This document shows positions 1 to 64,000 of a stretch of DNA of 64,000 nt, in pieces. Location: positions 441,013 to 505,012 of the forward strand of contig NZ_CP015101.1 in assembly GCF_002214465.1 (NCBI RefSeq). The letters run 5' to 3'. Position 1 is the stretch's first letter. The number at the start of each line of letters is the position of its first letter. The position numbers and the translations under genes are program-made. The notes under the pieces were generated by a model, which saw only the letters and a list, made by a program, of their open reading frames with translations, made no database searches and was not told the DNA's origin. Origin of the DNA: Thermococcus barossii. GTDB lineage: Archaea; Methanobacteriota_B; Thermococci; Thermococcales; Thermococcaceae.

Positions 1-64
1 CCAACAGCTCCGCACGGCCTTAAAACCCGGTTCTCATCCCTCTCCGGGCCTTACCCGTGCGGGC
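1..64 (-). ncRNA. Partial structured RNA with K-turn-like loop (H/ACA-like)
   Basis: Read on the minus strand from about 64, the sequence folds into a self-contained hairpin. An 8-bp lower stem pairs 62-55 with 17-10, and a 5-bp upper stem pairs 48-44 with 30-26. Unpaired pockets of 6 and 8 nt lie between them, and the 13-nt loop contains GAUGAGA, which resembles an archaeal K-turn/K-loop. Stem, pocket, stem, K-loop is the layout of archaeal H/ACA guide RNAs. However, the base after the lower stem is AGC rather than a clear ANA box, so the class is uncertain. A TATA box lies 26 nt upstream of the inferred 5' end. The gene runs off the left edge, so it could be the first domain of a longer RNA. 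The RNA is an inference; the pairing and promoter are seen. Confidence 0.45.
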
Positions 65-85
65 ATTTACCTATCATCAGGCGGG

Positions 86-95
86 CTTTATAAAC
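86..95 (-). promoter_or_regulatory. TATA box for the left-edge RNA
   Basis: On the minus strand this reads GTTTATAAAG preceded by purines (a BRE-like AAA). Its centre is about 26 nt upstream of base 64, where the folded RNA begins. No open reading frame with good coding character starts behind it. Confidence 0.5.
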
Positions 96-213
96 TTTAC
101 GCTTGGCTCCGTCGCCTTCGTGTCCCCTCGGGAGAGTTTTGGGAGTAAGCGCACCCACAGAGCGGCGGAACTCGTGAGTGTTGGTCTGGCGGAGGTACCT
201 GATGGTAGGATAA

Positions 214-223
214 GGTTTATAAG
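214..223 (+). promoter_or_regulatory. TATA box for the DUF357/UPF0212 operon
   Basis: The sequence GGTTTATAAG lies about 37 nt before the GTG start of the DUF357 gene, which predicts a leader of roughly 10 nt. The 96-213 interval between the two divergent promoters shows no other feature. Confidence 0.55.
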
Positions 224-255
224 ACTCTCCCCCAACCAACCGTGAGGCGAGACCG

Positions 256-543
256 GTGGAGCGAGAGATAACCGATGAGAAGCTCCAGAAGTACTTTAAA
301 ATCACCGAGGAGGCGCTGAAGACGCTCGAAATAGCCGTCCACGAAAAGAGCCTTCTCCGGAGCGTCGCTCAGGACTTCCTCACCATGGCGAGGAGCTATT
401 TTGAGGACGCCAAATATTATTACGAGAAAGGCGACTACGTGACGGCCTTTGCCGCGCTCAACTATGCCCACGGCTTCATTGATGCGGGCGTAAGGCTTGG
501 AGTCTTTAGGGGAGAGGATGACAGACTGTTTGCCTTTGGCTGA
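256..543 (+). CDS. DUF357 family protein
   Basis: This 95-residue, almost entirely helical protein matches the archaeal DUF357 family, small helical-hairpin proteins of unknown role. The visible signature is the tyrosine- and alanine-rich second half ([29 protein letters not shown]), which looks like a TPR-type helix pair. The GTG start was chosen because it follows GAGGCGAG and fits the TATA box. The UPF0212 gene begins 10 nt after the stop, so the two are probably co-transcribed. No catalytic motif or membrane segment is visible and the function is unknown. Confidence 0.75.
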
Positions 544-553
544 GGTGGGAGCT

Positions 554-931
554 ATGGGAGACTACGTGGTTGTTTTGGAGGCACCCATTATAGTGAGGGA
601 CGTGGAGACGAGCGAGGACGCGATAAACGTGGCTGTGAGCAAGGTGGCCAAGGCCCTCAACAAGGAGAAGCTCGACTTCGTGCGTGTTGAAATCGGCTAT
701 TCCCAGTGCCCCGTCTGCGGGGCGCACTTCGAGAGCGCCTTCGTGATAGGCTCGGTTGGACTCGTGGGCATGTACCTCACGATTAAGGTCTACAACGCCC
801 AGACCATCGAGCACGCCGAGAGGATAGCCAAGGCCGTCATCGGGAAGGCCCTCAAGAAGGTTCCCCTCAAGGTGTACGAGATAAGGGAGCTGACCGAGGA
901 GGAAGAGGGGAACGGGGTCGAATTAGATTGA
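554..931 (+). CDS. UPF0212 (DUF555) family protein
   Basis: This 125-residue soluble protein belongs to an uncharacterised family conserved in euryarchaea (UPF0212/DUF555). It opens with a beta strand (YVVVLEAP) and carries a CPVCG motif near residue 57, the only evident metal-binding or redox-capable site. The C-terminus is acidic. The start is the ATG preceded by GAGGTGGG; an upstream in-frame GTG at 497 would overlap the DUF357 gene and lacks a binding site. It converges on a minus-strand membrane protein gene with no gap. Function unknown. Confidence 0.8.
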   Translation: MGDYVVVLEAPIIVRDVETSEDAINVAVSKVAKALNKEKLDFVRVEIGYSQCPVCGAHFESAFVIGSVGLVGMYLTIKVYNAQTIEHAERIAKAVIGKALKKVPLKVYEIRELTEEEEGNGVELD

Positions 932-1831
932 CTACTTCTCCCCCTGGTTTTTTGGAGGTGTATCGAGGTAAACCCAGAGTGCACCGAGGCTGTTGAGCAG
1001 GTATCTTGGTCCTCCTATGATGAGCATCAGAAAGAGAGTCCCGATGCCGAGATAGGTGTGGTACTGAAAGACCATCAGGGTGTCAAGCACCGCCAGCCCA
1101 AGCCCCAGGGTGAAGTATCCCCCTGGATTGTTCCTCGCGACCCTCCATATCTCGCCTATCAGGCCGATTTCTTTTGTGAAGTAATACGCCGGAACAACCA
1201 GGGCAAAGGCGGGAGCGGCTATAAGACCGGCCATAAAGCTCCCAAGGGGTCCGAAGATCGCCATTGGTATCGCCAAGAGTATCAGAACCAGTACCAGCAC
1301 GATGAAGACCAGTATCTCCGCGGCAACCAAGGCGGGGATTGCACGGAGGCCCGATAGAAGGACTTCTTTGAGTCTCCTCCCGTTTTCCCCCGCCAGCCCA
1401 ACTGCGAGGTCCACCATGGCGTAGCTGAACCCCAGAAACGAGAGGAACGCGAAGATTACAAAGATCACAAAGGCCGGCAGTTCCTCCCGGAGGTTCCTCT
1501 TTGCCCTCAGGTACTCGTGATAGGTGTCTTCGTAAACCCAGAATCCATCCACAGTTACTGTTCTCTCACCGGGCCGGTAGTACTCATCGCTGCACTTCAT
1601 TCCGTGTGAGCCGAAGAACGAGGGGTCTGCATCAAAGACGTCGTGGCAGGTTATGGCTTCGTCTTCCTTTACCATGCGCTCTCTAATCTCTCTGACCCTT
1701 GAGTAGTCCCTGAGAAAACCGTGGATGAACGGGAATGGCAGGACGTAGGTCACCAGTAACGCTATCGCGAGCAGGGCGAGGAACTTCCTACTTCGAAGTG
1801 TTTCGAATACATCAACACCGCCAGTTCCCAT
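932..1831 (-). CDS. Multi-pass membrane protein of unknown function
   Basis: About 299 residues. One hydrophobic segment lies near the N-terminus (after FETLRSRKF), followed by a roughly 80-residue loop with two cysteines and many charged residues that probably faces outside. Four or five more membrane segments follow. The arrangement resembles the protein encoded beyond pyrG at 3546-4436: an N-terminal anchor, an outer loop, then a block containing GLR-x-P and long hydrophobic helices. The ATG was chosen because it lies about 9 nt after the start predicted from a TATA box at 1863-1874; the upstream extension would run into the pyrG promoter. No enzymatic motif was recognised. Confidence 0.7.
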   Translation of the reverse strand: MGTGGVDVFETLRSRKFLALLAIALLVTYVLPFPFIHGFLRDYSRVREIRERMVKEDEAITCHDVFDADPSFFGSHGMKCSDEYYRPGERTVTVDGFWVYEDTYHEYLRAKRNLREELPAFVIFVIFAFLSFLGFSYAMVDLAVGLAGENGRRLKEVLLSGLRAIPALVAAEILVFIVLVLVLILLAIPMAIFGPLGSFMAGLIAAPAFALVVPAYYFTKEIGLIGEIWRVARNNPGGYFTLGLGLAVLDTLMVFQYHTYLGIGTLFLMLIIGGPRYLLNSLGALWVYLDTPPKNQGEK

Positions 1832-1860
1832 AGTTACATCGGTAAATAGTACTAACGTGA

Positions 1861-4436
<2,576 letters not shown>

Positions 4437-4467
4437 GCCACCACCCAACGGAGTAATGGGGGTAATG

Positions 4468-4499
4468 CTTTAAAAATCCTTCCAGAAAAGCTTATAAAC
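4468..4499. promoter_or_regulatory. Divergent TATA boxes, membrane protein / rps8e
   Basis: GGATTTTTAAAGC on the minus strand (4467-4479) is placed for the membrane protein start at 4436. AAGCTTATAAAC on the plus strand (4488-4499) is placed for rps8e, leaving a leader of about 30 nt with GAGGTGAG. Confidence 0.5.
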
Positions 4500-4551
4500 G
4501 AACCCCCCAAAGTGGCGATAGGTTGAGTATTAAGCTCATGAGGTGAGATAA

Positions 4552-4944
4552 ATGGCTATATGGCAGGGAAGGTCACTCAAAAAGCCCTCAGGCGGAAGGA
4601 TTATCCTCGCTAGGAAGAAGAGGAAGAGGGAGCTTGGAAGGGAGCCGGCTTTCACCAAGGTCGGCGAGGACAGGGAAAAGAAGAAGATAATCAGAACCTA
4701 CGGCGGCAACAGGAAAGTTCGCCTCATCGAGGCCCTCTACGCCAACGTCTTCGAGAACGGCAAGGGCAGGAAGGTCAAGATAATCAGCGTCGTTGAGAAC
4801 CCGGCCAACAGGCAGTACGTCAGGAGGAACATAATCACCAAGGGCGCCATCATCGAGACCGAGGCCGGTAGGGCCATCGTCACCAGCAGGCCCGGCCAGG
4901 ACGGCGTTGTAAACGCCGTTCTCATCAAGGAAGAGAGCGCTTGA
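4552..4944 (+). CDS. rps8e: 30S ribosomal protein S8e
   Basis: This small-subunit ribosomal protein is found in archaea and eukaryotes. The 130-residue basic protein begins [15 protein letters not shown], the diagnostic N-terminus of the family, and has the conserved [12 protein letters not shown] and [12 protein letters not shown] blocks. It is a single-gene unit with its own strong TATA box and GAGGTGAG ribosome binding site. The following 167 nt, up to the convergent glycosidase gene, show no gene. Confidence 0.96.
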
Positions 4945-5111
4945 GTTCTTTTCTTAATTTACCATACGATCGGGAGTATTGAGGGTGTCCCACACTCAGT
5001 AAATAAAGGGAAGGGGTAGTTTTTAGATCCTTGAACACCGGACAGTACTGCAGGTTCATCCTCCTTGAAATCTTATGGGCTCGAAGCGGTTATAAACTGA
5101 AACTGGGTATC

Positions 5112-6845
5112 TCAAAGCTCCTTTTTCCGCTGTTTGGTGAATATCCTGACGAGCGGCACTATGAGCATGAACACGCCTGTACCACAGGTTGCAGAAGTCT
5201 CTTCTCCTCCATCTCCCAGTGATTCAGTGGAGTGGGAGGTCGTTGTCTCGTGAACATGTGACGAGGCGGTAGAGGTAGTAGTTGATGGGGGGAGTGTTGT
5301 TGTGGGACTTTGAGTTGTGGTTGAAGGTTTGGTTTCTGTTCTGCTCTCTGTCTCGACTGGAGGCTTCTCCTCGAACTCCTCAAGCCGCCATCTTTCCTTC
5401 AGTTCGAGAACGGCTGTTATATTGGGTTTAGTACCTTTAAATGTTGCAGTAAAGTTTGCAGTCATAAGCACGTACTTAAACCCGTACTTCCTGCTGGGTT
5501 CTATGAATGTATTCTCTGGAAATTCGTTGAAGGTGGTTATCAGAAGCCAATCCGGATTGCTGTCCACAGCCGCTTCAAATGTGTACATATAATATTCTCC
5601 ATCCATTCTCGGTTGGAAGTGCCCTTCCCTTCCGGGGATGTGTCTATCATCGTATCCTGGGGATATCGTAGCGGCCCATATCCGTGGTTTTGGGGTTTCC
5701 TCAAGGAGGGGGTAGGTCTTGCACTGGATGAAGGCTCTTGGATACACCTTTCTCAAATCCAGATTTATTGTGGCGTAGGTGTGGAGACCATCGAACACTT
5801 CAAGATACTTCGGGTTGAGGGTGTTGGCTATGTATACCCCCCCGTATCCTTCCTCCCTGAGATCTTCGAATATTTCCTTCCACACCTCTAAAGGCGTGAC
5901 TCCCGCGGCCCAGACAAATATAACCGGCTTCCCCCACAGGTGGAAGTACCGTTCGTCGCTTCCGTAGGTTCTGAAGAAGTACCTGAGCATGTCTTTAAGC
6001 TCGTTGGGAGGACGGGGTTTTCCGCCTCCACCGAGGGATTCGAGGTATATGGCTACTTTGAATCCTTCCTCGGCGGCAATGGGGAGGATCTTTTTCAGGT
6101 TTTGGTCAGTGTATGTCCCTTCCCCCCACCAGGAAACTATGAAGCCGTCAATACCTGCAGCCTTTGCAAGTTTGATGTGAGCTCTTATCGCGCGGGGGTC
6201 CGAAGAAGAATACTTCCCGAGAAGCGGGACGTCTATCAGTGCCGGATCGCTGTCCCATTGTTCGGCTCGATACCAGGGGTAATAGAAAGCCCACACCATT
6301 TTTGGTATTCCGTCTCCGCTGGGAAGGCTTAGGGGGCCATTCTGTTTGATTTTTTCACAGCTGACTGGAAATTCTCTAAGGTTTGTGGAATCATTTTGTA
6401 TTGACCCCGAATTGTTGAATTCTCCAACTGGCACAGGAGTCTCTGAGTTTATGTTAACAATCCGTACATATGAGTATCCAATATCCCCCTTCTGTATTTT
6501 TAGCGTTAGTCCTTCGCATCTTGTGAGGTTTATTATGAGGGTTATGTTTGCTTTCACAAGTGTCATGTTGAATGGAGATTTCGTTATACCAACCTTGTTT
6601 CCACTATGCCAGACTCTAAGCCCTGAACCGTCCCCCTGGAGAACCGTTATTTTGGAATTCAGAAATTCAATTCCGTCGGATGATATTGTTGTCCAGTCAG
6701 AAGTTGTCACGATCGTCATGACGATTCTGTAAACCTTCGGTCCGTTATCAATGCTGTCACTCGCATGGGTGTAGTGGGGGCTAATGAAAAGGGCCTGCAC
6801 AACTATTAAAATGACAAGGAGGCGGAGGCTTTTCAGTGTTTCCAT
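5112..6845 (-). CDS. Secreted GH99-like glycoside hydrolase, cell-surface anchored
   Basis: This 577-residue protein has an N-terminal signal sequence (residues 1-28, ending near HASDS) and a beta-rich region to about 195. A TIM-barrel domain of the GH99-like superfamily (endo-alpha-mannanase type) follows at about 200-460. Landmarks are AFYYPWYR, GIDGFIVSWWG, and TFNEFPENTFIEPS, which aligns with the acidic NEWHE-type active-site motif. A Ser/Thr/Pro-rich linker follows, then CGTG plus a hydrophobic helix and a KQRKK tail. That end looks like a variant of the Thermococcales CGP-CTERM sorting signal, so it probably acts outside the cell on mannose- or glucose-containing glycans (inferred). 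The first third is visibly AT-richer than neighbouring genes, which may reflect transfer. Confidence 0.75.
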   Translation of the reverse strand: METLKSLRLLVILIVVQALFISPHYTHASDSIDNGPKVYRIVMTIVTTSDWTTISSDGIEFLNSKITVLQGDGSGLRVWHSGNKVGITKSPFNMTLVKANITLIINLTRCEGLTLKIQKGDIGYSYVRIVNINSETPVPVGEFNNSGSIQNDSTNLREFPVSCEKIKQNGPLSLPSGDGIPKMVWAFYYPWYRAEQWDSDPALIDVPLLGKYSSSDPRAIRAHIKLAKAAGIDGFIVSWWGEGTYTDQNLKKILPIAAEEGFKVAIYLESLGGGGKPRPPNELKDMLRYFFRTYGSDERYFHLWGKPVIFVWAAGVTPLEVWKEIFEDLREEGYGGVYIANTLNPKYLEVFDGLHTYATINLDLRKVYPRAFIQCKTYPLLEETPKPRIWAATISPGYDDRHIPGREGHFQPRMDGEYYMYTFEAAVDSNPDWLLITTFNEFPENTFIEPSRKYGFKYVLMTANFTATFKGTKPNITAVLELKERWRLEEFEEKPPVETESRTETKPSTTTQSPTTTLPPSTTTSTASSHVHETTTSHSTESLGDGGEETSATCGTGVFMLIVPLVRIFTKQRKKEL

Positions 6846-6866
6846 CAGGATACACCAATCATAATT

Positions 6867-6879
6867 GTCAAACTTTGAC
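6867..6879. promoter_or_regulatory. Palindrome at the glycosidase promoter
   Basis: GTCAAACTTTGAC is a perfect 6-bp inverted repeat around one base. It sits between an AT-rich TATA-like stretch (about 6883-6892 on the minus strand) and the glycosidase start at 6845, so it overlaps the expected initiation zone. A repressor site is a reasonable guess; no matching regulator is identified in the window. Confidence 0.3.
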
Positions 6880-6920
6880 TATTTTACGTTTTCGTTTTTA
6901 TTCATCTCTTTCCCCAAAAG

Positions 6921-7151
6921 CTATCTCCGCAGATCCGCAGGATATCCGCTGATCCGAGTTGTACTCCCTGAGCTAATCGTTGCTTTCACCAATCGAGTGC
7001 CAAGGTTCTCCAACCTCTTAAGCACGCCCAGCTCTGACAGTCCCACATACCCCGTTATCTCGCCGCTCCTCCTTTGGAACTGGAAGAAACTCAAGTATTT
7101 CCTGCCGGTATCCTCAAGGAATTCCCGGCGATCCCGAAGAAAAAGGATGGA
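6921..7151 (-). pseudogene. Headless coding remnant directly behind the NOG1 gene
   Basis: In the frame of the NOG1 gene and immediately after its TGA, 76 sense codons run without interruption to a TAG at 6923-6921. The translation looks like real protein (SILFLRDRREFLEDTG, then RKYLSFFQFQRRSGEITGYV, GLSELGVLKRLENLGTRLV), and the codons are typical of the genome (AGG, ATA, GAG). There is no ATG; only internal TTG and GTG codons could start it, without binding sites. It is most simply the C-terminal piece of a lost gene. A read-through extension of NOG1 is less likely because NOG1 already ends at its normal length. The family was not recognised. It accounts for the 306 nt between two genes. 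Confidence 0.45.
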
Positions 7152-8231
7152 TCAGAGTTCCAGCTCTTCCCTGTACTTCCTCAGTTCCTTCTCCATTATC
7201 CTCCTCGCCTGCTCCTCGACCATCGGCTTGACGAGCTCTATGACGCGCTCCTTCAGCTCGTCCAGACCTTCACCGTTAAGCGCCGAAATCCGGAGTGGGT
7301 CAAGCCCCCTGGCCCTTACAAAGTCCTCCACCTGCTTAACCTTCTCCTCGTCCGCTATGTCCACCTTGTTGAGGACCACAATGAAGGGGAACTCGCCGAA
7401 CTCTTCGTGTATCTCCTCGAAGAGATGCATCTGCTCCTCTATCGGGTAGCCGCAGTACTCGCTGGGGTCGAAGATATAAACGATGACCTTTCCGAGGTGC
7501 TTCAAGGCCAGAATCGCCTGCCTCTCGACCTCGTTCCTCTCGCTCAGCGGCCTGTCGAGAAGGCCGGGCGTGTCTATGACCTGGTACTTGAGGTAGTGCT
7601 CCTCGAACTGGCCGACGTTTATGCCCTTGGTGGTGAAGGGGTAGCTCGCCACCTCCGGCCTCGCGTTGGTTAAGGCCCTCAGCAGGGTGCTCTTTCCGAC
7701 GTTGGGATGACCTGCTATGACGACCGTCGGAAGCTCAAGGTCAACGACCGGAAGGTCTTTGAGAACGTTCCTGGCCTGGTTGAGGTACTCGAGGTCGTCG
7801 GCGATGTCCTTGAGGACGTCGGCAACCCTGCCGTAGAACTGCCTCCTCAGCTTGGCTATCTCCTCCGGGTCCCGCTCGTACCGTATCTTCTCAACATAAC
7901 GCTGCTCGAGGTTGCGTATCGTCTTTATCGCCCAGTTCACCCTCGCGAGGGAGCGGTGGAACTGGTCGCGGTCAACGAGCGTATCAACCAGCTCCCTGTA
8001 GAAAGCGGGCAGCTCCGAGACGCCGGGGGTTCTGTCGAGGAGCTTCCTGAGGTTGTCCCTCACGACGTTGGAGACAGTTCTTACCCTCAGCTCCTCCCTC
8101 TGCCTTGCCTTGGCCCTCGGCCCTCCCCTCGGCGTGAAGGCCGAGGCAGCCTTTTCGGCCCTCCGAAAGGCCTTGTCGATGAGCTCGTCAGCGGTAAGCA
8201 CCGTTGGCATCTTCTCGAACGGGTTCTTCAT
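7152..8231 (-). CDS. NOG1-family GTPase (ribosome biogenesis)
   Basis: This 359-residue homolog of the nucleolar GTP-binding protein 1 acts in large-subunit assembly. An N-terminal helical bundle (about 1-160, with ARQREELRVRTVSNVVRDNL) precedes an Obg-type G domain: G1 AGHPNVGKST, G2 TKGINVG, G3 DTPGLLD, G4 NKVD and G5 ISALNGEG. The C-terminus is charged (KELRKYREELEL), as in other archaeal members. The ATG start has GAGGTGAG six bases upstream; a GTG 9 nt earlier overlaps that site and was rejected. It lies upstream of the coding remnant described separately. Confidence 0.93.
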   Translation of the reverse strand: MKNPFEKMPTVLTADELIDKAFRRAEKAASAFTPRGGPRAKARQREELRVRTVSNVVRDNLRKLLDRTPGVSELPAFYRELVDTLVDRDQFHRSLARVNWAIKTIRNLEQRYVEKIRYERDPEEIAKLRRQFYGRVADVLKDIADDLEYLNQARNVLKDLPVVDLELPTVVIAGHPNVGKSTLLRALTNARPEVASYPFTTKGINVGQFEEHYLKYQVIDTPGLLDRPLSERNEVERQAILALKHLGKVIVYIFDPSEYCGYPIEEQMHLFEEIHEEFGEFPFIVVLNKVDIADEEKVKQVEDFVRARGLDPLRISALNGEGLDELKERVIELVKPMVEEQARRIMEKELRKYREELEL

Positions 8232-8293
8232 CTCTCTCACCTCTCATCTTATCTCGCGGTGGTTAGCTTTTCGGCCGGGTATTTAAAGGTTCG

Positions 8294-9100
8294 CTAGAGC
8301 TCGATGACCTTACCTACATGGAGGGACTCAACCCTATCGCCGAGTCTCATCCTGAGGTATGCATAGGAATCAATCCCGGTGCAGTGGCCGGCGTAGAGTT
8401 TTTCGGCGTCAATTCTCTCCGCCACCTCATCCAGCACCTCTTTCTTCGCCCCGATGAGATGCAAACCTCCGATGAGAGCTTTAACGGGTTTTCCGCTAAC
8501 GTCCTCCGCGTGCCACGCTATGTTGAGCACCCCTGAGTGACCGCAGCCGGTGATGACCGCCACTTCGTTCCCGAGATCGACTATCAGCGCGATGTCGTCG
8601 GGAACAGGGTCTTTTGTGAGCCTCCCATCCTTTTCGACGTAGCCAACCGCCCTGTCCCACGCCCGCCTGAGTATCTCTCCCGAACTCCAGAACCCCGGTG
8701 CGAACTCGAAGGGCTCTTTCCTGAGAACGAACTCCGCACCGAGCTCCTCAAGCTCCTCCCTGCTGAAAGGTATTCCTATGTCCCGCTTCCTGGGTTTCAG
8801 GGCTATCCTCTTTCTGAAGATCTCGGGGTGTCCTATAACCTTTAGCGGCTTCGTTCTGGCTTCGAGGAGTGCCTTCATCCCGCCGGTGTGGTCGTAGTGG
8901 CCGTGGGTGACGAAAAGGAAGTCTATGCTGGAAGGCTCGATTCCCAGCTCTTCCATGTTGTGGAGGAGCACGCTCCCATCTGTCCCTGTATCAACGAGAA
9001 CCCTCCTTCCATTGTGTTCAACGAGCGCCGAAAAGCCGTGGGCGCCAAGGAGACCCTTTCTGAATCCGGCATGGTTCTCGTACACAATGGTCAGCTTCAT
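8294..9100 (-). CDS. MBL-fold metallo-hydrolase, COG1237 type
   Basis: This 268-residue metallo-beta-lactamase-fold enzyme has the metal motif THGHYDHTGG near residue 68, a distant ligand in TGCGHSG and the final YAGHCTG histidine. It belongs to the COG1237 group, whose archaeal members are commonly annotated as dihydropterin-methyl-ribofuranosylaminobenzene 5'-phosphate synthases in methanopterin synthesis. That link is tempting because a beta-RFAP synthase and a dihydropteroate synthase-like gene lie elsewhere in this window, but the neighbours here do not support a pathway assignment. A start two codons upstream is also possible. It is divergent from the UppP-like gene. Confidence 0.8.
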   Translation of the reverse strand: MKLTIVYENHAGFRKGLLGAHGFSALVEHNGRRVLVDTGTDGSVLLHNMEELGIEPSSIDFLFVTHGHYDHTGGMKALLEARTKPLKVIGHPEIFRKRIALKPRKRDIGIPFSREELEELGAEFVLRKEPFEFAPGFWSSGEILRRAWDRAVGYVEKDGRLTKDPVPDDIALIVDLGNEVAVITGCGHSGVLNIAWHAEDVSGKPVKALIGGLHLIGAKKEVLDEVAERIDAEKLYAGHCTGIDSYAYLRMRLGDRVESLHVGKVIEL

Positions 9101-9156
9101 AGCCATCCCTCGAAAAGTTTATGTTCTGGGGAATTAAAACCCTTGGTGTGGTTGCC

Positions 9157-9972
9157 ATGGTTAGCATCGGTGAATACATAGCTCCCCTCGTTTCAGGCAT
9201 CGTCGTTGCGCTCTCATCCTGGCTTTCCATCAGTCCCGAGGGGTACTTCGTCTCAAACCTTCTTCACAGCATTGACCCTGCCTACGTGGATTACCTTGTG
9301 CCCGCCTACCTGGGGGTTACCTTCGCGGTTCTCTTCTACTTCAAGGAGAAGATAGCCCTCGGTTCCCAGAACGCCCTCCGGAAGAGTTTTGACTCGGACA
9401 CAAGGTACCTTCTCTACGCCGCCATCTTCACGGTTCTCCTCGGTTACCCCATACTAACCGAGGTCAGGGACGTTATCGGCCCCCGAACCTCGGACATGGT
9501 GAACGCCGCCATCGGCGTTGTGATAATCGTTCTGGGTCTTCTCGCCGGCACAAAATCGGAGGCGCCGTTCAAGGGGCTGGAGAGCCGCATCCGGGAGGAA
9601 AAGGGGGAGGCCACACTCCTGGATGCAATGATATCCGGCCTCTCGCAGGGGGTTACGCTCCTCAGAGGTCTTTCCAGGAGCGGACTGGTTCTCCTCGGTC
9701 TTCTGTGTACAGGCATAAGCGTGAAGCGGGCCCTTGAGCTGAGTTTTATCGTGGCTCCCATCTACTTCGTCATGAAACTTGCGTTCCTCGGCGGCTGGGA
9801 ACCGGCGCTCCCGGTTTCGCTGCTGTTCACCGCCTTCCTTGCCGCTTTCGTCGTCAGCATAGTGACCATGAAAGCGCTCGTTACGCTCTCCGAATCCATA
9901 GGTAGGAGGGGTTTTCTGATCGCATTTGGTTCAGTCGCTGTCGTTGTTTACCTGCTGGGGGTGATCCTGTGA
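9157..9972 (+). CDS. UppP/BacA-like polyprenyl diphosphate phosphatase
   Basis: About 271 residues with eight predicted membrane helices. The two family signatures are present in modified form: SSWLSISPEGY near residue 20 (usual ISSTGHL-type motif) and GLSQGVTLLRGLSRSG near 170 (usual G-x-x-Q-x3-PGxSRSG). Such enzymes remove one phosphate from undecaprenyl or dolichyl diphosphate, recycling the lipid carrier of glycan synthesis. The change of the conserved proline in PGxSRSG to arginine (LRGLSRSG) is unusual. The ATG was chosen from the TATA-like AAAGTTTATG about 40 nt upstream. Its stop overlaps the next start (GTGA), so translation is probably coupled. Confidence 0.75.
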   Translation: MVSIGEYIAPLVSGIVVALSSWLSISPEGYFVSNLLHSIDPAYVDYLVPAYLGVTFAVLFYFKEKIALGSQNALRKSFDSDTRYLLYAAIFTVLLGYPILTEVRDVIGPRTSDMVNAAIGVVIIVLGLLAGTKSEAPFKGLESRIREEKGEATLLDAMISGLSQGVTLLRGLSRSGLVLLGLLCTGISVKRALELSFIVAPIYFVMKLAFLGGWEPALPVSLLFTAFLAAFVVSIVTMKALVTLSESIGRRGFLIAFGSVAVVVYLLGVIL

Positions 9973-11228
9973 AGGCAGTCGTTCTCGCAGCCGGAAAGGG
10001 TGAGAGGCTACGCCCGCTGACCGATGACAGGCCAAAGGTCGTGCTCAAGGTGGCCAACAGGGCGATAATCGAGTACGTGCTTGAGAACCTCGATCCCTTC
10101 GTTGATGAGTTCATCCTGGTCGTCAGATACGAGAAGGAGAAGCTGATCAAAGCCCTCGGGGACGAGTTCAACGGAAAGCCCATAACATACATCGAGCAGC
10201 TCCCCGGAGACGGAACGGCGAAGGCCATTGAATCCGTGGGTGAGATTATCGAAAACGAGGAGTTCATAGTGGCAAACGGGGACATATACTTTGAGATAGA
10301 CGGGGTAAAGGAGCTAGTGAGTGTCTTTAGGAGGGAAAAGGCTGACGCGGCCCTGCTCGTCAAGGAATTCGACGACCTGAGTCACTTCGGCAAGGTTGAG
10401 GTTGATGGAAACGCGGTCACGGCAGTGAGAGAAAAGCCCGGGAAGGTTTCTGGTTACGCAAACCTTGGGGTCTACATATTCAAACCTGACGTCTTTGACT
10501 TCATCAGGAAAACCCCGGTCAGCGAGCGCGGGGAGTACGAGATAACCGACACGCTAAACCTGATGCTTGAGGCCGGAAGGAAAGTAGCTTACGCCGTCTA
10601 CTCCGGCTACTGGAACGACGTCGGCAGACCCTGGAACCTGCTTGAGCTCAACGAGTATCTCCTCAAGAACAGGCTCAAGCACAGTATCAAAGGTATCGTG
10701 GAGGAAGGAGCAACGGTAGTGCCTCCGGTTGAGATAGGTGAGGGAACGGTGGTGAGGAGCGGGGCATATATAATCGGTCCCGTGAAGATAGGCAGGAACT
10801 CCCGCATCGGGCCGAACTGCTTCATAAGACCCTACACAAGCATCGGCGACAACTGCCACATAGGCAACGCCGTGGAGATAAAGAACTCGATAATCATGGA
10901 CCACAGCAACGCGCCCCACCTCAACTACGTTGGCGATTCAATAATCGGGGAGAACACCAACCTTGGCGCCGGAACAATCACCGCCAACCTGAGGCACGAC
11001 AAGGGCACGGTGAAGGTTGAGATTAAAGGGAAGCTTGAAGACTCAGGGAGAAAGAAGCTCGGCGCGATAATAGGACACAACGTCAAGGTCGGGATAAACG
11101 TGAGCATCTATCCCGGCAGGAAGATAGGTAGCAACGCTTTTGTTGGCCCAGGGGTAATAGTTGACAGAAACGTTCCAAGTGGCAGCCTCGTGGTGGTGAA
11201 GCAGGAGAAAACGGTGATGACGAGATGA
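9969..11228 (+). CDS. Sugar-1-phosphate nucleotidylyltransferase / acetyltransferase (GlmU-like)
   Basis: This 419-residue bifunctional protein has a Rossmann-like nucleotidyltransferase domain (1-230; signature VVLAAGKGERLRPLTDDRPK, ANGDIYFE and GYWNDVGRPW) and a left-handed beta-helix of hexapeptide repeats (about 245-410; IGPVKIG, NTNLGAGT, IGSNAFVGPGVI). Archaeal relatives make UDP-GlcNAc or dTDP/UDP-glucose; the substrate cannot be fixed from sequence alone. It starts with GTG overlapping the upstream stop, and its own stop overlaps the DUF835 start. Coupling to a lipid-carrier phosphatase gene fits a role in glycan precursor supply. Confidence 0.9.
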   Translation: MKAVVLAAGKGERLRPLTDDRPKVVLKVANRAIIEYVLENLDPFVDEFILVVRYEKEKLIKALGDEFNGKPITYIEQLPGDGTAKAIESVGEIIENEEFIVANGDIYFEIDGVKELVSVFRREKADAALLVKEFDDLSHFGKVEVDGNAVTAVREKPGKVSGYANLGVYIFKPDVFDFIRKTPVSERGEYEITDTLNLMLEAGRKVAYAVYSGYWNDVGRPWNLLELNEYLLKNRLKHSIKGIVEEGATVVPPVEIGEGTVVRSGAYIIGPVKIGRNSRIGPNCFIRPYTSIGDNCHIGNAVEIKNSIIMDHSNAPHLNYVGDSIIGENTNLGAGTITANLRHDKGTVKVEIKGKLEDSGRKKLGAIIGHNVKVGINVSIYPGRKIGSNAFVGPGVIVDRNVPSGSLVVVKQEKTVMTR

Positions 11229-12340
11229 CTTTTCATGATCCTATTTCATACATCAACTTCTTTTCTAGATGGGTGTTGTTCTTTGCCGTGTTTTATAAAG
11301 CATATCAAACGCGGGAAAAAAGCTGGACACTCCTTACCGCCGCTTTTTTCATCAACGCCTTGGACGTTGAAAGTTATATATTCACGCCCCTGGGAATCGA
11401 GATAGCCCACGACGCGTACAGAATAGCCTCCAAGATACCCAACTTCTTCATGGCGATGCTTTTAATCTGGGGTGGTCTCCACCTTAAATACAGCACGAGC
11501 AAGTTCAAGCATGTAGTTGCAATCTCTGTGATTCTAGTACTGTCCTACGTGTGGCTGTTCCTTCTGGCGGCAAATGTTTTCCATGACAACTTTCTTATCG
11601 AGTCCACTTTTCCATCCTTCCTCTACGGTACGGCCCTGATTTACTTCGGCATGGTTCTTAGGGAGAAGGAGATATCCAGCCGCGGTATAGACTCACTGTT
11701 TCCTGTAGGATTGATGCTCTTGGGTGCCCTAAACCTAACGTACCCCTTCACCCGCTATCTTCATTGGTTCACGCCAGTGGGCTTCCTTCTTGGTGCTCTC
11801 TTCCGCATCATGGCCGCTGTGGGAGCGGTTAAGTTCGTGTTCATACCGTTTCCACCGGCCAGGATTCCGGCAGTTGTAAGAAAGAACATTCCTCCGGGTG
11901 CGTTTCTATGTCCCTCCAGGGAGAAGGTCTCGGAAAAATTTGGGGCGATAGAGGAGATACCGAGTCTGCTGATGGTAACTCGGGAAAGCCTGGACTCAAT
12001 CGTGGAGGCCGTTCATCCCAATGCCCTTGTCTTTTGGGTTACCCGGGTCATGGAGGGGCAGATACACCAATCCCCTGAGATATACGCGATAAGCCCAACC
12101 AAGATAGATATACTTACTGACTTGATAGCCAAGGCCGTTGAGAGTGGCTATAGGGTTGTCTACATAGACGCCGTTGAATATCTGATAGTGGAGAACGGCT
12201 TTGAAAACGTCCTCAAGTTCCTTCTCAACGTCAAGGACCACGTTCTCGTTGCAGGTGGAACGCTGATCCTGGTAGTTGATCCTGGAACGCTTGACAGAAC
12301 CCAGAGAAGAATTTTAGAAAGGGAATTCCCGGGGGAATAA
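11225..12340 (+). CDS. DUF835 domain membrane protein
   Basis: This 371-residue protein has about seven N-terminal membrane helices (to about residue 215) and a cytoplasmic C-terminal DUF835 domain. That domain contains SLLMVTRESLDSI, YIDAVEYLIVENGFE and the closing GGTLILVVDPGTLD. DUF835 is common in Thermococcales, often joined to sensory or membrane modules, and resembles an AAA/RecA-like signalling fold without an evident Walker motif here. The start overlaps the preceding stop (ATGA), making it the third gene of a tightly coupled cluster. Function unknown; a regulatory or sensing role is inferred from family context only. Confidence 0.8.
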   Translation: MTFHDPISYINFFSRWVLFFAVFYKAYQTREKSWTLLTAAFFINALDVESYIFTPLGIEIAHDAYRIASKIPNFFMAMLLIWGGLHLKYSTSKFKHVVAISVILVLSYVWLFLLAANVFHDNFLIESTFPSFLYGTALIYFGMVLREKEISSRGIDSLFPVGLMLLGALNLTYPFTRYLHWFTPVGFLLGALFRIMAAVGAVKFVFIPFPPARIPAVVRKNIPPGAFLCPSREKVSEKFGAIEEIPSLLMVTRESLDSIVEAVHPNALVFWVTRVMEGQIHQSPEIYAISPTKIDILTDLIAKAVESGYRVVYIDAVEYLIVENGFENVLKFLLNVKDHVLVAGGTLILVVDPGTLDRTQRRILEREFPGE

Positions 12341-12345
12341 CCCCC

Positions 12346-13521
12346 TCACTCAAGTCCCATCTTTTCAAGGAAGCGCTTGTAGTAGCGGGTGTCCTTTTCA
12401 AGCTCCGCCTTCTGGAGGAGCTGCCTCTCAATGGCCCTGAGTGCGTCGTGGACTGCCTGTATGGCGCCCCACGTTTCCCCGGTTGCCACGAACACTCCCC
12501 TATCAGTGACAACGCGCATCCTGGCCTGGTAAAGGTGCACCCCTCTAAAGCGCTCGTTGAAGCGCCTGATGTGGAGGTAGATTATGCCCTCCTGACCAAG
12601 GAGGTCCTCGTAGCCGTCAACGAAGCGCTTTACGTCCTCGATTATTCTCTCCCTCGTGAAGTCACTGAGGACGTCCGCGTCTCCACCGAGCTGGAGGTAG
12701 AAGCGAGCCTCCTTCTCAACCATCCTCGATATGGGCAGGAGCATGTCCTTGACGGTGAGGATTCCCCTTACCCTGTTGCCGTCGTCAACGACAACAAGCC
12801 CATCTATGTCGTTGTCCATCATCGTCTTGACGGCTTCCCTCAGCGTTGCCTCGGCGGGTATCGTTATAACACCCCTAATCATGACATCACGGAGCTGCAT
12901 GCTGAAGGGCGGTATCTTCTCACCAGCTACTTCACCGTACTGGGCCTTGAACCGGGGCTTGATGAACCTGATTATCAGGTCGTGAAGAGTAACGAGGCCC
13001 TCAAGCCTCCCCTCCTCGTTGACAACGGGTATTCTCGAAATCGCATGGTCGCGCATCGTTGCGAGCGCCTTCGCGACCGTGTCTTCGGGTTTCAGGGTTA
13101 TAACGTCCTTCGTCATGAAGTCCTCAACTTTCTTTTTTCCAAACTCCTCTTTAACGATCCTGTTGAGGAGCTCCATATCGCTTATAACGCCTATGATTTC
13201 AGCCTTGCTCTCCCCGACTGGGAGGGAGCGCAGGTCAACCTCAATCATGAGCTTGGCGGCCTTGCTAAGGTCCTCATCCGGCTTTATAACGGGGGCGGTC
13301 TTGTAGACGTCCCTAACCTTGGCTTTGGTTGGGTCCCACTTGAGGTGGGAGCGTACTATCAGGTCCTGGGTCAGGACTCCCTTGTACAGGTTTCCGTCGA
13401 AGACCAGAATAAGGTCGGGGTCTTCCTTTTCAAAAATCCCGATCGCCTCAGAAAGCGGGGCGTCGATGTCTATTTTCTGGAACCTGTCGGTCATAACCTC
13501 CTGCACAAGAATACCGACCAT
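12346..13521 (-). CDS. Four-CBS-domain protein with C-terminal HPF-like domain
   Basis: This 391-residue protein has two tandem Bateman modules. CBS1-2 cover about 5-130 (VQEVMTDRFQKIDI, VRDVYKTAPVIKP) and CBS3-4 cover about 135-275 (VEDFMTKDVITLKP, LRDVMIRGVITIP). They are followed by about 110 residues with the alternating strands and final helix (YLHIRRF, YQARMRVVTDRG, AVHDALRAIERQL) typical of the ribosome-hibernation S30AE/HPF fold. CBS pairs bind adenosine nucleotides, so a nucleotide-responsive ribosome or RNA-binding role is a reasonable inference. The ATG follows GGAGGTGG; a longer upstream frame was rejected. It converges on the DUF835 gene. Confidence 0.85.
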   Translation of the reverse strand: MVGILVQEVMTDRFQKIDIDAPLSEAIGIFEKEDPDLILVFDGNLYKGVLTQDLIVRSHLKWDPTKAKVRDVYKTAPVIKPDEDLSKAAKLMIEVDLRSLPVGESKAEIIGVISDMELLNRIVKEEFGKKKVEDFMTKDVITLKPEDTVAKALATMRDHAISRIPVVNEEGRLEGLVTLHDLIIRFIKPRFKAQYGEVAGEKIPPFSMQLRDVMIRGVITIPAEATLREAVKTMMDNDIDGLVVVDDGNRVRGILTVKDMLLPISRMVEKEARFYLQLGGDADVLSDFTRERIIEDVKRFVDGYEDLLGQEGIIYLHIRRFNERFRGVHLYQARMRVVTDRGVFVATGETWGAIQAVHDALRAIERQLLQKAELEKDTRYYKRFLEKMGLE

Positions 13522-13623
13522 TTCTGCCACCTCCTTTTCACTTATTATTAGGGCGGCCGATAATTTAAACCTTTGCAACCGAGGACTTTTAGTTAATTAA
13601 GGTTAATAAATTTTTCGCGGAAA

Positions 13624-13634
13624 GATTTATAAAA
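13624..13634 (+). promoter_or_regulatory. TATA box for tRNA-Ser
   Basis: GATTTATAAAA is centred about 29 nt before the first base of the mature tRNA, as expected for an archaeal tRNA promoter with a short 5' leader. Confidence 0.6.
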
Positions 13635-13657
13635 CTCCCCCGAGAACACCCAATCGC

Positions 13658-13743
13658 GCCGGGGTAGCCTAGCCTGGGAAGGCGCGGGACTCGAGATCCC
13701 GTGCGCTCTGCGCACCAGGGTTCAAATCCCTGCCCCGGCGCCA
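13658..13743 (+). tRNA. tRNA-Ser (anticodon CGA), CCA encoded
   Basis: This is a complete class II cloverleaf. The acceptor GCCGGGG pairs with CCCCGGC, and the D arm is GCC...GGC. The anticodon stem CGGGA/TCCCG encloses the loop CTCGAGA with anticodon CGA, which reads UCG serine codons. A long variable arm TGCGC-TCT-GCGCA is diagnostic of serine or leucine tRNAs. The T arm CAGGG-TTCAAAT-CCCTG is followed by discriminator G and a genomically encoded CCA. No intron or integrated element is seen next to it. Confidence 0.97.
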
Positions 13744-13840
13744 AACTGCCGAGCCCGCAAGGGTTCCATTCCCTCCCTATCAATTCTGATACCGTTTCCT
13801 CAACCTGAGGCCGTTAAAGGAAAGTTAAAAGAGAAGAAAT

Positions 13841-14731
<891 letters not shown>

Positions 14732-14827
14732 CTATCACCGCCATAAGAAGGCCATATTACCCCTTAAACCTTTCCACTCCGGGAAAAACCTTTTATTTAA
14801 TGCAGACCCTACCTCTACGGTGGGCCC

Positions 14828-16309
14828 ATGCTAGAGCTCAGGAAGTACATAAACATCTCCGACGACATCTTCGTGGTTAAAAATCTCATCGGGGCAATCC
14901 TGCAGGGCGTTGGTCTGGCGTACCTCTTTCCGGTATTGCTCGTATGGTTCTATCCCGATGAAATCAACTACGTCGTGTACTTTGCCCTCCCCGGAGTGTT
15001 CTCCATTCTGCTCGGCGCGTGGCTCGCGAGGCACATGGGTAAGGTTGAGGACGTCAATCTCAGACAGGCCATGGTCTCGGCTGCCTTCACATGGCTTTTC
15101 GCTTCGTTCATAAGCGTTATACCCTTCATATACATGGCCAACATGTCTTTCGTGGATTCCTACTTCGAGAGCATGAGCGCATGGACCGGAACGGGCCTCA
15201 CCATGATGAGCAACCTTGAGAGTTACCCGCGCATACTTCTTTTCTGGCGCGCGTGGATGCAGTGGCTCGGTGGAATCGGTATCGTGCTGGTCGCGCTGAC
15301 GGTTCTCATCCGCCCTGGCGTTGCGGCGGCTAGGCTCTACCGCGCCGAGGCGAGAAGCGAAAGGATAGTGCCCAACCTCGTGAACACCTCAAAGGTTATC
15401 TTCCAGATATATCTGGTTCTCACGCTGGTCGGCGTGTATCTCTACTACATTAACGGCATGCCCCTCTTCGATGCCGTTATACACTCCATGACAGGCCTTG
15501 GAACGGGTGGTATGAGCAGTCATGACCTGAGCATCGGCTACTTCAACAGCACCTCCATAGAGGCCGTCACGATATTCCTCATGATAATGGGTGCCGTCAA
15601 CTTCACGGTTCACTACAGGATCTTCAGGGACAGACATCTCAAGCCCTTCTTCGAGGACGTCCAAGTTAAGTACATGTTCATCTTTCTACTCCCCGCGATA
15701 GCGGTGATAGCCCTGGGCCTCGCCCAGGTTGGAGATGGTATAGGAGAAGCCCTCCGGCAGGCGATTTTCCACTCCGTTTCTGCCATAACATGTACTGGAT
15801 TCGGAATCGCGGATCTGAGTAAGTATCCGGAGCTTGATAAGTTCATCCTGGGCATTCTTATGGTCATCGGCGGTGGCGCGGGAAGCACCGCGGGTGGTAT
15901 AAAGCTCATCCGCGTTATACTGATGTACGAGAGCCTCAAGTGGACCCTCCAGAGTGCCATACTTCCAAAGGGTGCCGTCATCAAGAGGAAGGTGGGAAAC
16001 TACCTGTTCAGTGAGGAGGACATCCAGGAAGTTATGAGCTTCACGATGACGTACTTCGCATTCCTCCTTATGGGCACCCTCTACCTCATGATTCGGCTTG
16101 GAACTGGACTCGCGGATTCATTCTTCGAGGTCGCCTCCGCCCAGGGCAACGTTGGTCTCAGCGTGGGGATAACGTCACCCACACTGCCGGTTGATCTCAA
16201 AATCCTCCTCATCCTTCACATGTGGATTGGAAGGCTGGAGATATTCTCAACCCTCGTGTTCATTATAAGCGTGTTCTTCCTCGCCCCGAGGGTGGTGACG
16301 AGGAGATGA
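14828..16309 (+). CDS. TrkH family potassium uptake protein
   Basis: This 493-residue membrane protein is built of four pseudo-repeats, each with a pore helix and filter loop: SAWTGTGLT, HSMTGLGTGGMS, HSVSAITCTGFG and ASAQGNVGLS. These are the TrkH/KtrB selectivity filters; the glycine-rich VIGGGAGSTAGGIK segment is the gating loop region. It moves K+ across the cytoplasmic membrane, usually under control of a TrkA/RCK subunit, which is not present next to it. Instead its stop overlaps the start of an ECF-type ATPase gene. A TATA-like CTTTTATTTAA precedes GGTGGGC and the ATG. Confidence 0.93.
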   Translation: MLELRKYINISDDIFVVKNLIGAILQGVGLAYLFPVLLVWFYPDEINYVVYFALPGVFSILLGAWLARHMGKVEDVNLRQAMVSAAFTWLFASFISVIPFIYMANMSFVDSYFESMSAWTGTGLTMMSNLESYPRILLFWRAWMQWLGGIGIVLVALTVLIRPGVAAARLYRAEARSERIVPNLVNTSKVIFQIYLVLTLVGVYLYYINGMPLFDAVIHSMTGLGTGGMSSHDLSIGYFNSTSIEAVTIFLMIMGAVNFTVHYRIFRDRHLKPFFEDVQVKYMFIFLLPAIAVIALGLAQVGDGIGEALRQAIFHSVSAITCTGFGIADLSKYPELDKFILGILMVIGGGAGSTAGGIKLIRVILMYESLKWTLQSAILPKGAVIKRKVGNYLFSEEDIQEVMSFTMTYFAFLLMGTLYLMIRLGTGLADSFFEVASAQGNVGLSVGITSPTLPVDLKILLILHMWIGRLEIFSTLVFIISVFFLAPRVVTRR

Positions 16310-17166
16310 ACGTCATAAGCGTGGAGAACCTTAGCTTCAGGTACAGAAGGGCGAGTGAGTACTCGCTGAAGAACGTGAGCTTTGATGTTAGACAGGGGGA
16401 GCTCCTTGGGATAATCGGACCGAGCGGGAGCGGGAAGTCAACGCTCTGTCTGACCCTTAACGGTATAATTCCCAACTCAATAAAGGGTGACTTCTCGGGT
16501 GATGTTATAGTCAGAGACCCAGAAACCGGGGAGGAGTACAACACCAAAGAAACGCCCGTGGCGAAGCTTTCAACGCTCGTCGGCCTTGTCCTCCAGAATC
16601 CAGAGAGTCAGCTCTTCAACATGACCGTCGAAGAGGAGATAGCCTTTGGCCTTGAGAACCTGGGGTTTGACAGGAACGAGATACTCAGAAGGCTCAGATG
16701 GGCGCTGGAGGTGACCGGGCTTAGGGGGCTTGAGAGAGAGTTTCCGCCCAACCTGAGCGGGGGACAGCAGCAGAGACTGGCCATAGCGGCTGTCCTGGCT
16801 ATGGAGCCGGCTGTCCTGGTTCTGGATGAGCCGACGTCTCAGCTCGATCCTGTCGGACGGAAGGAAGTCCTGGGACTGGTTTCCCTCCTCCGTAAGGAGC
16901 ACGGCATCACTGTAGTTCTGGTGGAGCACCACACAGACTACATCCTCCGCTTCGCCGACAGGGTGCTTGTGATGGCAGACGGGGAGATAGTCCTTGAGGG
17001 AACCCCAAGGGATATAGCTGACGAGGCCGAGACGCTGAAGAGACTGGGTGTAAAACTTCCCCCCAGCCTTGAGATATCCCACGAGCTCAGAAAGAGAGGG
17101 ATGATGAAGGTGCCGGCCATCACTGAGGAGGAGCTTCTCTCCGGGATAGAATATCCTCCAGGGTGA
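16306..17166 (+). CDS. ECF/CbiO-type ABC transporter ATPase
   Basis: This 286-residue complete ATPase has Walker A GPSGSGKST near residue 39, Q-loop LVLQNPESQLF, signature LSGGQQQR, Walker B VLVLDEPTSQLDP and the switch histidine in VEHHTD. NPESQLFNMTVEEEIAFGLEN is characteristic of energy-coupling-factor A components. These normally act in pairs with an EcfT membrane subunit and an S component, none of which is encoded nearby. The ATG overlaps the trkH stop (ATGA), suggesting co-translation with the K+ transporter. The last 47 nt overlap the convergent helical-repeat gene, so the C-terminal tail may be an extension specific to this lineage. Confidence 0.85.
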   Translation: MNVISVENLSFRYRRASEYSLKNVSFDVRQGELLGIIGPSGSGKSTLCLTLNGIIPNSIKGDFSGDVIVRDPETGEEYNTKETPVAKLSTLVGLVLQNPESQLFNMTVEEEIAFGLENLGFDRNEILRRLRWALEVTGLRGLEREFPPNLSGGQQQRLAIAAVLAMEPAVLVLDEPTSQLDPVGRKEVLGLVSLLRKEHGITVVLVEHHTDYILRFADRVLVMADGEIVLEGTPRDIADEAETLKRLGVKLPPSLEISHELRKRGMMKVPAITEEELLSGIEYPPG

Positions 17167-17950
17167 GCGCCCTCCCAAGGAGGGTGTATTTGAGGTCGTA
17201 GAGCTTGAGCATGAGCTCAAATCTGGCGTCTGGGTCCTCCACATCATCGGCGATTTTGAATGCCTCGTCAAGTATCTTCAGGGCCTTCTCCCTGTTTCTC
17301 TCTCCCTCTACCTCTGCGAGATAGTAAAGGGCCATCGCTCTGTGAAACGGGCTGGAGATGTGGTCAATTATCAGTCTTGCCCTGTGGACGTCGCCAGTGC
17401 GATAGAACATCTCGGCAAGATGCACTAGCACGACATCCAGCTTCTCCGGTTCCCGAACCATCTTCATAGCGTAGCCCGCCTTCCTCAGCAGACCCGCGTT
17501 TACGAGCCCCATGAGGATGTCGCGGAGTATATCGGCGCTGTCCTTGGCGAGGTTTATCGCGGTTCGCAGGGCTATGTCTCCATTGAGCTCGTCGTTGAGG
17601 TAGTAGAACAGAACAGCTAGGTCTCCCAGGAGTATGGCCCTGTAGCGGGGATTGATGAGAGAATTGGCGAGGGGTATCAGTGCTTTGACCGTTTCCCTTA
17701 TGTATTCGAATTCTGAATCCATACCCTTTCCCGAACGCCTCAGCTCAACCAGTTTTTTCATGATCGAGCGCAGAATAATCCTCAGCGCCAGAAACCTGTT
17801 GGATTCCGTTTCGATCTCCTCGGCTAACTCCACCGCCCGGTTGATTTCTCCAATCCCTGTGAGGCCTTCTATCTCTTCGAGAACGTCCAGTTCGGATCTC
17901 TTCCTTCTTTTCTCACCCAGAGATTTGAAGAACTCATCCAGCTTTCCCAT
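17120..17950 (-). CDS. Helical-repeat (TPR-like) protein of unknown function
   Basis: This 276-residue, entirely alpha-helical protein has repeat units that resemble degenerate TPRs (RAVELAEEIETESNRFLALRIIL, HRAMALYYLAEVEGERNREKALKILDEAFKIADDV). No catalytic motif, signal or membrane segment is visible; a protein-interaction role is inferred. The ATG follows GGAGGTGG and lies inside the end of the cyaB gene (17-nt overlap), making it the third member of an archaemetzincin-cyaB operon. Its 3' end overlaps the convergent ABC ATPase gene by 47 nt. Confidence 0.7.
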   Translation of the reverse strand: MGKLDEFFKSLGEKRRKRSELDVLEEIEGLTGIGEINRAVELAEEIETESNRFLALRIILRSIMKKLVELRRSGKGMDSEFEYIRETVKALIPLANSLINPRYRAILLGDLAVLFYYLNDELNGDIALRTAINLAKDSADILRDILMGLVNAGLLRKAGYAMKMVREPEKLDVVLVHLAEMFYRTGDVHRARLIIDHISSPFHRAMALYYLAEVEGERNREKALKILDEAFKIADDVEDPDARFELMLKLYDLKYTLLGRALTLEDILSRREAPPQ

Positions 17951-18488
17951 GCTCCACCTCCCTTTCAAGCATTAGCTCCAGATAGGAGCGTCTTTCGAAC
18001 CTCTCAACACCAAGGGACTCCAGAATCTCGTGGAGTATCTTCACGGTTTCTTCTACTATCTCCTCCCTATCAGCCAAGGCCTCAATCTCTATGAACTTCC
18101 CGAGGCCGTTCACTTCGTCCAGGTCTATTATGATGCCCTTGTCAACGTAGTACTTTTCCCGGGTCTTCTCTATGGTGAGGACTTCCTCGAACCCCAGGTT
18201 TCTGAGTATCTCAGTGTGCTTGTCGGGATCGCTTATCGGAACCTCGATTTCCTTCCGGGTTTTTGAGTTCCGGTCAATCTTAGGCCCTTTGTACGTGAGA
18301 AATGCCTCGAAGTGTCCGTTGAAGCGCCTTATCCTTATCCTGAGGGCCTCGTCGGTTTCGGCGAAATCCCTGCACGGATGCCTGAAGTATGTGTCCTCGT
18401 GATACTCCTTCCGTATCAGCTTGAAGTTCTCCCTAACGCGCTCAAACACACTTTCATCGGCGTATCCCTTAACCTCAACCTCTATCAT
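17934..18488 (-). CDS. cyaB: CYTH domain protein, class IV adenylate cyclase (CyaB) family
   Basis: This 184-residue single-domain CYTH protein has the tunnel-fold signature EVEVKGY at the N-terminus, then ALRIRIRR, FLTYKGPK, RKEIEVPI, KTREKYYVDKGIIIDLDEVNGLGKFIEIE. The acidic and basic residues that bind triphosphate and metal are in place. Family members act on ATP (cAMP formation) or on thiamine or inorganic triphosphate; which applies here cannot be told. The start follows GGAGGTGG and overlaps the archaemetzincin stop by 4 nt. Confidence 0.85.
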   Translation of the reverse strand: MIEVEVKGYADESVFERVRENFKLIRKEYHEDTYFRHPCRDFAETDEALRIRIRRFNGHFEAFLTYKGPKIDRNSKTRKEIEVPISDPDKHTEILRNLGFEEVLTIEKTREKYYVDKGIIIDLDEVNGLGKFIEIEALADREEIVEETVKILHEILESLGVERFERRSYLELMLEREVEHGKAG

Positions 18489-19159
18489 AATCCCACCTCC
18501 AGGTTTTTCTTGAGCCTGCTGAGGCACACCGGGCAGTAGAAGGGTTCTTTAATGTCCGTGTCGATGATGGAGTTGGAGAAGTGCATAACGCACCGCTCAT
18601 CCGGGCAGTGGCCCAGGCCAAAGACGTGTCCCAGTTCGTGCATGGCTTCCTTGATTGTTCTCTCGATGAAGAGCCTCTCATCCGGAGCATCGCCGTAGAA
18701 TTCGGGCCTGAGCCTGAACGTCGATATAACCGCCGCCCCAAGTCCGGCGTGTGCAAGGCCGAAGATGAAGTTCAGTCCCTCCTCGTATAGGTCGAGGGAG
18801 GTTATTCCCAGGACGGCGCGCGCTTTCCTTTTTCTCCCGAGTTCGGAAAGAGGGGGCAGAAACTTTCTCCCAAGGTACTGACGTCTCCGGGGATTGTAAG
18901 CACTGGAAAACATGTCCTCGGGAAGCACGTCCCCCACAGTAACGGAGATGCCCAGGGAAGCGTAGTAAGAACCCACGAACTCCCTAACCGCCTCAATCAA
19001 CGGTTCCTCGACGTTTCCTATGGGTATAAGGAGTATCGTCGCCCGTACCCTCCCAGGGGTTCGGGCCTCCGTTAAGGCTTGCACGGGCCATGAAACCTCC
19101 CCCCCCAGGGACGAGAACCAGCCCGGTGCAGGCTCTTTCCTCACCTCGTCCACCATCAT
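18485..19159 (-). CDS. amzA: Archaemetzincin metallopeptidase
   Basis: The zinc motif HELGHVFGLGH (from H174) is followed by CPDERCVM and, 17 residues on, CPVC. This is the exact archaemetzincin pattern HExxHxxGxxHC-x4-C-x-M-x17-C-x2-C, with a catalytic zinc and a structural Cys4 zinc. The core begins near RATILLIPIGNVEE, so about 38 extra N-terminal residues are included if translation starts at the ATG-ATG pair used here. A GTG at 19084 behind GGAGGT would give a protein closer to the usual size. It heads an operon with cyaB and the helical-repeat gene. The physiological substrate is unknown. Confidence 0.9.
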   Translation of the reverse strand: MMVDEVRKEPAPGWFSSLGGEVSWPVQALTEARTPGRVRATILLIPIGNVEEPLIEAVREFVGSYYASLGISVTVGDVLPEDMFSSAYNPRRRQYLGRKFLPPLSELGRKRKARAVLGITSLDLYEEGLNFIFGLAHAGLGAAVISTFRLRPEFYGDAPDERLFIERTIKEAMHELGHVFGLGHCPDERCVMHFSNSIIDTDIKEPFYCPVCLSRLKKNLEVGL

Positions 19160-19224
19160 TCAATTCGTCTTGGGGAAGAAAAACCTTTCCAAAGGGAAGA
19201 AGAGAATAGGAGAGAAAAAGTCGC

Positions 19225-20262
19225 TCACGGGGCGAGATCCATCTCGCGAAGCTCCTCAAGGAAGTGCCTGGCGAACTCGATGGTCCTGTCAATGTCCCTG
19301 ATGTCAGCGGTCTCGACCTGGCTGTGCATGTAGCGTATCGGTATGCTGAGGACGGCCGTTGCAACGCCCTCGCGGTTTATCTGCATTATGTTGGCGTCCG
19401 TACCGGTCGGCCTCGGGCTGGCCTCGACCTGGAGTTCTATGCCGTACTTCTTGGCAACCTCGTCGGCGAAGGCGCGAACCTTGGGGTTGATGTTCGGCCC
19501 GACGTCCATGACCGGCCCGCCACCGAGCTTAGGAACGATTTTGCCCTTGTCGCCGACCTGCTTGGCGAAGGTGACGTCCATTGCTATGCCTATCTCCGGG
19601 TCTATGGCGTAGCTCGCGACGCGCGCCCCCCTCAGCCCGACCTCCTCCTGAACGCTCGCAACGAAGTAGATATCAGCTTCGTGGTTCTCGACCGCTTTAG
19701 CTGCCTCTATCATCGCGTAGAGGCAGACCCTGTCGTCGAGGTAAGGAGTGGCTATCCTGTTCTCGGTGAGCTGGACGAAGGCAGGGGCGAACTCTCCAAC
19801 CGTGCCAACGCGGAAGCCGAGCTCTTCAGCCTCCTCCTGACTGTCGGCGCCAACGTCTACAACGATGGTGTCCCAGTCGGCGGCCTTCTTCCTGTCCTCT
19901 GGCTTCTGGAGGTGGGGAGGTATGTGACCGACCACTCCAAAGCGCTCGCCCTTCTCGGTGAAGAAGCGAATCCTCTGTGCCACGAGGGTTCTCGGGTCAA
20001 CGCCACCAACAGGGACGACGTGGAGGTAGCCCTCCTTGTCTATGTGGTTCACCATGACGCCTATCTTGTCCATGTGGGCCGCTATCATTATCCTCGGCCC
20101 GCTTCCCTTCTTGTGCGCTATGACGTTGCCCAGCTTGTCCACTTTAATCTCGTCCACGTGGTCTTTAAGCTCCTCGATAACGACGTCCCTTATTCCAAGG
20201 AACTCATAGCCGGAAACGCCCGGTGCTTCCACAATTTTCCTTAGCAGTTCAATGTCCACCAT
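19225..20262 (-). CDS. M42 family TET aminopeptidase (TET3-like)
   Basis: This 345-residue member of the M42 family forms large tetrahedral dodecamers that degrade peptides. The metal ligands are in [27 protein letters not shown] (catalytic Glu plus ligand), AMDVT and RYMHSQ. The wording of several blocks ([28 protein letters not shown]) is close to the Pyrococcus lysyl-type TET3 enzyme as I remember it, so a basic-residue preference is likely but not proven. GGAGGCGAAAGCC precedes the ATG. It is monocistronic in appearance. Confidence 0.92.
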
Positions 20263-20335
20263 GGCTTTCGCCTCCTTTAGATTTCCGTCTGAATGTATCC
20301 GGCCGTGTTAATAAGGTTTACGAAAGAAAAGGGGG

Positions 20336-21862
20336 TCATCCGAGGATGACCTGCAGGTAGGCCTCCTCCTCGGGTTCCAGGTGCTCTATCTCCCACACAA
20401 CGGTTCCGTCCCCGATTTTAGCCTTACCCTTCGTGGCCCTGACCTCTATCGCGTTGACGCCCTTCTCGAACCTGAAGTTGTCGATTCCCTTTAGCCTGGG
20501 TGCCTTCACCTTAACGAAGTAGTACCTATCGAGCATCTCCTCCTGCACTATCGGCCTGAAGAACGCGGCATACGATGTTCCGGCCAGGAGCACGCCCGCA
20601 ACCAGGAGTATGGCCGCCAGCGGCCCGTAGTTCCTCGGTGGCTTTGCGGGGATGGTCGTGGTGGTCGTTGGAGGTGCAGTGGTGGTCGTCGGCGTTGGAG
20701 TTGGGGTGATCGGTTGCGTTACCTTCACGCTGGCCTCATCGCCTATGTACCTGCTGCTCTCTGCCCGGAGCATTATCGTCCCGTAGCCGGTCTTTTTGAG
20801 GTCCACTTTTGCAAGCCCGGAGGCGTTGGTGGTTGAGTAGTCCTTGCCGAGGGGCCCAGAGGCGGTGACCGTTATGTTGGGAACGGGGTTCCCTGTGGAA
20901 TCCACGACCCTCACAAGGAGAGTTTCGTTCTCCTGGGAGGCGCTTATGAACAGCTTCCTAACCTCGACGAAGGTCGTCACTATCCTTCCATCGAGGTTCA
21001 AGACGACTTCGTAGGTTCCGGGCTTGTCCACAAGGTACGAGACGGTTCCTCCGTCGTCGGTTTTGAAGGGTATCCCGTTTATCTTCACGTCTATGTCCGG
21101 AACTCCCTGGCCGTTTTCATCGTAAACGTGAACGTATACGGCCCCGTCCTTGAAGTATGCATCGTATCTCAGGTTCCTTTGGTACACCCTGAACGTTGCC
21201 GTTTTGCTCTTGAACCGTCCGCTGAAGTTTGCCCAGAAGTACACGGAGTAATCGCCGACCTTGGGCCGTGTGAGCTTCACGTCCTTTATCCAGCTCTCGC
21301 CCGGTCGTAGGTATATCGTGGTAACGAACGTTTCCAGAACACTGCCATCGCGGGTGAGCGTATAACCAAGCCGGCCTATTATGACGCCGTTCGCCTGGGA
21401 GGTCATCTTCAGTCTCACGGTGACGTTGCTACCGTAGGTGTACTCCTCGTTGACATCAATGCTGAGTGCGTAGTCCACAAATGTCCTTACCCTGACCGTT
21501 ACCTGTGCCTCGGAGTAGCTGGAGCCGACCCTTGCCACGAGGGTCAGGTTGTACCTTCCGGGGTCCAGGTTGAGGATTTTGATGGAAATCGTGTCCTGAA
21601 TCGTTTCGTTCGGCCCGATGGGATCTCTTATGACCTTGCTCCCGTAGAGAAAACTCTCGGCTGGGCCGGTAACGTACACAGTGACGTTCGACACAGTTTG
21701 ATTCCCCAGGTTTCTGAGCTGGAACGGGATTATTATCGTGTCTCCAGGAACACCCGTGAAGTCATCGTTGAGCGGGACTATTACGAGCGGTGATTGGGCG
21801 CTCACGTGCGGAAGAAGAACCGGAATCAGGAGGATTATCAGCGCTATGCCCTTAGCCTTCAC
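20336..21862 (-). CDS. Secreted Ig-like repeat protein with membrane anchor
   Basis: This 508-residue protein has a signal peptide (1-22, ending VSAQ) and several all-beta Ig/CARDB-like domains (about 25-395; GDTIIIPFQLRNLGNQTV, GTYEVVLNLDG, Big-1-like VRVVDSTGNPVPNITVTAS). A TPTPTTTTAPP linker and one membrane helix (about 425-447) follow. The C-terminal domain of about 60 residues, which would face the cytoplasm, contains RATKGKAKIGDG and ends EEEAYLQVILG. The start is GTG with GGGGTGA upstream, overlapping the end of hjc by 11 nt. Function unknown; a surface adhesion or sensing role is inferred from the architecture only. Confidence 0.8.
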   Translation of the reverse strand: MKAKGIALIILLIPVLLPHVSAQSPLVIVPLNDDFTGVPGDTIIIPFQLRNLGNQTVSNVTVYVTGPAESFLYGSKVIRDPIGPNETIQDTISIKILNLDPGRYNLTLVARVGSSYSEAQVTVRVRTFVDYALSIDVNEEYTYGSNVTVRLKMTSQANGVIIGRLGYTLTRDGSVLETFVTTIYLRPGESWIKDVKLTRPKVGDYSVYFWANFSGRFKSKTATFRVYQRNLRYDAYFKDGAVYVHVYDENGQGVPDIDVKINGIPFKTDDGGTVSYLVDKPGTYEVVLNLDGRIVTTFVEVRKLFISASQENETLLVRVVDSTGNPVPNITVTASGPLGKDYSTTNASGLAKVDLKKTGYGTIMLRAESSRYIGDEASVKVTQPITPTPTPTTTTAPPTTTTTIPAKPPRNYGPLAAILLVAGVLLAGTSYAAFFRPIVQEEMLDRYYFVKVKAPRLKGIDNFRFEKGVNAIEVRATKGKAKIGDGTVVWEIEHLEPEEEAYLQVILG

Positions 21863-22253
21863 CCTTTATCACCCCTTCGAGGGACGTCTGCCTTCCGATA
21901 ACCTCGTCAAAGGTGAGGTACTTCTTTGTCTGCAGACCCACCTTATAGTTTTTGCCACTTTTTTCCAAGTTTTCAGGGAGGAAGAAGCGCCAGCCGTTGT
22001 TCACAAACTTGACCGCTATGACAGGCCTTGCGCCAAACTTTTCGGCGAAGGAGACGAGCTTCTCGTAATCCTCACTGGTGAAGTAGAGTCTCTCGCCCCT
22101 AGTGCTCTTCACCTCTATGCAGAGGTGGAGCCTTCCGTTGCCGGCCACTATGTCGACCTTCTTGCTCCCGGCGGAGCGCACCACTGCAAAGCCCGCCCTT
22201 TCGAGCATCCTTATAAGCTCCCTTTCCGCGCTGGCACCCCTTCTGTACTTCAT
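21852..22253 (-). CDS. hjc: Holliday junction resolvase Hjc
   Basis: This structure-selective endonuclease cuts four-way DNA junctions in recombination. The 133-residue protein carries the archaeal resolvase motif RRGASAERELIRMLE...AGSKKVDIVAGN...LCIEVKS, giving active-site residues E10, D34, E47 and K49, plus the basic N-terminus that contacts DNA. The C-terminal part is shorter on conserved features but of normal length. It shares an 11-nt overlap with the unrelated secreted protein gene downstream. A TATA-like TAGGTTTATAAG just upstream may serve both this gene and the divergent carbonic anhydrase gene. Confidence 0.95.
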   Translation of the reverse strand: MKYRRGASAERELIRMLERAGFAVVRSAGSKKVDIVAGNGRLHLCIEVKSTRGERLYFTSEDYEKLVSFAEKFGARPVIAVKFVNNGWRFFLPENLEKSGKNYKVGLQTKKYLTFDEVIGRQTSLEGVIKGEG

Positions 22254-22324
22254 TGCACTCCCTCATCCTATATTGCCCGGTTAGGTTTATAAGCTATGTC
22301 GAGGAGTTAAGGCCGGTGATGGAC

Positions 22325-22849
22325 ATGGCGATTTATGAGTTGGCCGGAAAGAAGCCTAAAATTCACGAGACTGCTTTCATTGATGAGACCGCCTCGGTCA
22401 TAGGCGATGTGGTTCTTGAGGCGAAGACGAGCGTCTGGCCGTCTGCCGTTCTCAGGGGGGACATAGAGCAGATCTACGTGGGCGAGGGGTCAAACGTCCA
22501 GGACAACGTCAGCATACACACCTCCCATGGACAGCCCACGATAATCGGCAAGTACGTTACCATCGGCCACAACGCCGTTGTTCATGGTGCAGAAATAGGC
22601 GATTACACCATCATCGGGATGGGGGCAATAATTCTGGATGGTGCCAAGATAGGCAGGCACGTCGTCATAGGGGCCGGTGCACTCGTTTCACCTGGCAAGG
22701 AGATTCCCGACTACAGCCTCGTCCTTGGCGTTCCGGGTAAGGTCGTCAGGCAGCTCAGCGAGGAAGAGATAGAGTGGACCAAGAAGAACGCCGAGATATA
22801 CATAGAGCTCGCCGAGATGCACCTCAGCGGCAGGAAAAAGATTGAGTGA
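22325..22849 (+). CDS. Gamma-carbonic anhydrase-like hexapeptide protein
   Basis: This 174-residue left-handed beta-helix protein has repeated hexapeptides (VIGDVVLE, IIGKYVTIGHNAVVHG, IGDYTIIGMGA, IGRHVVIGAG) and a C-terminal helix. The three histidines of the gamma-class metal site are visible (SIHTS, TIGHNAVVH). It may be a carbonic anhydrase or a related acyltransferase-fold protein; the family is often called YrdA/PaaY-like. The ATG at MAIYELAGKKP was chosen because orthologs begin there and GGTGATGG precedes it. The cis-prenyltransferase gene follows after 5 nt. Confidence 0.88.
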   Translation: MAIYELAGKKPKIHETAFIDETASVIGDVVLEAKTSVWPSAVLRGDIEQIYVGEGSNVQDNVSIHTSHGQPTIIGKYVTIGHNAVVHGAEIGDYTIIGMGAIILDGAKIGRHVVIGAGALVSPGKEIPDYSLVLGVPGKVVRQLSEEEIEWTKKNAEIYIELAEMHLSGRKKIE

Positions 22850-22854
22850 TGGTC

Positions 22855-23649
22855 ATGATTTCCCGTCTCCTTTCCCACGTTCCCCACATTTTATTCAAGC
22901 CCGTTTACGACATCTACGAGGGCTATCTTCTGGATAAAGTTAAAGGAGGCCGCATCCCGAGGCATGTCGCCATAATAATGGACGGGAACAGGAGATGGGC
23001 GAGGAAACTGGAGAAACCACCTTGGTACGGGCACCTCTTCGGCTCACAGAAGCTTGAGGAGATACTCGAATGGTGCCGCGAGCTCGGCATAAGGACGCTG
23101 ACGGTTTACGCGTTCTCCACCGAGAACTTCAAGAGAACCCCCGAGGAGGTAAACGCCCTCATGAACCTCTTCGAGGAAAAGTTCAGGGAACTCTTGGAAG
23201 ACGAGAGAGTTCACAAGTACGGTATCCGGGTGAACGTCCTCGGGCGGAAGGAGTTGCTGCCGGAAAACGTCAGAAAAGCCGCCGAAGAGGCCGAAAAGGC
23301 CACCAGAAAGTACAGCAACTACACCCTCAACATAGCCCTCGCCTACGGCGGGAGGAGCGAGATAGCCGACGCCGTGAGGGACATAGTCCGGGACGCCCTG
23401 GCCGGGAAGATTAAGCCTGAAGATGTTGATGAGGAACTCATAAAGGATTACCTTTACTACCCCAACATGCCCGACCCGGACATAGTCATAAGAACCGGCG
23501 GCGAGGAGAGGATAAGCAACTTCCTTCTGTATCAGATTGCTTACAGCGAGCTCTTCTTCGTTGACGTCTACTTCCCCGAGTTCAGGAAGATAGACTTCCT
23601 CAGGATTATCCGCGAGTACCAGAAGAGGCAGAGGCGCTTTGGAAGGTAG
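22855..23649 (+). CDS. uppS: Cis-prenyltransferase (UppS family)
   Basis: This enzyme extends an allylic diphosphate with isopentenyl units in cis to make the long polyprenyl (dolichol-type) diphosphate used as sugar carrier. About 264 residues. Signatures: IIMDGNRRWAR (catalytic Asp), TVYAFSTENFKR, ALAYGGRSEI and RTGGEERISNFLLYQIAYSELFF. A hydrophobic N-terminal stretch before the core suggests membrane association. Three possible starts (GTG 22846, ATG 22849, ATG 22855) overlap or abut the previous gene; the last was chosen for spacing behind GAGTGATG. The UppP-like gene at 9157 could act on its product after glycan transfer. Confidence 0.93.
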   Translation: MISRLLSHVPHILFKPVYDIYEGYLLDKVKGGRIPRHVAIIMDGNRRWARKLEKPPWYGHLFGSQKLEEILEWCRELGIRTLTVYAFSTENFKRTPEEVNALMNLFEEKFRELLEDERVHKYGIRVNVLGRKELLPENVRKAAEEAEKATRKYSNYTLNIALAYGGRSEIADAVRDIVRDALAGKIKPEDVDEELIKDYLYYPNMPDPDIVIRTGGEERISNFLLYQIAYSELFFVDVYFPEFRKIDFLRIIREYQKRQRRFGR

Positions 23650-23661
23650 CTTTCAAGCATC

Positions 23662-23690
23662 GGGGCCAGCCCCTCCCGAAACGACCCTTT
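23662..23690 (+). terminator. Possible terminator after uppS
   Basis: A short inverted repeat GGGG-CCAG-CCCC (23662-23673) is followed by CCCTTTTT (23683-23690). Archaeal termination mostly needs the T run, so only that part is persuasive. A TATA-like AAAGCTTATTAA for the next gene begins at about 23705. Confidence 0.3.
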
Positions 23691-23749
23691 TTAAAATTTT
23701 CCGCTAAAGCTTATTAACGTTGGGCGCGATTTCCTCACGGTGGTGATTA

Positions 23750-24427
23750 ATGGCCTACGGTGAGCTTAGCCCGAGGATCAAGAAGGTCTATGCCCAGGTG
23801 AGATATCTGGATGACTATCACTGGGAGATAAACGGTGGAAGGATAATCGGACTTCACAAGAAAAGCAACGTCAGGGTCACTATAGACGTTGCCGACAACA
23901 GGGAGCACGCCGAAAGGATGGCCGAGGAGGGAACAGGTGAGGGGATAAGGATAATCGCCATACCCGACAAGAGCGTGTTCTTCGTCCACAACGGCGCCTT
24001 CATACTGACCTACCGCTACCTGAAGGCGACCCTCGCGGACATAAACGACCACATAGTCTGGAGCGGCTTTAAGGTCGTCGAGGACGGTGGCAACCTCATC
24101 CAGGAGGACTTTTACGAGTACCTTGGAGGGGCCTTCATCAACCACATCAAGAACAACATGCTCGCGGGCCAGGACTACATCTTCTGGCAGTTCTACAAGT
24201 GCGAGAGCTGCGGCAAGTACGTTGACGTCGAGAGCCTTGAACGGCACCTCAAGGGGCACGGTATAAAGCACCACGAGAAGAGCGAGGAGCGCTACGAGGT
24301 CTTTGAGATAAACTTCAGGGACGGTAAAATCTACGACAAGTATGGCAAGGAGGTCAGGCTCGACCAGTTCAGCGAAGAGGCGAGGGACTTCATCAACGAG
24401 ATAACCTCGGGTATGAAGGGGGCTTAG
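23750..24427 (+). CDS. TBP-interacting protein (TIP26-like)
   Basis: This 225-residue, roughly 26-kDa protein matches the TBP-interacting protein described from Thermococcus kodakarensis (Tk-TIP26), which binds the TATA-binding protein and can inhibit its DNA binding. Recognition rests on the N-terminus MAYGELSPR, the middle block [20 protein letters not shown] and the zinc-finger-like [25 protein letters not shown] (C-x2-C-x12-H-x3-H). It is monocistronic behind a TATA-like element and GGTGGTGA. The assignment is from memory of the family and length. Confidence 0.78.
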
Positions 24428-24480
24428 ACAGGCTTTTCATACTTTTCTCAGCTGTGTAATTGAAAAGAGGGAGAAGAAAA

Positions 24481-26361
24481 TCAGCCCCTGAACTTGGGCC
24501 TTCTGCTGAGGAGCAGCGGCAGGGGCCTCGGCCTGTACGGGAATCCCTCGGTCTGACTCCTTATCTCCTTTATGAGGTCCTCCAGCTGCATCTCGACCTG
24601 TTTTCCGTCGCTCCTCCTCCTGACAGTCACCGTACCCTGCTCCTTCTCGTTCTTGCCGACAACGATTATGTACGGAACCCACTCCTTCTCGGCCTTTCTT
24701 ATCTTCTTGTTGAGCCTGTCGCCGGTGTCGTCCACGTCGACCCTAATCTTGGCCCCCTCAAGCTTCCCTGCCACGTAGAGCGCGTAGTCGAGGACCTCGT
24801 CACTGACAGGGATAACCCTGACCTGTATCGGGCTGAGCCAGAGCGGGAAGGAAGGTTTAACTCCCCTGGCCTGGAGTTTGGCCTGCTTCTCAAGGATGGC
24901 GTACATAACGCGCTCTATGGCCCCGCTCGGCGAGCAGTGGAGTATGAGCGGGTAGCGCTCCTTTCCTTCCTCATCGTAGTAGGTTATGCCGAAGCGCTCC
25001 GCGTTCTCAACGTCAATCTGAACGGTGCTCAAAGCAGCAGCTTTGTCGAGATTGTCCACGAAGTTGAACTCGAACTTGAGTATGAAGTAGAAGAACCTCT
25101 GCTTCCACATCTCTATCAGGACGGGCTTGCCGATTATCCTTGCCAGCTCGACGATGAAGTCCCTGTTCTCCTTCCAGAAGTCCTCGGTGAACCTTATGGC
25201 AACCTCGTAGTCATCCGGCGTGAGGCCAACGCCCCTAAGAACCTCCATGCTAAGCTTGTACTGCTTCTTGAACTCGTCCATCGCCTGCTTGAGGTCCCTC
25301 GCAACGGTGTGCATATCGGGCATCGTGAAGGCCCTGAGCCTTCTCAGGCCCGAAAGCTCGCCGCTCTTCTCCCTCCTGAAGGAGTATCTCGTCAGCTCGT
25401 ACATCCTGAGCGGCAGGTTGCGGTAGCTTATCGTGGCGTCCTTCTTTATGAGGAACTGACCGAAGCATGCAGCGAAGCGGAGGAAGAACTTCTTGTCGCC
25501 GCTCTTGACGACGTACTGCCTTGCCGGGAAGCGGTTGAGGTACTTCTCCAAAGCTGGGTGCTCGAAGTCGTACATGATCGGAGTCTCGACCTCCATCGCG
25601 CCGTACTCTATGACCTTCTCGGTGACGTACTGTTCAAGCAGACCCTTTATCAGGCGCCCCTTCGGGTAGTAGCGGAGGTTTCCGGGATCGCTTCCAGGTT
25701 CGTAGTCCACCAGCTCCTGCTCGAGCATTATCCTGACGTGGGGCGGCTCCCTGTCAGCTATCCTGCTCTTGCTTATCTCGTAGTTGGCGAACTTCCGGAG
25801 GTTTTCATGGCCGGTGAAGTCGAACTTGTCCACCTCTACCAGCTCGCCCTCGGGCGTCAGGATGTACCAGTAGCTCTTCAGCTCCTCCTCCTTCTCAAGG
25901 GCTATGTTGCGCTCCTCCTTGCTGACCGCCTCGCCGCTCGGGACTATCGTCCTGCTGAGTTCAGCGAGCGGGTGACCCTTACAGGAAAGCCTGAAGGCCT
26001 TGTAGTAGCCGAAGGGTGCCCTCTTAACCTCAAAGCCCTCCTCCCTCAGCCTCTCTTCAATCCTCTGGAGAACCTTCAGCGCCACGTCCGGCTTGGCCAG
26101 CTCGCTGCTGAGGTGCGCGAAGGGATAGACGAATATCCTGTTGGCCTTAACCTGTGATGCCACGTCTTTTATCTCGGCAACGGCCTTTTCGACGACTTCC
26201 TCGGGGTTGGATTCGTCAGCCTTTTCAACGCTCATGAAAACGGCCAGAACCTCCTCAAGCCTGCCCTTCTTCTGCTCCTCGCTTATCGGCTCGGGGCTCT
26301 TAAGGGCCTTGTCTTTTACCTCGTATTCCAAATAGTCGCTGTGTATCAGAAGCATTCTCAT
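24481..26361 (-). CDS. thrS: Threonyl-tRNA synthetase (archaeal type)
   Basis: This 626-residue class II synthetase begins with the archaeal D-aminoacyl-tRNA deacylase-like editing domain ([20 protein letters not shown], about 1-145) in place of the bacterial TGS/N2 module. The catalytic core follows: motif 1 [14 protein letters not shown], motif 2 [29 protein letters not shown], motif 3 [17 protein letters not shown]. The C-terminal anticodon-binding domain starts near [14 protein letters not shown]. The start was chosen at the conserved MRMLLIHSD behind GGTGGTGGTTAGGG. Divergent from csl4. Confidence 0.96.
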
Positions 26362-26482
26362 CCCTAACCACCACCATAGGCTCAATTGGAATTACTAAAA
26401 CTTTTCCCCCGGCCTTTATAAATTCTCCCCAGATGGCAAAGACTTAAAAAATCCTGGCTGGAACTTTCATGGAGGTGGGAGA

Positions 26483-27070
26483 ATGGATGAAAAGAGAGGC
26501 GTGAAAAACGGTGATCTGGTTCTTCCCGGGGACTACCTCGGTGTCATCGAGGAGTACTTTCCCGGCGAGGGTGTTAAGGAGGAGAACGGTGAGCTTTATG
26601 CAATAAGGGCTGGGAAGGTAAGGATAGACCCGGACAGGATGGAAATCAGCGTTGAACCCGTGACTGATACTCCGCCCCTGCCGCAGGTTGGTGACGTTGT
26701 TATAGCCAAGGTTATAGAGGTAAAGCCCCAGGCCGCGATAGTCCAGCTCATCAAAATCGAGGGAAGGAACGACAGGGAGATAGCGACGTCCAAACTCGCG
26801 GGAATCCATATCTCCCAGGTCAGGGAGGGTTACGTGGATGGTATGAGCAGCGAGTTCAAGATAGGCGACATCGTCAGGGCGAGGGTTATAGCGAACGAAA
26901 AGAGCCCCATCCAGCTCTCGACCAAGGGGCATGATTTGGGTGTTATATACGCCCTCTGCTCCCGTTGCAGGGCGCCGCTCGTGAGGCGCGGCGACAAGCT
27001 CATCTGCCCGCGCTGCGGTCACGTCGAGACGAGGAAGCTCTCCTCCCTCTACAGAAAGCTGAAGGTGTGA
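26483..27070 (+). CDS. csl4: Exosome complex RNA-binding protein Csl4
   Basis: This cap subunit of the archaeal RNA exosome helps recruit RNA and DnaG. The 195-residue protein has an N-terminal strand domain (LVLPGDYLGVIEEYFPGEG), a central S1 fold (VGDVVIAKVIEVKPQAAIVQLI...IHISQVREGYV) and a C-terminal zinc ribbon (CSRCRAPLV...CPRCG). GGAGGTGGGAG precedes the ATG. It starts an operon with the DUF2067 gene (2 nt gap) and rpoL. Confidence 0.95.
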   Translation: MDEKRGVKNGDLVLPGDYLGVIEEYFPGEGVKEENGELYAIRAGKVRIDPDRMEISVEPVTDTPPLPQVGDVVIAKVIEVKPQAAIVQLIKIEGRNDREIATSKLAGIHISQVREGYVDGMSSEFKIGDIVRARVIANEKSPIQLSTKGHDLGVIYALCSRCRAPLVRRGDKLICPRCGHVETRKLSSLYRKLKV

Positions 27071-27072
27071 GC

Positions 27073-27705
27073 ATGGCCAGGGCGAAGAAGGTAATAACGA
27101 TTCACGTCCGGGACGACAGGGAAAAGGAGGAGTTCCTCAGGGAACTTCAGAGGCTCCGCCTCCCTGCCTTCATCTACGTCCACGGTAAGCTCAACGACCT
27201 TAAGATAAACGTCCAGGGAACCAAGGAGGACATCAGGGAGGCCATCCGCAGGATACGGGAGATACACAACCGTGTCAGGGCCAAGCTGTATCCGGACAGG
27301 CGCGGCCTCTACCGCTACACGATAGACGACCTACTCCGTGAATCCGGAGCGAGCGTCTCCACCCCGATACTCGTGAAGACCCTTGAACTCCTGGGCGAAA
27401 CCGTTGAAGTGAGGGAGGGCGAGCTGATAACGTCCATGCCCTGGGAGGAGATGGTCTCTCTAACCGGAACCTTGGGTGAGTACCTTTCGGACGTCTCCCT
27501 TCAGACCACCAGGCAGATAAGGGAGGTCATCCTTCCGGTGGCGGTTCTCAAGGGGCTTGACCCCATGGAGGTCACTGACCTGCTCGTTGAACTCGGCCTC
27601 GCGGAGTGGAAGGAGGATAAGTTTAAATACGAACTGGTGAAGAACAAGGAGCAGGCGCTGGAGATACTGCTCAAGCACTTAGAGGGTGAGGAAAATGAGG
27701 ATTGA
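27073..27705 (+). CDS. DUF2067 family protein
   Basis: This 210-residue soluble archaeal protein of unknown function matches what I recognise as DUF2067. It opens with a ferredoxin-like alpha/beta part ([43 protein letters not shown]) that resembles an RNA-binding or THUMP/KH-like fold. A helical half follows ([29 protein letters not shown]). It is sandwiched between csl4 and rpoL, with its end overlapping the rpoL start by 11 nt; that position suggests an RNA-processing or transcription role (inference). The start is the ATG after GAAGGTGTGAGC. Confidence 0.75.
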
Positions 27706-27982
27706 AGTCATCAAGCGTGAGGAAAACGTCCTTGAGTTCTACCTCGAGGGGGAGGATCACACCTTCGCCAACCTGCTCAATGAGGTGCTCCACGAGAACA
27801 AGCACGTCACCTTCGCGGGCTACACCATAGAGCACCCGGTTCTCATGGCCCGGAAGCCGAAGTTCAGAATAGTCACCGACGGCAAAGTGACGCCAGAGAA
27901 GGCCCTTGAAGAGGCCGCTCAAAAGATATTCGACAGGGCAAGGGCCGTTCTTGATGCTTGGAAGGAAGCCATAGGCGAGTGA
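27695..27982 (+). CDS. rpoL: DNA-directed RNA polymerase subunit L
   Basis: This 95-residue Rpo11 subunit pairs with Rpo3 as the archaeal counterpart of the bacterial alpha N-terminal dimer. Diagnostic motif: [18 protein letters not shown] followed by [10 protein letters not shown], with a C-terminal helix. The ATG follows GAGGGTGAGG and overlaps the DUF2067 gene by 11 nt. Complete at normal length. Confidence 0.96.
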
Positions 27983-28079
27983 GTTCCCTTCTTCCCTTTC
28001 CGTTTCTCGGTCCAAAACCCTTAAATGCCGGACTCTTCTAACTCTAAGTTGAAATCAATGCCCCGCCGGGGTGGAATAA

Positions 28080-29396
28080 TTGGAGCGTTCGGGTTACGTG
28101 CTGGGGGCCATAATTCTGGCCGGCCTCTCAATAAGGCTCGCACTTGCACCGTATTCGGCTGGCAGCGACCTCGCCCAGTTCTACGGTTTTGCTGGGACAA
28201 TGCTGGAGCACGGGGCGTGCTTCTACTCCTACGCGGATGCCATCGGCTTCTGGGACAAGGGGTGGCCGTATCCCTGGCCCTACGTCTACGGTCCTGTCAT
28301 GGCTTACATCCTTGCCCTCCTTAGGTACGCTGTGAATGGCTCCGTCAGGGCTTTCTGGAGCGGTGGAAGCTACCACGTCTACGTTAACCCAACCTGGGCG
28401 TTTTCGGTCAAGCTGGTTTTCATCCTCGCGGACACCCTCGTGGCGGTTCTTCTGTACCTCCTCCTGCGGGAGAGAAGCCAGAAACTCGCAATCCTCGGTG
28501 TTGCCCTCTACTACCTCAATCCAATCACGATACACGTTTCCGCCGTTTACGGCATGTTTGATGGGCTTGCACTCGCTTTCTTCCTCCTCGGCCTGTACCT
28601 CTCGCGCAGGACTCGCGTTTCCTACGCCCTCTACGGATTTTCCCTGGCGGTTAAACAGACGCTCGTATTCCCGGCAGTTCTCTCGCTGTGGGATGCCGTG
28701 CTGAGGGGAAGAAAGGCCGCCCCGCGTATTGCATTCTTTCTGCTCGGCGGCCTTCTTCCCTTTCTGCCCATGATACTCCTCTGTCCGTCGAGCCTGGGGG
28801 CGCTACCCGGTTTGATGAAGGGACTGAACGTCTCATACACCCTCCCGCTCTCCTACAGCATGAACGGGGTTTCGAGCCTCGCGACTTACATTCACCTGAC
28901 AAAAGGAAGCGATACCCTCCCGGTTCTCCAGCACTGGTACGTTCCATCCCTTCTGCTCCTCGCCCTGGTTTTCATAAGACACTCTTTCAACAGAAACCCC
29001 GCCACCTCGGCTGCCCTCGCCTACGCCGTCTTCGTCTCAACCTACTGGCGCGTCAATCCGCAGTACCTCGTTCCCCTGGTGGCGTTCATGATACTGCTGG
29101 CCGCACTTGAGGATGGTGTGATTACGACCCTCTCGCTGTTTACCGCGGTGTACGCGGGAATCTGGCCGGTAATGCAGCCCTCCTCATTCTGGTTTCACGT
29201 TCATATGGAGAACCCAAACTGGACGCTCGTCCACATCGTTGACTCGCTGACGTTCAGGGTTTTCACCGATGGGCCCTACGTTGCCTACAGCATCGGACTC
29301 ACCCTGCTCCTCTACGCGGTGATACTGTTCGCCACGATTCCATACCTCAAAAACCTTAAATCTTGGCTAACGGAGAGGATTCGGGTGGGAGCTTGA
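28080..29396 (+). CDS. Membrane glycosyltransferase-like protein (GT-C fold)
   Basis: This 438-residue protein has about eleven membrane helices. An Asp in the first luminal loop ([13 protein letters not shown]) and the aromatic [12 protein letters not shown] segment resemble GT-C mannosyltransferases that use lipid-linked sugars (PIG-M/ALG-like). [31 protein letters not shown] is typical of that superfamily. Substrate and product are unknown; a role in glycosylating lipids or surface proteins is inferred. No ATG is available in frame: the TTG at 28080 follows GGGGTGG and was chosen. The next gene starts inside its stop (TTGA). Confidence 0.7.
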
Positions 29397-29779
29397 GGTA
29401 CGAGAGAAACTTCACCGACAAAGGGCTCTCAAAGTTCGGGGATTCACTTATCAACTTCGTATTCTCACTCGCTTTGAGCGAGTACCTGGGGAAGCCCACA
29501 GGGGAGAGGGTTCCCAACGCGTCGCTGAGTATAGCGCTCGAACTTTCCGGGCTGAGACACCTTGTCCCGCCGAGAACCGACAAGCACGGCAGGGGCGACA
29601 TAGCGGAGGCGATTTTCGCCTACGCCTGGCTGGAGGGCAGGATAACCGTTGAGGAAGCCGTCGAGATTTTGAAGGAGAACTTCACAGGGGACGTTACACA
29701 CTTCTCAATGAGAAAAGAGGCAATAGGAAGGGCCTTCGCTGAGGTCTTCAAAGTGATAGGGGAGAGGCTGGGCCTATAG
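29393..29779 (+). CDS. Ribonuclease III-like family protein (archaeal, small)
   Basis: This 128-residue protein matches the small archaeal RNase III-like family (Pfam Ribonucleas_3_2 as I recall it). It is all helical, with the family core [24 protein letters not shown] and the acidic pair in [20 protein letters not shown] at the spacing of an RNase III fold. There is no dsRNA-binding domain. The start is a TTG overlapping the previous stop behind GGGTGGGAG, where orthologs begin; an upstream ATG would need translation from within the glycosyltransferase gene. Overlaps the convergent next gene by 6 nt. Activity unproven. Confidence 0.75.
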
Positions 29780-30580
29780 GCTTGTCAGCAACTCTATTAA
29801 CCCCTGCTTTGTGGGGACCTTTGCGAACTTCTCTGGGTCTTTGACCTTGAGCAGGAGCGGTACCTCGCCGAAGAGCTTGAGCACCTTTCCAAAGGGTATG
29901 CTGCCTTCCCCGGGGAGAAGGTGAAGGTCGCCGACGCCGTAGGCGAGTGCATCCTCGGGTTCGACCTGCGGGAAGAGCTTGCCGAAGTTGTCGTGTATCA
30001 TGAGGATTACCGTCTTGTCGGTTCCGAGCTTGACGTCCTCCAGCAGCTTGTCCGCGTCGCCCTGGGCGCTGAGGAACGCATGAGCGACATCGAGGGCGAA
30101 ACCAACGTTTTCCCTGTCCACGTTGTCAACCACGTAGAGCGTGTCCTTGACACTGAAGGTGTTCTCAAGGGCTATCTTTATGCCAAATGGCCCGACCATA
30201 TCGGCGAGCTGCTGTATGGCCTCTATCTCAAGGTCGAGCCTTCCGGTTCTGCCGCTCTGCATGACGATGACCTTCGCACCGAGCTTTATCGCCACGTCCG
30301 CCATGGCCCTTGCGACGCGGAAGTGTCTCGTGTAGTAGATGTGGTCCCGCAGATTAACGGAAGTGGGCATCCTGACCAGGTAGTCAATGCCTACACCGCG
30401 GAGGGTCGTTTCTATGTTTTTGAGCTTCTTTTCAATGACGACGCCGTTCATTATCAGCCCCAGGGTGTGGGGGAATATCGAGACGAAGTCGTAGTTCTTT
30501 ATCTTGACGTCGGCCAGAACCGAGGCGAGGGTCTTGTCCTTGGTGACGAAGTGCGGGTAAATCGTTACGCCTATCTCCAT
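29774..30580 (-). CDS. Sugar phosphate isomerase/epimerase-like TIM barrel
   Basis: This 268-residue xylose isomerase-like TIM barrel (AP endonuclease family 2 superfamily) opens [11 protein letters not shown] and carries metal-ligand candidates in IALENTFS (Glu), FALDVAHAF (Asp, His), IHDNFG and LPGEGSIPF (His replaced or shifted, Glu). Members isomerise sugars or cut abasic DNA; the short length and GEGSIPFG ending favour a sugar or cyclitol epimerase. Substrate unknown. AGGTGATAGC precedes the ATG, and a TATA-like CTTTTATATC lies upstream. Confidence 0.8.
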
Positions 30581-30610
30581 GCTATCACCTAAGGAGAGAG
30601 TTGAGCGCTG

Positions 30611-30645
30611 GATATAAAAGCTTACCGAGGGACAGGGTTTAAAAG
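30611..30645. promoter_or_regulatory. Divergent TATA boxes, TIM-barrel gene / sppA
   Basis: GATATAAAAG (30611-30620, acting on the minus strand as CTTTTATATC) and GGGTTTAAAAG (30635-30645, plus strand) each lie about 30-35 nt from the respective start codons. Confidence 0.45.
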
Positions 30646-30675
30646 TTTGGGCTGGAGATATAAGTGGGTGAGTGA

Positions 30676-31680
30676 ATGAGGGAAAACATCTGGAAGTACA
30701 TTGCTGCGGTTCTGGTACTCCTTCTCGCGGCCTCTAGTGTGGCGGTTCTTCTGCTATACATGCAGAACTCGGAACTGAAGGGTTATCATCCATCCAACGT
30801 CACGACCACCGTTTTGGTTCAGGGCCCCAACGTTACATGCAACACCACAGCGTACATGCTCCAGATAGACGAACTTCAGCGGCAGGTTGACTTCCTGAAG
30901 GCCCAGCTCCGGGAACAGAACATGCCGGAGGGCAACGCAACGATAGCGGTGGTGCCAATCTTCGGCCTCATAGACGACTACACTGCCCTCAGCGTGATTC
31001 CAACACTGAGGGAAATCGCCAAGAATGACTCCATTGCGGGCGTTGTTCTGTGGATAGAGAGCCCCGGCGGCTACGTTGGGCCCGTCAGGGAGATATACTC
31101 CACCGTCCGGAAGCTCAACCTGGTTAAGCCCGTGGTTGCATACACGGGTGGCATAGCGGCCTCAGGAGGGTACTACATAGCCGTCGGTGCGGAGGAGATA
31201 ATAGCCGACCCTCTAGCGGAGGTTGGGAGTATCGGCGTTATCTACGTCCACTACAACCTCCAGCAGAACTACGAAACGAACGGGATAAAGGTCGAGGTCT
31301 TCAAGACCGGCCCGTACAAGGACATGGGCGCCGAATGGCGCGGTCTAACGGACGAAGAAAAGGCCATGATAACGGAGATAGTTGATACGTACTTCCAGGG
31401 ATTCCTTCAGGCTGTGAGCAGCGGCCGGAATATGGGCCTCAACGAGACGAGGAAACATGCCACGGGCAGGACGTGGTTCGCCATGAACGTTACGGGGAGT
31501 CTGGTGGACGAGACCGGCGACCTAGACTACGCGGTCAGCGTGCTTGAGGACATGCTCAACGTTTCCAATCCGAGGATAGTCATTTACAAGGGTTCAACCC
31601 CCTCGGACTTTGGAATATTCGGCAGCACGGCCCTCCTTCTGGATCCGAGATACGTTAGCGCGTACATAAAAACGGGGTGA
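30676..31680 (+). CDS. sppA: Signal peptide peptidase SppA
   Basis: This membrane serine protease cleaves leftover signal peptides. The 334-residue S49 family protein has an N-terminal anchor (about 7-28), a coiled stretch (DELQRQVDFLKAQLREQN) and the protease domain from about 88. The Ser/Lys dyad is S163 in GGIAASGGYY and K215 in TGPYKDMG, matching the Thermococcus kodakarensis enzyme. ESPGG near 128 is the oxyanion strand. The stop overlaps a GTG of the next gene, which is transcribed in the same direction. Confidence 0.95.
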   Translation: MRENIWKYIAAVLVLLLAASSVAVLLLYMQNSELKGYHPSNVTTTVLVQGPNVTCNTTAYMLQIDELQRQVDFLKAQLREQNMPEGNATIAVVPIFGLIDDYTALSVIPTLREIAKNDSIAGVVLWIESPGGYVGPVREIYSTVRKLNLVKPVVAYTGGIAASGGYYIAVGAEEIIADPLAEVGSIGVIYVHYNLQQNYETNGIKVEVFKTGPYKDMGAEWRGLTDEEKAMITEIVDTYFQGFLQAVSSGRNMGLNETRKHATGRTWFAMNVTGSLVDETGDLDYAVSVLEDMLNVSNPRIVIYKGSTPSDFGIFGSTALLLDPRYVSAYIKTG

Positions 31681-31685
31681 GGGGC

Positions 31686-32168
31686 ATGCTCTGCGAGGAG
31701 AAGCTTGAGGTGTTTGAGAACGGCTTTGAGGACGGAAAGTTCAAGCTCAGGGTTGAGTTCTATGGAAGCGATGCCAGGAGGCTTCTCCTTGCCATCATCA
31801 GGGAGCTGTACCTGCCGGACTACGGCGAGGACTACGTCTACCCATTCGAATGCGCCAAGGAGTTCTGGGGAATCTACATGGACGCCTCGGAGATAGCCGC
31901 CAGCGATTTCAGGCCGAACCCAGTTAAGTTCATCAACCGGAGCGTTCTTGACAGGCTGGAGAAGGTCCTGGAGGAGACGGGCGCGCCCGAAGAGGTCAGA
32001 GAGGGCATAGACTTTGAGAAGGCAGAAATCCACAGGCTCAAGAAAGGTTTATTAGCCCTCGGGAAGAACTTCATCCTTGACGAGGGTACCAAAACCCTCA
32101 TAGTCTTCAGCAAGCCGAGCGCAAGGGAGCTGATATTGAGGTACATGGGGATGCTGGATGGAGCTTGA
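31686..32168 (+). CDS. Conserved protein, PH1570-like
   Basis: This 160-residue soluble protein resembles a Thermococcales family known by the Pyrococcus horikoshii protein PH1570, of unknown function (assignment from memory). Features: strand-rich N-terminus (KLEVFENGFEDGKFKLRVEFYG), helix ARRLLLAIIRELYLPDY, central FWGIYMDASEIAASDFRPNP and a C-terminal ALGKNFILDEGTKTLIVFSKPSARELILRYMG. The ATG five bases after the sppA stop, behind GGGGTGAGGGG, was preferred over the overlapping GTG. The next gene starts 11 nt before its stop. Confidence 0.6.
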   Translation: MLCEEKLEVFENGFEDGKFKLRVEFYGSDARRLLLAIIRELYLPDYGEDYVYPFECAKEFWGIYMDASEIAASDFRPNPVKFINRSVLDRLEKVLEETGAPEEVREGIDFEKAEIHRLKKGLLALGKNFILDEGTKTLIVFSKPSARELILRYMGMLDGA

Positions 32169-33153
32169 GGCCGGGATTTGGATAGCGGTTTCGCTCATAG
32201 TTCTTTACCTCGTATGGGAGACGGTTAGTCCGATCCTTTCTCCGATAATCTTGGCGGTGACGCTGGCGTACATACTCTACCCCCTGCACGAGAGGCTGGC
32301 AAAGAAAACCGGCAACAGGGTCTCGGCATTCACCATGACGGCCATCCTGACGGTCATCACCTTCCTCTTCATAATCGGCTTCGCCCTCTGGATAAACGAC
32401 GTAAAAAGCTCTCTCGCGCACTACATCAACGCCTTCTTTGAGTGGCTCCTCACCTGGAACCTCCCCGCCGCTGTCTACGAACTCCTTCAGAAGCTCGCAG
32501 AGGATATACCAAAGCGCTTTGAGGAGTACGTTCTCGGCTACACGTACTCCCTTCCCAAGCTCTCCCTTCAGGCCATAGTCATGGTCTTCGCATTCTACGG
32601 CATGCTCATAAACGCTAGGGCCATCCGGAGGGAGGTATATTCTCTCCTGCCGCCCGAGAACAGGGAGCTAGCGATAAAGCTTCTTGAAAGGGCAGGTGAG
32701 ACGCTCCACAGCCTCCTCCGCGGCTGGCTGGCCATCAGCATCCTCAAGGGCGTTTTCACCGCCGGTGGGTTCATCCTCTTCGAACTCGCCAAACCCGGAG
32801 GAGCCATAGCCGCGGGAATATTCACGGTTATCTTCGAGCTCCTTCCGGTTTTTGGGGGCTGGGTTGTCTGGCTTGCCGGGGCGATCTACATGCTCAACAG
32901 CGGTAACGTTGTCGGTGCCGTAGTGTTCGCCCTCTACGGAATCGTCTTCATATCACCTCTACCAGACATACTCCTGAGGCCCAGACTCGGAACCAGGGAA
33001 AGGGGCGTCAACGCTCTCATCTCGCTCGTTGGAATCTTTGGCGGCTACCTGGCCTTCGGCTTCGTGGGGATAATAATCGGTCCGGTGGCACTCTCATTGC
33101 TGGCGACGCTCGTCGAAGAATGGAAGGAAGTCAAGGTGAAAAGCGCCGGATGA
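32158..33153 (+). CDS. AI-2E/PerM family membrane protein
   Basis: This 331-residue protein has about seven membrane helices arranged as in the PerM/YdiK (AI-2E, UPF0118) family. An N-terminal hairpin TVSPILSPIILAVTLAYILYPLHERLAKK comes first, then a central soluble segment, then GGFILFELAKPGGAIAAGIFTVIFELLPVFGGWVVWL and DILLRPRLGTRERGVNALISLVGIFGGYLAFGFVGIIIGP, the family hallmark. Members export small molecules or ions; the cargo here is unknown. Translation overlaps the PH1570-like gene by 11 nt, and the 3' end overlaps the convergent folP-like gene by 23 nt. Confidence 0.88.
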   Translation: MELEAGIWIAVSLIVLYLVWETVSPILSPIILAVTLAYILYPLHERLAKKTGNRVSAFTMTAILTVITFLFIIGFALWINDVKSSLAHYINAFFEWLLTWNLPAAVYELLQKLAEDIPKRFEEYVLGYTYSLPKLSLQAIVMVFAFYGMLINARAIRREVYSLLPPENRELAIKLLERAGETLHSLLRGWLAISILKGVFTAGGFILFELAKPGGAIAAGIFTVIFELLPVFGGWVVWLAGAIYMLNSGNVVGAVVFALYGIVFISPLPDILLRPRLGTRERGVNALISLVGIFGGYLAFGFVGIIIGPVALSLLATLVEEWKEVKVKSAG

Positions 33154-33949
33154 AGGCGGCAACTTTAACCGCGTCGAGGGTCTCCTTGACGTCGTGAGTT
33201 CTGACGATATGTGCCCCCTTGAGGACTGCTACGGCGGTTGCCGATAGGCTTCCCGGGAGCCTCTCAGCCGGGTCTTTTCTGCCCGTTATCGCCCCGATGA
33301 AGGACTTTCTCGACACCCCAATGAGAATCGGCCTTCCGAAGATTTTGAGGGCCTCCAAGTTGGCTATTACCTTTGAGTCCCACTCGTACCACGGCGGCCA
33401 CTCCGGGCGGAGGAAGCCTATCGCGGGGTCTATGGTGATATCCTCGATTCCGTGCTTCTCAGCTATGACGAGGCTCTCCTGCAGGAAGTCCATGACCGTG
33501 TGAACCGGGTCGCTGAGGTTTCTGACCTCCCCGTGGGCACAGAGAATTGCTGGAGCCCCGTACTCTTTCGCCACCTCTGCCATTCCAGGGTCTCCTTTGA
33601 ACCCGGTGACGTCGTTTATGATGTCCGCCCCGGCTTTGAGAGCCTCCTCTGCGACCCTCGCGCTCGTCGTGTCTATGCTAATCGGGACATCTATGTGGTC
33701 GCGTATGGCTTTAATCGCCCAAACTGCCCTTCTAATCTCCTCCTCTACCGGAATCTGGGTTTCGAGATACGGCGCCGTGGACTTTGCCCCGATGTCAATG
33801 AAGGAAGCACCCTCTTCAACCATCCTTACCGCGGTCTCGATAAGCCTTTCCTCGTCGTTTCTGACGCTCCCCTTGTAGAAGCTTTCAGGGGAGACGTTGA
33901 TGACGCCCATTATCCTTGGTTCGTCCAGCTTAACCCCCGCGAACTTCAT
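33131..33949 (-). CDS. folP: Dihydropteroate synthase family protein
   Basis: This 272-residue pterin-binding TIM barrel has the two signatures of the family (IMGVINVSPESFY at the N-terminus and DIGAKSTAPY), followed by SIDTTSARVAEEALKAGADIINDVTG, ILIGVSRKSFIG and a final HDVKETLDAVKVAAFI. It would join a dihydropterin to an aminobenzoate-type partner. Because the divergent neighbour makes the ribofuranosyl-aminobenzene phosphate precursor, the product is probably a methanopterin-like or modified folate cofactor rather than ordinary folate (inference). GGAGGTGAAACC precedes the ATG. Confidence 0.9.
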   Translation of the reverse strand: MKFAGVKLDEPRIMGVINVSPESFYKGSVRNDEERLIETAVRMVEEGASFIDIGAKSTAPYLETQIPVEEEIRRAVWAIKAIRDHIDVPISIDTTSARVAEEALKAGADIINDVTGFKGDPGMAEVAKEYGAPAILCAHGEVRNLSDPVHTVMDFLQESLVIAEKHGIEDITIDPAIGFLRPEWPPWYEWDSKVIANLEALKIFGRPILIGVSRKSFIGAITGRKDPAERLPGSLSATAVAVLKGAHIVRTHDVKETLDAVKVAAFIRRFSP

Positions 33950-33978
33950 GGTTTCACCTCCATGATAGAATGGCCGCT

Positions 33979-33990
33979 GGATATAAAAGG
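33979..33990. promoter_or_regulatory. Single TATA-like element between folP and beta-RFAP synthase
   Basis: GGATATAAAAGG is the only good TATA candidate in the 71 nt between the two divergent starts. Read as CTTTTATATCC on the minus strand it is spaced for folP (about 30 nt to the ATG). Read on the plus strand it is spaced for the RFAP synthase. It may act in both directions. Confidence 0.4.
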
Positions 33991-34020
33991 GCTTTCACCA
34001 TTCCAGATCTGGTGATGTTC

Positions 34021-34989
34021 ATGATAATCCGCACTCCGAGGAGACTACACCTCGGCCTCATAGACCCGTCGGCCACATTGGGGAGGCGCTTTGGGAGCCT
34101 TGGCGTCGCCCTCGAAGGCGGCTACGAGATCAAGCTCATCGAGAGCGATGGTCTGGAGATAATCGCCGAGGGGGAGGACCGGGACACTGTGGAGGCGGTG
34201 GTAAGGAGGATGAACTCCGCCTACGAGACGGGGGTTAACTACATCGTTGAGGTCAGGAGAGCTATCCCAAGACACGTCGGCCTCGGCTCGACGACCCAGC
34301 TGAGCCTGGCGGTCGCTGCTGGAATAGCAAAGCTCAGAAATCTGAACGTTTCGATTGAAGAGCTTGCAAGGGTTCTCGGCAGGGGAAGGAATGGCGGGGT
34401 CGGGGTGTATTCCTTTGCCTACGGCGGGTTTGTCATAGACGGCGGCGTCAGGAACGGCCTTCCCCCCCTCATATTCCGGGAGAACTTTCCGGAGGAGTGG
34501 GCCTTTCTGCTGGTCATTCCCGAACTCAAGCCGGGTCTCGACGAGGAGGAGGAAAAGCCCGTGATGGCGAGCGTTACCGGAAGGGCAGATGTGGCGATGG
34601 AGATAAGCCACAGGATCCTCCTTGGCCTCCTGCCCGCTTTGAAGGAGAGGGACGTAAAAACCTTCGGCGAACACCTCTCCGCGATACAGCGGCTCGTGGG
34701 AAAGCACTTCGAACCGTACCAGGGCGGGGAGTTCAGGGAGGACGTTAAGCTGGTACTCGACTTTCTGGCGGAGAAAACCTACGGCCACGGCCAGAGCTCC
34801 TGGGGGCCAACGGTTTACGGGCTGATACTCCGGAGTGACTTCGGGAGGCTCAGCGCCGAGGCCCGGGACTACCTCAGGGAGCACGGGATAAAGGTGAAGG
34901 TCGAGCTCGGCCTTCCGAACAACACCGGCGCGGAGATAATCGGGGAGAGCGCGTTCCTCGAAAGGTTGATAAGGTCCGTGGGTGGTTAA
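34021..34989 (+). CDS. Beta-ribofuranosylaminobenzene 5'-phosphate synthase
   Basis: This enzyme condenses PRPP with p-hydroxybenzoate or pABA, releasing CO2 and pyrophosphate, the first committed step of methanopterin-type cofactors. The 322-residue GHMP-kinase-fold protein has RTPRRLHLGLIDPSA at the N-terminus, the glycine-rich IPRHVGLGSTTQLSLAVAAGIA loop, GRGRNGGVGVYSFAYGGFVIDGG and the C-terminal YGHGQSSWGPTVYGLI. These are the known beta-RFAP synthase blocks. It is divergent from the folP-like gene. The ATG behind GGTGATG was chosen; one two codons earlier is possible. Confidence 0.93.
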   Translation: MIIRTPRRLHLGLIDPSATLGRRFGSLGVALEGGYEIKLIESDGLEIIAEGEDRDTVEAVVRRMNSAYETGVNYIVEVRRAIPRHVGLGSTTQLSLAVAAGIAKLRNLNVSIEELARVLGRGRNGGVGVYSFAYGGFVIDGGVRNGLPPLIFRENFPEEWAFLLVIPELKPGLDEEEEKPVMASVTGRADVAMEISHRILLGLLPALKERDVKTFGEHLSAIQRLVGKHFEPYQGGEFREDVKLVLDFLAEKTYGHGQSSWGPTVYGLILRSDFGRLSAEARDYLREHGIKVKVELGLPNNTGAEIIGESAFLERLIRSVGG

Positions 34990-34990
34990 C

Positions 34991-35782
34991 GTGACCCTCG
35001 ACAGGTTCATCAGGGTGAGGTACAGGGCCGACGAGGAAAAGGTGGAGGCCCTCAGGGAGATTCTAAGCGAACTTGGCCTCGACTGCGCCAGAACCATCGA
35101 GGAGCGGGTTGACCTCCAGTTCGATGCGCTGCGGAACCTCCACGGGAACCTGAAAAACGATGAGCTCTTCATCAAGCTCGTCATTGCGAACTCCATCGTC
35201 AGCTACCAGCTGAGCGCGAAGGGAGAGGCATGGTGGTGGGAGTTCTCCCGTTATTTTTCCGGGAACCCACCGGAGGGGAGTATAGTCGGGGCCTATTCCG
35301 CTTTCCTGCCAAATTCAAAGACGAACAGACGGCTAACAGCGGGAAAGCTTAGGCGGCTGGAGAGGCTTGAGCCCTTCCTCGATTCCCTCTCCCTGGAAGA
35401 CCTTAGGAACTACTACTTCAACGGGATGGAGCTCCTGCGCAACGAGCTCGCGAAAACGCTTGGCTCAAGGAAAAGTGCCAAGACTATCGTCTTCGCCGTC
35501 AAGATGTTCGGCTACGCCGGCAGGATTGTTTTTGGGAAGTTCGTGCCCTATCCGATGGGCATCGAGATACCCGACGACGTGAGGATAAACGCCTACACGA
35601 AGCGCTTCACGAACGAGCCCCCGGTGAGCTTCTGGAGGGGAATCGCGGAGGAAACCGGTATTCCACCGCTGCACATCGATTCAATACTCTGGCCGGTTCT
35701 GGGGGGACATGATGAGGTTCTCACGCGGCTGAAAAAGTACTGCACGAAATGGAAAGAGGTTCTAAGACTCGCGAACCTCTAA
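34991..35782 (+). CDS. N-glycosylase/DNA lyase (archaeal GO glycosylase, AGOG)
   Basis: This base-excision enzyme removes 8-oxoguanine and cuts the AP site. The 263-residue helical protein shows the AGOG pattern: KSAKTIVFAVKMFGYA with the Schiff-base lysine and PMGIEIPDDVRI with the catalytic Asp. A helix-hairpin-helix replacement ends with PPLHIDSILWPVLG. The GTG start one base after the RFAP synthase stop, behind GGGTGG, was chosen over a GTG three codons upstream that overlaps that site. It is co-directional and probably co-transcribed with the RFAP synthase gene. Confidence 0.9.
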   Translation: MTLDRFIRVRYRADEEKVEALREILSELGLDCARTIEERVDLQFDALRNLHGNLKNDELFIKLVIANSIVSYQLSAKGEAWWWEFSRYFSGNPPEGSIVGAYSAFLPNSKTNRRLTAGKLRRLERLEPFLDSLSLEDLRNYYFNGMELLRNELAKTLGSRKSAKTIVFAVKMFGYAGRIVFGKFVPYPMGIEIPDDVRINAYTKRFTNEPPVSFWRGIAEETGIPPLHIDSILWPVLGGHDEVLTRLKKYCTKWKEVLRLANL

Positions 35783-35805
35783 ATTTCCGCCGGTTACAGC
35801 CCAAA

Positions 35806-35816
35806 GGCTTAAATAC
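35806..35816 (+). promoter_or_regulatory. First TATA-like element upstream of the ABC exporter
   Basis: GGCTTAAATAC in the 236-nt gap after the AGOG gene would start a transcript near 35840. It is followed by GGGGTGAAAGGT and a 47-codon reading frame (35864-36007), listed separately. A second element nearer the permease is described with the inverted repeat at 35932. Confidence 0.35.
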
Positions 35817-35863
35817 TCCGATGCCAATAATACCTCGAAGTTCGATGCATCGGGGTGAAAGGT

Positions 35864-36007
35864 ATGCTTGGGGACCTTATAACTCGAAATAGGATCCCAA
35901 CTGGCAACCCGAAATGGGCTTCATGGCTTCAACTCGATAGGCAAAATTTTTATACTCCTCTGGTTAGTTGTAATCGAGTGAGGGAATTCACTCCGACATC
36001 ACAATAG
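35864..36007 (+). CDS. Possible 47-residue leader peptide or gene remnant
   Basis: ATGCTTGGGGACCTTATAAC opens a 47-codon frame behind GGGGTGAAAGGT and a TATA-like element. Its first 14-15 bases (GGTATGCTTGGGGA) nearly repeat the start of the ABC permease gene 152 nt downstream (GGTATGCTTTGGGGA). The downstream codons are not typical of the genome (CGA, TCA, TGT, ACT) and the peptide has no recognisable feature. It could therefore be a decayed duplicate start or chance. It ends 11 nt before the permease ATG. Confidence 0.25.
   Translation: MLGDLITRNRIPTGNPKWASWLQLDRQNFYTPLVSCNRVREFTPTSQ
35932..35979. promoter_or_regulatory. Inverted repeat flanking the ABC permease TATA box
   Basis: ACTCGAT (35932-35938) and ATCGAGT (35973-35979) are exact inverted copies on either side of the TATA-like AAAATTTTTATACTCC (35944-35959). 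The right arm lies at the expected transcription start. A related ACTCGAAATAGG at 35882-35893 repeats the left arm and its flank (ACTCGATAGG). This could be an operator controlling the two-gene exporter. Confidence 0.35.
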
Positions 36008-36018
36008 GGGGTATTGGT

Positions 36019-36888
36019 ATGCTTTGGGGATTTCAGCTTGAGTTTAAACAGAGCCTTCGAACTAAGAAACTGTGGGTAATACTCGGTGTGATGATGCTCC
36101 TCTACATACCTGGGTTCTACCTTCAGAAGTCGAGTGGCAGGGAGATTGAAACTGTTCAACAGGCCGTCTCAGTCCTCATCAGCAACATCAACGGACTCGG
36201 CGGATTTTTCATTGCAATCCTTGCCCTTCTGATGGGTGCCACGGCAATAAACAGCGAGATAGAGAAGGGAACGCTCCGCGTTGCCATGAGCAAGCCGATA
36301 ACGAGGTTGAGCTATATCGGCGGCAAGTTCCTCGCTCACACGGTGGTCGTGTTAATGGCACTCCTCCTCACGACCCTCGTGGGAATAGCGGGGCTTGTCT
36401 GGCTGGGCGCCCCCCTCGGCGGCCAGCTCGTCACGGATTCGCTCCTCCTCAACGCCCTCCTGCTCCTCGCGATGGTGCAGTTAATAGCCCTCGGTTACAT
36501 AATCTCCACCACCGTGAAGTCCTCCAGCACAGCACTCGGAGTGGCCCTCGTGGTGATGTTCGTCTTCTTCATGATAATGCCTGCCATAGTCCAGTTCATG
36601 GCTGCCAAGGACACGATAATAAGCGAGCACCCCGACTGGGAGGCCTATCGGGAAAAGAGCAAGGAATACCAGACCAAGTATCTCTTCTACGTCCCCACAA
36701 CCCAGATAGACGTCATCGTGAGCGACGCCACCAAAGTTACCGGTAGTGTGAACAATCCGCAGGTGGAGTACATTGGAATCGGCGGTGCGATACGGGAGAA
36801 TCTCACTAATCTTGGGATACTCGTGGGCCTCACCTTCCTCTATCTGGCCCTCGCATTCCACCGCTTCCTCCGCATGGACCTGAGGTGA
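36019..36888 (+). CDS. ABC-2 type transporter permease
   Basis: This 289-residue protein has six membrane helices. It begins with a cytoplasmic FQLEFKQSLRTKKLW and has the family signature INSEIEKGTLRVAMSKPITRLSYIGGKFLAH between helices 2 and 3. A large outer loop lies between helices 5 and 6 (about 195-255). It is the membrane half of an exporter whose ATPase is encoded immediately downstream (stop/start overlap region). Cargo unknown; such pairs export drugs, lipids or peptides. Confidence 0.9.
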   Translation: MLWGFQLEFKQSLRTKKLWVILGVMMLLYIPGFYLQKSSGREIETVQQAVSVLISNINGLGGFFIAILALLMGATAINSEIEKGTLRVAMSKPITRLSYIGGKFLAHTVVVLMALLLTTLVGIAGLVWLGAPLGGQLVTDSLLLNALLLLAMVQLIALGYIISTTVKSSSTALGVALVVMFVFFMIMPAIVQFMAAKDTIISEHPDWEAYREKSKEYQTKYLFYVPTTQIDVIVSDATKVTGSVNNPQVEYIGIGGAIRENLTNLGILVGLTFLYLALAFHRFLRMDLR

Positions 36889-36893
36889 TGTCG

Positions 36894-37811
36894 ATGATAA
36901 GGATTGAGAATCTCGTTAAGGTTTACAAGGACGTTAGGGCTTTGGACGGCCTTAATCTTGAGGTGAAGCCGGGTCAAATTTACGGTTTCCTCGGCCCCAA
37001 CGGTGCCGGAAAGAGCACGACAATACTCAGCACGCTGGGCCTCATATTCCCCCAGGAGGGGAGGATTCAGCTCTTTGACTTCGAGGTTTTTGCCGACGGA
37101 AGATTCGACGAGAATCAGCTCGTTGGGGCAAAGAAGAGAATAGGCTACATGCCCGAACACGCCACCCTCTGGGATTTTCTGACTCCCGAGCAGACTCTTG
37201 ACATTATCGCTGACGCTTTCAAAATACCAAAAACCGAGAAGGAGAAGCGCATCAATGAACTCCTTGAGCTTGTTGGTTTGAAGGAAGCGAGAAAGAGGAA
37301 GGTTGGGAAGTTCTCGAAGGGCATGCGGCAGAGACTCCTTTTGGCCCAGGCGCTCATCAACGACCCTGAGCTTCTTATCCTTGATGAACCCATGACCGGC
37401 CTCGACCCAACCGGCATAGCCGAGTTCAAGGAGATTATTAGAGAGCAGAGAAGGGCTGGAAAAACTGTGTTCTTCTCCAGTCATATTCTCGCGCACGTGG
37501 AGGAGGTCTGCGACACGGTTGGGGTAATAGTGAAGGGTAAGCTCCGCGTTGAGGACAGTCTGGAGAACATCAAGCGGGAGTTCCTGAGAAAGGCCGGCTA
37601 TACGATCCTCGTAGAGACCAACGTTCCCGTGGATTGGAGCTCGTCTGGGTGGAGGGTTACACCGCTGGGCGAGAGAAAATACCGGATAGTGGCTGAGGAA
37701 GACGTCAGGGAGGAGCTCCACGACTTTGTGGCGAACCAGGGCGCGAAGATTCTAACAATGCAGGTCAAGGAGCCAAGCCTCGAGGAGATATTCCTCAAAA
37801 TGGTTGAGTGA
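36894..37811 (+). CDS. ABC transporter ATP-binding protein
   Basis: This 305-residue protein has Walker A GPNGAGKST, Q-loop MPEHATLWDFLT, signature FSKGMRQRLLLAQ, Walker B LLILDEPMTGLDP and H-loop SSHIL. The C-terminal domain of about 80 residues (VEVNVPVDWSSSGWRVTPLG-like strands) is typical of ABC-2 ATPases such as CcmA/NatA types. The ATG behind GAGGTGATG was chosen; two in-frame upstream starts overlap the permease stop. Partner of the preceding permease. Confidence 0.93.
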   Translation: MIRIENLVKVYKDVRALDGLNLEVKPGQIYGFLGPNGAGKSTTILSTLGLIFPQEGRIQLFDFEVFADGRFDENQLVGAKKRIGYMPEHATLWDFLTPEQTLDIIADAFKIPKTEKEKRINELLELVGLKEARKRKVGKFSKGMRQRLLLAQALINDPELLILDEPMTGLDPTGIAEFKEIIREQRRAGKTVFFSSHILAHVEEVCDTVGVIVKGKLRVEDSLENIKREFLRKAGYTILVETNVPVDWSSSGWRVTPLGERKYRIVAEEDVREELHDFVANQGAKILTMQVKEPSLEEIFLKMVE

Positions 37812-37814
37812 GGG

Positions 37815-39080
37815 CTAAAGCCTAGCCCTCTCGAACTCCTCCTTCCTGTCAAGTGGCTTGGTGGCATCGATGCCCCACTTCGCGGTGAGGCTCTTCTCCG
37901 CGGAGGGATCGAGAGAGCTTCCCCTCGCGTTTGGGATTATCACAAGGTTCCTGTCCGCCTGGAAGCGCGTCGCTATCGCCCACTCCACATCCCTGTCATC
38001 GTATATGTTAACGTCTTCATCGACAACTACCACGTGCTTCAGGCTCGGGTGGCCGGCAAAAGCGGCTAAAATCGCGTTCTTCCCGTCGCCGTCGTGCTGT
38101 TTGGTTATGCTGACAACGGCGTGAAGCCACATCGCTCCACCTTCCGTCAGCCTTACGCCGTGAACCTTAGGAACTACCCTCTTGACGCTGGCGTAAATCT
38201 GTGGCTCCTTCGGCAGGCCCATGAGCATGTAGTGCTCGTAGCTACCCGGGAGAAGGGCGTGAAAGACCGGTTCATCGACGTGGTACATCTTCTCGAAGAC
38301 CACCAGCGGCTGCTTTCTGACGTAGTCGTAGGTTCCGGTTATGTCCACGAAGGGGCCTTCATCAACGAGCTCCGGTGTGATTCTGGCCTCAAACACGAAC
38401 TCGCTCTCGACCGGAACTGGAATTCCGCCGAGTTCGACGACATCGATGGGCCTCCCAAAGGCGAGCTCGCTCAGCTTTGACGCTATCTCAAGCTCGCTTA
38501 CGCCGTAGGCTACGCTAGTTGCCCCGGCAAGGAGGAGGTGAACCGGATTCCCGACGACTATCCTCACCTCAAGCTCCTCCCCGTGCTCCGCTTTGTCCCT
38601 CCACATCGCATAGAGGTGCCTGGGAACGAGCCTGATTGCGACAGTCTTCTCGTCCCTGACCATCATCCTGTGGAAGGACATATTGGTGAAGCCGTTCTCG
38701 TCTCTCGCTATGACCATCGCAGAGGTAAAGTACTGGCCGCCATCCTTCGGGTAGTACTTCGGGATGGGTAATTCCCTGAGCGAGAAGTCAGTAGTTGAAT
38801 TTGCCATGAATGGCGCGTCCTCAGCGTTCCTGTATGGTGCGGGGTTTTCCATGGCATCGGCTATGAAATGGATGAGCTTTTCCTTTTCGATTCCCAGGTA
38901 GCCTGCTATCCTTTCCCGCGTGCTCCATACGTTGCCCGCAACGGTCCAGCCGTCCACGTCCCTGAAGAGAACTGGCCTGTCGCGGTATTTCAGCAGATAC
39001 TTGGTTATCCCGAGTTCCTTGCTCACGGGCTCTTCCACGATGACTGTATCCTCAAAACGTTCGATGATTTCCCTCAGCAT
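37815..39080 (-). CDS. UbiD family decarboxylase (probable trans-anhydromevalonate phosphate decarboxylase)
   Basis: This 421-residue prenyl-FMN-dependent decarboxylase has [51 protein letters not shown], the core of the UbiD fold. Arg/Glu catalytic residues lie in RLVPRHL and [13 protein letters not shown], and the C-terminal [25 protein letters not shown] is also conserved. In archaea lacking the classical mevalonate enzymes, a UbiD homolog decarboxylates trans-anhydromevalonate 5-phosphate in isoprenoid synthesis; with HMG-CoA reductase also in this window that role is likely, though not shown by sequence alone. No UbiX-like gene is nearby. GGTGGTAGA precedes the ATG. Confidence 0.85.
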
Positions 39081-39147
39081 TCTACCACCTTAGATGGGTG
39101 TTCCAAAAGGTCTATAAAGCCTTTTTCCAAACTCCCGATGATTGGCC

Positions 39148-40548
39148 ATGCCTATGGTAGTCCTACGTATCCCGGACGGTTCGGCATTGGTGAAAATCGA
39201 GAAGGCTGACCCCCAGATTTACTTCAAGATATACGAGCTTCTGAGCTACAAAAAGGACTTCGGGAAATGGGAGAAGCCGGAGAGCCTCTACGACCCCTAC
39301 GAGAGAACTTTCCCAGTGGGGGTTCTTCCGAGGGTTAAGAAGTTCCTCAACTGCAAGGGTTATCGTGTGAGGATTAAGGACGAGCGGCAGGTCAAGGGGG
39401 TAAAGCTCAACTCCACATGGAATGGGAGCTATGGCATGCGCAGGTACCAGGAAAGGGCGATAAAAAAGGCCCTCAGAGAGAAGATGGGCGTTCTCTCCCT
39501 GCCGGTAGGGAGCGGTAAAACCGTTGTGGGTCTTAGGATAATCCATGAACTCGACCTCTCGGCGTTGATAGTCGTCCACACAAAGGAACTCCTTTACCAG
39601 TGGGCGGACAAGGTTAGAGAGGTTCTCGGCGTCGAGCCGGGCATAGTTGGGGACAACAAGTGGGACGAGCGCGGGGTTACCGTTGCCATGATACAGACCC
39701 TTCTATCGAGGGGTGCCGAGAAGCTCCAGAGCGACTATGCCATAGTGATGTTCGACGAGTGCCACAGAACGTCCGCCGCCGAGAAGTTCTATCAGCTTGG
39801 ACTCAGTCTTCCCCAGGTCTATCGCTTCGGCCTCTCCGCAACTCCATGGAGGCGCGTTCGCGGTGAGGAGATAAAGATTGAGGCCGTCGTCGGCCCGACG
39901 ATATTTGAGGTCAAGGCCGAGGATTTGATAAAGGAGAGGTTCTTGGCAAAGCCACGCTTTGAGATAATAACCTACGAATCGACAATGCCGTCATTCAGCG
40001 AGCGTTACAAGGAGCTGTACGAGGACATGATAATGAACAACGATGAACGGAACAGGGCCATAGTCAGGAAGGCCGTCGAGCTCGCCAAAAGGGGACACCG
40101 CATCCTCATCGACGTAAAGCGCATAGAACACGGCAAGATTCTGAAGGAAATGCTTGAGAGGGAGGGGGTAAAGGCCGAGTTCCTCAGCTCCCAGAGCCCC
40201 AACAGGTGGGAGATATTGGAGGCTTTTAAAGAGGGCGAGATTCCTGTCCTCGTTTCCACACTCCTGAAGGAGGGCGTTGATATACCAGAGATTTCGGCGA
40301 TAATCCTGGCCGGCGGTGGGAAGAGCGACATAATGACGATTCAGACGATAGGCCGTGCACTGAGGCCGAAGAGGGGTATGAAGGCGGTTATCGTTGATGT
40401 TCAGGACGATGATCCTCTGCTCTTCACGCACTTCATCGAGAGGCAGAAGGCGCTCAAGCAGTACTACGGCATGTACTACGACAGGGAGATGGCCTCAAAG
40501 CTCGATGAGAACGTCCCCAAAAAGGGCCGCTCTCGTAAGCGCTCTTGA
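39148..40548 (+). CDS. XPB/Ssl2-like DNA helicase
   Basis: This 466-residue SF2 helicase has an N-terminal about 90-residue region before the RecA cores. Motif I is LPVGSGKTVVG, Ia IVVHTKELLYQW, II MFDECHRTS, III LSATPWRR, V VSTLLKEGVDIPEIS and VI QTIGRALRPKRG. The DECH box and the GLSATPWR wording place it with archaeal XPB homologs, which act in repair or transcription. The basic tail (KKGRSRKRS) is encoded in the region overlapping truA by 54 nt on the opposite strand. The ATG at MPMVVLRIPDG was chosen. Confidence 0.9.
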   Translation: MPMVVLRIPDGSALVKIEKADPQIYFKIYELLSYKKDFGKWEKPESLYDPYERTFPVGVLPRVKKFLNCKGYRVRIKDERQVKGVKLNSTWNGSYGMRRYQERAIKKALREKMGVLSLPVGSGKTVVGLRIIHELDLSALIVVHTKELLYQWADKVREVLGVEPGIVGDNKWDERGVTVAMIQTLLSRGAEKLQSDYAIVMFDECHRTSAAEKFYQLGLSLPQVYRFGLSATPWRRVRGEEIKIEAVVGPTIFEVKAEDLIKERFLAKPRFEIITYESTMPSFSERYKELYEDMIMNNDERNRAIVRKAVELAKRGHRILIDVKRIEHGKILKEMLEREGVKAEFLSSQSPNRWEILEAFKEGEIPVLVSTLLKEGVDIPEISAIILAGGGKSDIMTIQTIGRALRPKRGMKAVIVDVQDDDPLLFTHFIERQKALKQYYGMYYDREMASKLDENVPKKGRSRKRS

Positions 40549-41298
40549 GTAGCGCTCGAAGATATCCCTCTTCGCCTTGTTGAGGCCCCTTTCATCCCCT
40601 TTGAACTCTATTCCCTCGTAGGTTATGTTCCACAGGATTAGGCCCTCAGGCCTCGCCGGAGGCACCTTTTTTCCGTAGTTCCCAGCGAGCATCCCCTCAA
40701 CTTCCCCCGGCTCCATGAGACCCAGTCCGCAGAGGCGGATTGCGTTGACTATCCTTCTCGCCATTTCCCACAGGAAGCTTTTGCCCTCAAGCTCTACAAC
40801 GTAGTAGCCGTGACGCCGGTTTATCTCAACCCGCGTCAGTTCTCTCACGGGGTCTTTTCCGGGTTCCAGCCTAGCAAAGGCGGAGAAATCGTGTGTCCCT
40901 GTGAATATGCGGGCACAGTCAATCATGGCTTCCTCCCTGAAACCCTCGTCTATCAGATAGTAGCGGTAGGTCTTTGACTTTGCCCAGAAGCGCGGATGGA
41001 AGTCGTCCGGAACCTCCGCAACGCCGAGAACCCAGGCATCACGGAGATGGTGGTTGAGAACCTCGGCGCGGATTAGGTGGGGCTTGGCCGAGACGTCGAA
41101 GCTCACAACGTTGAAGAACGCGGAGACGCCTCGGTCGGTTCTGGAGGCTCCCTTGAAGTTTGAGCTCTCGGCGTTCTCTATCACTCCAAGCTTTGATAGA
41201 ACCTTTATCAGCTCCCCTTCGACTGTCCTAACGTCCGGCTGTCTCTGAAATCCGTAGAATGCTGTCCCGTCATACGCTATCCTCAGGGCCATTCTCAT
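40495..41298 (-). CDS. truA: tRNA pseudouridine synthase TruA
   Basis: This enzyme converts uridines 38-40 of the tRNA anticodon stem-loop to pseudouridine. The 267-residue protein has LRIAYDGTAFYGFQRQP, the catalytic aspartate motif GASRTDRGVSA and the C-terminal GKSFLWEMARRIV. The last 54 nt overlap the convergent helicase gene, encoding the ARAALFGDVLIEL tail. A TATA-like CATTTATATCC lies about 20-30 nt upstream of the ATG. Confidence 0.94.
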   Translation of the reverse strand: MRMALRIAYDGTAFYGFQRQPDVRTVEGELIKVLSKLGVIENAESSNFKGASRTDRGVSAFFNVVSFDVSAKPHLIRAEVLNHHLRDAWVLGVAEVPDDFHPRFWAKSKTYRYYLIDEGFREEAMIDCARIFTGTHDFSAFARLEPGKDPVRELTRVEINRRHGYYVVELEGKSFLWEMARRIVNAIRLCGLGLMEPGEVEGMLAGNYGKKVPPARPEGLILWNITYEGIEFKGDERGLNKAKRDIFERYSRALTRAALFGDVLIEL

Positions 41299-41355
41299 AG
41301 TTGGAGAATCTGCCGGGGGATATAAATGCCTTTTCCCGACGGAACGACGGCTTCT

Positions 41356-41392
41356 TTTACAAATGTAAATGCCGATTTTGAATGGGATTCAA
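41356..41392. promoter_or_regulatory. Two tandem palindromes upstream of the 31-codon gene
   Basis: TTTACAAATGTAAA (41356-41369, perfect 6-bp arms around AA) and TTGAATGGGATTCAA (41378-41392, perfect 6-bp arms around GGG) lie side by side. Their centres are about 22 bp apart, close to two helical turns. They occupy the gap between the truA promoter and the 31-codon reading frame. The first resembles TACAnnTGTA operators known from bacterial metal repressors, which is only a pattern similarity. Confidence 0.35.
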
Positions 41393-41449
41393 TGAACCGT
41401 TGGAAAGATTGATAAAGGGCGTCTCCTACCCCCAATTGGAGGTGAGATT

Positions 41450-41545
41450 ATGGCTGAGATAGTTGACATGGAGATACTAACCAACGTCACGAACTTTGAA
41501 ATAATGTGCACACTGCTTCAGAAGGGATTAAAAAAGGAGGATTAG
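41450..41545 (+). CDS. 31-residue mini-protein
   Basis: An ATG behind the strong site GGAGGTGAG (spacing 3-4) opens a 31-codon frame with genome-like codons. The peptide starts MAEIVDMEILTNVTNFEIMC and ends LLQKGLKKED: an acidic first half, a hydrophobic middle that could form a helix, and a basic end. Its TAG overlaps the convergent pheT stop by 4 nt, so the frame fills the gap precisely. The near-perfect ribosome binding site, the tight fit and the palindromes upstream argue for a real gene; no family was recognised and no function is proposed. Confidence 0.55.
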   Translation: MAEIVDMEILTNVTNFEIMCTLLQKGLKKED

Positions 41546-43248
41546 AGGTAGGGTTCCCTGTAGAGCGGCCGTAGAAACAGCTCAAAGGCCGCCACAGGCA
41601 TTTCTATTCCCCAGTTTTCTAGGACTGCGGGGTGGATTTCGCCGATGATGCCGATTTCTTCCCCGTTCACAGTGATTCTCCCCACCCTGCCGGGGATGAA
41701 GCTCGGGTGCTCAACCTCTTCCAGCTCATACTCAAAGCCCAGGTGCCGCATAGCACTTTCGAGTATCTCCTTGGCCTCGGTGAAGGTTACGCGCGGGTGG
41801 GCCAGGGCAACGGCCAGCTTGCTCTCGCTCACGGTCTTTGTCTCTCTGGCCTCGTCTATCAGCGTGACCTTTCCTACCTCGAATATCTTCTGAGGGTACT
41901 CCTCGTGGGTGTTCTGGCTCAGGAAGTCGAGAAGGCTCGGAATGAGCCATCCCCTCAGGGCGGACCACTTGGGGCTTATAGGGTTCTCTATCTCAACCAG
42001 CTCCGCGGGCGGATTGTTGAAGTGGTTCCTGCCGTATTCCAGGTTCATTTTGTCATACTGGGCCTCCCTGTTGGTCAGGTTAAAGGTCATAACCTCCTGC
42101 AGGCCGAAACCAACCATCAGCTCTCTTACCGCGTCCTCAAACTCGATAAACTTGTCTCCCCTGCCCTGAACCGCTAACTTCGGTTCCTCCGGCTCTATCT
42201 CGTTGTAGCCGTAGGCTATGAGAACATCCTCCAGAACGTCGCGAGCGTGCATGATGTCGTCGCGGAATGCCGGGTAGAGCAGTTTCACCTTCCCATCAGC
42301 CAGCTCGACATCGTACATCATACGCTCTAGGAGGTTCTTCACGTCTCCGTCGCTTAGCTCCAGCCCGGTAAGCCTTTTGATGTAGTCCAGCTCGACCTCA
42401 AAGGACTTCGGGGTCAGGTCGGGTGTCTCGATTTCGAAGTCCGGATAGACCACCTTCACGCTCTTTATCTTCCCACCGCGCTCTGCCAGCGCCGTGACAA
42501 CGACGTTTAAAGCCAGCATTATCCTCTTCAAATCCCACCCGGTGACATCGACGAATACGTTTCTGGTTTCGGTCGTCACCCTTCCGGTTACCTCGGAGTT
42601 AATAATTGGGGGCATCGAGAGGACTTTTCCTTCGCTGTCCACAAGGAGCGGATAATAGGGTTTGTCCTTAATCAGACGCCCGTACTCCCTGCCTTTCTCG
42701 TGCTTTTCGAGGATTTCCTCAAGCGTAAGCTCCTCGTCAAAGCCGAGGGGGACGAACTTCTCGGTTCTCTCAGCGGCGCGGTAGTAGATAGGGGGTTTGA
42801 CCTTGTCGAAGTCGAAGATGCCTATCGCAACCTCCCTCCTTCTCCTCCCGAAGGTGAGGGCGACCTTCTCCTGGAGGTTGATCATCTGCTTAAGTGCTTC
42901 CTCATCGAGGTGCAGGCCCTCAACTATGGCGTAGACACCGTAGGGGCGGATGTCCTTCAGCTTCCCGTCAACGTAAACGGTGACACCGCTTTTCCCGACT
43001 TCATACCTCGGCAGACCTTTTTCCAGGCCAAGCGCCCAGCGTATCTGCCGCGCTATCCCCTCGGCGCTCCACAGGTCGGGCCTGTTGGTGTCCTTTGAGT
43101 CGGCCTTGAAGTAAACCTCACCGCCCTCCTCCCAGACGTCGTCCAGCTCGCACTTGGCATATAGGAATAGGTCCTCCCACTCCTCGACGGTGAAGCTCTT
43201 TCCGATGAGCCTCTCCAAATCCTGCTTTGACACGTCGAACTTCGGCAT
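41542..43248 (-). CDS. pheT: Phenylalanyl-tRNA synthetase beta subunit
   Basis: This 568-residue archaeal-length beta subunit lacks the extra N-terminal EMAP domain of bacteria. It begins MPKFDVSKQDLERLIG. The B3/B4 editing region lies around ALTFGRRRREVAIGIFDFDKV and the B5 domain around VELDYIKRLTGLELSDGDVKNLL. A catalytic-like core without activity follows, with FNLTNREAQYDKM and IENPISPKWSALRGWLIPSLL. It lies 9 nt downstream of pheS and forms the (alpha-beta)2 enzyme with it. Confidence 0.96.
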   Translation of the reverse strand: MPKFDVSKQDLERLIGKSFTVEEWEDLFLYAKCELDDVWEEGGEVYFKADSKDTNRPDLWSAEGIARQIRWALGLEKGLPRYEVGKSGVTVYVDGKLKDIRPYGVYAIVEGLHLDEEALKQMINLQEKVALTFGRRRREVAIGIFDFDKVKPPIYYRAAERTEKFVPLGFDEELTLEEILEKHEKGREYGRLIKDKPYYPLLVDSEGKVLSMPPIINSEVTGRVTTETRNVFVDVTGWDLKRIMLALNVVVTALAERGGKIKSVKVVYPDFEIETPDLTPKSFEVELDYIKRLTGLELSDGDVKNLLERMMYDVELADGKVKLLYPAFRDDIMHARDVLEDVLIAYGYNEIEPEEPKLAVQGRGDKFIEFEDAVRELMVGFGLQEVMTFNLTNREAQYDKMNLEYGRNHFNNPPAELVEIENPISPKWSALRGWLIPSLLDFLSQNTHEEYPQKIFEVGKVTLIDEARETKTVSESKLAVALAHPRVTFTEAKEILESAMRHLGFEYELEEVEHPSFIPGRVGRITVNGEEIGIIGEIHPAVLENWGIEMPVAAFELFLRPLYREPYL

Positions 43249-43257
43249 GCTATCACC

Positions 43258-44763
43258 TCACCACACCAGCTTGGCCTCCCTGAGCCACCTCAGATCGTAG
43301 CTGAAGAGATAGCGGATGTCATCTATGCCCAGCTTGAACATTGCCAGCCTGTCTATTCCAATTCCCCACGCTATGACTGGAACGTCAACTCCCAGGGCCT
43401 TCGTCATCTCCTCGCGGAAGATTCCGGCGCCGCCGAACTCCACCCAGCCGAGCTCGGGATGATAGGCGCTCATCTGGACGCTGGGCTCGGTGAAGGGGTA
43501 GTAATCCGGCAGGAACTTGACCCTCTTCGCTCCAGCAATTTCAACCGCGAAGCGCTTAAGGATCCCGAGGAGGTGCCTGAAGTTGAGCTCCTCGCCGACG
43601 ACGAAGCCGTCTATCTGGTTGAACTCTATGAGGTGCGTTCTGTCGAGGACGTCCGGACGGAAAACGCGCTGGATTGTGAAGTACTTCCCGGGAATCTCAA
43701 CGCCCTTGGCCAGCTGTCTCGCGTCCAGGGCAGTTCCATGGGCCCTCGGCATCAGGAGCATCGCCCTCTCTGGCGACCAGACGTAGCCCCATCCCCTGGA
43801 GCCGGTGTCTCCCCCGTGCTCGTGGGAAGCCCTTACCCTTTCGACCAAATCTCTCCCCGGCAGGCCTCCGCTTTTCGGGTACTTGAGCTGGTACGTGTCA
43901 GTCCAGTCCCTGGCGGGGTGGTTCTGGGGCTGGAAGAGCGCATCGAAGTTCCAGAACTGCGTCTCGATGAGGCTGTCGACCGTCATCTCTATGAAACCCA
44001 TCTCGATTAATCTTCTTCTCAGCTTGTCAAGAAAAGCCCTGTAGGGCTGCTTCTTTCCGGGATAGAATCTTCTGACAGGGGCTTGAATATTGAATCGCTT
44101 GAACTCGACTTCCCTCCACTTGCCGGACTTTAGCAGCTCCGGGGTGAGTGTTGAGACTTCCTCTTTAAGTTCAAGGCCCTTTCTCACCAGCTCCTCTCCC
44201 TCGGGGGTTATCTCCACGAACCTCTCGGTTGTGGTGTCTTCCTCTGCTATCTTCCTCCTCTTGAGTTCCTTGGCAGGAACCAGTTTCTCAACTTCGTTCA
44301 GAGGGACGATTCCTCTCTCGGCGAGGAGCTTAAGAGCCTTGTCGATAGGCCTCTCCCCAGCTTTCAAGCCTTTTTCGGTGATCTCAAGGACGAGCTTTCC
44401 GTTCTCCTTTCTCACCGATGCCCATCCTTCCTTCCTAAGAAGGCCCACTATCGGCTTCAGCTCATCCTCGGTGAGGACATCCCTTAGGTCGTCAAGGGTT
44501 ATTCTTCCCTTCTCCCTCAGAACGGCCAGCGCCCTCCACTCGGGAAGGCCTATCTCCACGTATCTCCTTCCGGTTTCGGTCAGCTTCGCTATCCTTTCGC
44601 TCCTCTCTTCGAGCCTCGCCAGCCCCTTGCTCTGGAGTCCAAGGACGGAGCGCATGACCGCAACCTGGTCAAGGCCGGTTTTCTCCACGAGTTCCTCGAA
44701 TCTGACCCGTTTAACCTCGCTGAGCCTTATGAGAGTGAGTTTTTCCTGGTAGCTTAGTTCCAT
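43258..44763 (-). CDS. pheS: Phenylalanyl-tRNA synthetase alpha subunit
   Basis: This 501-residue class II catalytic subunit has N-terminal winged-helix repeats (about 1-200; [24 protein letters not shown]) that bind tRNA, followed by the core. Motif 1 includes [31 protein letters not shown], motif 2 [28 protein letters not shown], and motif 3 [26 protein letters not shown] precedes the ATG. First gene of the pheST operon. Confidence 0.96.
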
Positions 44764-44831
44764 AGGGCCACCTCCCTGGTTGAGTTTGAGGAGAGTTACT
44801 TAAGAATTGCGGTGAAAGAAAAGGAAATAGA

Positions 44832-45884
44832 TCAGCCCTTGTGAGGGAAGAACACGACCTTTCCGGTCTTGCCGGCGCGCATGAGCTCGAAAGCTTCCTC
44901 GAAGTCATCGAAGCCCCTGTACTTGTGGGTGATGATTGGGTCAAGGTTGAGCTTGCCGCTCTGAATGAGGCTCGAAACGGTGTACCAAGTCTCCCAGAGG
45001 TGCCTTCCGGTTATGCCGTGAACCTCCAGGGCCTTGAAGATTATCAGGTTGTTCATGTCAAGGGTAACGTCCCTCGGGAAGAGACCGAGCAACGAGACCC
45101 TTCCACCGGGGGTGGTGGCTTTGAGCCCCTGTTCAAGGGCCTTCGGTGCCCCGCTGAACTCCAAGAAAACTTCAACGCCGGCACCGTCGGTCACGTCCAT
45201 CACGAACTTAACCGGATCCTCCTCGAAGGGGTTGACCACGTAGTCGGCACCGACCTTCTTCGCCAGCTCCCTCCTGAACTCGCTGGGTTCGCTCACTATG
45301 ACCGGATAAGCGCCGGAGGCCTTGGCAACCGCAATGCCGAGAAGACCGAGGGGGCCGGCGCCGGTTATTAGTGTGCTCCTTCCGGCTATCGGTCCGGCCA
45401 AAACCGTATCAACCGCATTACCGAGCGGCTCCTGGAGGGTGGCGTACTCGGGCTTCATGTCTTTTGGGTTCTTCCAGGCGTTCTGGGCAGGAACTATGGC
45501 GTACTCCGCGAAAACACCGTCCATGTCAACGCCGAATATCTTGGTGTTCTGGCAGACGTGGTAGCGGTTGTGCCTGCAGGCGTAGCACTTACCGCAGACG
45601 ATGTGAGTTTCGGCGCTTATGTAATCGCCCTCCTGAATAGTATCAACACCTGGGCCGACCTCGATGACCTCTCCGGCAACCTCGTGGCCCATTATCTGGG
45701 GCGGCTTGATCCTGCTCTGCGCCCACTCGTTCCACTCGTAGATGTGGAGGTCTGTCCCACATATGCTCGTCGCAAGAACCTTGATGAGAACCTCGCCCGG
45801 TCCAGGCTTTGGAACTTCTACCTCGACGAGCTCGGCACCGTAAGCGGGCTTTGTCTTCATAATGGCGGGCATCTTCTCAGCCAT
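44832..45884 (-). CDS. tdh: L-threonine 3-dehydrogenase
   Basis: This enzyme oxidises L-threonine to 2-amino-3-ketobutyrate with NAD. The 350-residue zinc medium-chain dehydrogenase has the catalytic zinc site [15 protein letters not shown] and GHEVAGEV and structural cysteines [15 protein letters not shown]. The NAD fold is [16 protein letters not shown], and the glutamate [15 protein letters not shown] is typical of TDH. The start [10 protein letters not shown] follows GGAGATGATTGCC. Transcribed divergently from the MinD-like gene. Confidence 0.95.
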
Positions 45885-45929
45885 GGCAATCATCTCCTTA
45901 ACCTTACAATGCCTATCTGAACGGGGGAT

Positions 45930-45998
45930 GATATAAACCTTTTGCGGCCAAGGGTGGAAGGTGAGATGTTTTCCATGCCCATCGGAAACCTTATATCC
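45930..45998. promoter_or_regulatory. Promoters of tdh and the MinD-like gene
   Basis: On the minus strand AAAAGGTTTATATCATC (about 45928-45944) is placed for tdh. On the plus strand AACCTTATATCC (45987-45998) is placed about 40 nt ahead of the MinD-like ATG. The second element lies inside an upstream in-frame extension (ATG at 45966), which argues that the shorter protein is the real one. Confidence 0.45.
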
Positions 45999-46037
45999 TC
46001 TTTTGAGTATTTTCCCCTTGGAGAAGGGGGTTTAAAG

Positions 46038-46781
46038 ATGGCACTGATAGTTGTCACGGGGAGAGGGGGCGCTGGAAAGACCACGATGACAGCAAACCTT
46101 AGCACTTATCTCGCCATGCGTGAGTATCGTGTATTGGCTATTGACGGTGATCTGTACCTCCCTAACCTTGGCTTTCACTTCTCCCTCGATACTGTCAAGT
46201 ATACCCTTCACTCCCTTCTAAGAAACCCCGATATTGACCCGGAGTGGGCGATATATAAACACCCCCAGACGGGAGTTCACGTCATGCCGGGGAGTACCCA
46301 GCTCCAAGATGTCCTGGGAATTTCGCCGAGGAGGTTGGTGGAGATACTCGAAAAGGTCAAATACAAGTTTGGGGTTGTCTTTGTTGACTCCCCGACGGGA
46401 ATACCCTTTGATACCCTTCCAACCTTTGAGGTCGCCAACTACCAGCTTATAGTTGTTGAGATAGAACGCTCACCAATATATTCCTTTGAGACAATGGTGA
46501 AGAACGAGATTGAGAAGCTCAAGGTTTTGGGCGAAAGGTACGGCCTCAACATCGGCGTCATCTTGAACAAGGTGAGGGAGTCCGCCGACGTCGTTGAGAA
46601 GATTGTTGAGGCCGTTGAGAACGATCTTGACGTTCCAGTCATTGGGTGGGTTCCCTTTGACTACAACGTTCCCGAGTCCATAAACGCGGGAATTCCCATA
46701 GTCAAGTATCTTCCCGAGAGCGACGCTGCCGTGGCCTTGAGGGAAACGGGGGAGATACTTGAGGAGTGGATATTCGGCTGA
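46038..46781 (+). CDS. MinD/ParA-like ATPase
   Basis: This 247-residue P-loop ATPase has VVTGRGGAGKTTMTANL at the N-terminus, VLAIDGDLYLPNLG (switch I/Walker A' Asp), VFVDSPTGI (Walker B/DTPGG-like, here DSPTG) and ILNKVRESAD. In the deviant Walker A of this family the usual KGGxGKT is RGGAGKT, so the first, inter-subunit lysine is arginine. No amphipathic C-terminal membrane helix as in bacterial MinD is obvious (it ends LEEWIFG). A chromosome or complex-positioning role is inferred. HMG-CoA reductase follows after 17 nt. Confidence 0.85.
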   Translation: MALIVVTGRGGAGKTTMTANLSTYLAMREYRVLAIDGDLYLPNLGFHFSLDTVKYTLHSLLRNPDIDPEWAIYKHPQTGVHVMPGSTQLQDVLGISPRRLVEILEKVKYKFGVVFVDSPTGIPFDTLPTFEVANYQLIVVEIERSPIYSFETMVKNEIEKLKVLGERYGLNIGVILNKVRESADVVEKIVEAVENDLDVPVIGWVPFDYNVPESINAGIPIVKYLPESDAAVALRETGEILEEWIFG

Positions 46782-46798
46782 TTTCTGGAGGTGTTGGT

Positions 46799-48022
46799 AT
46801 GAAGGTGGAAGAGCTTGTGGATAAGGTAGCCAGTGGAGAGGTGAAGCTCCACCAGGTTGAGAAATACACGAAGGATAAGCGGCTCGCCACCGAGGTGAGG
46901 AGAAAAGCCCTGGAGAAGAAGCTCGGCGTTAGCCTCGAAAACATAGGGCACTACTCGATAGACCCCGAGAAGGTCATCGGAAAGAACATCGAGAACATGA
47001 TAGGCGTCGTTCAGATACCGATGGGTGTTGCAGGACCTCTCAAAATCAACGGGGAATACGCGAAGGGTGAGTTCTACATTCCCCTGGCCACCACGGAGGG
47101 GGCCCTCGTCGCGAGCGTGAACCGCGGATGCTCCGCCCTCACCGCCGCGGGTGGCGTTAGGACGACCATCATAGACGATAAGATGACCCGTGCGCCGCTC
47201 CTCAAGTGCCCGGACGCGAGAAAAGCCAGGGAAGTTGCAGAGTGGGTCAAGGCCAACATCGACTACCTCCAAGAGAAAGCGGTCAGCAAGGTTACCCGCC
47301 ACGGGAAGCTGCGCGACGTCAAGCCATTCATAGTCGGCAACAACCTCTATCTTCGCTTCGAGTTTGAAACGGGCGATGCGATGGGAATGAACATGGTGAC
47401 AATCTCCAGCGAGGAGATAATGAAGGTCATTGAGGAGGAGTTCCCCGATGTTAAATACCTCGCCCTCTCCGGAAACCTCTGCGTGGACAAGAAGCCCAAC
47501 GCAATGAACTTCATCAACGGGCGCGGGAAGACGGTGATAGCCGAGGCAGTAATCCCGCGCGAGATAGTCGAGAAGAAGCTAAAGACCACCCCGGAGCTCA
47601 TTGCCGAGGTGAACTATCGCAAGAACCTCGTCGGCTCCGCCCAGGCAGGTTCCTACGGCTTCAACGCCCACTTCGCCAACATAGTCGGTGCGATATTCCT
47701 CGCCACCGGCCAGGACGAGGCGCAGATTACCGAGGGCTCGCACGGCATAACCCTTGCGGAGGTAACGCCCGAGGGGGACCTTTACATAAGCATCACCATG
47801 CCGAGCCTTGAGATTGGAACGGTTGGCGGGGGAACACGCGTTCCGACCCAGAGGGAGGCGCTGAGCATAATGGGCGTTGCCGGCAGTGGGGAACCAGCCG
47901 GAACTAACGCCAAGAAGTTCGCCGAGATAATAGCCGGCGCCGTCTTGGCCGGAGAGCTCTCGCTCCTCGCGGCTATAGCTGCCAAGCACCTTGCCAAGGC
48001 CCACAAGGAGCTTGGGCGTTAG
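46799..48022 (+). CDS. hmgA: HMG-CoA reductase (class I)
   Basis: This enzyme makes mevalonate from HMG-CoA, the first committed step of archaeal lipid isoprenoids. The 407-residue soluble protein has ENMIGVVQIPMGVAGPL (substrate site with catalytic Glu in TTEGALVASVNRGC) and GDAMGMNMV for the nucleotide. GTVGGGTRVPTQ and the catalytic His near the C-terminus (AAKHLAKAHKELG) complete the site. GGAGGTGTTGGT precedes the ATG. A shorter gap than usual links it to the MinD-like gene, probably as an operon. Confidence 0.96.
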   Translation: MKVEELVDKVASGEVKLHQVEKYTKDKRLATEVRRKALEKKLGVSLENIGHYSIDPEKVIGKNIENMIGVVQIPMGVAGPLKINGEYAKGEFYIPLATTEGALVASVNRGCSALTAAGGVRTTIIDDKMTRAPLLKCPDARKAREVAEWVKANIDYLQEKAVSKVTRHGKLRDVKPFIVGNNLYLRFEFETGDAMGMNMVTISSEEIMKVIEEEFPDVKYLALSGNLCVDKKPNAMNFINGRGKTVIAEAVIPREIVEKKLKTTPELIAEVNYRKNLVGSAQAGSYGFNAHFANIVGAIFLATGQDEAQITEGSHGITLAEVTPEGDLYISITMPSLEIGTVGGGTRVPTQREALSIMGVAGSGEPAGTNAKKFAEIIAGAVLAGELSLLAAIAAKHLAKAHKELGR

Positions 48023-48025
48023 TTT

Positions 48026-48679
48026 TTAGTTTTCCCTCTTTTCCCACATCCTATCCCTGAGAACAAAGACCTTCATCGAAGTTTCTTTATTCGATACAAC
48101 CTCGACGCCCTTGAAATACAAGACGGGAAATGGATAGTCTAATATCAGGAACAGGAGGACTGTTAGAGTCAGCGTTATTATGAGCTGGACCCAATAACTC
48201 TTGAAGTTCATCATTGTAGATAGGAACAGGCTTCCAAAGAAACTGGTAAGAAAGTTGAGCATGGAACGGTGTTTATGCCTTGCTCCTCCAATCTTTCCCT
48301 CGTATATGGCCATTATAAGGGCCATCAGCCCCTCTTTTTTCTTCACTCTAAAGGCTATGGTAAACTCCACCCCGGGAAGCTCTCCAAAATTTACCGGGAT
48401 ATCAGATTCTATTAGGTAGAACGCACGGCTCAACTCATCTCTCAGCTCAATTATACCTAAAAATTTTCCCTGTTCATAAAACGGCTCTGACATTGCGGTT
48501 ATCATGTGCGGATCGGGATCGATCAGCCGTGAGTAGCGTGCCCCTCTGGAGTTAAGGAATTCCTCAGTCTGTCGTGTGCATTCTGACAAGATTTCACACC
48601 TGGCCCGGGCATACTTCAGGAGCTTCTTTGACCCCATCCACTCTCTCATGTATGACCTATATCTCTCCATGATTCCCAT
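48026..48679 (-). CDS. Hypothetical protein with two membrane helices
   Basis: This 217-residue protein of no recognised family has a charged N-terminal half (about 1-130) containing RYRSYMREWMGSKKL and two adjacent cysteines in RCEILSEC. Two closely spaced membrane helices (about 140-160 and 167-187) and a short C-terminal domain (YFKGVEVVSNKETSMKVFVL) follow. Base composition is visibly AT-richer than hmgA and gatE on either side. A TATA-like CTTTTAAAC sits about 30 nt upstream, so the mRNA is probably nearly leaderless. The stop is 4 nt from the convergent hmgA stop. Divergent from the hypothetical gene at 48888. Confidence 0.6.
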   Translation of the reverse strand: MGIMERYRSYMREWMGSKKLLKYARARCEILSECTRQTEEFLNSRGARYSRLIDPDPHMITAMSEPFYEQGKFLGIIELRDELSRAFYLIESDIPVNFGELPGVEFTIAFRVKKKEGLMALIMAIYEGKIGGARHKHRSMLNFLTSFFGSLFLSTMMNFKSYWVQLIITLTLTVLLFLILDYPFPVLYFKGVEVVSNKETSMKVFVLRDRMWEKREN

Positions 48680-48862
48680 GGGACTAAATACTCCTATGAG
48701 TTTAAAAGTTTTAATTTTAATTCAGTAATCCGGGTGGAATTTCGTTTAATGAGCCGCCAATGTAACCCTTTTTAGATTTTAAATTTTTAGTTGTTCATTT
48801 TGTTAGTTCTTCTGCCTATTTTCCAACATTAGGTCAAAGAAAGGTTAATTTAGGGGGATTTT

Positions 48863-48878
48863 CCCAATAAATATTGGG
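48863..48878. promoter_or_regulatory. Palindrome at the start of the hypothetical gene
   Basis: CCCAATAAATATTGGG has perfect 7-bp arms around AA. The symmetry extends imperfectly outward (GGGGATT to the left, GAATCTCC to the right), covering about 33 bp that end at the ATG. It overlaps the predicted transcription start behind a TATA-like GGTTAATTTAGG. It could be a repressor site or an mRNA hairpin over the start codon. The rest of the 208-nt gap is AT-rich without a gene. Confidence 0.4.
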
Positions 48879-48887
48879 GAATCTCCA

Positions 48888-49571
48888 ATGATCCCCGTGG
48901 ATATAGATGGTCACAAGTGCAAGTCATTGGTACTGAGTTCTACTTCAAGGTTATTTGAACTGCTATTCGAGGACGTGGCCATTCAGTTCCCGCGCTACAA
49001 AAGCTTCCTTCTTGATAGGGGCCTTTACATCGTTGATTCCAATGGAACAAAGCTTCTACGAATGGAGTGTCCAAGAGGAAAAGGGGCCCTGTTGGATGAG
49101 CTTTATTATTTGGATATAACTCCTGAAGCCGTCATTGAGACGTATCTGTCCGCCCTGTTTAATCTTCTTGAGGTGGTAAAAATCCGCGAAAAGCTGTTTC
49201 CAGAGTACTACGTTCTCGACAAAGTTGTCCAGCCTACCAAGATTGAGATTAAGGATCACCCTGCAGGATTCGGAAGGGGAACTTTCACACTAATCGATGA
49301 ACTAATCACCAGAAACTACAGACGAATTAAGATGGGTTCTCCACGAAAACTCACGCGGGTACGTTATGACCCGCTGGACGCTTTTGGAGCCAGGGTACTC
49401 GGCAATACGATCCTTTTGTTCGATAAGAGTGACTTTCGAGAGCTGGCATTTCTCCACTTTAAGGATTATAGGATCGCGAGAACACTCTTTACTCATTCAA
49501 CAGACTCCTATCTCAACAGCGCGTTTTTTGGTTATCTCAAGTTTAAAGTCCGGAAGTTCCTGGGGGTTTAA
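48888..49571 (+). CDS. Hypothetical protein, accessory
   Basis: This 227-residue soluble protein has no recognised family. Its N-terminal half is mixed alpha/beta (LLDRGLYIVDSNGTKLLRME), a central helical stretch follows (TPEAVIETYLSALFNLLEVVKI), and the C-terminal half is basic (RRIKMGSPRKLTRVRYDPLD...FKVRKFLGV). Like the divergent gene at 48026 it is AT-richer than its neighbours, with less biased codons, suggesting later acquisition. No Shine-Dalgarno site is visible; the ATG directly follows the palindrome, consistent with leaderless or short-leader translation. Convergent with gatE. Confidence 0.6.
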   Translation: MIPVDIDGHKCKSLVLSSTSRLFELLFEDVAIQFPRYKSFLLDRGLYIVDSNGTKLLRMECPRGKGALLDELYYLDITPEAVIETYLSALFNLLEVVKIREKLFPEYYVLDKVVQPTKIEIKDHPAGFGRGTFTLIDELITRNYRRIKMGSPRKLTRVRYDPLDAFGARVLGNTILLFDKSDFRELAFLHFKDYRIARTLFTHSTDSYLNSAFFGYLKFKVRKFLGV

Positions 49572-49589
49572 TAGAAAAGTTAGGGGGGC

Positions 49590-51479
49590 CTATGAGATGG
49601 CCTCCTGAATCTTCTTCCTCACGAGCGAGCTGACGAGCTTTCCGTCGGCCCTTCCGCGGAGCCTCGCCATCGCTCTGCCCATTACCATTCCCATTGCACC
49701 CATTCCCTTGGCCCTGATGACCTCGATGTTCTGCTGGATTACCTCGTCGATTATTCCCTCGACCTCCTCCTCGCTGAGGAGCGTCAGACCCCTCTCCTCG
49801 GCAACCTGGGCGGCGCTCTTCTCCGGGTTCTTCGCAAGCTCCTTGAAAATTTCCTCGAAGGCCTCCTTGGCTATCTTCCCGTTGAGGTATAGCTCGAAGG
49901 CCTCCCTGATGTGCTCGTCCGTGATGTTCTCGATTGGAACTTCCTTTTTGAGTCCCTTTAGAACCACCACGAGTATCGAAGCCGCCAGCGAGGGCTTGGC
50001 GCCCTTCTCGACAAGCTCCTCAAACAGTTCATCGCGCTCGTCGTTGACCAGCGTTTCGGCTAGGCTCCTGTCAATTCCGTACTCCTTAACGTAACGTTCA
50101 ACGCGCTCCTGCGGAAGTTCGGGTAGGTTTGCGAGTATCTCCTCCTTTATCTCGTCCGTTATCAGTATCGGCGGTATATCCGTCTCAGGATACATCCTGG
50201 CCTTACCTGGTAGCGGGCGCATGTACTGGGTGTTGCCGTCCGGCAGGGCCCTCCTCGTCTCCTCGGGGACGCCCTCAATGGCCTCCCTGGCGCGCTGGAG
50301 AACCTCGCGCAGGGCCTTCTTGGCCGTATCTTCCTCTGCAGCAACGAGAACGAACGCGTCTTCCTCGCCGAGGCCAAGTTTTTCAACAACTGCATTAACC
50401 TCTAATTCTGTAATTCCATAGTTCGGTAATTCGTCAATGTGGAAGATGCCCCTGACGTACTTCTTGGCCCTGTCGGCCATCTCGGTGCCGAGCCTTCTTC
50501 CCGGCTGTATTTCCCTTCCAATGAGCCCGCGGAACTTCGGAAGCTTAACCGCTAGGACTTTGCCCCCCTTCTTTATCGCCCTTGCTATTATCTTCGAACT
50601 GGTGTTCTGGAAAATCTCTGTAACGTCGTGGAACTCCTCCTTGATGTCCTCCGGCTTTGCTCCCCTCTCGCGAAGCTCGTCCCTGATTTTGAGCAGGCTG
50701 AGCTGCCTCTCTATCTCGCGCTCGATAATGACCGGTATCATGTCCAGCTCCTGAACACCCTTAATCTCGACCCTGGCTCCACCCTTGATGGAGACGTTGA
50801 GATCCTGCCTTATCGTCCCGAGGCCGCGCTTCACCCTCCTCGTTGCCCTGAGCGCGTCGCCTATGTACTTGGCCACGACCTTCGCCTGCTCGGGGTGGTG
50901 TATGTCGGGCGTTGTTGCTATCTCGACGAGCGGTATTCCGAGACGGTCGAGGCGGTAGATTACCTCCTTGTCCTTACGCTCGACTATCCTGCAGGCGTCC
51001 TCCTCAAGGCATATCGTTGGAATGCCAACGCTCCCCCACGGCGTATCGACCCTTCCGTTCATGGCTATTATCGCGGTCCTCTGGAAGCCGGAGACGTTGG
51101 AGCCGTCTATGACTATCTTGCGCATGAAGTGAACCTCATCAACGGGAGTGGCATTTAGGAGGTAACTTATCTGGAGGGAGACCTTGAGTGCCTCCTCGTC
51201 GGGCATATGGGGCGGTTCTTCGTCCATGTAGACGAGGTCGGTGAGTTCGTAGTTGCCCTCGTAGATGTACGTTCTCCCCTTCTTGAACTCTTCAAGTGCC
51301 GCAGGGTCTATCTCGCCCAGCTCGCTTATCGTGGGCCTGAGCCTCCGCCTGAAAGTGAAGTCAACCTCGTCGCTGAACTCGCTCGGTACGGGTGAGAACA
51401 GTTTCTTGGTGTCGAGCTGCCTGTGTATCTCGAGACCGACCTTGAGGCCGAGTTCCTGATAGTTGAACCTGTCCGCCAT
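49590..51479 (-). CDS. gatE: Glu-tRNA(Gln) amidotransferase subunit E
   Basis: This subunit, with GatD, converts Glu-tRNA(Gln) to Gln-tRNA(Gln), the archaeal route to glutaminyl-tRNA. About 629 residues: a GatB-like cradle domain ([15 protein letters not shown]...[62 protein letters not shown]), a central AspRS-like insertion (about 270-400) specific to GatE, and a YqeY tail ([49 protein letters not shown]). The ATG lies 5 nt past GAGGTGATG, next to the gatD stop. Confidence 0.96.
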
Positions 51480-51484
51480 CGTCA

Positions 51485-52804
51485 TCACCTCAGGAAGGTA
51501 TCGAACCTCGTGTAGGGGGTTATCTCGCCGGCGTAGTTCGTCAGCATCATCTCGCGCACTTCCCTGGGGTCGTCGGTGTGGCCGAGGACCCACATCAGCT
51601 TGACGTAGGCCGTCTCAGGTAGCATGTCCTCGCACGGAATGACTCCAGCCTTGAGAAGCCTCCTTCCGGTGGAATAGACGTTCAGGTTCACCCTGCCGTA
51701 GAGACACTGGCTCGTCATGCAGACGGCGATGCCTTCCTCAGTGGCGCGCCTTATGGACTCTATGAGGTACGTCGGCACGTGTCCGAGGCCAGTCCCCTCA
51801 ATGACGAGTCCTTTGTATCCCCTGTCAACGAAGAAGTCTATAACCTCTGGCTGGATTCCCGGGAACGCTTTGACGAGGGCCACGCGTTCCTCCATTTCGT
51901 CGTCCACCCAGACCTCACTCTCGGTTCTCTTCCTGTAGTCTTTTCTGAGGAACTCGATCCTGCCATCCGGCCATATCCTTGCGAGCGGGATATCGTTTAT
52001 GCTCCTGAAGGCGTCCCTCCTGCTCGTGTGCATCTTCCTTGCTTTGGTTCCGCGGTGGGCGAGGCAGTAGGTGTCACCCGTCTCACCGTGCATGACGATG
52101 GCGACCTCACCGAAGTCTGCGGTGGCCATTCTGACCGAGCATATGAGGTTCATCGCCGCGTCGCTGCTTGGCCTGTCGGAGCTCCTCTGGGAACCGACGA
52201 GGATGACAGGCTTTCCGAGGTCACGGAGCATGAAGCTGAGCGCCGAAGCGGTGTATGCCATCGTGTCGGTTCCGTGGGCTATCACAACGCCGTCTTCACC
52301 GTTGTTCAGCATCCGGGCAACCTCGTGGGCTATTCTAATCCAGTACTCCGGGCGCATGTCCTCGCTCATTATGTTGAAGAGAAGCTTCGGTGTTATGTTG
52401 GCTATGTCAAATATCTCGGGGACGGCCTTGGCGAGCTCCTCGGCGGTGAAGGCCGCGTGAACGGCGCCGGTTTTGTAGTCAATCCTGCTGGCTATTGTTC
52501 CGCCGGTTCCTATTATTGCGACGCTTGGAAGGCCCGGTTTCTTGGGGAATACCTCCTCAAACTTCAGCTCTTCCCTTGGGGCGACTTTCTCGATGATTTC
52601 AACCGACACTATCTGGTCAACCAGTATTCCGATGTTGTACCCGTTGTCGAGCTTCAGCGTGAGGGTTTCGCCGCTGGAGAGCTCGTAGGGGTTCATGACG
52701 ATGCCCTCATAGACGCTCGTGTTTCCGTTTTCCTTTTCAATTATCCGAACGTAATCTCCGACTTCCAGGTTTTTATCCCTCATAAACCTCTCAACTTTGC
52801 GCAT
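51485..52804 (-). CDS. gatD: Glu-tRNA(Gln) amidotransferase subunit D
   Basis: This type I asparaginase-like amidase supplies ammonia to GatE. The 439-residue protein has an N-terminal about 80-residue beta domain ([21 protein letters not shown]), then the asparaginase fold. [16 protein letters not shown] carries the first catalytic Thr, [13 protein letters not shown] the Thr-Asp pair, and [12 protein letters not shown] and [11 protein letters not shown] are also conserved. GGAGGGAGAGGT precedes the chosen ATG. The gatE start is adjacent, so the two are co-translated. Confidence 0.96.
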
Positions 52805-52909
52805 ACCTCTCCCTCCGGGGGATAGTGGGTTCAATCCAATATAAACCTTCGGGCTGGACGGATGACAAAAATCGGCTGTAATTACCGACAAATTCTGTCA
52901 GAGTGACAA

Positions 52910-53203
52910 CTACCTGGCTTCAATCTTAAACCTTGGCTCCTCTATCCACTCGGATTTGCACCTGGGACAGCGCGAGGGAACGTGGATTTCCGGCCTGAAG
53001 ACGAAGCCGCACTTCCTGCACTCGGCGGGTTTTATGAGGAGCACTTTTCCCTCCCGCTTGAGCGTCTTTTGGATGGCCTTCAGATCCTCGATGATGACCT
53101 TCCTTGCACCCTTGCCCCTGAGCTCCAGTGCCAGGGCAAGCTCACCCGGCGAGTAGTCCCGCTCCTCCAAAAGCTTTATTATGCGCTGCCTACGAGTCAT
53201 CAT
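52910..53203 (-). CDS. HTH/zinc-ribbon transcriptional regulator (COG3357 type)
   Basis: This 97-residue protein has a winged-helix N-terminal half (RRQRIIKLLEERDYSPGELALALELRGKGARKVIIEDLKAIQKTL) and a C-terminal zinc ribbon (CRKCGF...CPRCKSEW). The fusion is the predicted archaeal regulator family COG3357. DNA target and signal unknown. It lies upstream of gatD in the same direction with a 105-nt gap and is divergent from pus10, so it could regulate either side. Confidence 0.85.
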   Translation of the reverse strand: MMTRRQRIIKLLEERDYSPGELALALELRGKGARKVIIEDLKAIQKTLKREGKVLLIKPAECRKCGFVFRPEIHVPSRCPRCKSEWIEEPRFKIEAR

Positions 53204-53248
53204 CGCCTGAGGCTTTGCGTGGCGGGATATAAACCTTAGGGTGGGAGC

Positions 53249-54409
53249 ATGATAATCGAGAGGGCGGAGAGGGTTCTGGAGTCCCGGAGGTTATGCGATC
53301 ACTGCCTTGGGAGGCTCTTCGCGAAGCTCGGAAAGGGCACCAACGAGGAGAGGGGAAGGGCGATAAGGTTCGTTCTCAACATGGAGCGTTCCAGGCGGGG
53401 CCTTCCACCGCTTGATGAACCCGAAACGTGCGAGCTGTGCGGCAACGTCTTTGAGAGGATTCCCGGGCTAATCGGGAACATGAAAACGGCCGCTGAAGGC
53501 ATTGAGTTTGAGACGTTCCTCGTGGGTTCGCGCTTTCCCAGGGAGGTGCGTGAAAGGGAGGAGGTCCTCTGGGAGGAATTTGGAATTGAAACTGCCGAGC
53601 CCATCAACAGGGAGTTCAACCGCGAACTTGGAAAGGCCTTTGGCATGGCAACCGGAAAGGACACCGCCAAGAATCCCGACGTGGTTTTTATCGTCGAGCC
53701 CTATTCCGGCAGGGTGGAGCTTCAGATAAACCCGCTCTACATCTACGGCCGTTACAGGAAGCTTGTGAGGGGAATTCCCCAGACACCGCTCCCGGACTTT
53801 GAGGACAGCGTTGCGTCGATAATCTGCCGCCCGTTTTCGAGGACATCCGGCGGAAAGTGCGTTTTCAAAGGAGCCGGCAGGGAGGACGTTGACGTCCGCA
53901 TGCTGGGCAACGGCAGGCCATTTATCGTGGAAATAAAGCGGCCGAAAAAGCGCAGGCTCAACCTTGACGCTATAGCCGCTGAGATAAACGAAAGCGGGAA
54001 GGTTGAGGTGCTTGACCTGCGCTTCGTTTCACCGAAGGAAGCGGAGCAGGTACTCACTCAAAATCACCGTAAAGAATATCTGGCCCTCGTCCGTGTCGAC
54101 GATGGGGTAACTCCTGAAGAGGCAAAGTATGTCGCGGAAAGGCTCGCGGGGCTTGAAATCCATCAGAGGACTCCCTGGCGCGTAAGGAATGCAAGGGCAG
54201 ACAGGGTCAGGGTCAGAAAGGTTCATGAGGCAGAGGCGAGGTGGCTCGATGAAAAGCACTTCGAGCTCCGTCTCGTCACAGATGGAGGCCTTTACATCAA
54301 GGAGCTGGTTTCAGGTGATAGAGGGCGCACGAGGCCCTCTGTGAGTGACCTGCTCGGAAAACCCGCCTGGTGTGAGAGACTCGATGTGCTGAACATCTTT
54401 GATGACTGA
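53249..54409 (+). CDS. pus10: tRNA pseudouridine synthase Pus10
   Basis: This enzyme makes pseudouridine 54 and 55 in the T-loop of archaeal tRNAs. The 386-residue protein has an N-terminal zinc site (CDHCLGRL and CELCGNVF) with a THUMP-like domain, and a catalytic domain with GAGREDVDVRMLGNGRPFIVEIKRPKKR containing the catalytic Asp. The C-terminal part includes LRLVTDGGLYIKELVSGDRGRTRPSVSDLLG. The start MIIERAERVLESRRLCDHC fits a TATA-like GGATATAAACC about 25 nt upstream. The next gene, rpl21e, has its own TATA box beginning at the pus10 stop. Confidence 0.94.
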   Translation: MIIERAERVLESRRLCDHCLGRLFAKLGKGTNEERGRAIRFVLNMERSRRGLPPLDEPETCELCGNVFERIPGLIGNMKTAAEGIEFETFLVGSRFPREVREREEVLWEEFGIETAEPINREFNRELGKAFGMATGKDTAKNPDVVFIVEPYSGRVELQINPLYIYGRYRKLVRGIPQTPLPDFEDSVASIICRPFSRTSGGKCVFKGAGREDVDVRMLGNGRPFIVEIKRPKKRRLNLDAIAAEINESGKVEVLDLRFVSPKEAEQVLTQNHRKEYLALVRVDDGVTPEEAKYVAERLAGLEIHQRTPWRVRNARADRVRVRKVHEAEARWLDEKHFELRLVTDGGLYIKELVSGDRGRTRPSVSDLLGKPAWCERLDVLNIFDD

Positions 54410-54412
54410 AAA

Positions 54413-54422
54413 CTTTATAAAC
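54413..54422 (+). promoter_or_regulatory. TATA box for the rpl21e-rpoF operon
   Basis: CTTTATAAAC would start transcription near 54440, giving an unusually long leader of about 110 nt before the rpl21e ATG in a genome where most leaders are under 30 nt. The leader contains a 24-codon reading frame, listed separately. Confidence 0.5.
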
Positions 54423-54467
54423 GGTTCTCGCCGATTGGATAGCGAAGCCATAACAGGCTTAGTCCAT

Positions 54468-54542
54468 ATGCCGAAAAGGCCGGAACTTCCTGAAAACCGG
54501 ATACGCCTTTGCGTCCGTTGCGTGATGGATAAAAATCCGTGA
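54468..54542 (+). CDS. 24-residue leader peptide / mini-protein with CxxC
   Basis: The frame [18 protein letters not shown] followed by VMDKNP ends with a TGA that overlaps the rpl21e ribosome binding site (TGAGGTGAT). Codons are genome-like and the CVRC pair looks like half a zinc knuckle. There is no clear ribosome binding site of its own. Its position, in a long leader and ending exactly where ribosomes would re-initiate on rpl21e, suggests either a small zinc-binding protein or a leader peptide. Nothing of known function was recognised. Confidence 0.4.
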
Positions 54543-54552
54543 GGTGATAGGA

Positions 54553-54849
54553 ATGGTCAAAAAGGCCCACAGCTTTAGGAGGAAGACCCGCGGGAAGCTC
54601 AGCAAGAGCCCCAGGAGAAGGGGGCTTCCGCCTCTCACGAGGTTCCTTCAGGAGTTTGAGACCGGGCAGAAGGTCCACATAGTTATCGAGCCGAGCTACC
54701 ACAGGGGCATGCCCGACCCGAGGTTCCACGGAAGAACCGGAACAGTCGTTGGAAAGCGCGGCGATGCCTACGTCGTCCAGATTAAGGACGGCGGGAAGGT
54801 TAAGACCTTCTTCATCCACCCGGTTCACCTCAGGGCCCAGAAGGGATGA
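54553..54849 (+). CDS. rpl21e: 50S ribosomal protein L21e
   Basis: This 98-residue basic large-subunit protein has the signature [18 protein letters not shown] and a C-terminal SH3-like barrel ([38 protein letters not shown]). The start follows GAGGTGATAGG. The stop overlaps an ATG of the rpoF frame (ATGA). The order pus10, rpl21e, rpoF, DUF655, rsmA is the conserved euryarchaeal arrangement. Confidence 0.96.
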
Positions 54850-54851
54850 GC

Positions 54852-55214
54852 ATGATAGGGAGAAAGAAGCTCGAGGAGCGGTACCTCACGATAGCCGAAA
54901 CCAAGGAGCTCCTCGAGAGGCGCAAGGCAGAGGGGATGGAGGACAACCCGGAGGAGCCGATGTTCTACGAGGCCAGGGTTAGCCTCGAACATGCCGAGCG
55001 CTTTGCGAAACTCAAGCCCGAGCAGGCGGTTGAGCTGAAGGAAAAGCTTATGGAGCTCTTTGATTGGATAGACGAAAGGCTCGCCGCGAAGCTCGTTGAC
55101 CTGATGCCCGAGGATTACTTTGATATACGGGTAATCTTCAGCAAGGAGGACTACATGCCCACCAAAGAGGAGGCCGAGGAGATAGTAAGGCTCCTCGACG
55201 ACTACAGGGAGTGA
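54852..55214 (+). CDS. rpoF: DNA-directed RNA polymerase subunit F (Rpo4)
   Basis: This 120-residue protein forms the polymerase stalk with Rpo7. Helical, with ERYLTIAETKELLERRK, FYEARVSLEHAERFAKLKPEQAVELKEKLMELF and a HRDC-like end LVDLMPEDYFDIRVIFSKEDYMPTKEEAEEIVRLL. The second in-frame ATG was chosen because GGGATGAG precedes it; the first overlaps the L21e stop. Complete. Confidence 0.93.
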   Translation: MIGRKKLEERYLTIAETKELLERRKAEGMEDNPEEPMFYEARVSLEHAERFAKLKPEQAVELKEKLMELFDWIDERLAAKLVDLMPEDYFDIRVIFSKEDYMPTKEEAEEIVRLLDDYRE

Positions 55215-55283
55215 CCTCTTCTTTTCCTTTTCCTAGACAAAGTATAAAAACTCCGGGAGGGTATAACTTCTGGGGGAGAGACA

Positions 55284-56722
<1,439 letters not shown>

Positions 56723-57264
56723 TCACTCCCCTCGCTCACTTCCAAACAGGGAAACGTACAGGTTCCTTAATTTCTGGTAGTGGCCGTTTTCTATGTTGGC
56801 CAGCCATATCAAGGTTGCCTTGGAGTTTTCATCCTCGGTTCTCTCGGCCAGATACTTGTAAACGTCGTGGGCAGCTTCTCGGTTCCCATCAGGTACTCGA
56901 GGATATCCTTGAGGTGCCCGTGGTAGACCATGTCCCTTAATCTTTCCTCGGAGAGCTCCACCTCCAGGGCGGGTAGGGTGACCTCCGGTGGACTCTCGTT
57001 TGGAAACATTTCTTTGAACATCCTAAGCAGGGCTTCGGCATGTCCCAGGCTCTCCTTATAGAGCTGGAAGAACAGCTTGGATACGCGCTCGTCCCAGTTC
57101 ACATCCTTGCTGAGCTGGTGGAGTTTGTGGTACATCTCAGCCTCTTTAACTTCTTGATCCATCCAATAGGCCAGTAGTTCCTTGTGGTTCAGTTTGGAGA
57201 TGGCCTCCAGTATCTCCCTAAATCTGGCCCTTTCCTCTTCTGTCTTGTACCGTGATGCCTTCAT
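56723..57264 (-). pseudogene. Ferritin-like (rubrerythrin-type) gene with a frameshift
   Basis: The first frame encodes MKASRYKTEEERARFREIL... with helix 1 YWMDQEVKEAEMYHKLHQ and helix 2 KLFFQLYKESLGHAEALL. It then turns to nonsense after YLMGTEKL (LPTTFTSIWPREPRMK) and stops at 56809. The other reading frame restores the family exactly from that point: AHDVYKYLAERTEDENSKATLIW, then LANIENGHYQKLRNLYV, ending at 56723. One base is missing (or two extra) near 56870-56874. Rejoined, it is a four-helix di-iron protein of about 180 residues with Glu/His ligands in each helix. It is either a recent pseudogene or a sequencing error. Confidence 0.8.
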
Positions 57265-57350
57265 ATTATCCCCAGCTATGGTACGGGGTTCTTGTGTTTA
57301 TACTTTTCGCCTCCGATTGATTTTTAAAAGACCCCCACGAACTCCAGACC

Positions 57351-59096
57351 ATGATAATCGCCATCATTGACGGCTATACCGATGAACCCGCCGGGCTGGG
57401 TGTTCCGCCCTATCTGGGGATATACCCCCGCTACGCCTACGGGGCCATAAAGAAGGCGAGGAAAGACACCGCGGTTTTCTACCTGACCATAGACGACCTC
57501 CGGGCCACTTTTGATGGTGAGAGGGGGATAGCCACCAAGAACAAAACTCCCAACTTCCCGAAAACCCGGGAAATACTCAAGAAGGCGGACGTTATCGTCT
57601 ACATCGGCGGTCTTCATACGCCGGGCAAGTATCTCTCGGCGGTGCCCTCCCAGGTGGAGGAAGTGGCCAGGTTCCTGAAGCCCCTTAATGGAATCAAAAT
57701 CCTTGGAGGTCCGGCCTTCATGGGGTCGGCCCATGCGGGGGGCACAAAGATAAGCTCCCGCGAGCTGATGATGGCGGAGGCGGTTTTTGACCACATAGTT
57801 TACGGTGACCTTGAGGCGTTTCTCCACGATTTCCTGATAAGTCCCAGGGATGCCGACCCTTTCCGCTTCAGAACCTATGATGAGCTAAGGGATTACTCCC
57901 TCCTCGGGGCGGAAGTGGTAAGGCAGTTCCCCGATTATCCGGATTTCGTTATAGTTGAGATTGAGACCCAGAGGGGCTGTCCAAAGGCCATGGGGATTGG
58001 GGGTTGCTCCTTCTGCACCGAGCCCGTGCGCTATAAGGTTGTGGAAAACCGGCCTGTGGAAGACATAATCCGGGAAGTTGAGGTGCTCTACAGGCTCGGC
58101 GTCAGGCACTTTCGCGTTGGAAGGCAGAGCTGTATCTTCTCCTACATGGCAGAACCGAACGCTCGCGTTCCCGTTCCAAATCCGGAGGCGATAGAGAAGC
58201 TCTTCGTCGGAATTCGGTCGGTCGCGCCCGACGTGAAGACGCTTCACGTTGATAACGCCAACCCCGCGGTAATCGCCAACTATCCGGAGGAAAGCATCAG
58301 AATCGCGAAGGCACTCATAAAATACGGGACCTCCGGAAACGTCGTGGCCTTTGGGCTTGAAAGTGCCGACCCCAAAGTTGCCAAGCTGAACAATCTGAAC
58401 GCGACTGCGGAGGAAACCTACGAAGCCGTCAGGCTCTTGAACGAGGTTGGGGGAAAGCGGGGCCCAAACGGCATGCCCTGGCTTCTCCCGGGAATCAACA
58501 TCATCTTTGGCCTGCCCGGGGAGACCAAAAAGAGCTACGAACTCACGTTCCAGTTCCTTAAGCGGCTTCTCGACGATGGGCTAATGGTTCGCAGGATAAA
58601 CATCCGTCAGGTTGTCGTGTTCCCCGGAACGCCTCTTTGGCGCATGAGGGACCGGGTCAAGACCGAGAAGCACAAGAGGCTCATCCAGCATTACAAGTAC
58701 AAGATACGGCACGAGATTGACCTTCCAATGCTGAAGCGTCTCGTCCCAGTGGGAACTGTTCTCAGGGACGTTCGTGCCGAGGTCTTTGAGAACGGCCTCA
58801 CCTATGGGAGGCAGATAGGCAGCTATCCCCTCATCGTGGGGATTCCAAAGGAGGTCAAACTTAACAGGTTCTACAGCGTCCTCATCGTCGGGCATGGCTT
58901 TAGGAGCATTACGGGCGTTCCGGTTCCGATAAACGTGAACACCGAGACGCCCAGGGTTCTTCAGCATCTGCCGGGGATTGGGAGGAAGAACGTTGTGAGA
59001 ATTCTGGCAAAGCGTCCATTCAGGGATGAGAAAGAGTTCTTCCTGACGGTTGGAGAGGATAAAAGGAAAATTCTGGATGGGCTTATCACCGTGTAG
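57351..59096 (+). CDS. Radical SAM protein with C-terminal HhH (COG1031 type)
   Basis: This 581-residue protein has an N-terminal about 180-residue Rossmann-like region (IGGLHTPGKYLSAVPSQVEEVARFLKPL), like B12-binding radical SAM proteins, then the radical SAM barrel. The cluster motif is spaced C-x8-C-x2-C (RGCPKAMGIGGCSFC) instead of C-x3-C-x2-C. After HVDNANPAV and NIIFGLPGETKKSYELTFQFLKRL comes a TRAM-like strand region and a helix-hairpin-helix (LQHLPGIGRKNVVRILAKRPF). That end implies nucleic-acid binding, so an RNA or DNA modification is likely; the reaction is unknown. The start is nearly leaderless behind ATTTTTAAAAG. Confidence 0.85.
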   Translation: MIIAIIDGYTDEPAGLGVPPYLGIYPRYAYGAIKKARKDTAVFYLTIDDLRATFDGERGIATKNKTPNFPKTREILKKADVIVYIGGLHTPGKYLSAVPSQVEEVARFLKPLNGIKILGGPAFMGSAHAGGTKISSRELMMAEAVFDHIVYGDLEAFLHDFLISPRDADPFRFRTYDELRDYSLLGAEVVRQFPDYPDFVIVEIETQRGCPKAMGIGGCSFCTEPVRYKVVENRPVEDIIREVEVLYRLGVRHFRVGRQSCIFSYMAEPNARVPVPNPEAIEKLFVGIRSVAPDVKTLHVDNANPAVIANYPEESIRIAKALIKYGTSGNVVAFGLESADPKVAKLNNLNATAEETYEAVRLLNEVGGKRGPNGMPWLLPGINIIFGLPGETKKSYELTFQFLKRLLDDGLMVRRINIRQVVVFPGTPLWRMRDRVKTEKHKRLIQHYKYKIRHEIDLPMLKRLVPVGTVLRDVRAEVFENGLTYGRQIGSYPLIVGIPKEVKLNRFYSVLIVGHGFRSITGVPVPINVNTETPRVLQHLPGIGRKNVVRILAKRPFRDEKEFFLTVGEDKRKILDGLITV

Positions 59097-59871
59097 CCGT
59101 GCTGTTCTCCGGCCAGGAGAACCCTATGATGTTCTCTATGAGCACAATCTCTGCTCTCAGAGTCTCGTCGGTGGTTCCCTCTATTACCAGAGTGCCCTTA
59201 CGGGGGGCAAATATTCTGTTCTCCGTTGCCCCCTCAGCTGGTCCCAAGAGGATTATGGCCAGATGATTCTCGTTTCCAAGCTTACCGCGTCCTATGTCAA
59301 CCTTTGTCCAGAAGTTCAGATAGACCTTCCTGTACCTGAGCCACGTCTGGTTGAATGCATACTGCTTGGCGGTGGCGTTATCGTAACCCATCTGGAGCCC
59401 CTTTATGTAATAGTTGGTCGTGAATATGTTGGACACAACGCCCGATATCTCCGAGACGGCCAGCGTCCGATACTTGCAGTCTCCAACGTACAGCTGGGGT
59501 GCATCCTTGCAGTTGGTGACCGAGGGATCGCCCATCACTATGGTGAAGTACTCGTAGAAGCTCCTTATCGTTAGGTTTAGATCAACCTCTGGGCTTCCCG
59601 TTATGTAGCTGTCTATCGTGATGTTAAAGAGCTTTGAGCCGGAGGGAGGCCTTGTACCCTCTTCAATCAGCTCTTGGTATTGGTCTGCGGTAAGGGCGTA
59701 GAACTGTCCCGAAGGTGTGTAAATCATTACGTACTGGGTGGATGCTTTGGGATTCCCCGGATTTATCACGTTGCCAAAGCCATGGTACGAGTAGAGCACG
59801 TAGCCGATTGGAGCAACAACCACCAGGAGAACTATGAGAACCACTGCGAGCCTCTTTTGATCCAATGTCAA
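59086..59871 (-). CDS. Membrane-anchored protein downstream of the S-layer gene
   Basis: This 261-residue protein has one N-terminal membrane helix (about 8-29) and an extracellular remainder. Many N-x-S/T sequons (FNITID, LNLTIRS, DNATAK, FNQTW, ENSTATR) and two cysteines (TNCKDA, GDCKYR) could form a disulfide. The start is TTG behind GGGGG, 39 nt after the S-layer stop, so it is probably in the same operon. No family was recognised. An S-layer assembly or anchoring role is inferred from location and topology. Overlaps the convergent radical SAM gene by 11 nt. Confidence 0.6.
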   Translation of the reverse strand: MTLDQKRLAVVLIVLLVVVAPIGYVLYSYHGFGNVINPGNPKASTQYVMIYTPSGQFYALTADQYQELIEEGTRPPSGSKLFNITIDSYITGSPEVDLNLTIRSFYEYFTIVMGDPSVTNCKDAPQLYVGDCKYRTLAVSEISGVVSNIFTTNYYIKGLQMGYDNATAKQYAFNQTWLRYRKVYLNFWTKVDIGRGKLGNENHLAIILLGPAEGATENRIFAPRKGTLVIEGTTDETLRAEIVLIENIIGFSWPENSTATR

Positions 59872-59910
59872 AACCCCCAGAAAAGGGAATTAAAAGAGAA
59901 GGAAAGGCCT

Positions 59911-61749
59911 TCAGAGGCCAGCGAGGTACTCCATAAGGGCCTCAGCGGCAACCTTGGTCTCGTCCCTGGTGGCACCGGCGACGATGACGACGTCGTAGCC
60001 GCCAAGGGCGTCCTGGATGTACTCGATGTCGCCTGGGCTGTTGTACCAGTCAACCTTGCTGATGTTCTGCTCGACGAGCCACTTGGTAAGGCTGTTGGCA
60101 ACCGGACCGCCGATGAGGATGAGGTTCGCTCCGGGGTCTTCCATGCTGACCTCGTAGTCCATGACGGTTATCGGAGCGGTGAGCGGCTTGAGCATGGTGA
60201 CGTCGCCGTAGATGCCCTCAACCTTGTAGTCAGTGTCGAGGACGTCGTCGCCGACCTTGAGCTCCTTCTCGACGACCTTGCCCTCCTTCTCCTTGAGGCA
60301 GATGTAGGCGTAGGCGACGATGAAGTCTTTGTCCTCCGGGTCACCGCCGTTTCCGTTGATGTCCCAGTCGCTGTATCCAGCCTCCTCAAGCTTGACCTCG
60401 TTGAGGGTCTTCATCTCGAACTTGTAGAACAGGTTGTAGGTGCCGAAGATGTCAACCGGGTTGCCCTTGAGCTCGTCCTTGTTGGTAAGGGTTATGTTGG
60501 TTATGGTGTCGTTGTTGACGGTGTTGATGGTCATCTCCCACTCGATGCCATCGTAGGTCAGGGTGTTGCCGGTCTCCCAGCTCTGGACATCAACCCTGGC
60601 GGCAATGCTGGCTATGAGGTGGCCGTCGATACCGACGAAGGTGTCCAGCAGGGTGAGGACGACCTTTCCGTCTCCGAAGATGTCAACGTCCTGGCCCTCC
60701 TCAAGGATCTTCTGGTCGCTCTCCTGGCCGGTGACGGCGTTCTTAACGACAACAAGGGCCCTCTGGTCGATGATGCTTATGTCAAGGACGGTGACTATCC
60801 AGTCAGTACCCTCGATGGCCTGTGGCTGGCCAACCTGGTACCAGGCCTCACCCTTGTCGAGACCGGCGGTGAACTTGTTCTCACCGACGCTGAGGACGTA
60901 GAAGCTCTGGCCAAACACGGTGAAGGTGTCGCCGGCCTTCACTCCCTCGCTGTAAACCTCGGTGTCAGTGATGGTTCCATCGGCATCAGATTCATCGTCG
61001 GCGTCGCCGATGTACCAGCTGGTGCTGGTACCGGTCTCTGGATCGACACCCCACTCTGGGTAGCCGTCCAGTATAGTCTCGGTCTTCTCAACGGTGTAGT
61101 TGTAGAGGACGTAGTCAACGAAGACGGTGACGTTGCCTGGAGTGATAACTATGTCAGCATCCTTTGGTGGGTAGTCCTTATCCCACTCGCTCGGGTCCTT
61201 GGACTTGAGCTCAATGTTCTGGATGTGTATGTTCCAGTCGATGAGCTTCTCGTCACCTATCTTGTCTTGGTCCTCAATCTCGACTGTAAAGTTGTACCAG
61301 GACTTCCACTCGTTGTAAGTCATGTCGTAGGCCGCGCCAGAGTCCGCGCCGTTCCACCAGTAGTCTGCCGGGAGGTCCTCGTACTTGTAGACCCAGTCAG
61401 CTACGGCGCCGTGGGCTTCGATGGTGGTGTAGTTGTAAGCGTAGATTGTGTCCTTCCAGAGGGTCTCCGGCGGGTACTCGGCCTTGATCTTCACGTAGCC
61501 GTTCTGAATCTCGGCCTGCTCTGTGGTGTAGAGCATGCTGCCAAGGGCAACGGCAATGTCAGCGGCGCTGGCAACGTCCATAGCAGCAGCGGTACTTCCA
61601 ACGACGATTTTAACGTTCGGGGTTCCATCGGCGTTAACGAAGAAGTCCTTCGGTATGTTCGGAACGGTCGGCTGAGCGCTGGCAAAGCCCATGGTGGCTC
61701 CAACCATTGCGGCACCAATTGCAAGGGCCGCGATCTTCTTCACTTTCAT
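59911..61749 (-). CDS. S-layer protein
   Basis: This 612-residue major surface protein has a cleavable signal (MKVKKIAALAIGAAMVGATMGFASA), then the S-layer N-terminal module (FVNADGTPNVKIVVGSTAAAMDVASAADIAVALG) found in Thermococcales and Methanococcales surface proteins. A large acidic beta-rich centre follows. The C-terminal module (LILIGGPVANSLTKWLVEQ...YDVVIVAGATRDETKVAAEALMEYLAG) is the matching half. Strong codon bias, AAGGAGGTG and an ideal TATA box fit a highly expressed gene. N-glycosylation sequons are present (NYTTIEA, NFTVEIE, NYTVEK). Confidence 0.92.
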   Translation of the reverse strand: MKVKKIAALAIGAAMVGATMGFASAQPTVPNIPKDFFVNADGTPNVKIVVGSTAAAMDVASAADIAVALGSMLYTTEQAEIQNGYVKIKAEYPPETLWKDTIYAYNYTTIEAHGAVADWVYKYEDLPADYWWNGADSGAAYDMTYNEWKSWYNFTVEIEDQDKIGDEKLIDWNIHIQNIELKSKDPSEWDKDYPPKDADIVITPGNVTVFVDYVLYNYTVEKTETILDGYPEWGVDPETGTSTSWYIGDADDESDADGTITDTEVYSEGVKAGDTFTVFGQSFYVLSVGENKFTAGLDKGEAWYQVGQPQAIEGTDWIVTVLDISIIDQRALVVVKNAVTGQESDQKILEEGQDVDIFGDGKVVLTLLDTFVGIDGHLIASIAARVDVQSWETGNTLTYDGIEWEMTINTVNNDTITNITLTNKDELKGNPVDIFGTYNLFYKFEMKTLNEVKLEEAGYSDWDINGNGGDPEDKDFIVAYAYICLKEKEGKVVEKELKVGDDVLDTDYKVEGIYGDVTMLKPLTAPITVMDYEVSMEDPGANLILIGGPVANSLTKWLVEQNISKVDWYNSPGDIEYIQDALGGYDVVIVAGATRDETKVAAEALMEYLAGL

Positions 61750-61772
61750 TTTCCCAACACCTCCTTAAGCTT

Positions 61773-61784
61773 GGGCTTACGCCC
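61773..61784 (-). promoter_or_regulatory. Hairpin in the S-layer mRNA leader
   Basis: On the RNA strand GGGC-GUAA-GCCC forms a 4-bp stem closed by a GNRA tetraloop in the roughly 60-nt leader, about 12 nt upstream of AAGGAGGTG. Such a stem could protect an abundant mRNA from 5' decay or tune translation (inference). Confidence 0.35.
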
Positions 61785-61830
61785 TGGGATGGTCTAATAT
61801 GTATTGTCAATGACTTTCTACCCGGTTAGG

Positions 61831-61844
61831 GTATATATACTTTT
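61831..61844 (-). promoter_or_regulatory. Strong TATA box of the S-layer operon
   Basis: On the minus strand the sequence reads AAAAGTATATATAC, with a purine-rich BRE-like stretch GCGAAAA upstream. Transcription should start near 61810, giving a leader of about 60 nt. The rest of the 61750-61949 gap shows no gene. Confidence 0.6.
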
Positions 61845-61949
61845 CGCTTTCAGACCCTTTCTCCGCTTAAAAGAAGCTCGCTCATTGCCGTAAAAATGAA
61901 AGGGAGCTTAATTAAATGCCTATAGGCTTTTCGCCTTTTGCCGATAATA

Positions 61950-62792
61950 TCAAGGGTTTAATTTGAACTCCGTGTTCTTCTTCTCCATGAGTTGCCTTTT
62001 CACAGGCCTTGTAACCAGCTCGTTAACGAAGCCTCCGATGTCGGTCAGAGTATTCTGGAGTTCATTGGCGGTTACGTCTATTATCTCCGGTTCCAGGATT
62101 GAGATGGCCACTGGGGCATATTTGGCAGTAAGCTGGACCAGAGTCTCGAACGGGGAGAGTAGTTCCGCCGCAAGGAGGCCTTTGAAACTCTCGCCTTCCA
62201 TTTCCCCCTGGACGACAAGCTTGTTTATTCTGCATCCCTCAATGCTGAGAGCCTTCCCCATGGTAGTTTTAATGGCCTCTTCGCTCTCCCCGAAAACCTC
62301 TATGACAAAGCGGTACAGGATGTTTCTGTCCTCGACGATAAGCTCCTCTATCTCATCCCTAGAATAGCTAATCCTGGGCTCGGGAATGTCATCGAGCTTT
62401 GGATACACAGCCAGGCCACCAAACTGCTTCATGAGCTTCCCCATAAAGAGAGATACTTCCCCGAGCGTTTTCATAAGATCCTTGGCCGCTATTTCCAGTT
62501 TCCCCGGTTTGAGAACCTCGACCACCGCGGGAGAATACCTGAGGGTCAGGCGAACGATGTCACCAAAACTTCCGGCCACCTGGGCCTCTATGACCCCTGA
62601 GTACTTGAGAAGCTCATCTTCCGGACTCTCTATAACATCTTCCAGTTTTACGTACTTGATCTTGACACCCTTCTCATTCCGTAGGTTCTTAGCTGTCTCC
62701 TCCAAGGCCCTTTCTAAAACTTTCTTGTCGTTCCCGACACCTTCGATGTAAAAGATAACCTCGATTTCGGCCAATTTCACCACCACATCCAC
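61950..62792 (-). CDS. Unknown protein with internal tandem duplication
   Basis: This soluble protein of about 280 residues is built of two similar halves. Half one (about 10-125) contains SGVIEAQVAGSFGDIVRLTL, RYSPAVVEVLKPGKLEIAA and DLMKTLGEVSLFMGKLM. Half two (about 160-265) contains KGLLAAELLSPFETLVQLTA, KYAPVAISILEPEIIDVTA and ELQNTLTDIGGFVNELV. Each half starts with a ferredoxin-like strand-helix (EVIFYIEG..., YRFVIEVFG...). No catalytic motif was recognised. The ATG at 62792 overlaps the amrS end; a TTG at 62774 directly behind GGTGGTGA is an alternative. It is co-directional with and overlaps amrS, so co-expression is likely. Confidence 0.65.
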   Translation of the reverse strand: MDVVVKLAEIEVIFYIEGVGNDKKVLERALEETAKNLRNEKGVKIKYVKLEDVIESPEDELLKYSGVIEAQVAGSFGDIVRLTLRYSPAVVEVLKPGKLEIAAKDLMKTLGEVSLFMGKLMKQFGGLAVYPKLDDIPEPRISYSRDEIEELIVEDRNILYRFVIEVFGESEEAIKTTMGKALSIEGCRINKLVVQGEMEGESFKGLLAAELLSPFETLVQLTAKYAPVAISILEPEIIDVTANELQNTLTDIGGFVNELVTRPVKRQLMEKKNTEFKLNP

Positions 62793-63823
62793 TTATATCG
62801 CTTTTTTTTGTACGTACCTACCACGGGGATGGGTTCGCCGCAGTATTTGCACTTCCCATCCTCGATGTTGTACTCGGTGATTTTGAATCCCCAGCGGACT
62901 ATTAAAGGTTTGCCGCACTTCGGGCAGTATGTGTTCTCCCCCTCGTGTCCCGGCACGTTGCCGATGTAGACGAACTTTAAGCCCTCTTCCCTGGCAACGC
63001 GGTAGGCCATCTCAACCGTCTCTATCGGTGTCGGCGGCAGGTGGGAGAGCTTGTAGTGGGGGAAGAAGCGCGAGAAGTGGACAGGAGTATCGTCTCCGAG
63101 CTCTTCAACGACCCAGCTCGCGAAGGCCCTGATTTCTTCCTCCCTGTCGTTGAGCGTCGGGATTATTAGGTAGGTCAGCTCGACGTGGATTCCAAAATCT
63201 TTCTTCGCTATAACAGCAGTCCTCCTGCTCGGCTCGCCACTCGGAACGCTCGCTATCTTCATGTAGAACTCGTCGCTGAAGGCCTTGATGTCTATGTTCA
63301 TCGCATCTATGTACGGCGCCAGCTCCCTGAAGGGCTCCTCGTTGATGTAGCCGTTGGTTATGAGGAGGTTGTAAATCCCCTCCCTTTTAGCGAGCTTTGC
63401 CGTGTCGAGGACGAACTCGTACCAGATGACCGGCTCGTTGTAGGTGTAGGCTATGCTCTCGCAGGAGTAGCGCTTTGCCATCGCCACGACCATCTCGGGC
63501 GTCATGTCGTGGAGGTATGGGAAGCTCTCGTCGGCCTGGCTTATCTCCCAGTTCTGGCAGTGCTTGCAGTGCATGTTGCAGCCGACGGTGCTTATCGAGA
63601 GGGCGCACGAACCGGGCCAGAAGTGGAAGAGGGGCTTCTTCTCAACCGGGTCGGCGGCTATGGATGACACCTTTCCGTAGTTGAGGGTGTAGAGCTTGCC
63701 CCCGATGTTTTTCCTTATCCTGCAGGAGCCTCTTTTCCCCTCGTTGATGATGCAGTTGAGAGGGCACAGCCTGCACCTCACCTTGCCCCCTTCGAGGGGC
63801 TCCCAGTAGAGGGCCTCGCGCAT
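62777..63823 (-). CDS. amrS: AmmeMemoRadiSam system radical SAM enzyme
   Basis: This 348-residue protein has an N-terminal cysteine cluster (VRCRLCPLNCIINEGKRGSCRIR), then the radical SAM motif GCNMHCKHCQNWEIS (C-x3-C-x2-C), YTYNEPVIWYEF and MNIDIKAFSDEFY. It ends with a zinc-ribbon-like region (CPKCGKPLI...CKYCGEP) and an aromatic tail (RYKWMWW). This is the AmrS member of the AMMECR1/Memo/radical SAM set of unknown reaction; its two usual partners are not in the window. GGTGAGAG precedes the ATG. Confidence 0.93.
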   Translation of the reverse strand: MREALYWEPLEGGKVRCRLCPLNCIINEGKRGSCRIRKNIGGKLYTLNYGKVSSIAADPVEKKPLFHFWPGSCALSISTVGCNMHCKHCQNWEISQADESFPYLHDMTPEMVVAMAKRYSCESIAYTYNEPVIWYEFVLDTAKLAKREGIYNLLITNGYINEEPFRELAPYIDAMNIDIKAFSDEFYMKIASVPSGEPSRRTAVIAKKDFGIHVELTYLIIPTLNDREEEIRAFASWVVEELGDDTPVHFSRFFPHYKLSHLPPTPIETVEMAYRVAREEGLKFVYIGNVPGHEGENTYCPKCGKPLIVRWGFKITEYNIEDGKCKYCGEPIPVVGTYKKKRYKWMWW

Positions 63824-63850
63824 ATCTCTCACCGGATTATAGTTGGCTCA

Positions 63851-64000
63851 CTACCGTTTAAGTTTTTGGTACAGTTCGTAGTACTCCCCCATCGTGAGGA
63901 ACTTTGCTCCCTGCCTCCTGTAGTGATCGATGAGCATTCCGAGGAGCTCTATAGCCTTATTGCCGGTGTTGAACCTGCAGTCCCATCTGATTTTTTCCTT
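63851..64000 (-). CDS. C-terminal end of a polysaccharide deacetylase-like protein (partial)
   Basis: Forty-nine codons enter from the right edge and stop at TAG (63853-63851). The translated end (KIRWDCRFNTGNKAIELLGM, then LIDHYRRQGAKFLTMGEYYE) resembles the last helices of polysaccharide/chitooligosaccharide deacetylase-type proteins, where a TGN-x-A-x2-LL and FLTM-x-EYY pattern closes the barrel. The assignment is tentative because the catalytic part lies outside the window. It is co-directional with amrS and ends 27 nt before it. Confidence 0.5.
   Translation of the reverse strand, partial: KEKIRWDCRFNTGNKAIELLGMLIDHYRRQGAKFLTMGEYYELYQKLKR

Follow-up and report, generated by a model that had tools for sequence, protein, structure and literature searches.

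The 31-codon open reading frame at positions 41450-41545 of the window (the whole 64,000-nucleotide stretch of Thermococcus barossii DNA that was analyzed) is a microprotein gene under purifying selection: its open frame is conserved across relatives and its dN/dS ratio lies well below 1. We regard it as virtually certain that the gene is real. In the explanation that we favor, its product is probably a helical microprotein that is specific to the family, has a promoter of its own, and works by docking on a larger partner.

The gene and its conservation

The features of the locus are as follows.

40495..41298, minus strand: truA-like tRNA pseudouridine synthase gene, the divergent neighbor (Pfam PF01416)
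41378..41392: candidate operator, an imperfect 15-bp dyad that is perfect in the window, TTGAATGGGATTCAA, 31 nt before the TATA-like box
41402..41416, plus strand: putative BRE/TATA-like promoter, GGAAAGA-TTGATAAA (TATA part 41409-41416), from TATA-like words conserved in relatives
41438..41446, plus strand: ribosome binding site GGAGGTGAG, with 4 nt from its GGAGGTGA to the ATG
41450..41545, plus strand: microprotein gene of 31 codons, MAEIVDMEILTNVTNFEIMCTLLQKGLKKED, with ATG at 41450 and TAG at 41543-41545 (ORF list, family-wide conservation and coding constraint)
41530..41535, minus strand: run of six A in the gene, which is a run of six T just 3' of the pheT stop and a probable pheT terminator
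41542..41545: 4 nt in which the stop codons of the microprotein gene and pheT overlap
41542..43248, minus strand: pheT, phenylalanyl-tRNA synthetase beta subunit, the convergent neighbor (Pfam PF17759, B5 and B3_4), with its TAA stop at 41542-41544

An earlier note on this DNA had described a 31-codon frame with an ATG after a ribosome site and an end at the pheT stop, and the locus was found to be exactly so. The frame occupies the 243-nt gap between the start of the truA-like gene (41298) and the end of pheT (41542). The same note had read the ribosome site and the frame as the sign of a gene, and this argument failed when taken by itself. The window contains 2 open reading frames of 20-60 codons that have a Shine-Dalgarno match of at least 7 nt, whereas 20 block-shuffled windows contain 3.15 on average and 9 at most. 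The anatomy alone is not above chance. The microprotein gene is lifted above chance because it is conserved across relatives, and at 82 of the 83 homologous loci the chosen start has a ribosome-site match of at least 4 nt to AGGAGGTGATC.

The coding constraint was determined from an alignment of 83 loci from 82 genomes (G061 contributes two), after 4 spurious loci of the 87 fetched had been dropped; the true loci of G025, G038, G051, G074, and G077 lie outside these counts. Across 21 codons around the core, in-frame stops were found in none of the 83 loci, whereas the other two same-strand frames contain a stop in 82 and 77 of them. The first, second, and third codon positions carry 25, 17, and 57% of the differences, respectively (333 pairs). 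The pooled dN/dS was determined to be 0.113 in frame (159 pairs), compared with 1.0 and 1.8 in the other two frames on the plus strand. Those on the minus strand gave 1.3, 1.75, and 0.22, the last of these being the frame that shares the wobble position. When each sequence was used only once, the ratio was 0.133 over 31 pairs, and pS exceeded pN in 28 of them. The Ka/Ks analysis that the earlier note had proposed came out clearly on the side of a protein-coding gene.

A six-frame search with the peptide (E up to 10) found matches, some of them spurious, in 84 of 94 Thermococcaceae genomes, and a profile built from 44 relatives found matches in 87 of the 94 (E up to 0.1), in keeping with the claim of a real small gene. 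Nearly all carriers have a single real copy. The peptide-search matches L079, L086, and L087 (G073, G074, and G077) and L081 (G053 C58) were spurious, with neither pheT nor truA nearby; the true loci of G074 and G077 were recovered later by the profile. A second copy at G023 C1:512234 was rejected as a weak match antisense to a membrane-protein-like ORF. Outside the family, 21 genomes from the rest of the phylum gave no convincing profile match and 2 weak partial ones. The weak matches in G100 and G102 (E 0.02, within frames of 442 and 617 residues) and in G065 C107 (E 0.03) were taken as chance.

Of the seven Thermococcaceae genomes with no match, five (G035, G048, G088, G010, and G091) are not judgeable because pheT is missing or cut by a contig end, and two (G012 and G034) are true absences. 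In G034 (L158), the pheT-truA distance is only about 100 nt, and the two genes enclose an in-frame relic (..SNVANFEVAWV..) that lacks E8, a promoter, and a usable start. In G012, pheT and a tdh-like gene, so named from its likeness to the window's own gene, are convergent and a few bases apart, and the microprotein gene has been cleanly deleted. These two lineages lost the gene through local deletion, and the decayed relic of G034 is the kind of remnant expected when a real gene is lost. They are also the only cases of the disruption in relatives that the earlier note had named as evidence against a gene. The microprotein gene is dispensable in some lineages, since the assembled genomes of G012 and G034 do without it.

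Promoter, leader, and upstream dyad

The microprotein gene appears, from the aligned sequences, to have a conserved start-codon context and promoter elements of its own. A TATA-like word was found at 78 of the 83 loci; 76 of these words lie 36-43 nt ahead of the start codon, and 45 read TTGATAA. These counts, like those for the dyad below, are not probabilities, because the patterns were picked after viewing the aligned sequences and because the loci are related to one another. The available text of a T. kodakarensis study gives a median TATA-to-TSS distance of 23 bp and a median leader of 16 nt (PMC4247193). Since this 23-bp median was applied here, the predicted start of transcription falls at about 41432-41438 and the predicted leader is about 12-18 nt long, close to the T. 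kodakarensis median of 16. The main texts of the TSS studies do not mention the microprotein locus under the terms tried. In the available portion of a P. abyssi ncRNA paper, none of the RNAs listed could be tied to the locus, and pheT terms are absent (PMC3124441).

Upstream of the promoter lies the dyad, with the consensus TTGRA-N5-TYCAA. At 61 of the 82 anchored loci, the pattern T[TC]G-N9-C[AG]A stands at a distance of exactly 31 nt before the TATA start, and it was found at no other place in the 50 nt scanned; in shuffled upstream sequences it appears anywhere in 2.5%. The arms have changed together (TCG..CGA) at 5 loci, with TCG..CAA at 10 and TTG..CGA at 1. The symmetry is only partial because of the TCG..CAA and TTG..CGA arms and because the inner positions are often unpaired. 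Among the 18 loci with no truA in the fetched stretch, 17 could be anchored and 11 of these 17 keep the dyad, for which reason it was assigned to the microprotein gene and not to truA.

The dyad is not enriched in its own genome, where TTGRA-N5-TYCAA occurs 12 times against 16 for the reversed control. A family-wide search with the TATA spacing fixed returned, among the matches listed, mainly microprotein promoters, CRISPR-repeat-like sequences, and scattered sites. The matches at G000:C1:407248-407284 and in many other genomes look like CRISPR repeats of the TTGCAATAAGACTCTAGGAGAATTGAAA type and were excluded by eye. No convincing further member of a regulon was found in the own genome or among the family-wide matches listed.

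The dyad was also observed at an equal TATA distance at L170 1501-1515 (G000:C1:577281-577295, outside the window). It precedes the gene for a protein of 203 residues whose N-terminus is hydrophobic and which matches no Pfam or NCBIfam family. This dyad was found in 4 of 30 fetched homologous loci (G000, G030, G070, and G042), and in G070 the arms have changed together (TTGGA..TCCAA). The L170 site is a lead and not a regulon.

The protein that binds the dyad may be of the Lrp/AsnC type, and three characterized operators were compared with it by eye. CopR of Pyrococcus furiosus, a regulator of the Lrp/AsnC family, binds TTNNCAWWWTGNNAA, which in the accessible part of the source is a 15-bp semi-palindrome (PMC7830388). 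It shares with the dyad this length and partial symmetry, TT/AA ends, and a place upstream of BRE/TATA, but its inner half-sites read CA...TG rather than RA...TY, and it lies directly upstream of the BRE whereas about 10 nt separate the dyad from the BRE (PMC7830388). The Tar operator of T. kodakarensis, TGGACA-N8-TGTCCA, is described in the portion of the source at hand as an activation palindrome upstream of BRE/TATA (PMC6737238). The dyad has this placement too, and some microprotein loci carry the TGGA...TCCA half-site, but the spacing is TGGA-N12-TCCA for Tar and TGGA-N5-TCCA for the dyad (PMC6737238). The TFB-RF1 operator, given as TCTG-N5-CAGA in the available text (PMC5937170), is likewise a palindrome at a conserved distance upstream of a Thermococcales BRE. 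Its half-sites and spacing are unlike those of the dyad, and the G023 locus has TCTG-N10-CAGA, with equal half-sites and a different spacing (PMC5937170). The published consensus sites of CopR, Tar, and TFB-RF1 do not fit the dyad.

The boundary with pheT

The truA gene was found within the fetched stretch at 65 of the 83 loci. In the examples read, the other upstream neighbors were Thy1, an alcohol-dehydrogenase-like gene (tdh), a gene with an alanyl-tRNA-synthetase-type domain, or an unassigned gene. The 3' ends of the microprotein gene and pheT overlap at 58 of 82 loci, while 13 loci have the two genes within 1-48 nt of one another and 11 have them separated by 412-483 nt. At L033, L049, L052, L055, L061, and L075, the frame extends 81-234 nt antisense into pheT, and the resulting C-terminal tails are unrelated. 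In the three separated loci that were examined (L059, L066, and L062, from G093, G087, and G063), a membrane-protein-like gene of 140-144 residues lies between pheT and the microprotein gene; the G093 copy has no Pfam family. Archaeal-type PheT was also observed in the spirochaete contigs L132, L135, L136, L138, and L139 (32-38% identical), and the transfer of archaeal-type PheT to spirochaetes is already known.

The earlier note had pointed out an acidic-hydrophobic-basic pattern in the peptide. This pattern is meaningful only in part, since the basic tail varies and falls on the T-run that follows the convergent pheT. Runs of at least five A were found in 61 of 83 C-terminal segments compared with none of the 83 (shorter) N-terminal segments; shuffled segments reach the observed A-run 24% of the time on average, and base composition accounts for much of it. 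The lysine-rich tail may be written in part by the pheT terminator.

The best placed of the alternatives, which we nevertheless consider unlikely, is that the microprotein serves phenylalanyl-tRNA synthetase as a regulator or an accessory subunit and that its gene for this reason still lies beside pheT. In its favor, pheT is the nearest downstream neighbor at 71 of 82 loci and is retained when the upstream truA gives way to Thy1, the alcohol-dehydrogenase-like gene, or others. The two losses can be read in both directions, in that G012 and G034 kept pheT and lost just the segment adjoining it, but PheT also persists there without the microprotein gene. The genes are convergent and therefore not co-transcribed, more than 400 nt come between them at the separated loci, and interlocked 3' ends would suffice to hold the two together without any functional link. 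By its position, the synthetase is a possible candidate partner. A broader and rather doubtful proposal is that of a Thermococcaceae-specific regulatory microprotein with a dedicated operator, whose helix would control phenylalanyl-tRNA synthetase or another core translation enzyme. If this were true, a 31-residue protein would couple amino-acid status to translation in hyperthermophiles.

The overlap with pheT could also mean that the locus acts mainly as an RNA antisense to the 3' end of pheT, which would tune the pheT mRNA and leave the open frame incidental. The frequency of the overlap and the frames that run into pheT would agree with this, and antisense transcripts to the 5' or 3' regions of mRNAs are common in T. 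kodakarensis according to the available text (PMC4247193). However, the strong constraint acts at the protein level, a comparison of the locus with Rfam gave no family near threshold, and the gene is conserved at the 11 loci where pheT is more than 400 nt away. We find this explanation quite improbable, although the transcript may have a secondary antisense role alongside the protein.

The protein and its probable mode of action

E8 and N15 are invariant across the 83 loci, and residue 18 is I or L in all 83. Nearly invariant are M19 (82), F16 (81), E17 (74, with Asp in the remaining 9), K25 (74), and D6 (72). The single cysteine noted earlier is present and is not conserved, since this position is C in 32 of 83 loci and otherwise L, Y, F, K, S, W, I, or M. 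The first few residues are dispensable, as the genus-3 proteins begin at the residue immediately preceding D6. With an alignment of 20 sequences, AlphaFold2 predicted a single helix over residues 7-30 with a mean pLDDT of 88, in which D6 would serve as the helix N-cap. A one-sided amphipathic helix was not significant by permutation (p 0.45 for hydrophobicity and 0.74 for conservation), and a one-sided docking face is therefore not established.

No relative was found in Pfam, NCBIfam, PHROGs, or the PDB sequences, where the best stray E-values were 0.14, 0.043, 0.44, and 0.028, respectively. No earlier description of the peptide or its NFEIM motif was found among the literature search results. 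Conserved archaeal microproteins are already known as a kind, and no earlier record of this one as a family was found.

A small toxin, for example of a type I toxin-antitoxin pair, would likewise be short and rich in hydrophobic residues. The charged or polar residues D6, E8, N15, E17, and K25 stand at fixed places of the predicted helix, the gene is near-universal with one real copy in nearly all genomes, and no match was found in plasmids and phages; this explanation is highly improbable. A short ORF next to a tRNA-synthetase gene, with so strong a ribosome site, might suggest a leader or upstream-ORF peptide whose role would be to sense translation and control the gene that follows. This reading can be set aside, because the next gene is not co-directional but convergent, with an overlap at the stop in most loci, and because leader peptides are usually not conserved residue by residue over a family. 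Just as negligible is a chance ORF behind a chance ribosome site, which does arise at the observed rate but is contradicted by the family-wide presence, the coding constraint, the invariant residues, and the dyad.

We favor the explanation that the microprotein is helical and acts by docking to a larger partner. Its own BRE/TATA promoter would provide for independent transcription, and the short predicted leader and strong ribosome site for translation. The 15-bp dyad is probably bound by a dimeric regulator. The product would be a single alpha-helix beginning at an N-capping Asp6, from which E8, N15, F16, E17, I/L18, M19, and K25 could dock onto a conserved larger protein or complex, and the microprotein would then be a regulatory or stabilizing subunit of that partner. 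Such docking is, at slightly better than even chance, the most likely mode of action.

The family lies at the edge of the length limits of gene finders and is nearly universal in an archaeal family. The Thermococcaceae include the genetically tractable model species T. kodakarensis and P. furiosus. The regulator, the partner, and the phenotype are directly testable because an invariant motif, a promoter, and a candidate operator are in hand, and the two natural losses in G012 and G034 serve as in-built controls.

Small proteins of Methanosarcina mazei offer the closest comparisons. The small protein sP26 is reportedly linked to glutamine synthetase, and is said to be an archaeal microprotein that is conserved within its lineage and acts on a housekeeping enzyme. 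The Thermococcaceae microprotein belongs to a different lineage and is likened to sP26 by description only. The Mtr complex is methanogen-specific and, to our knowledge, absent from the Thermococcales. In M. mazei, the sORF-encoded small protein MtrR modulates this complex, according to the accessible part of the source (PMC13370731). What the two proteins would share, by description only, is the character of an sORF-encoded archaeal modulator.
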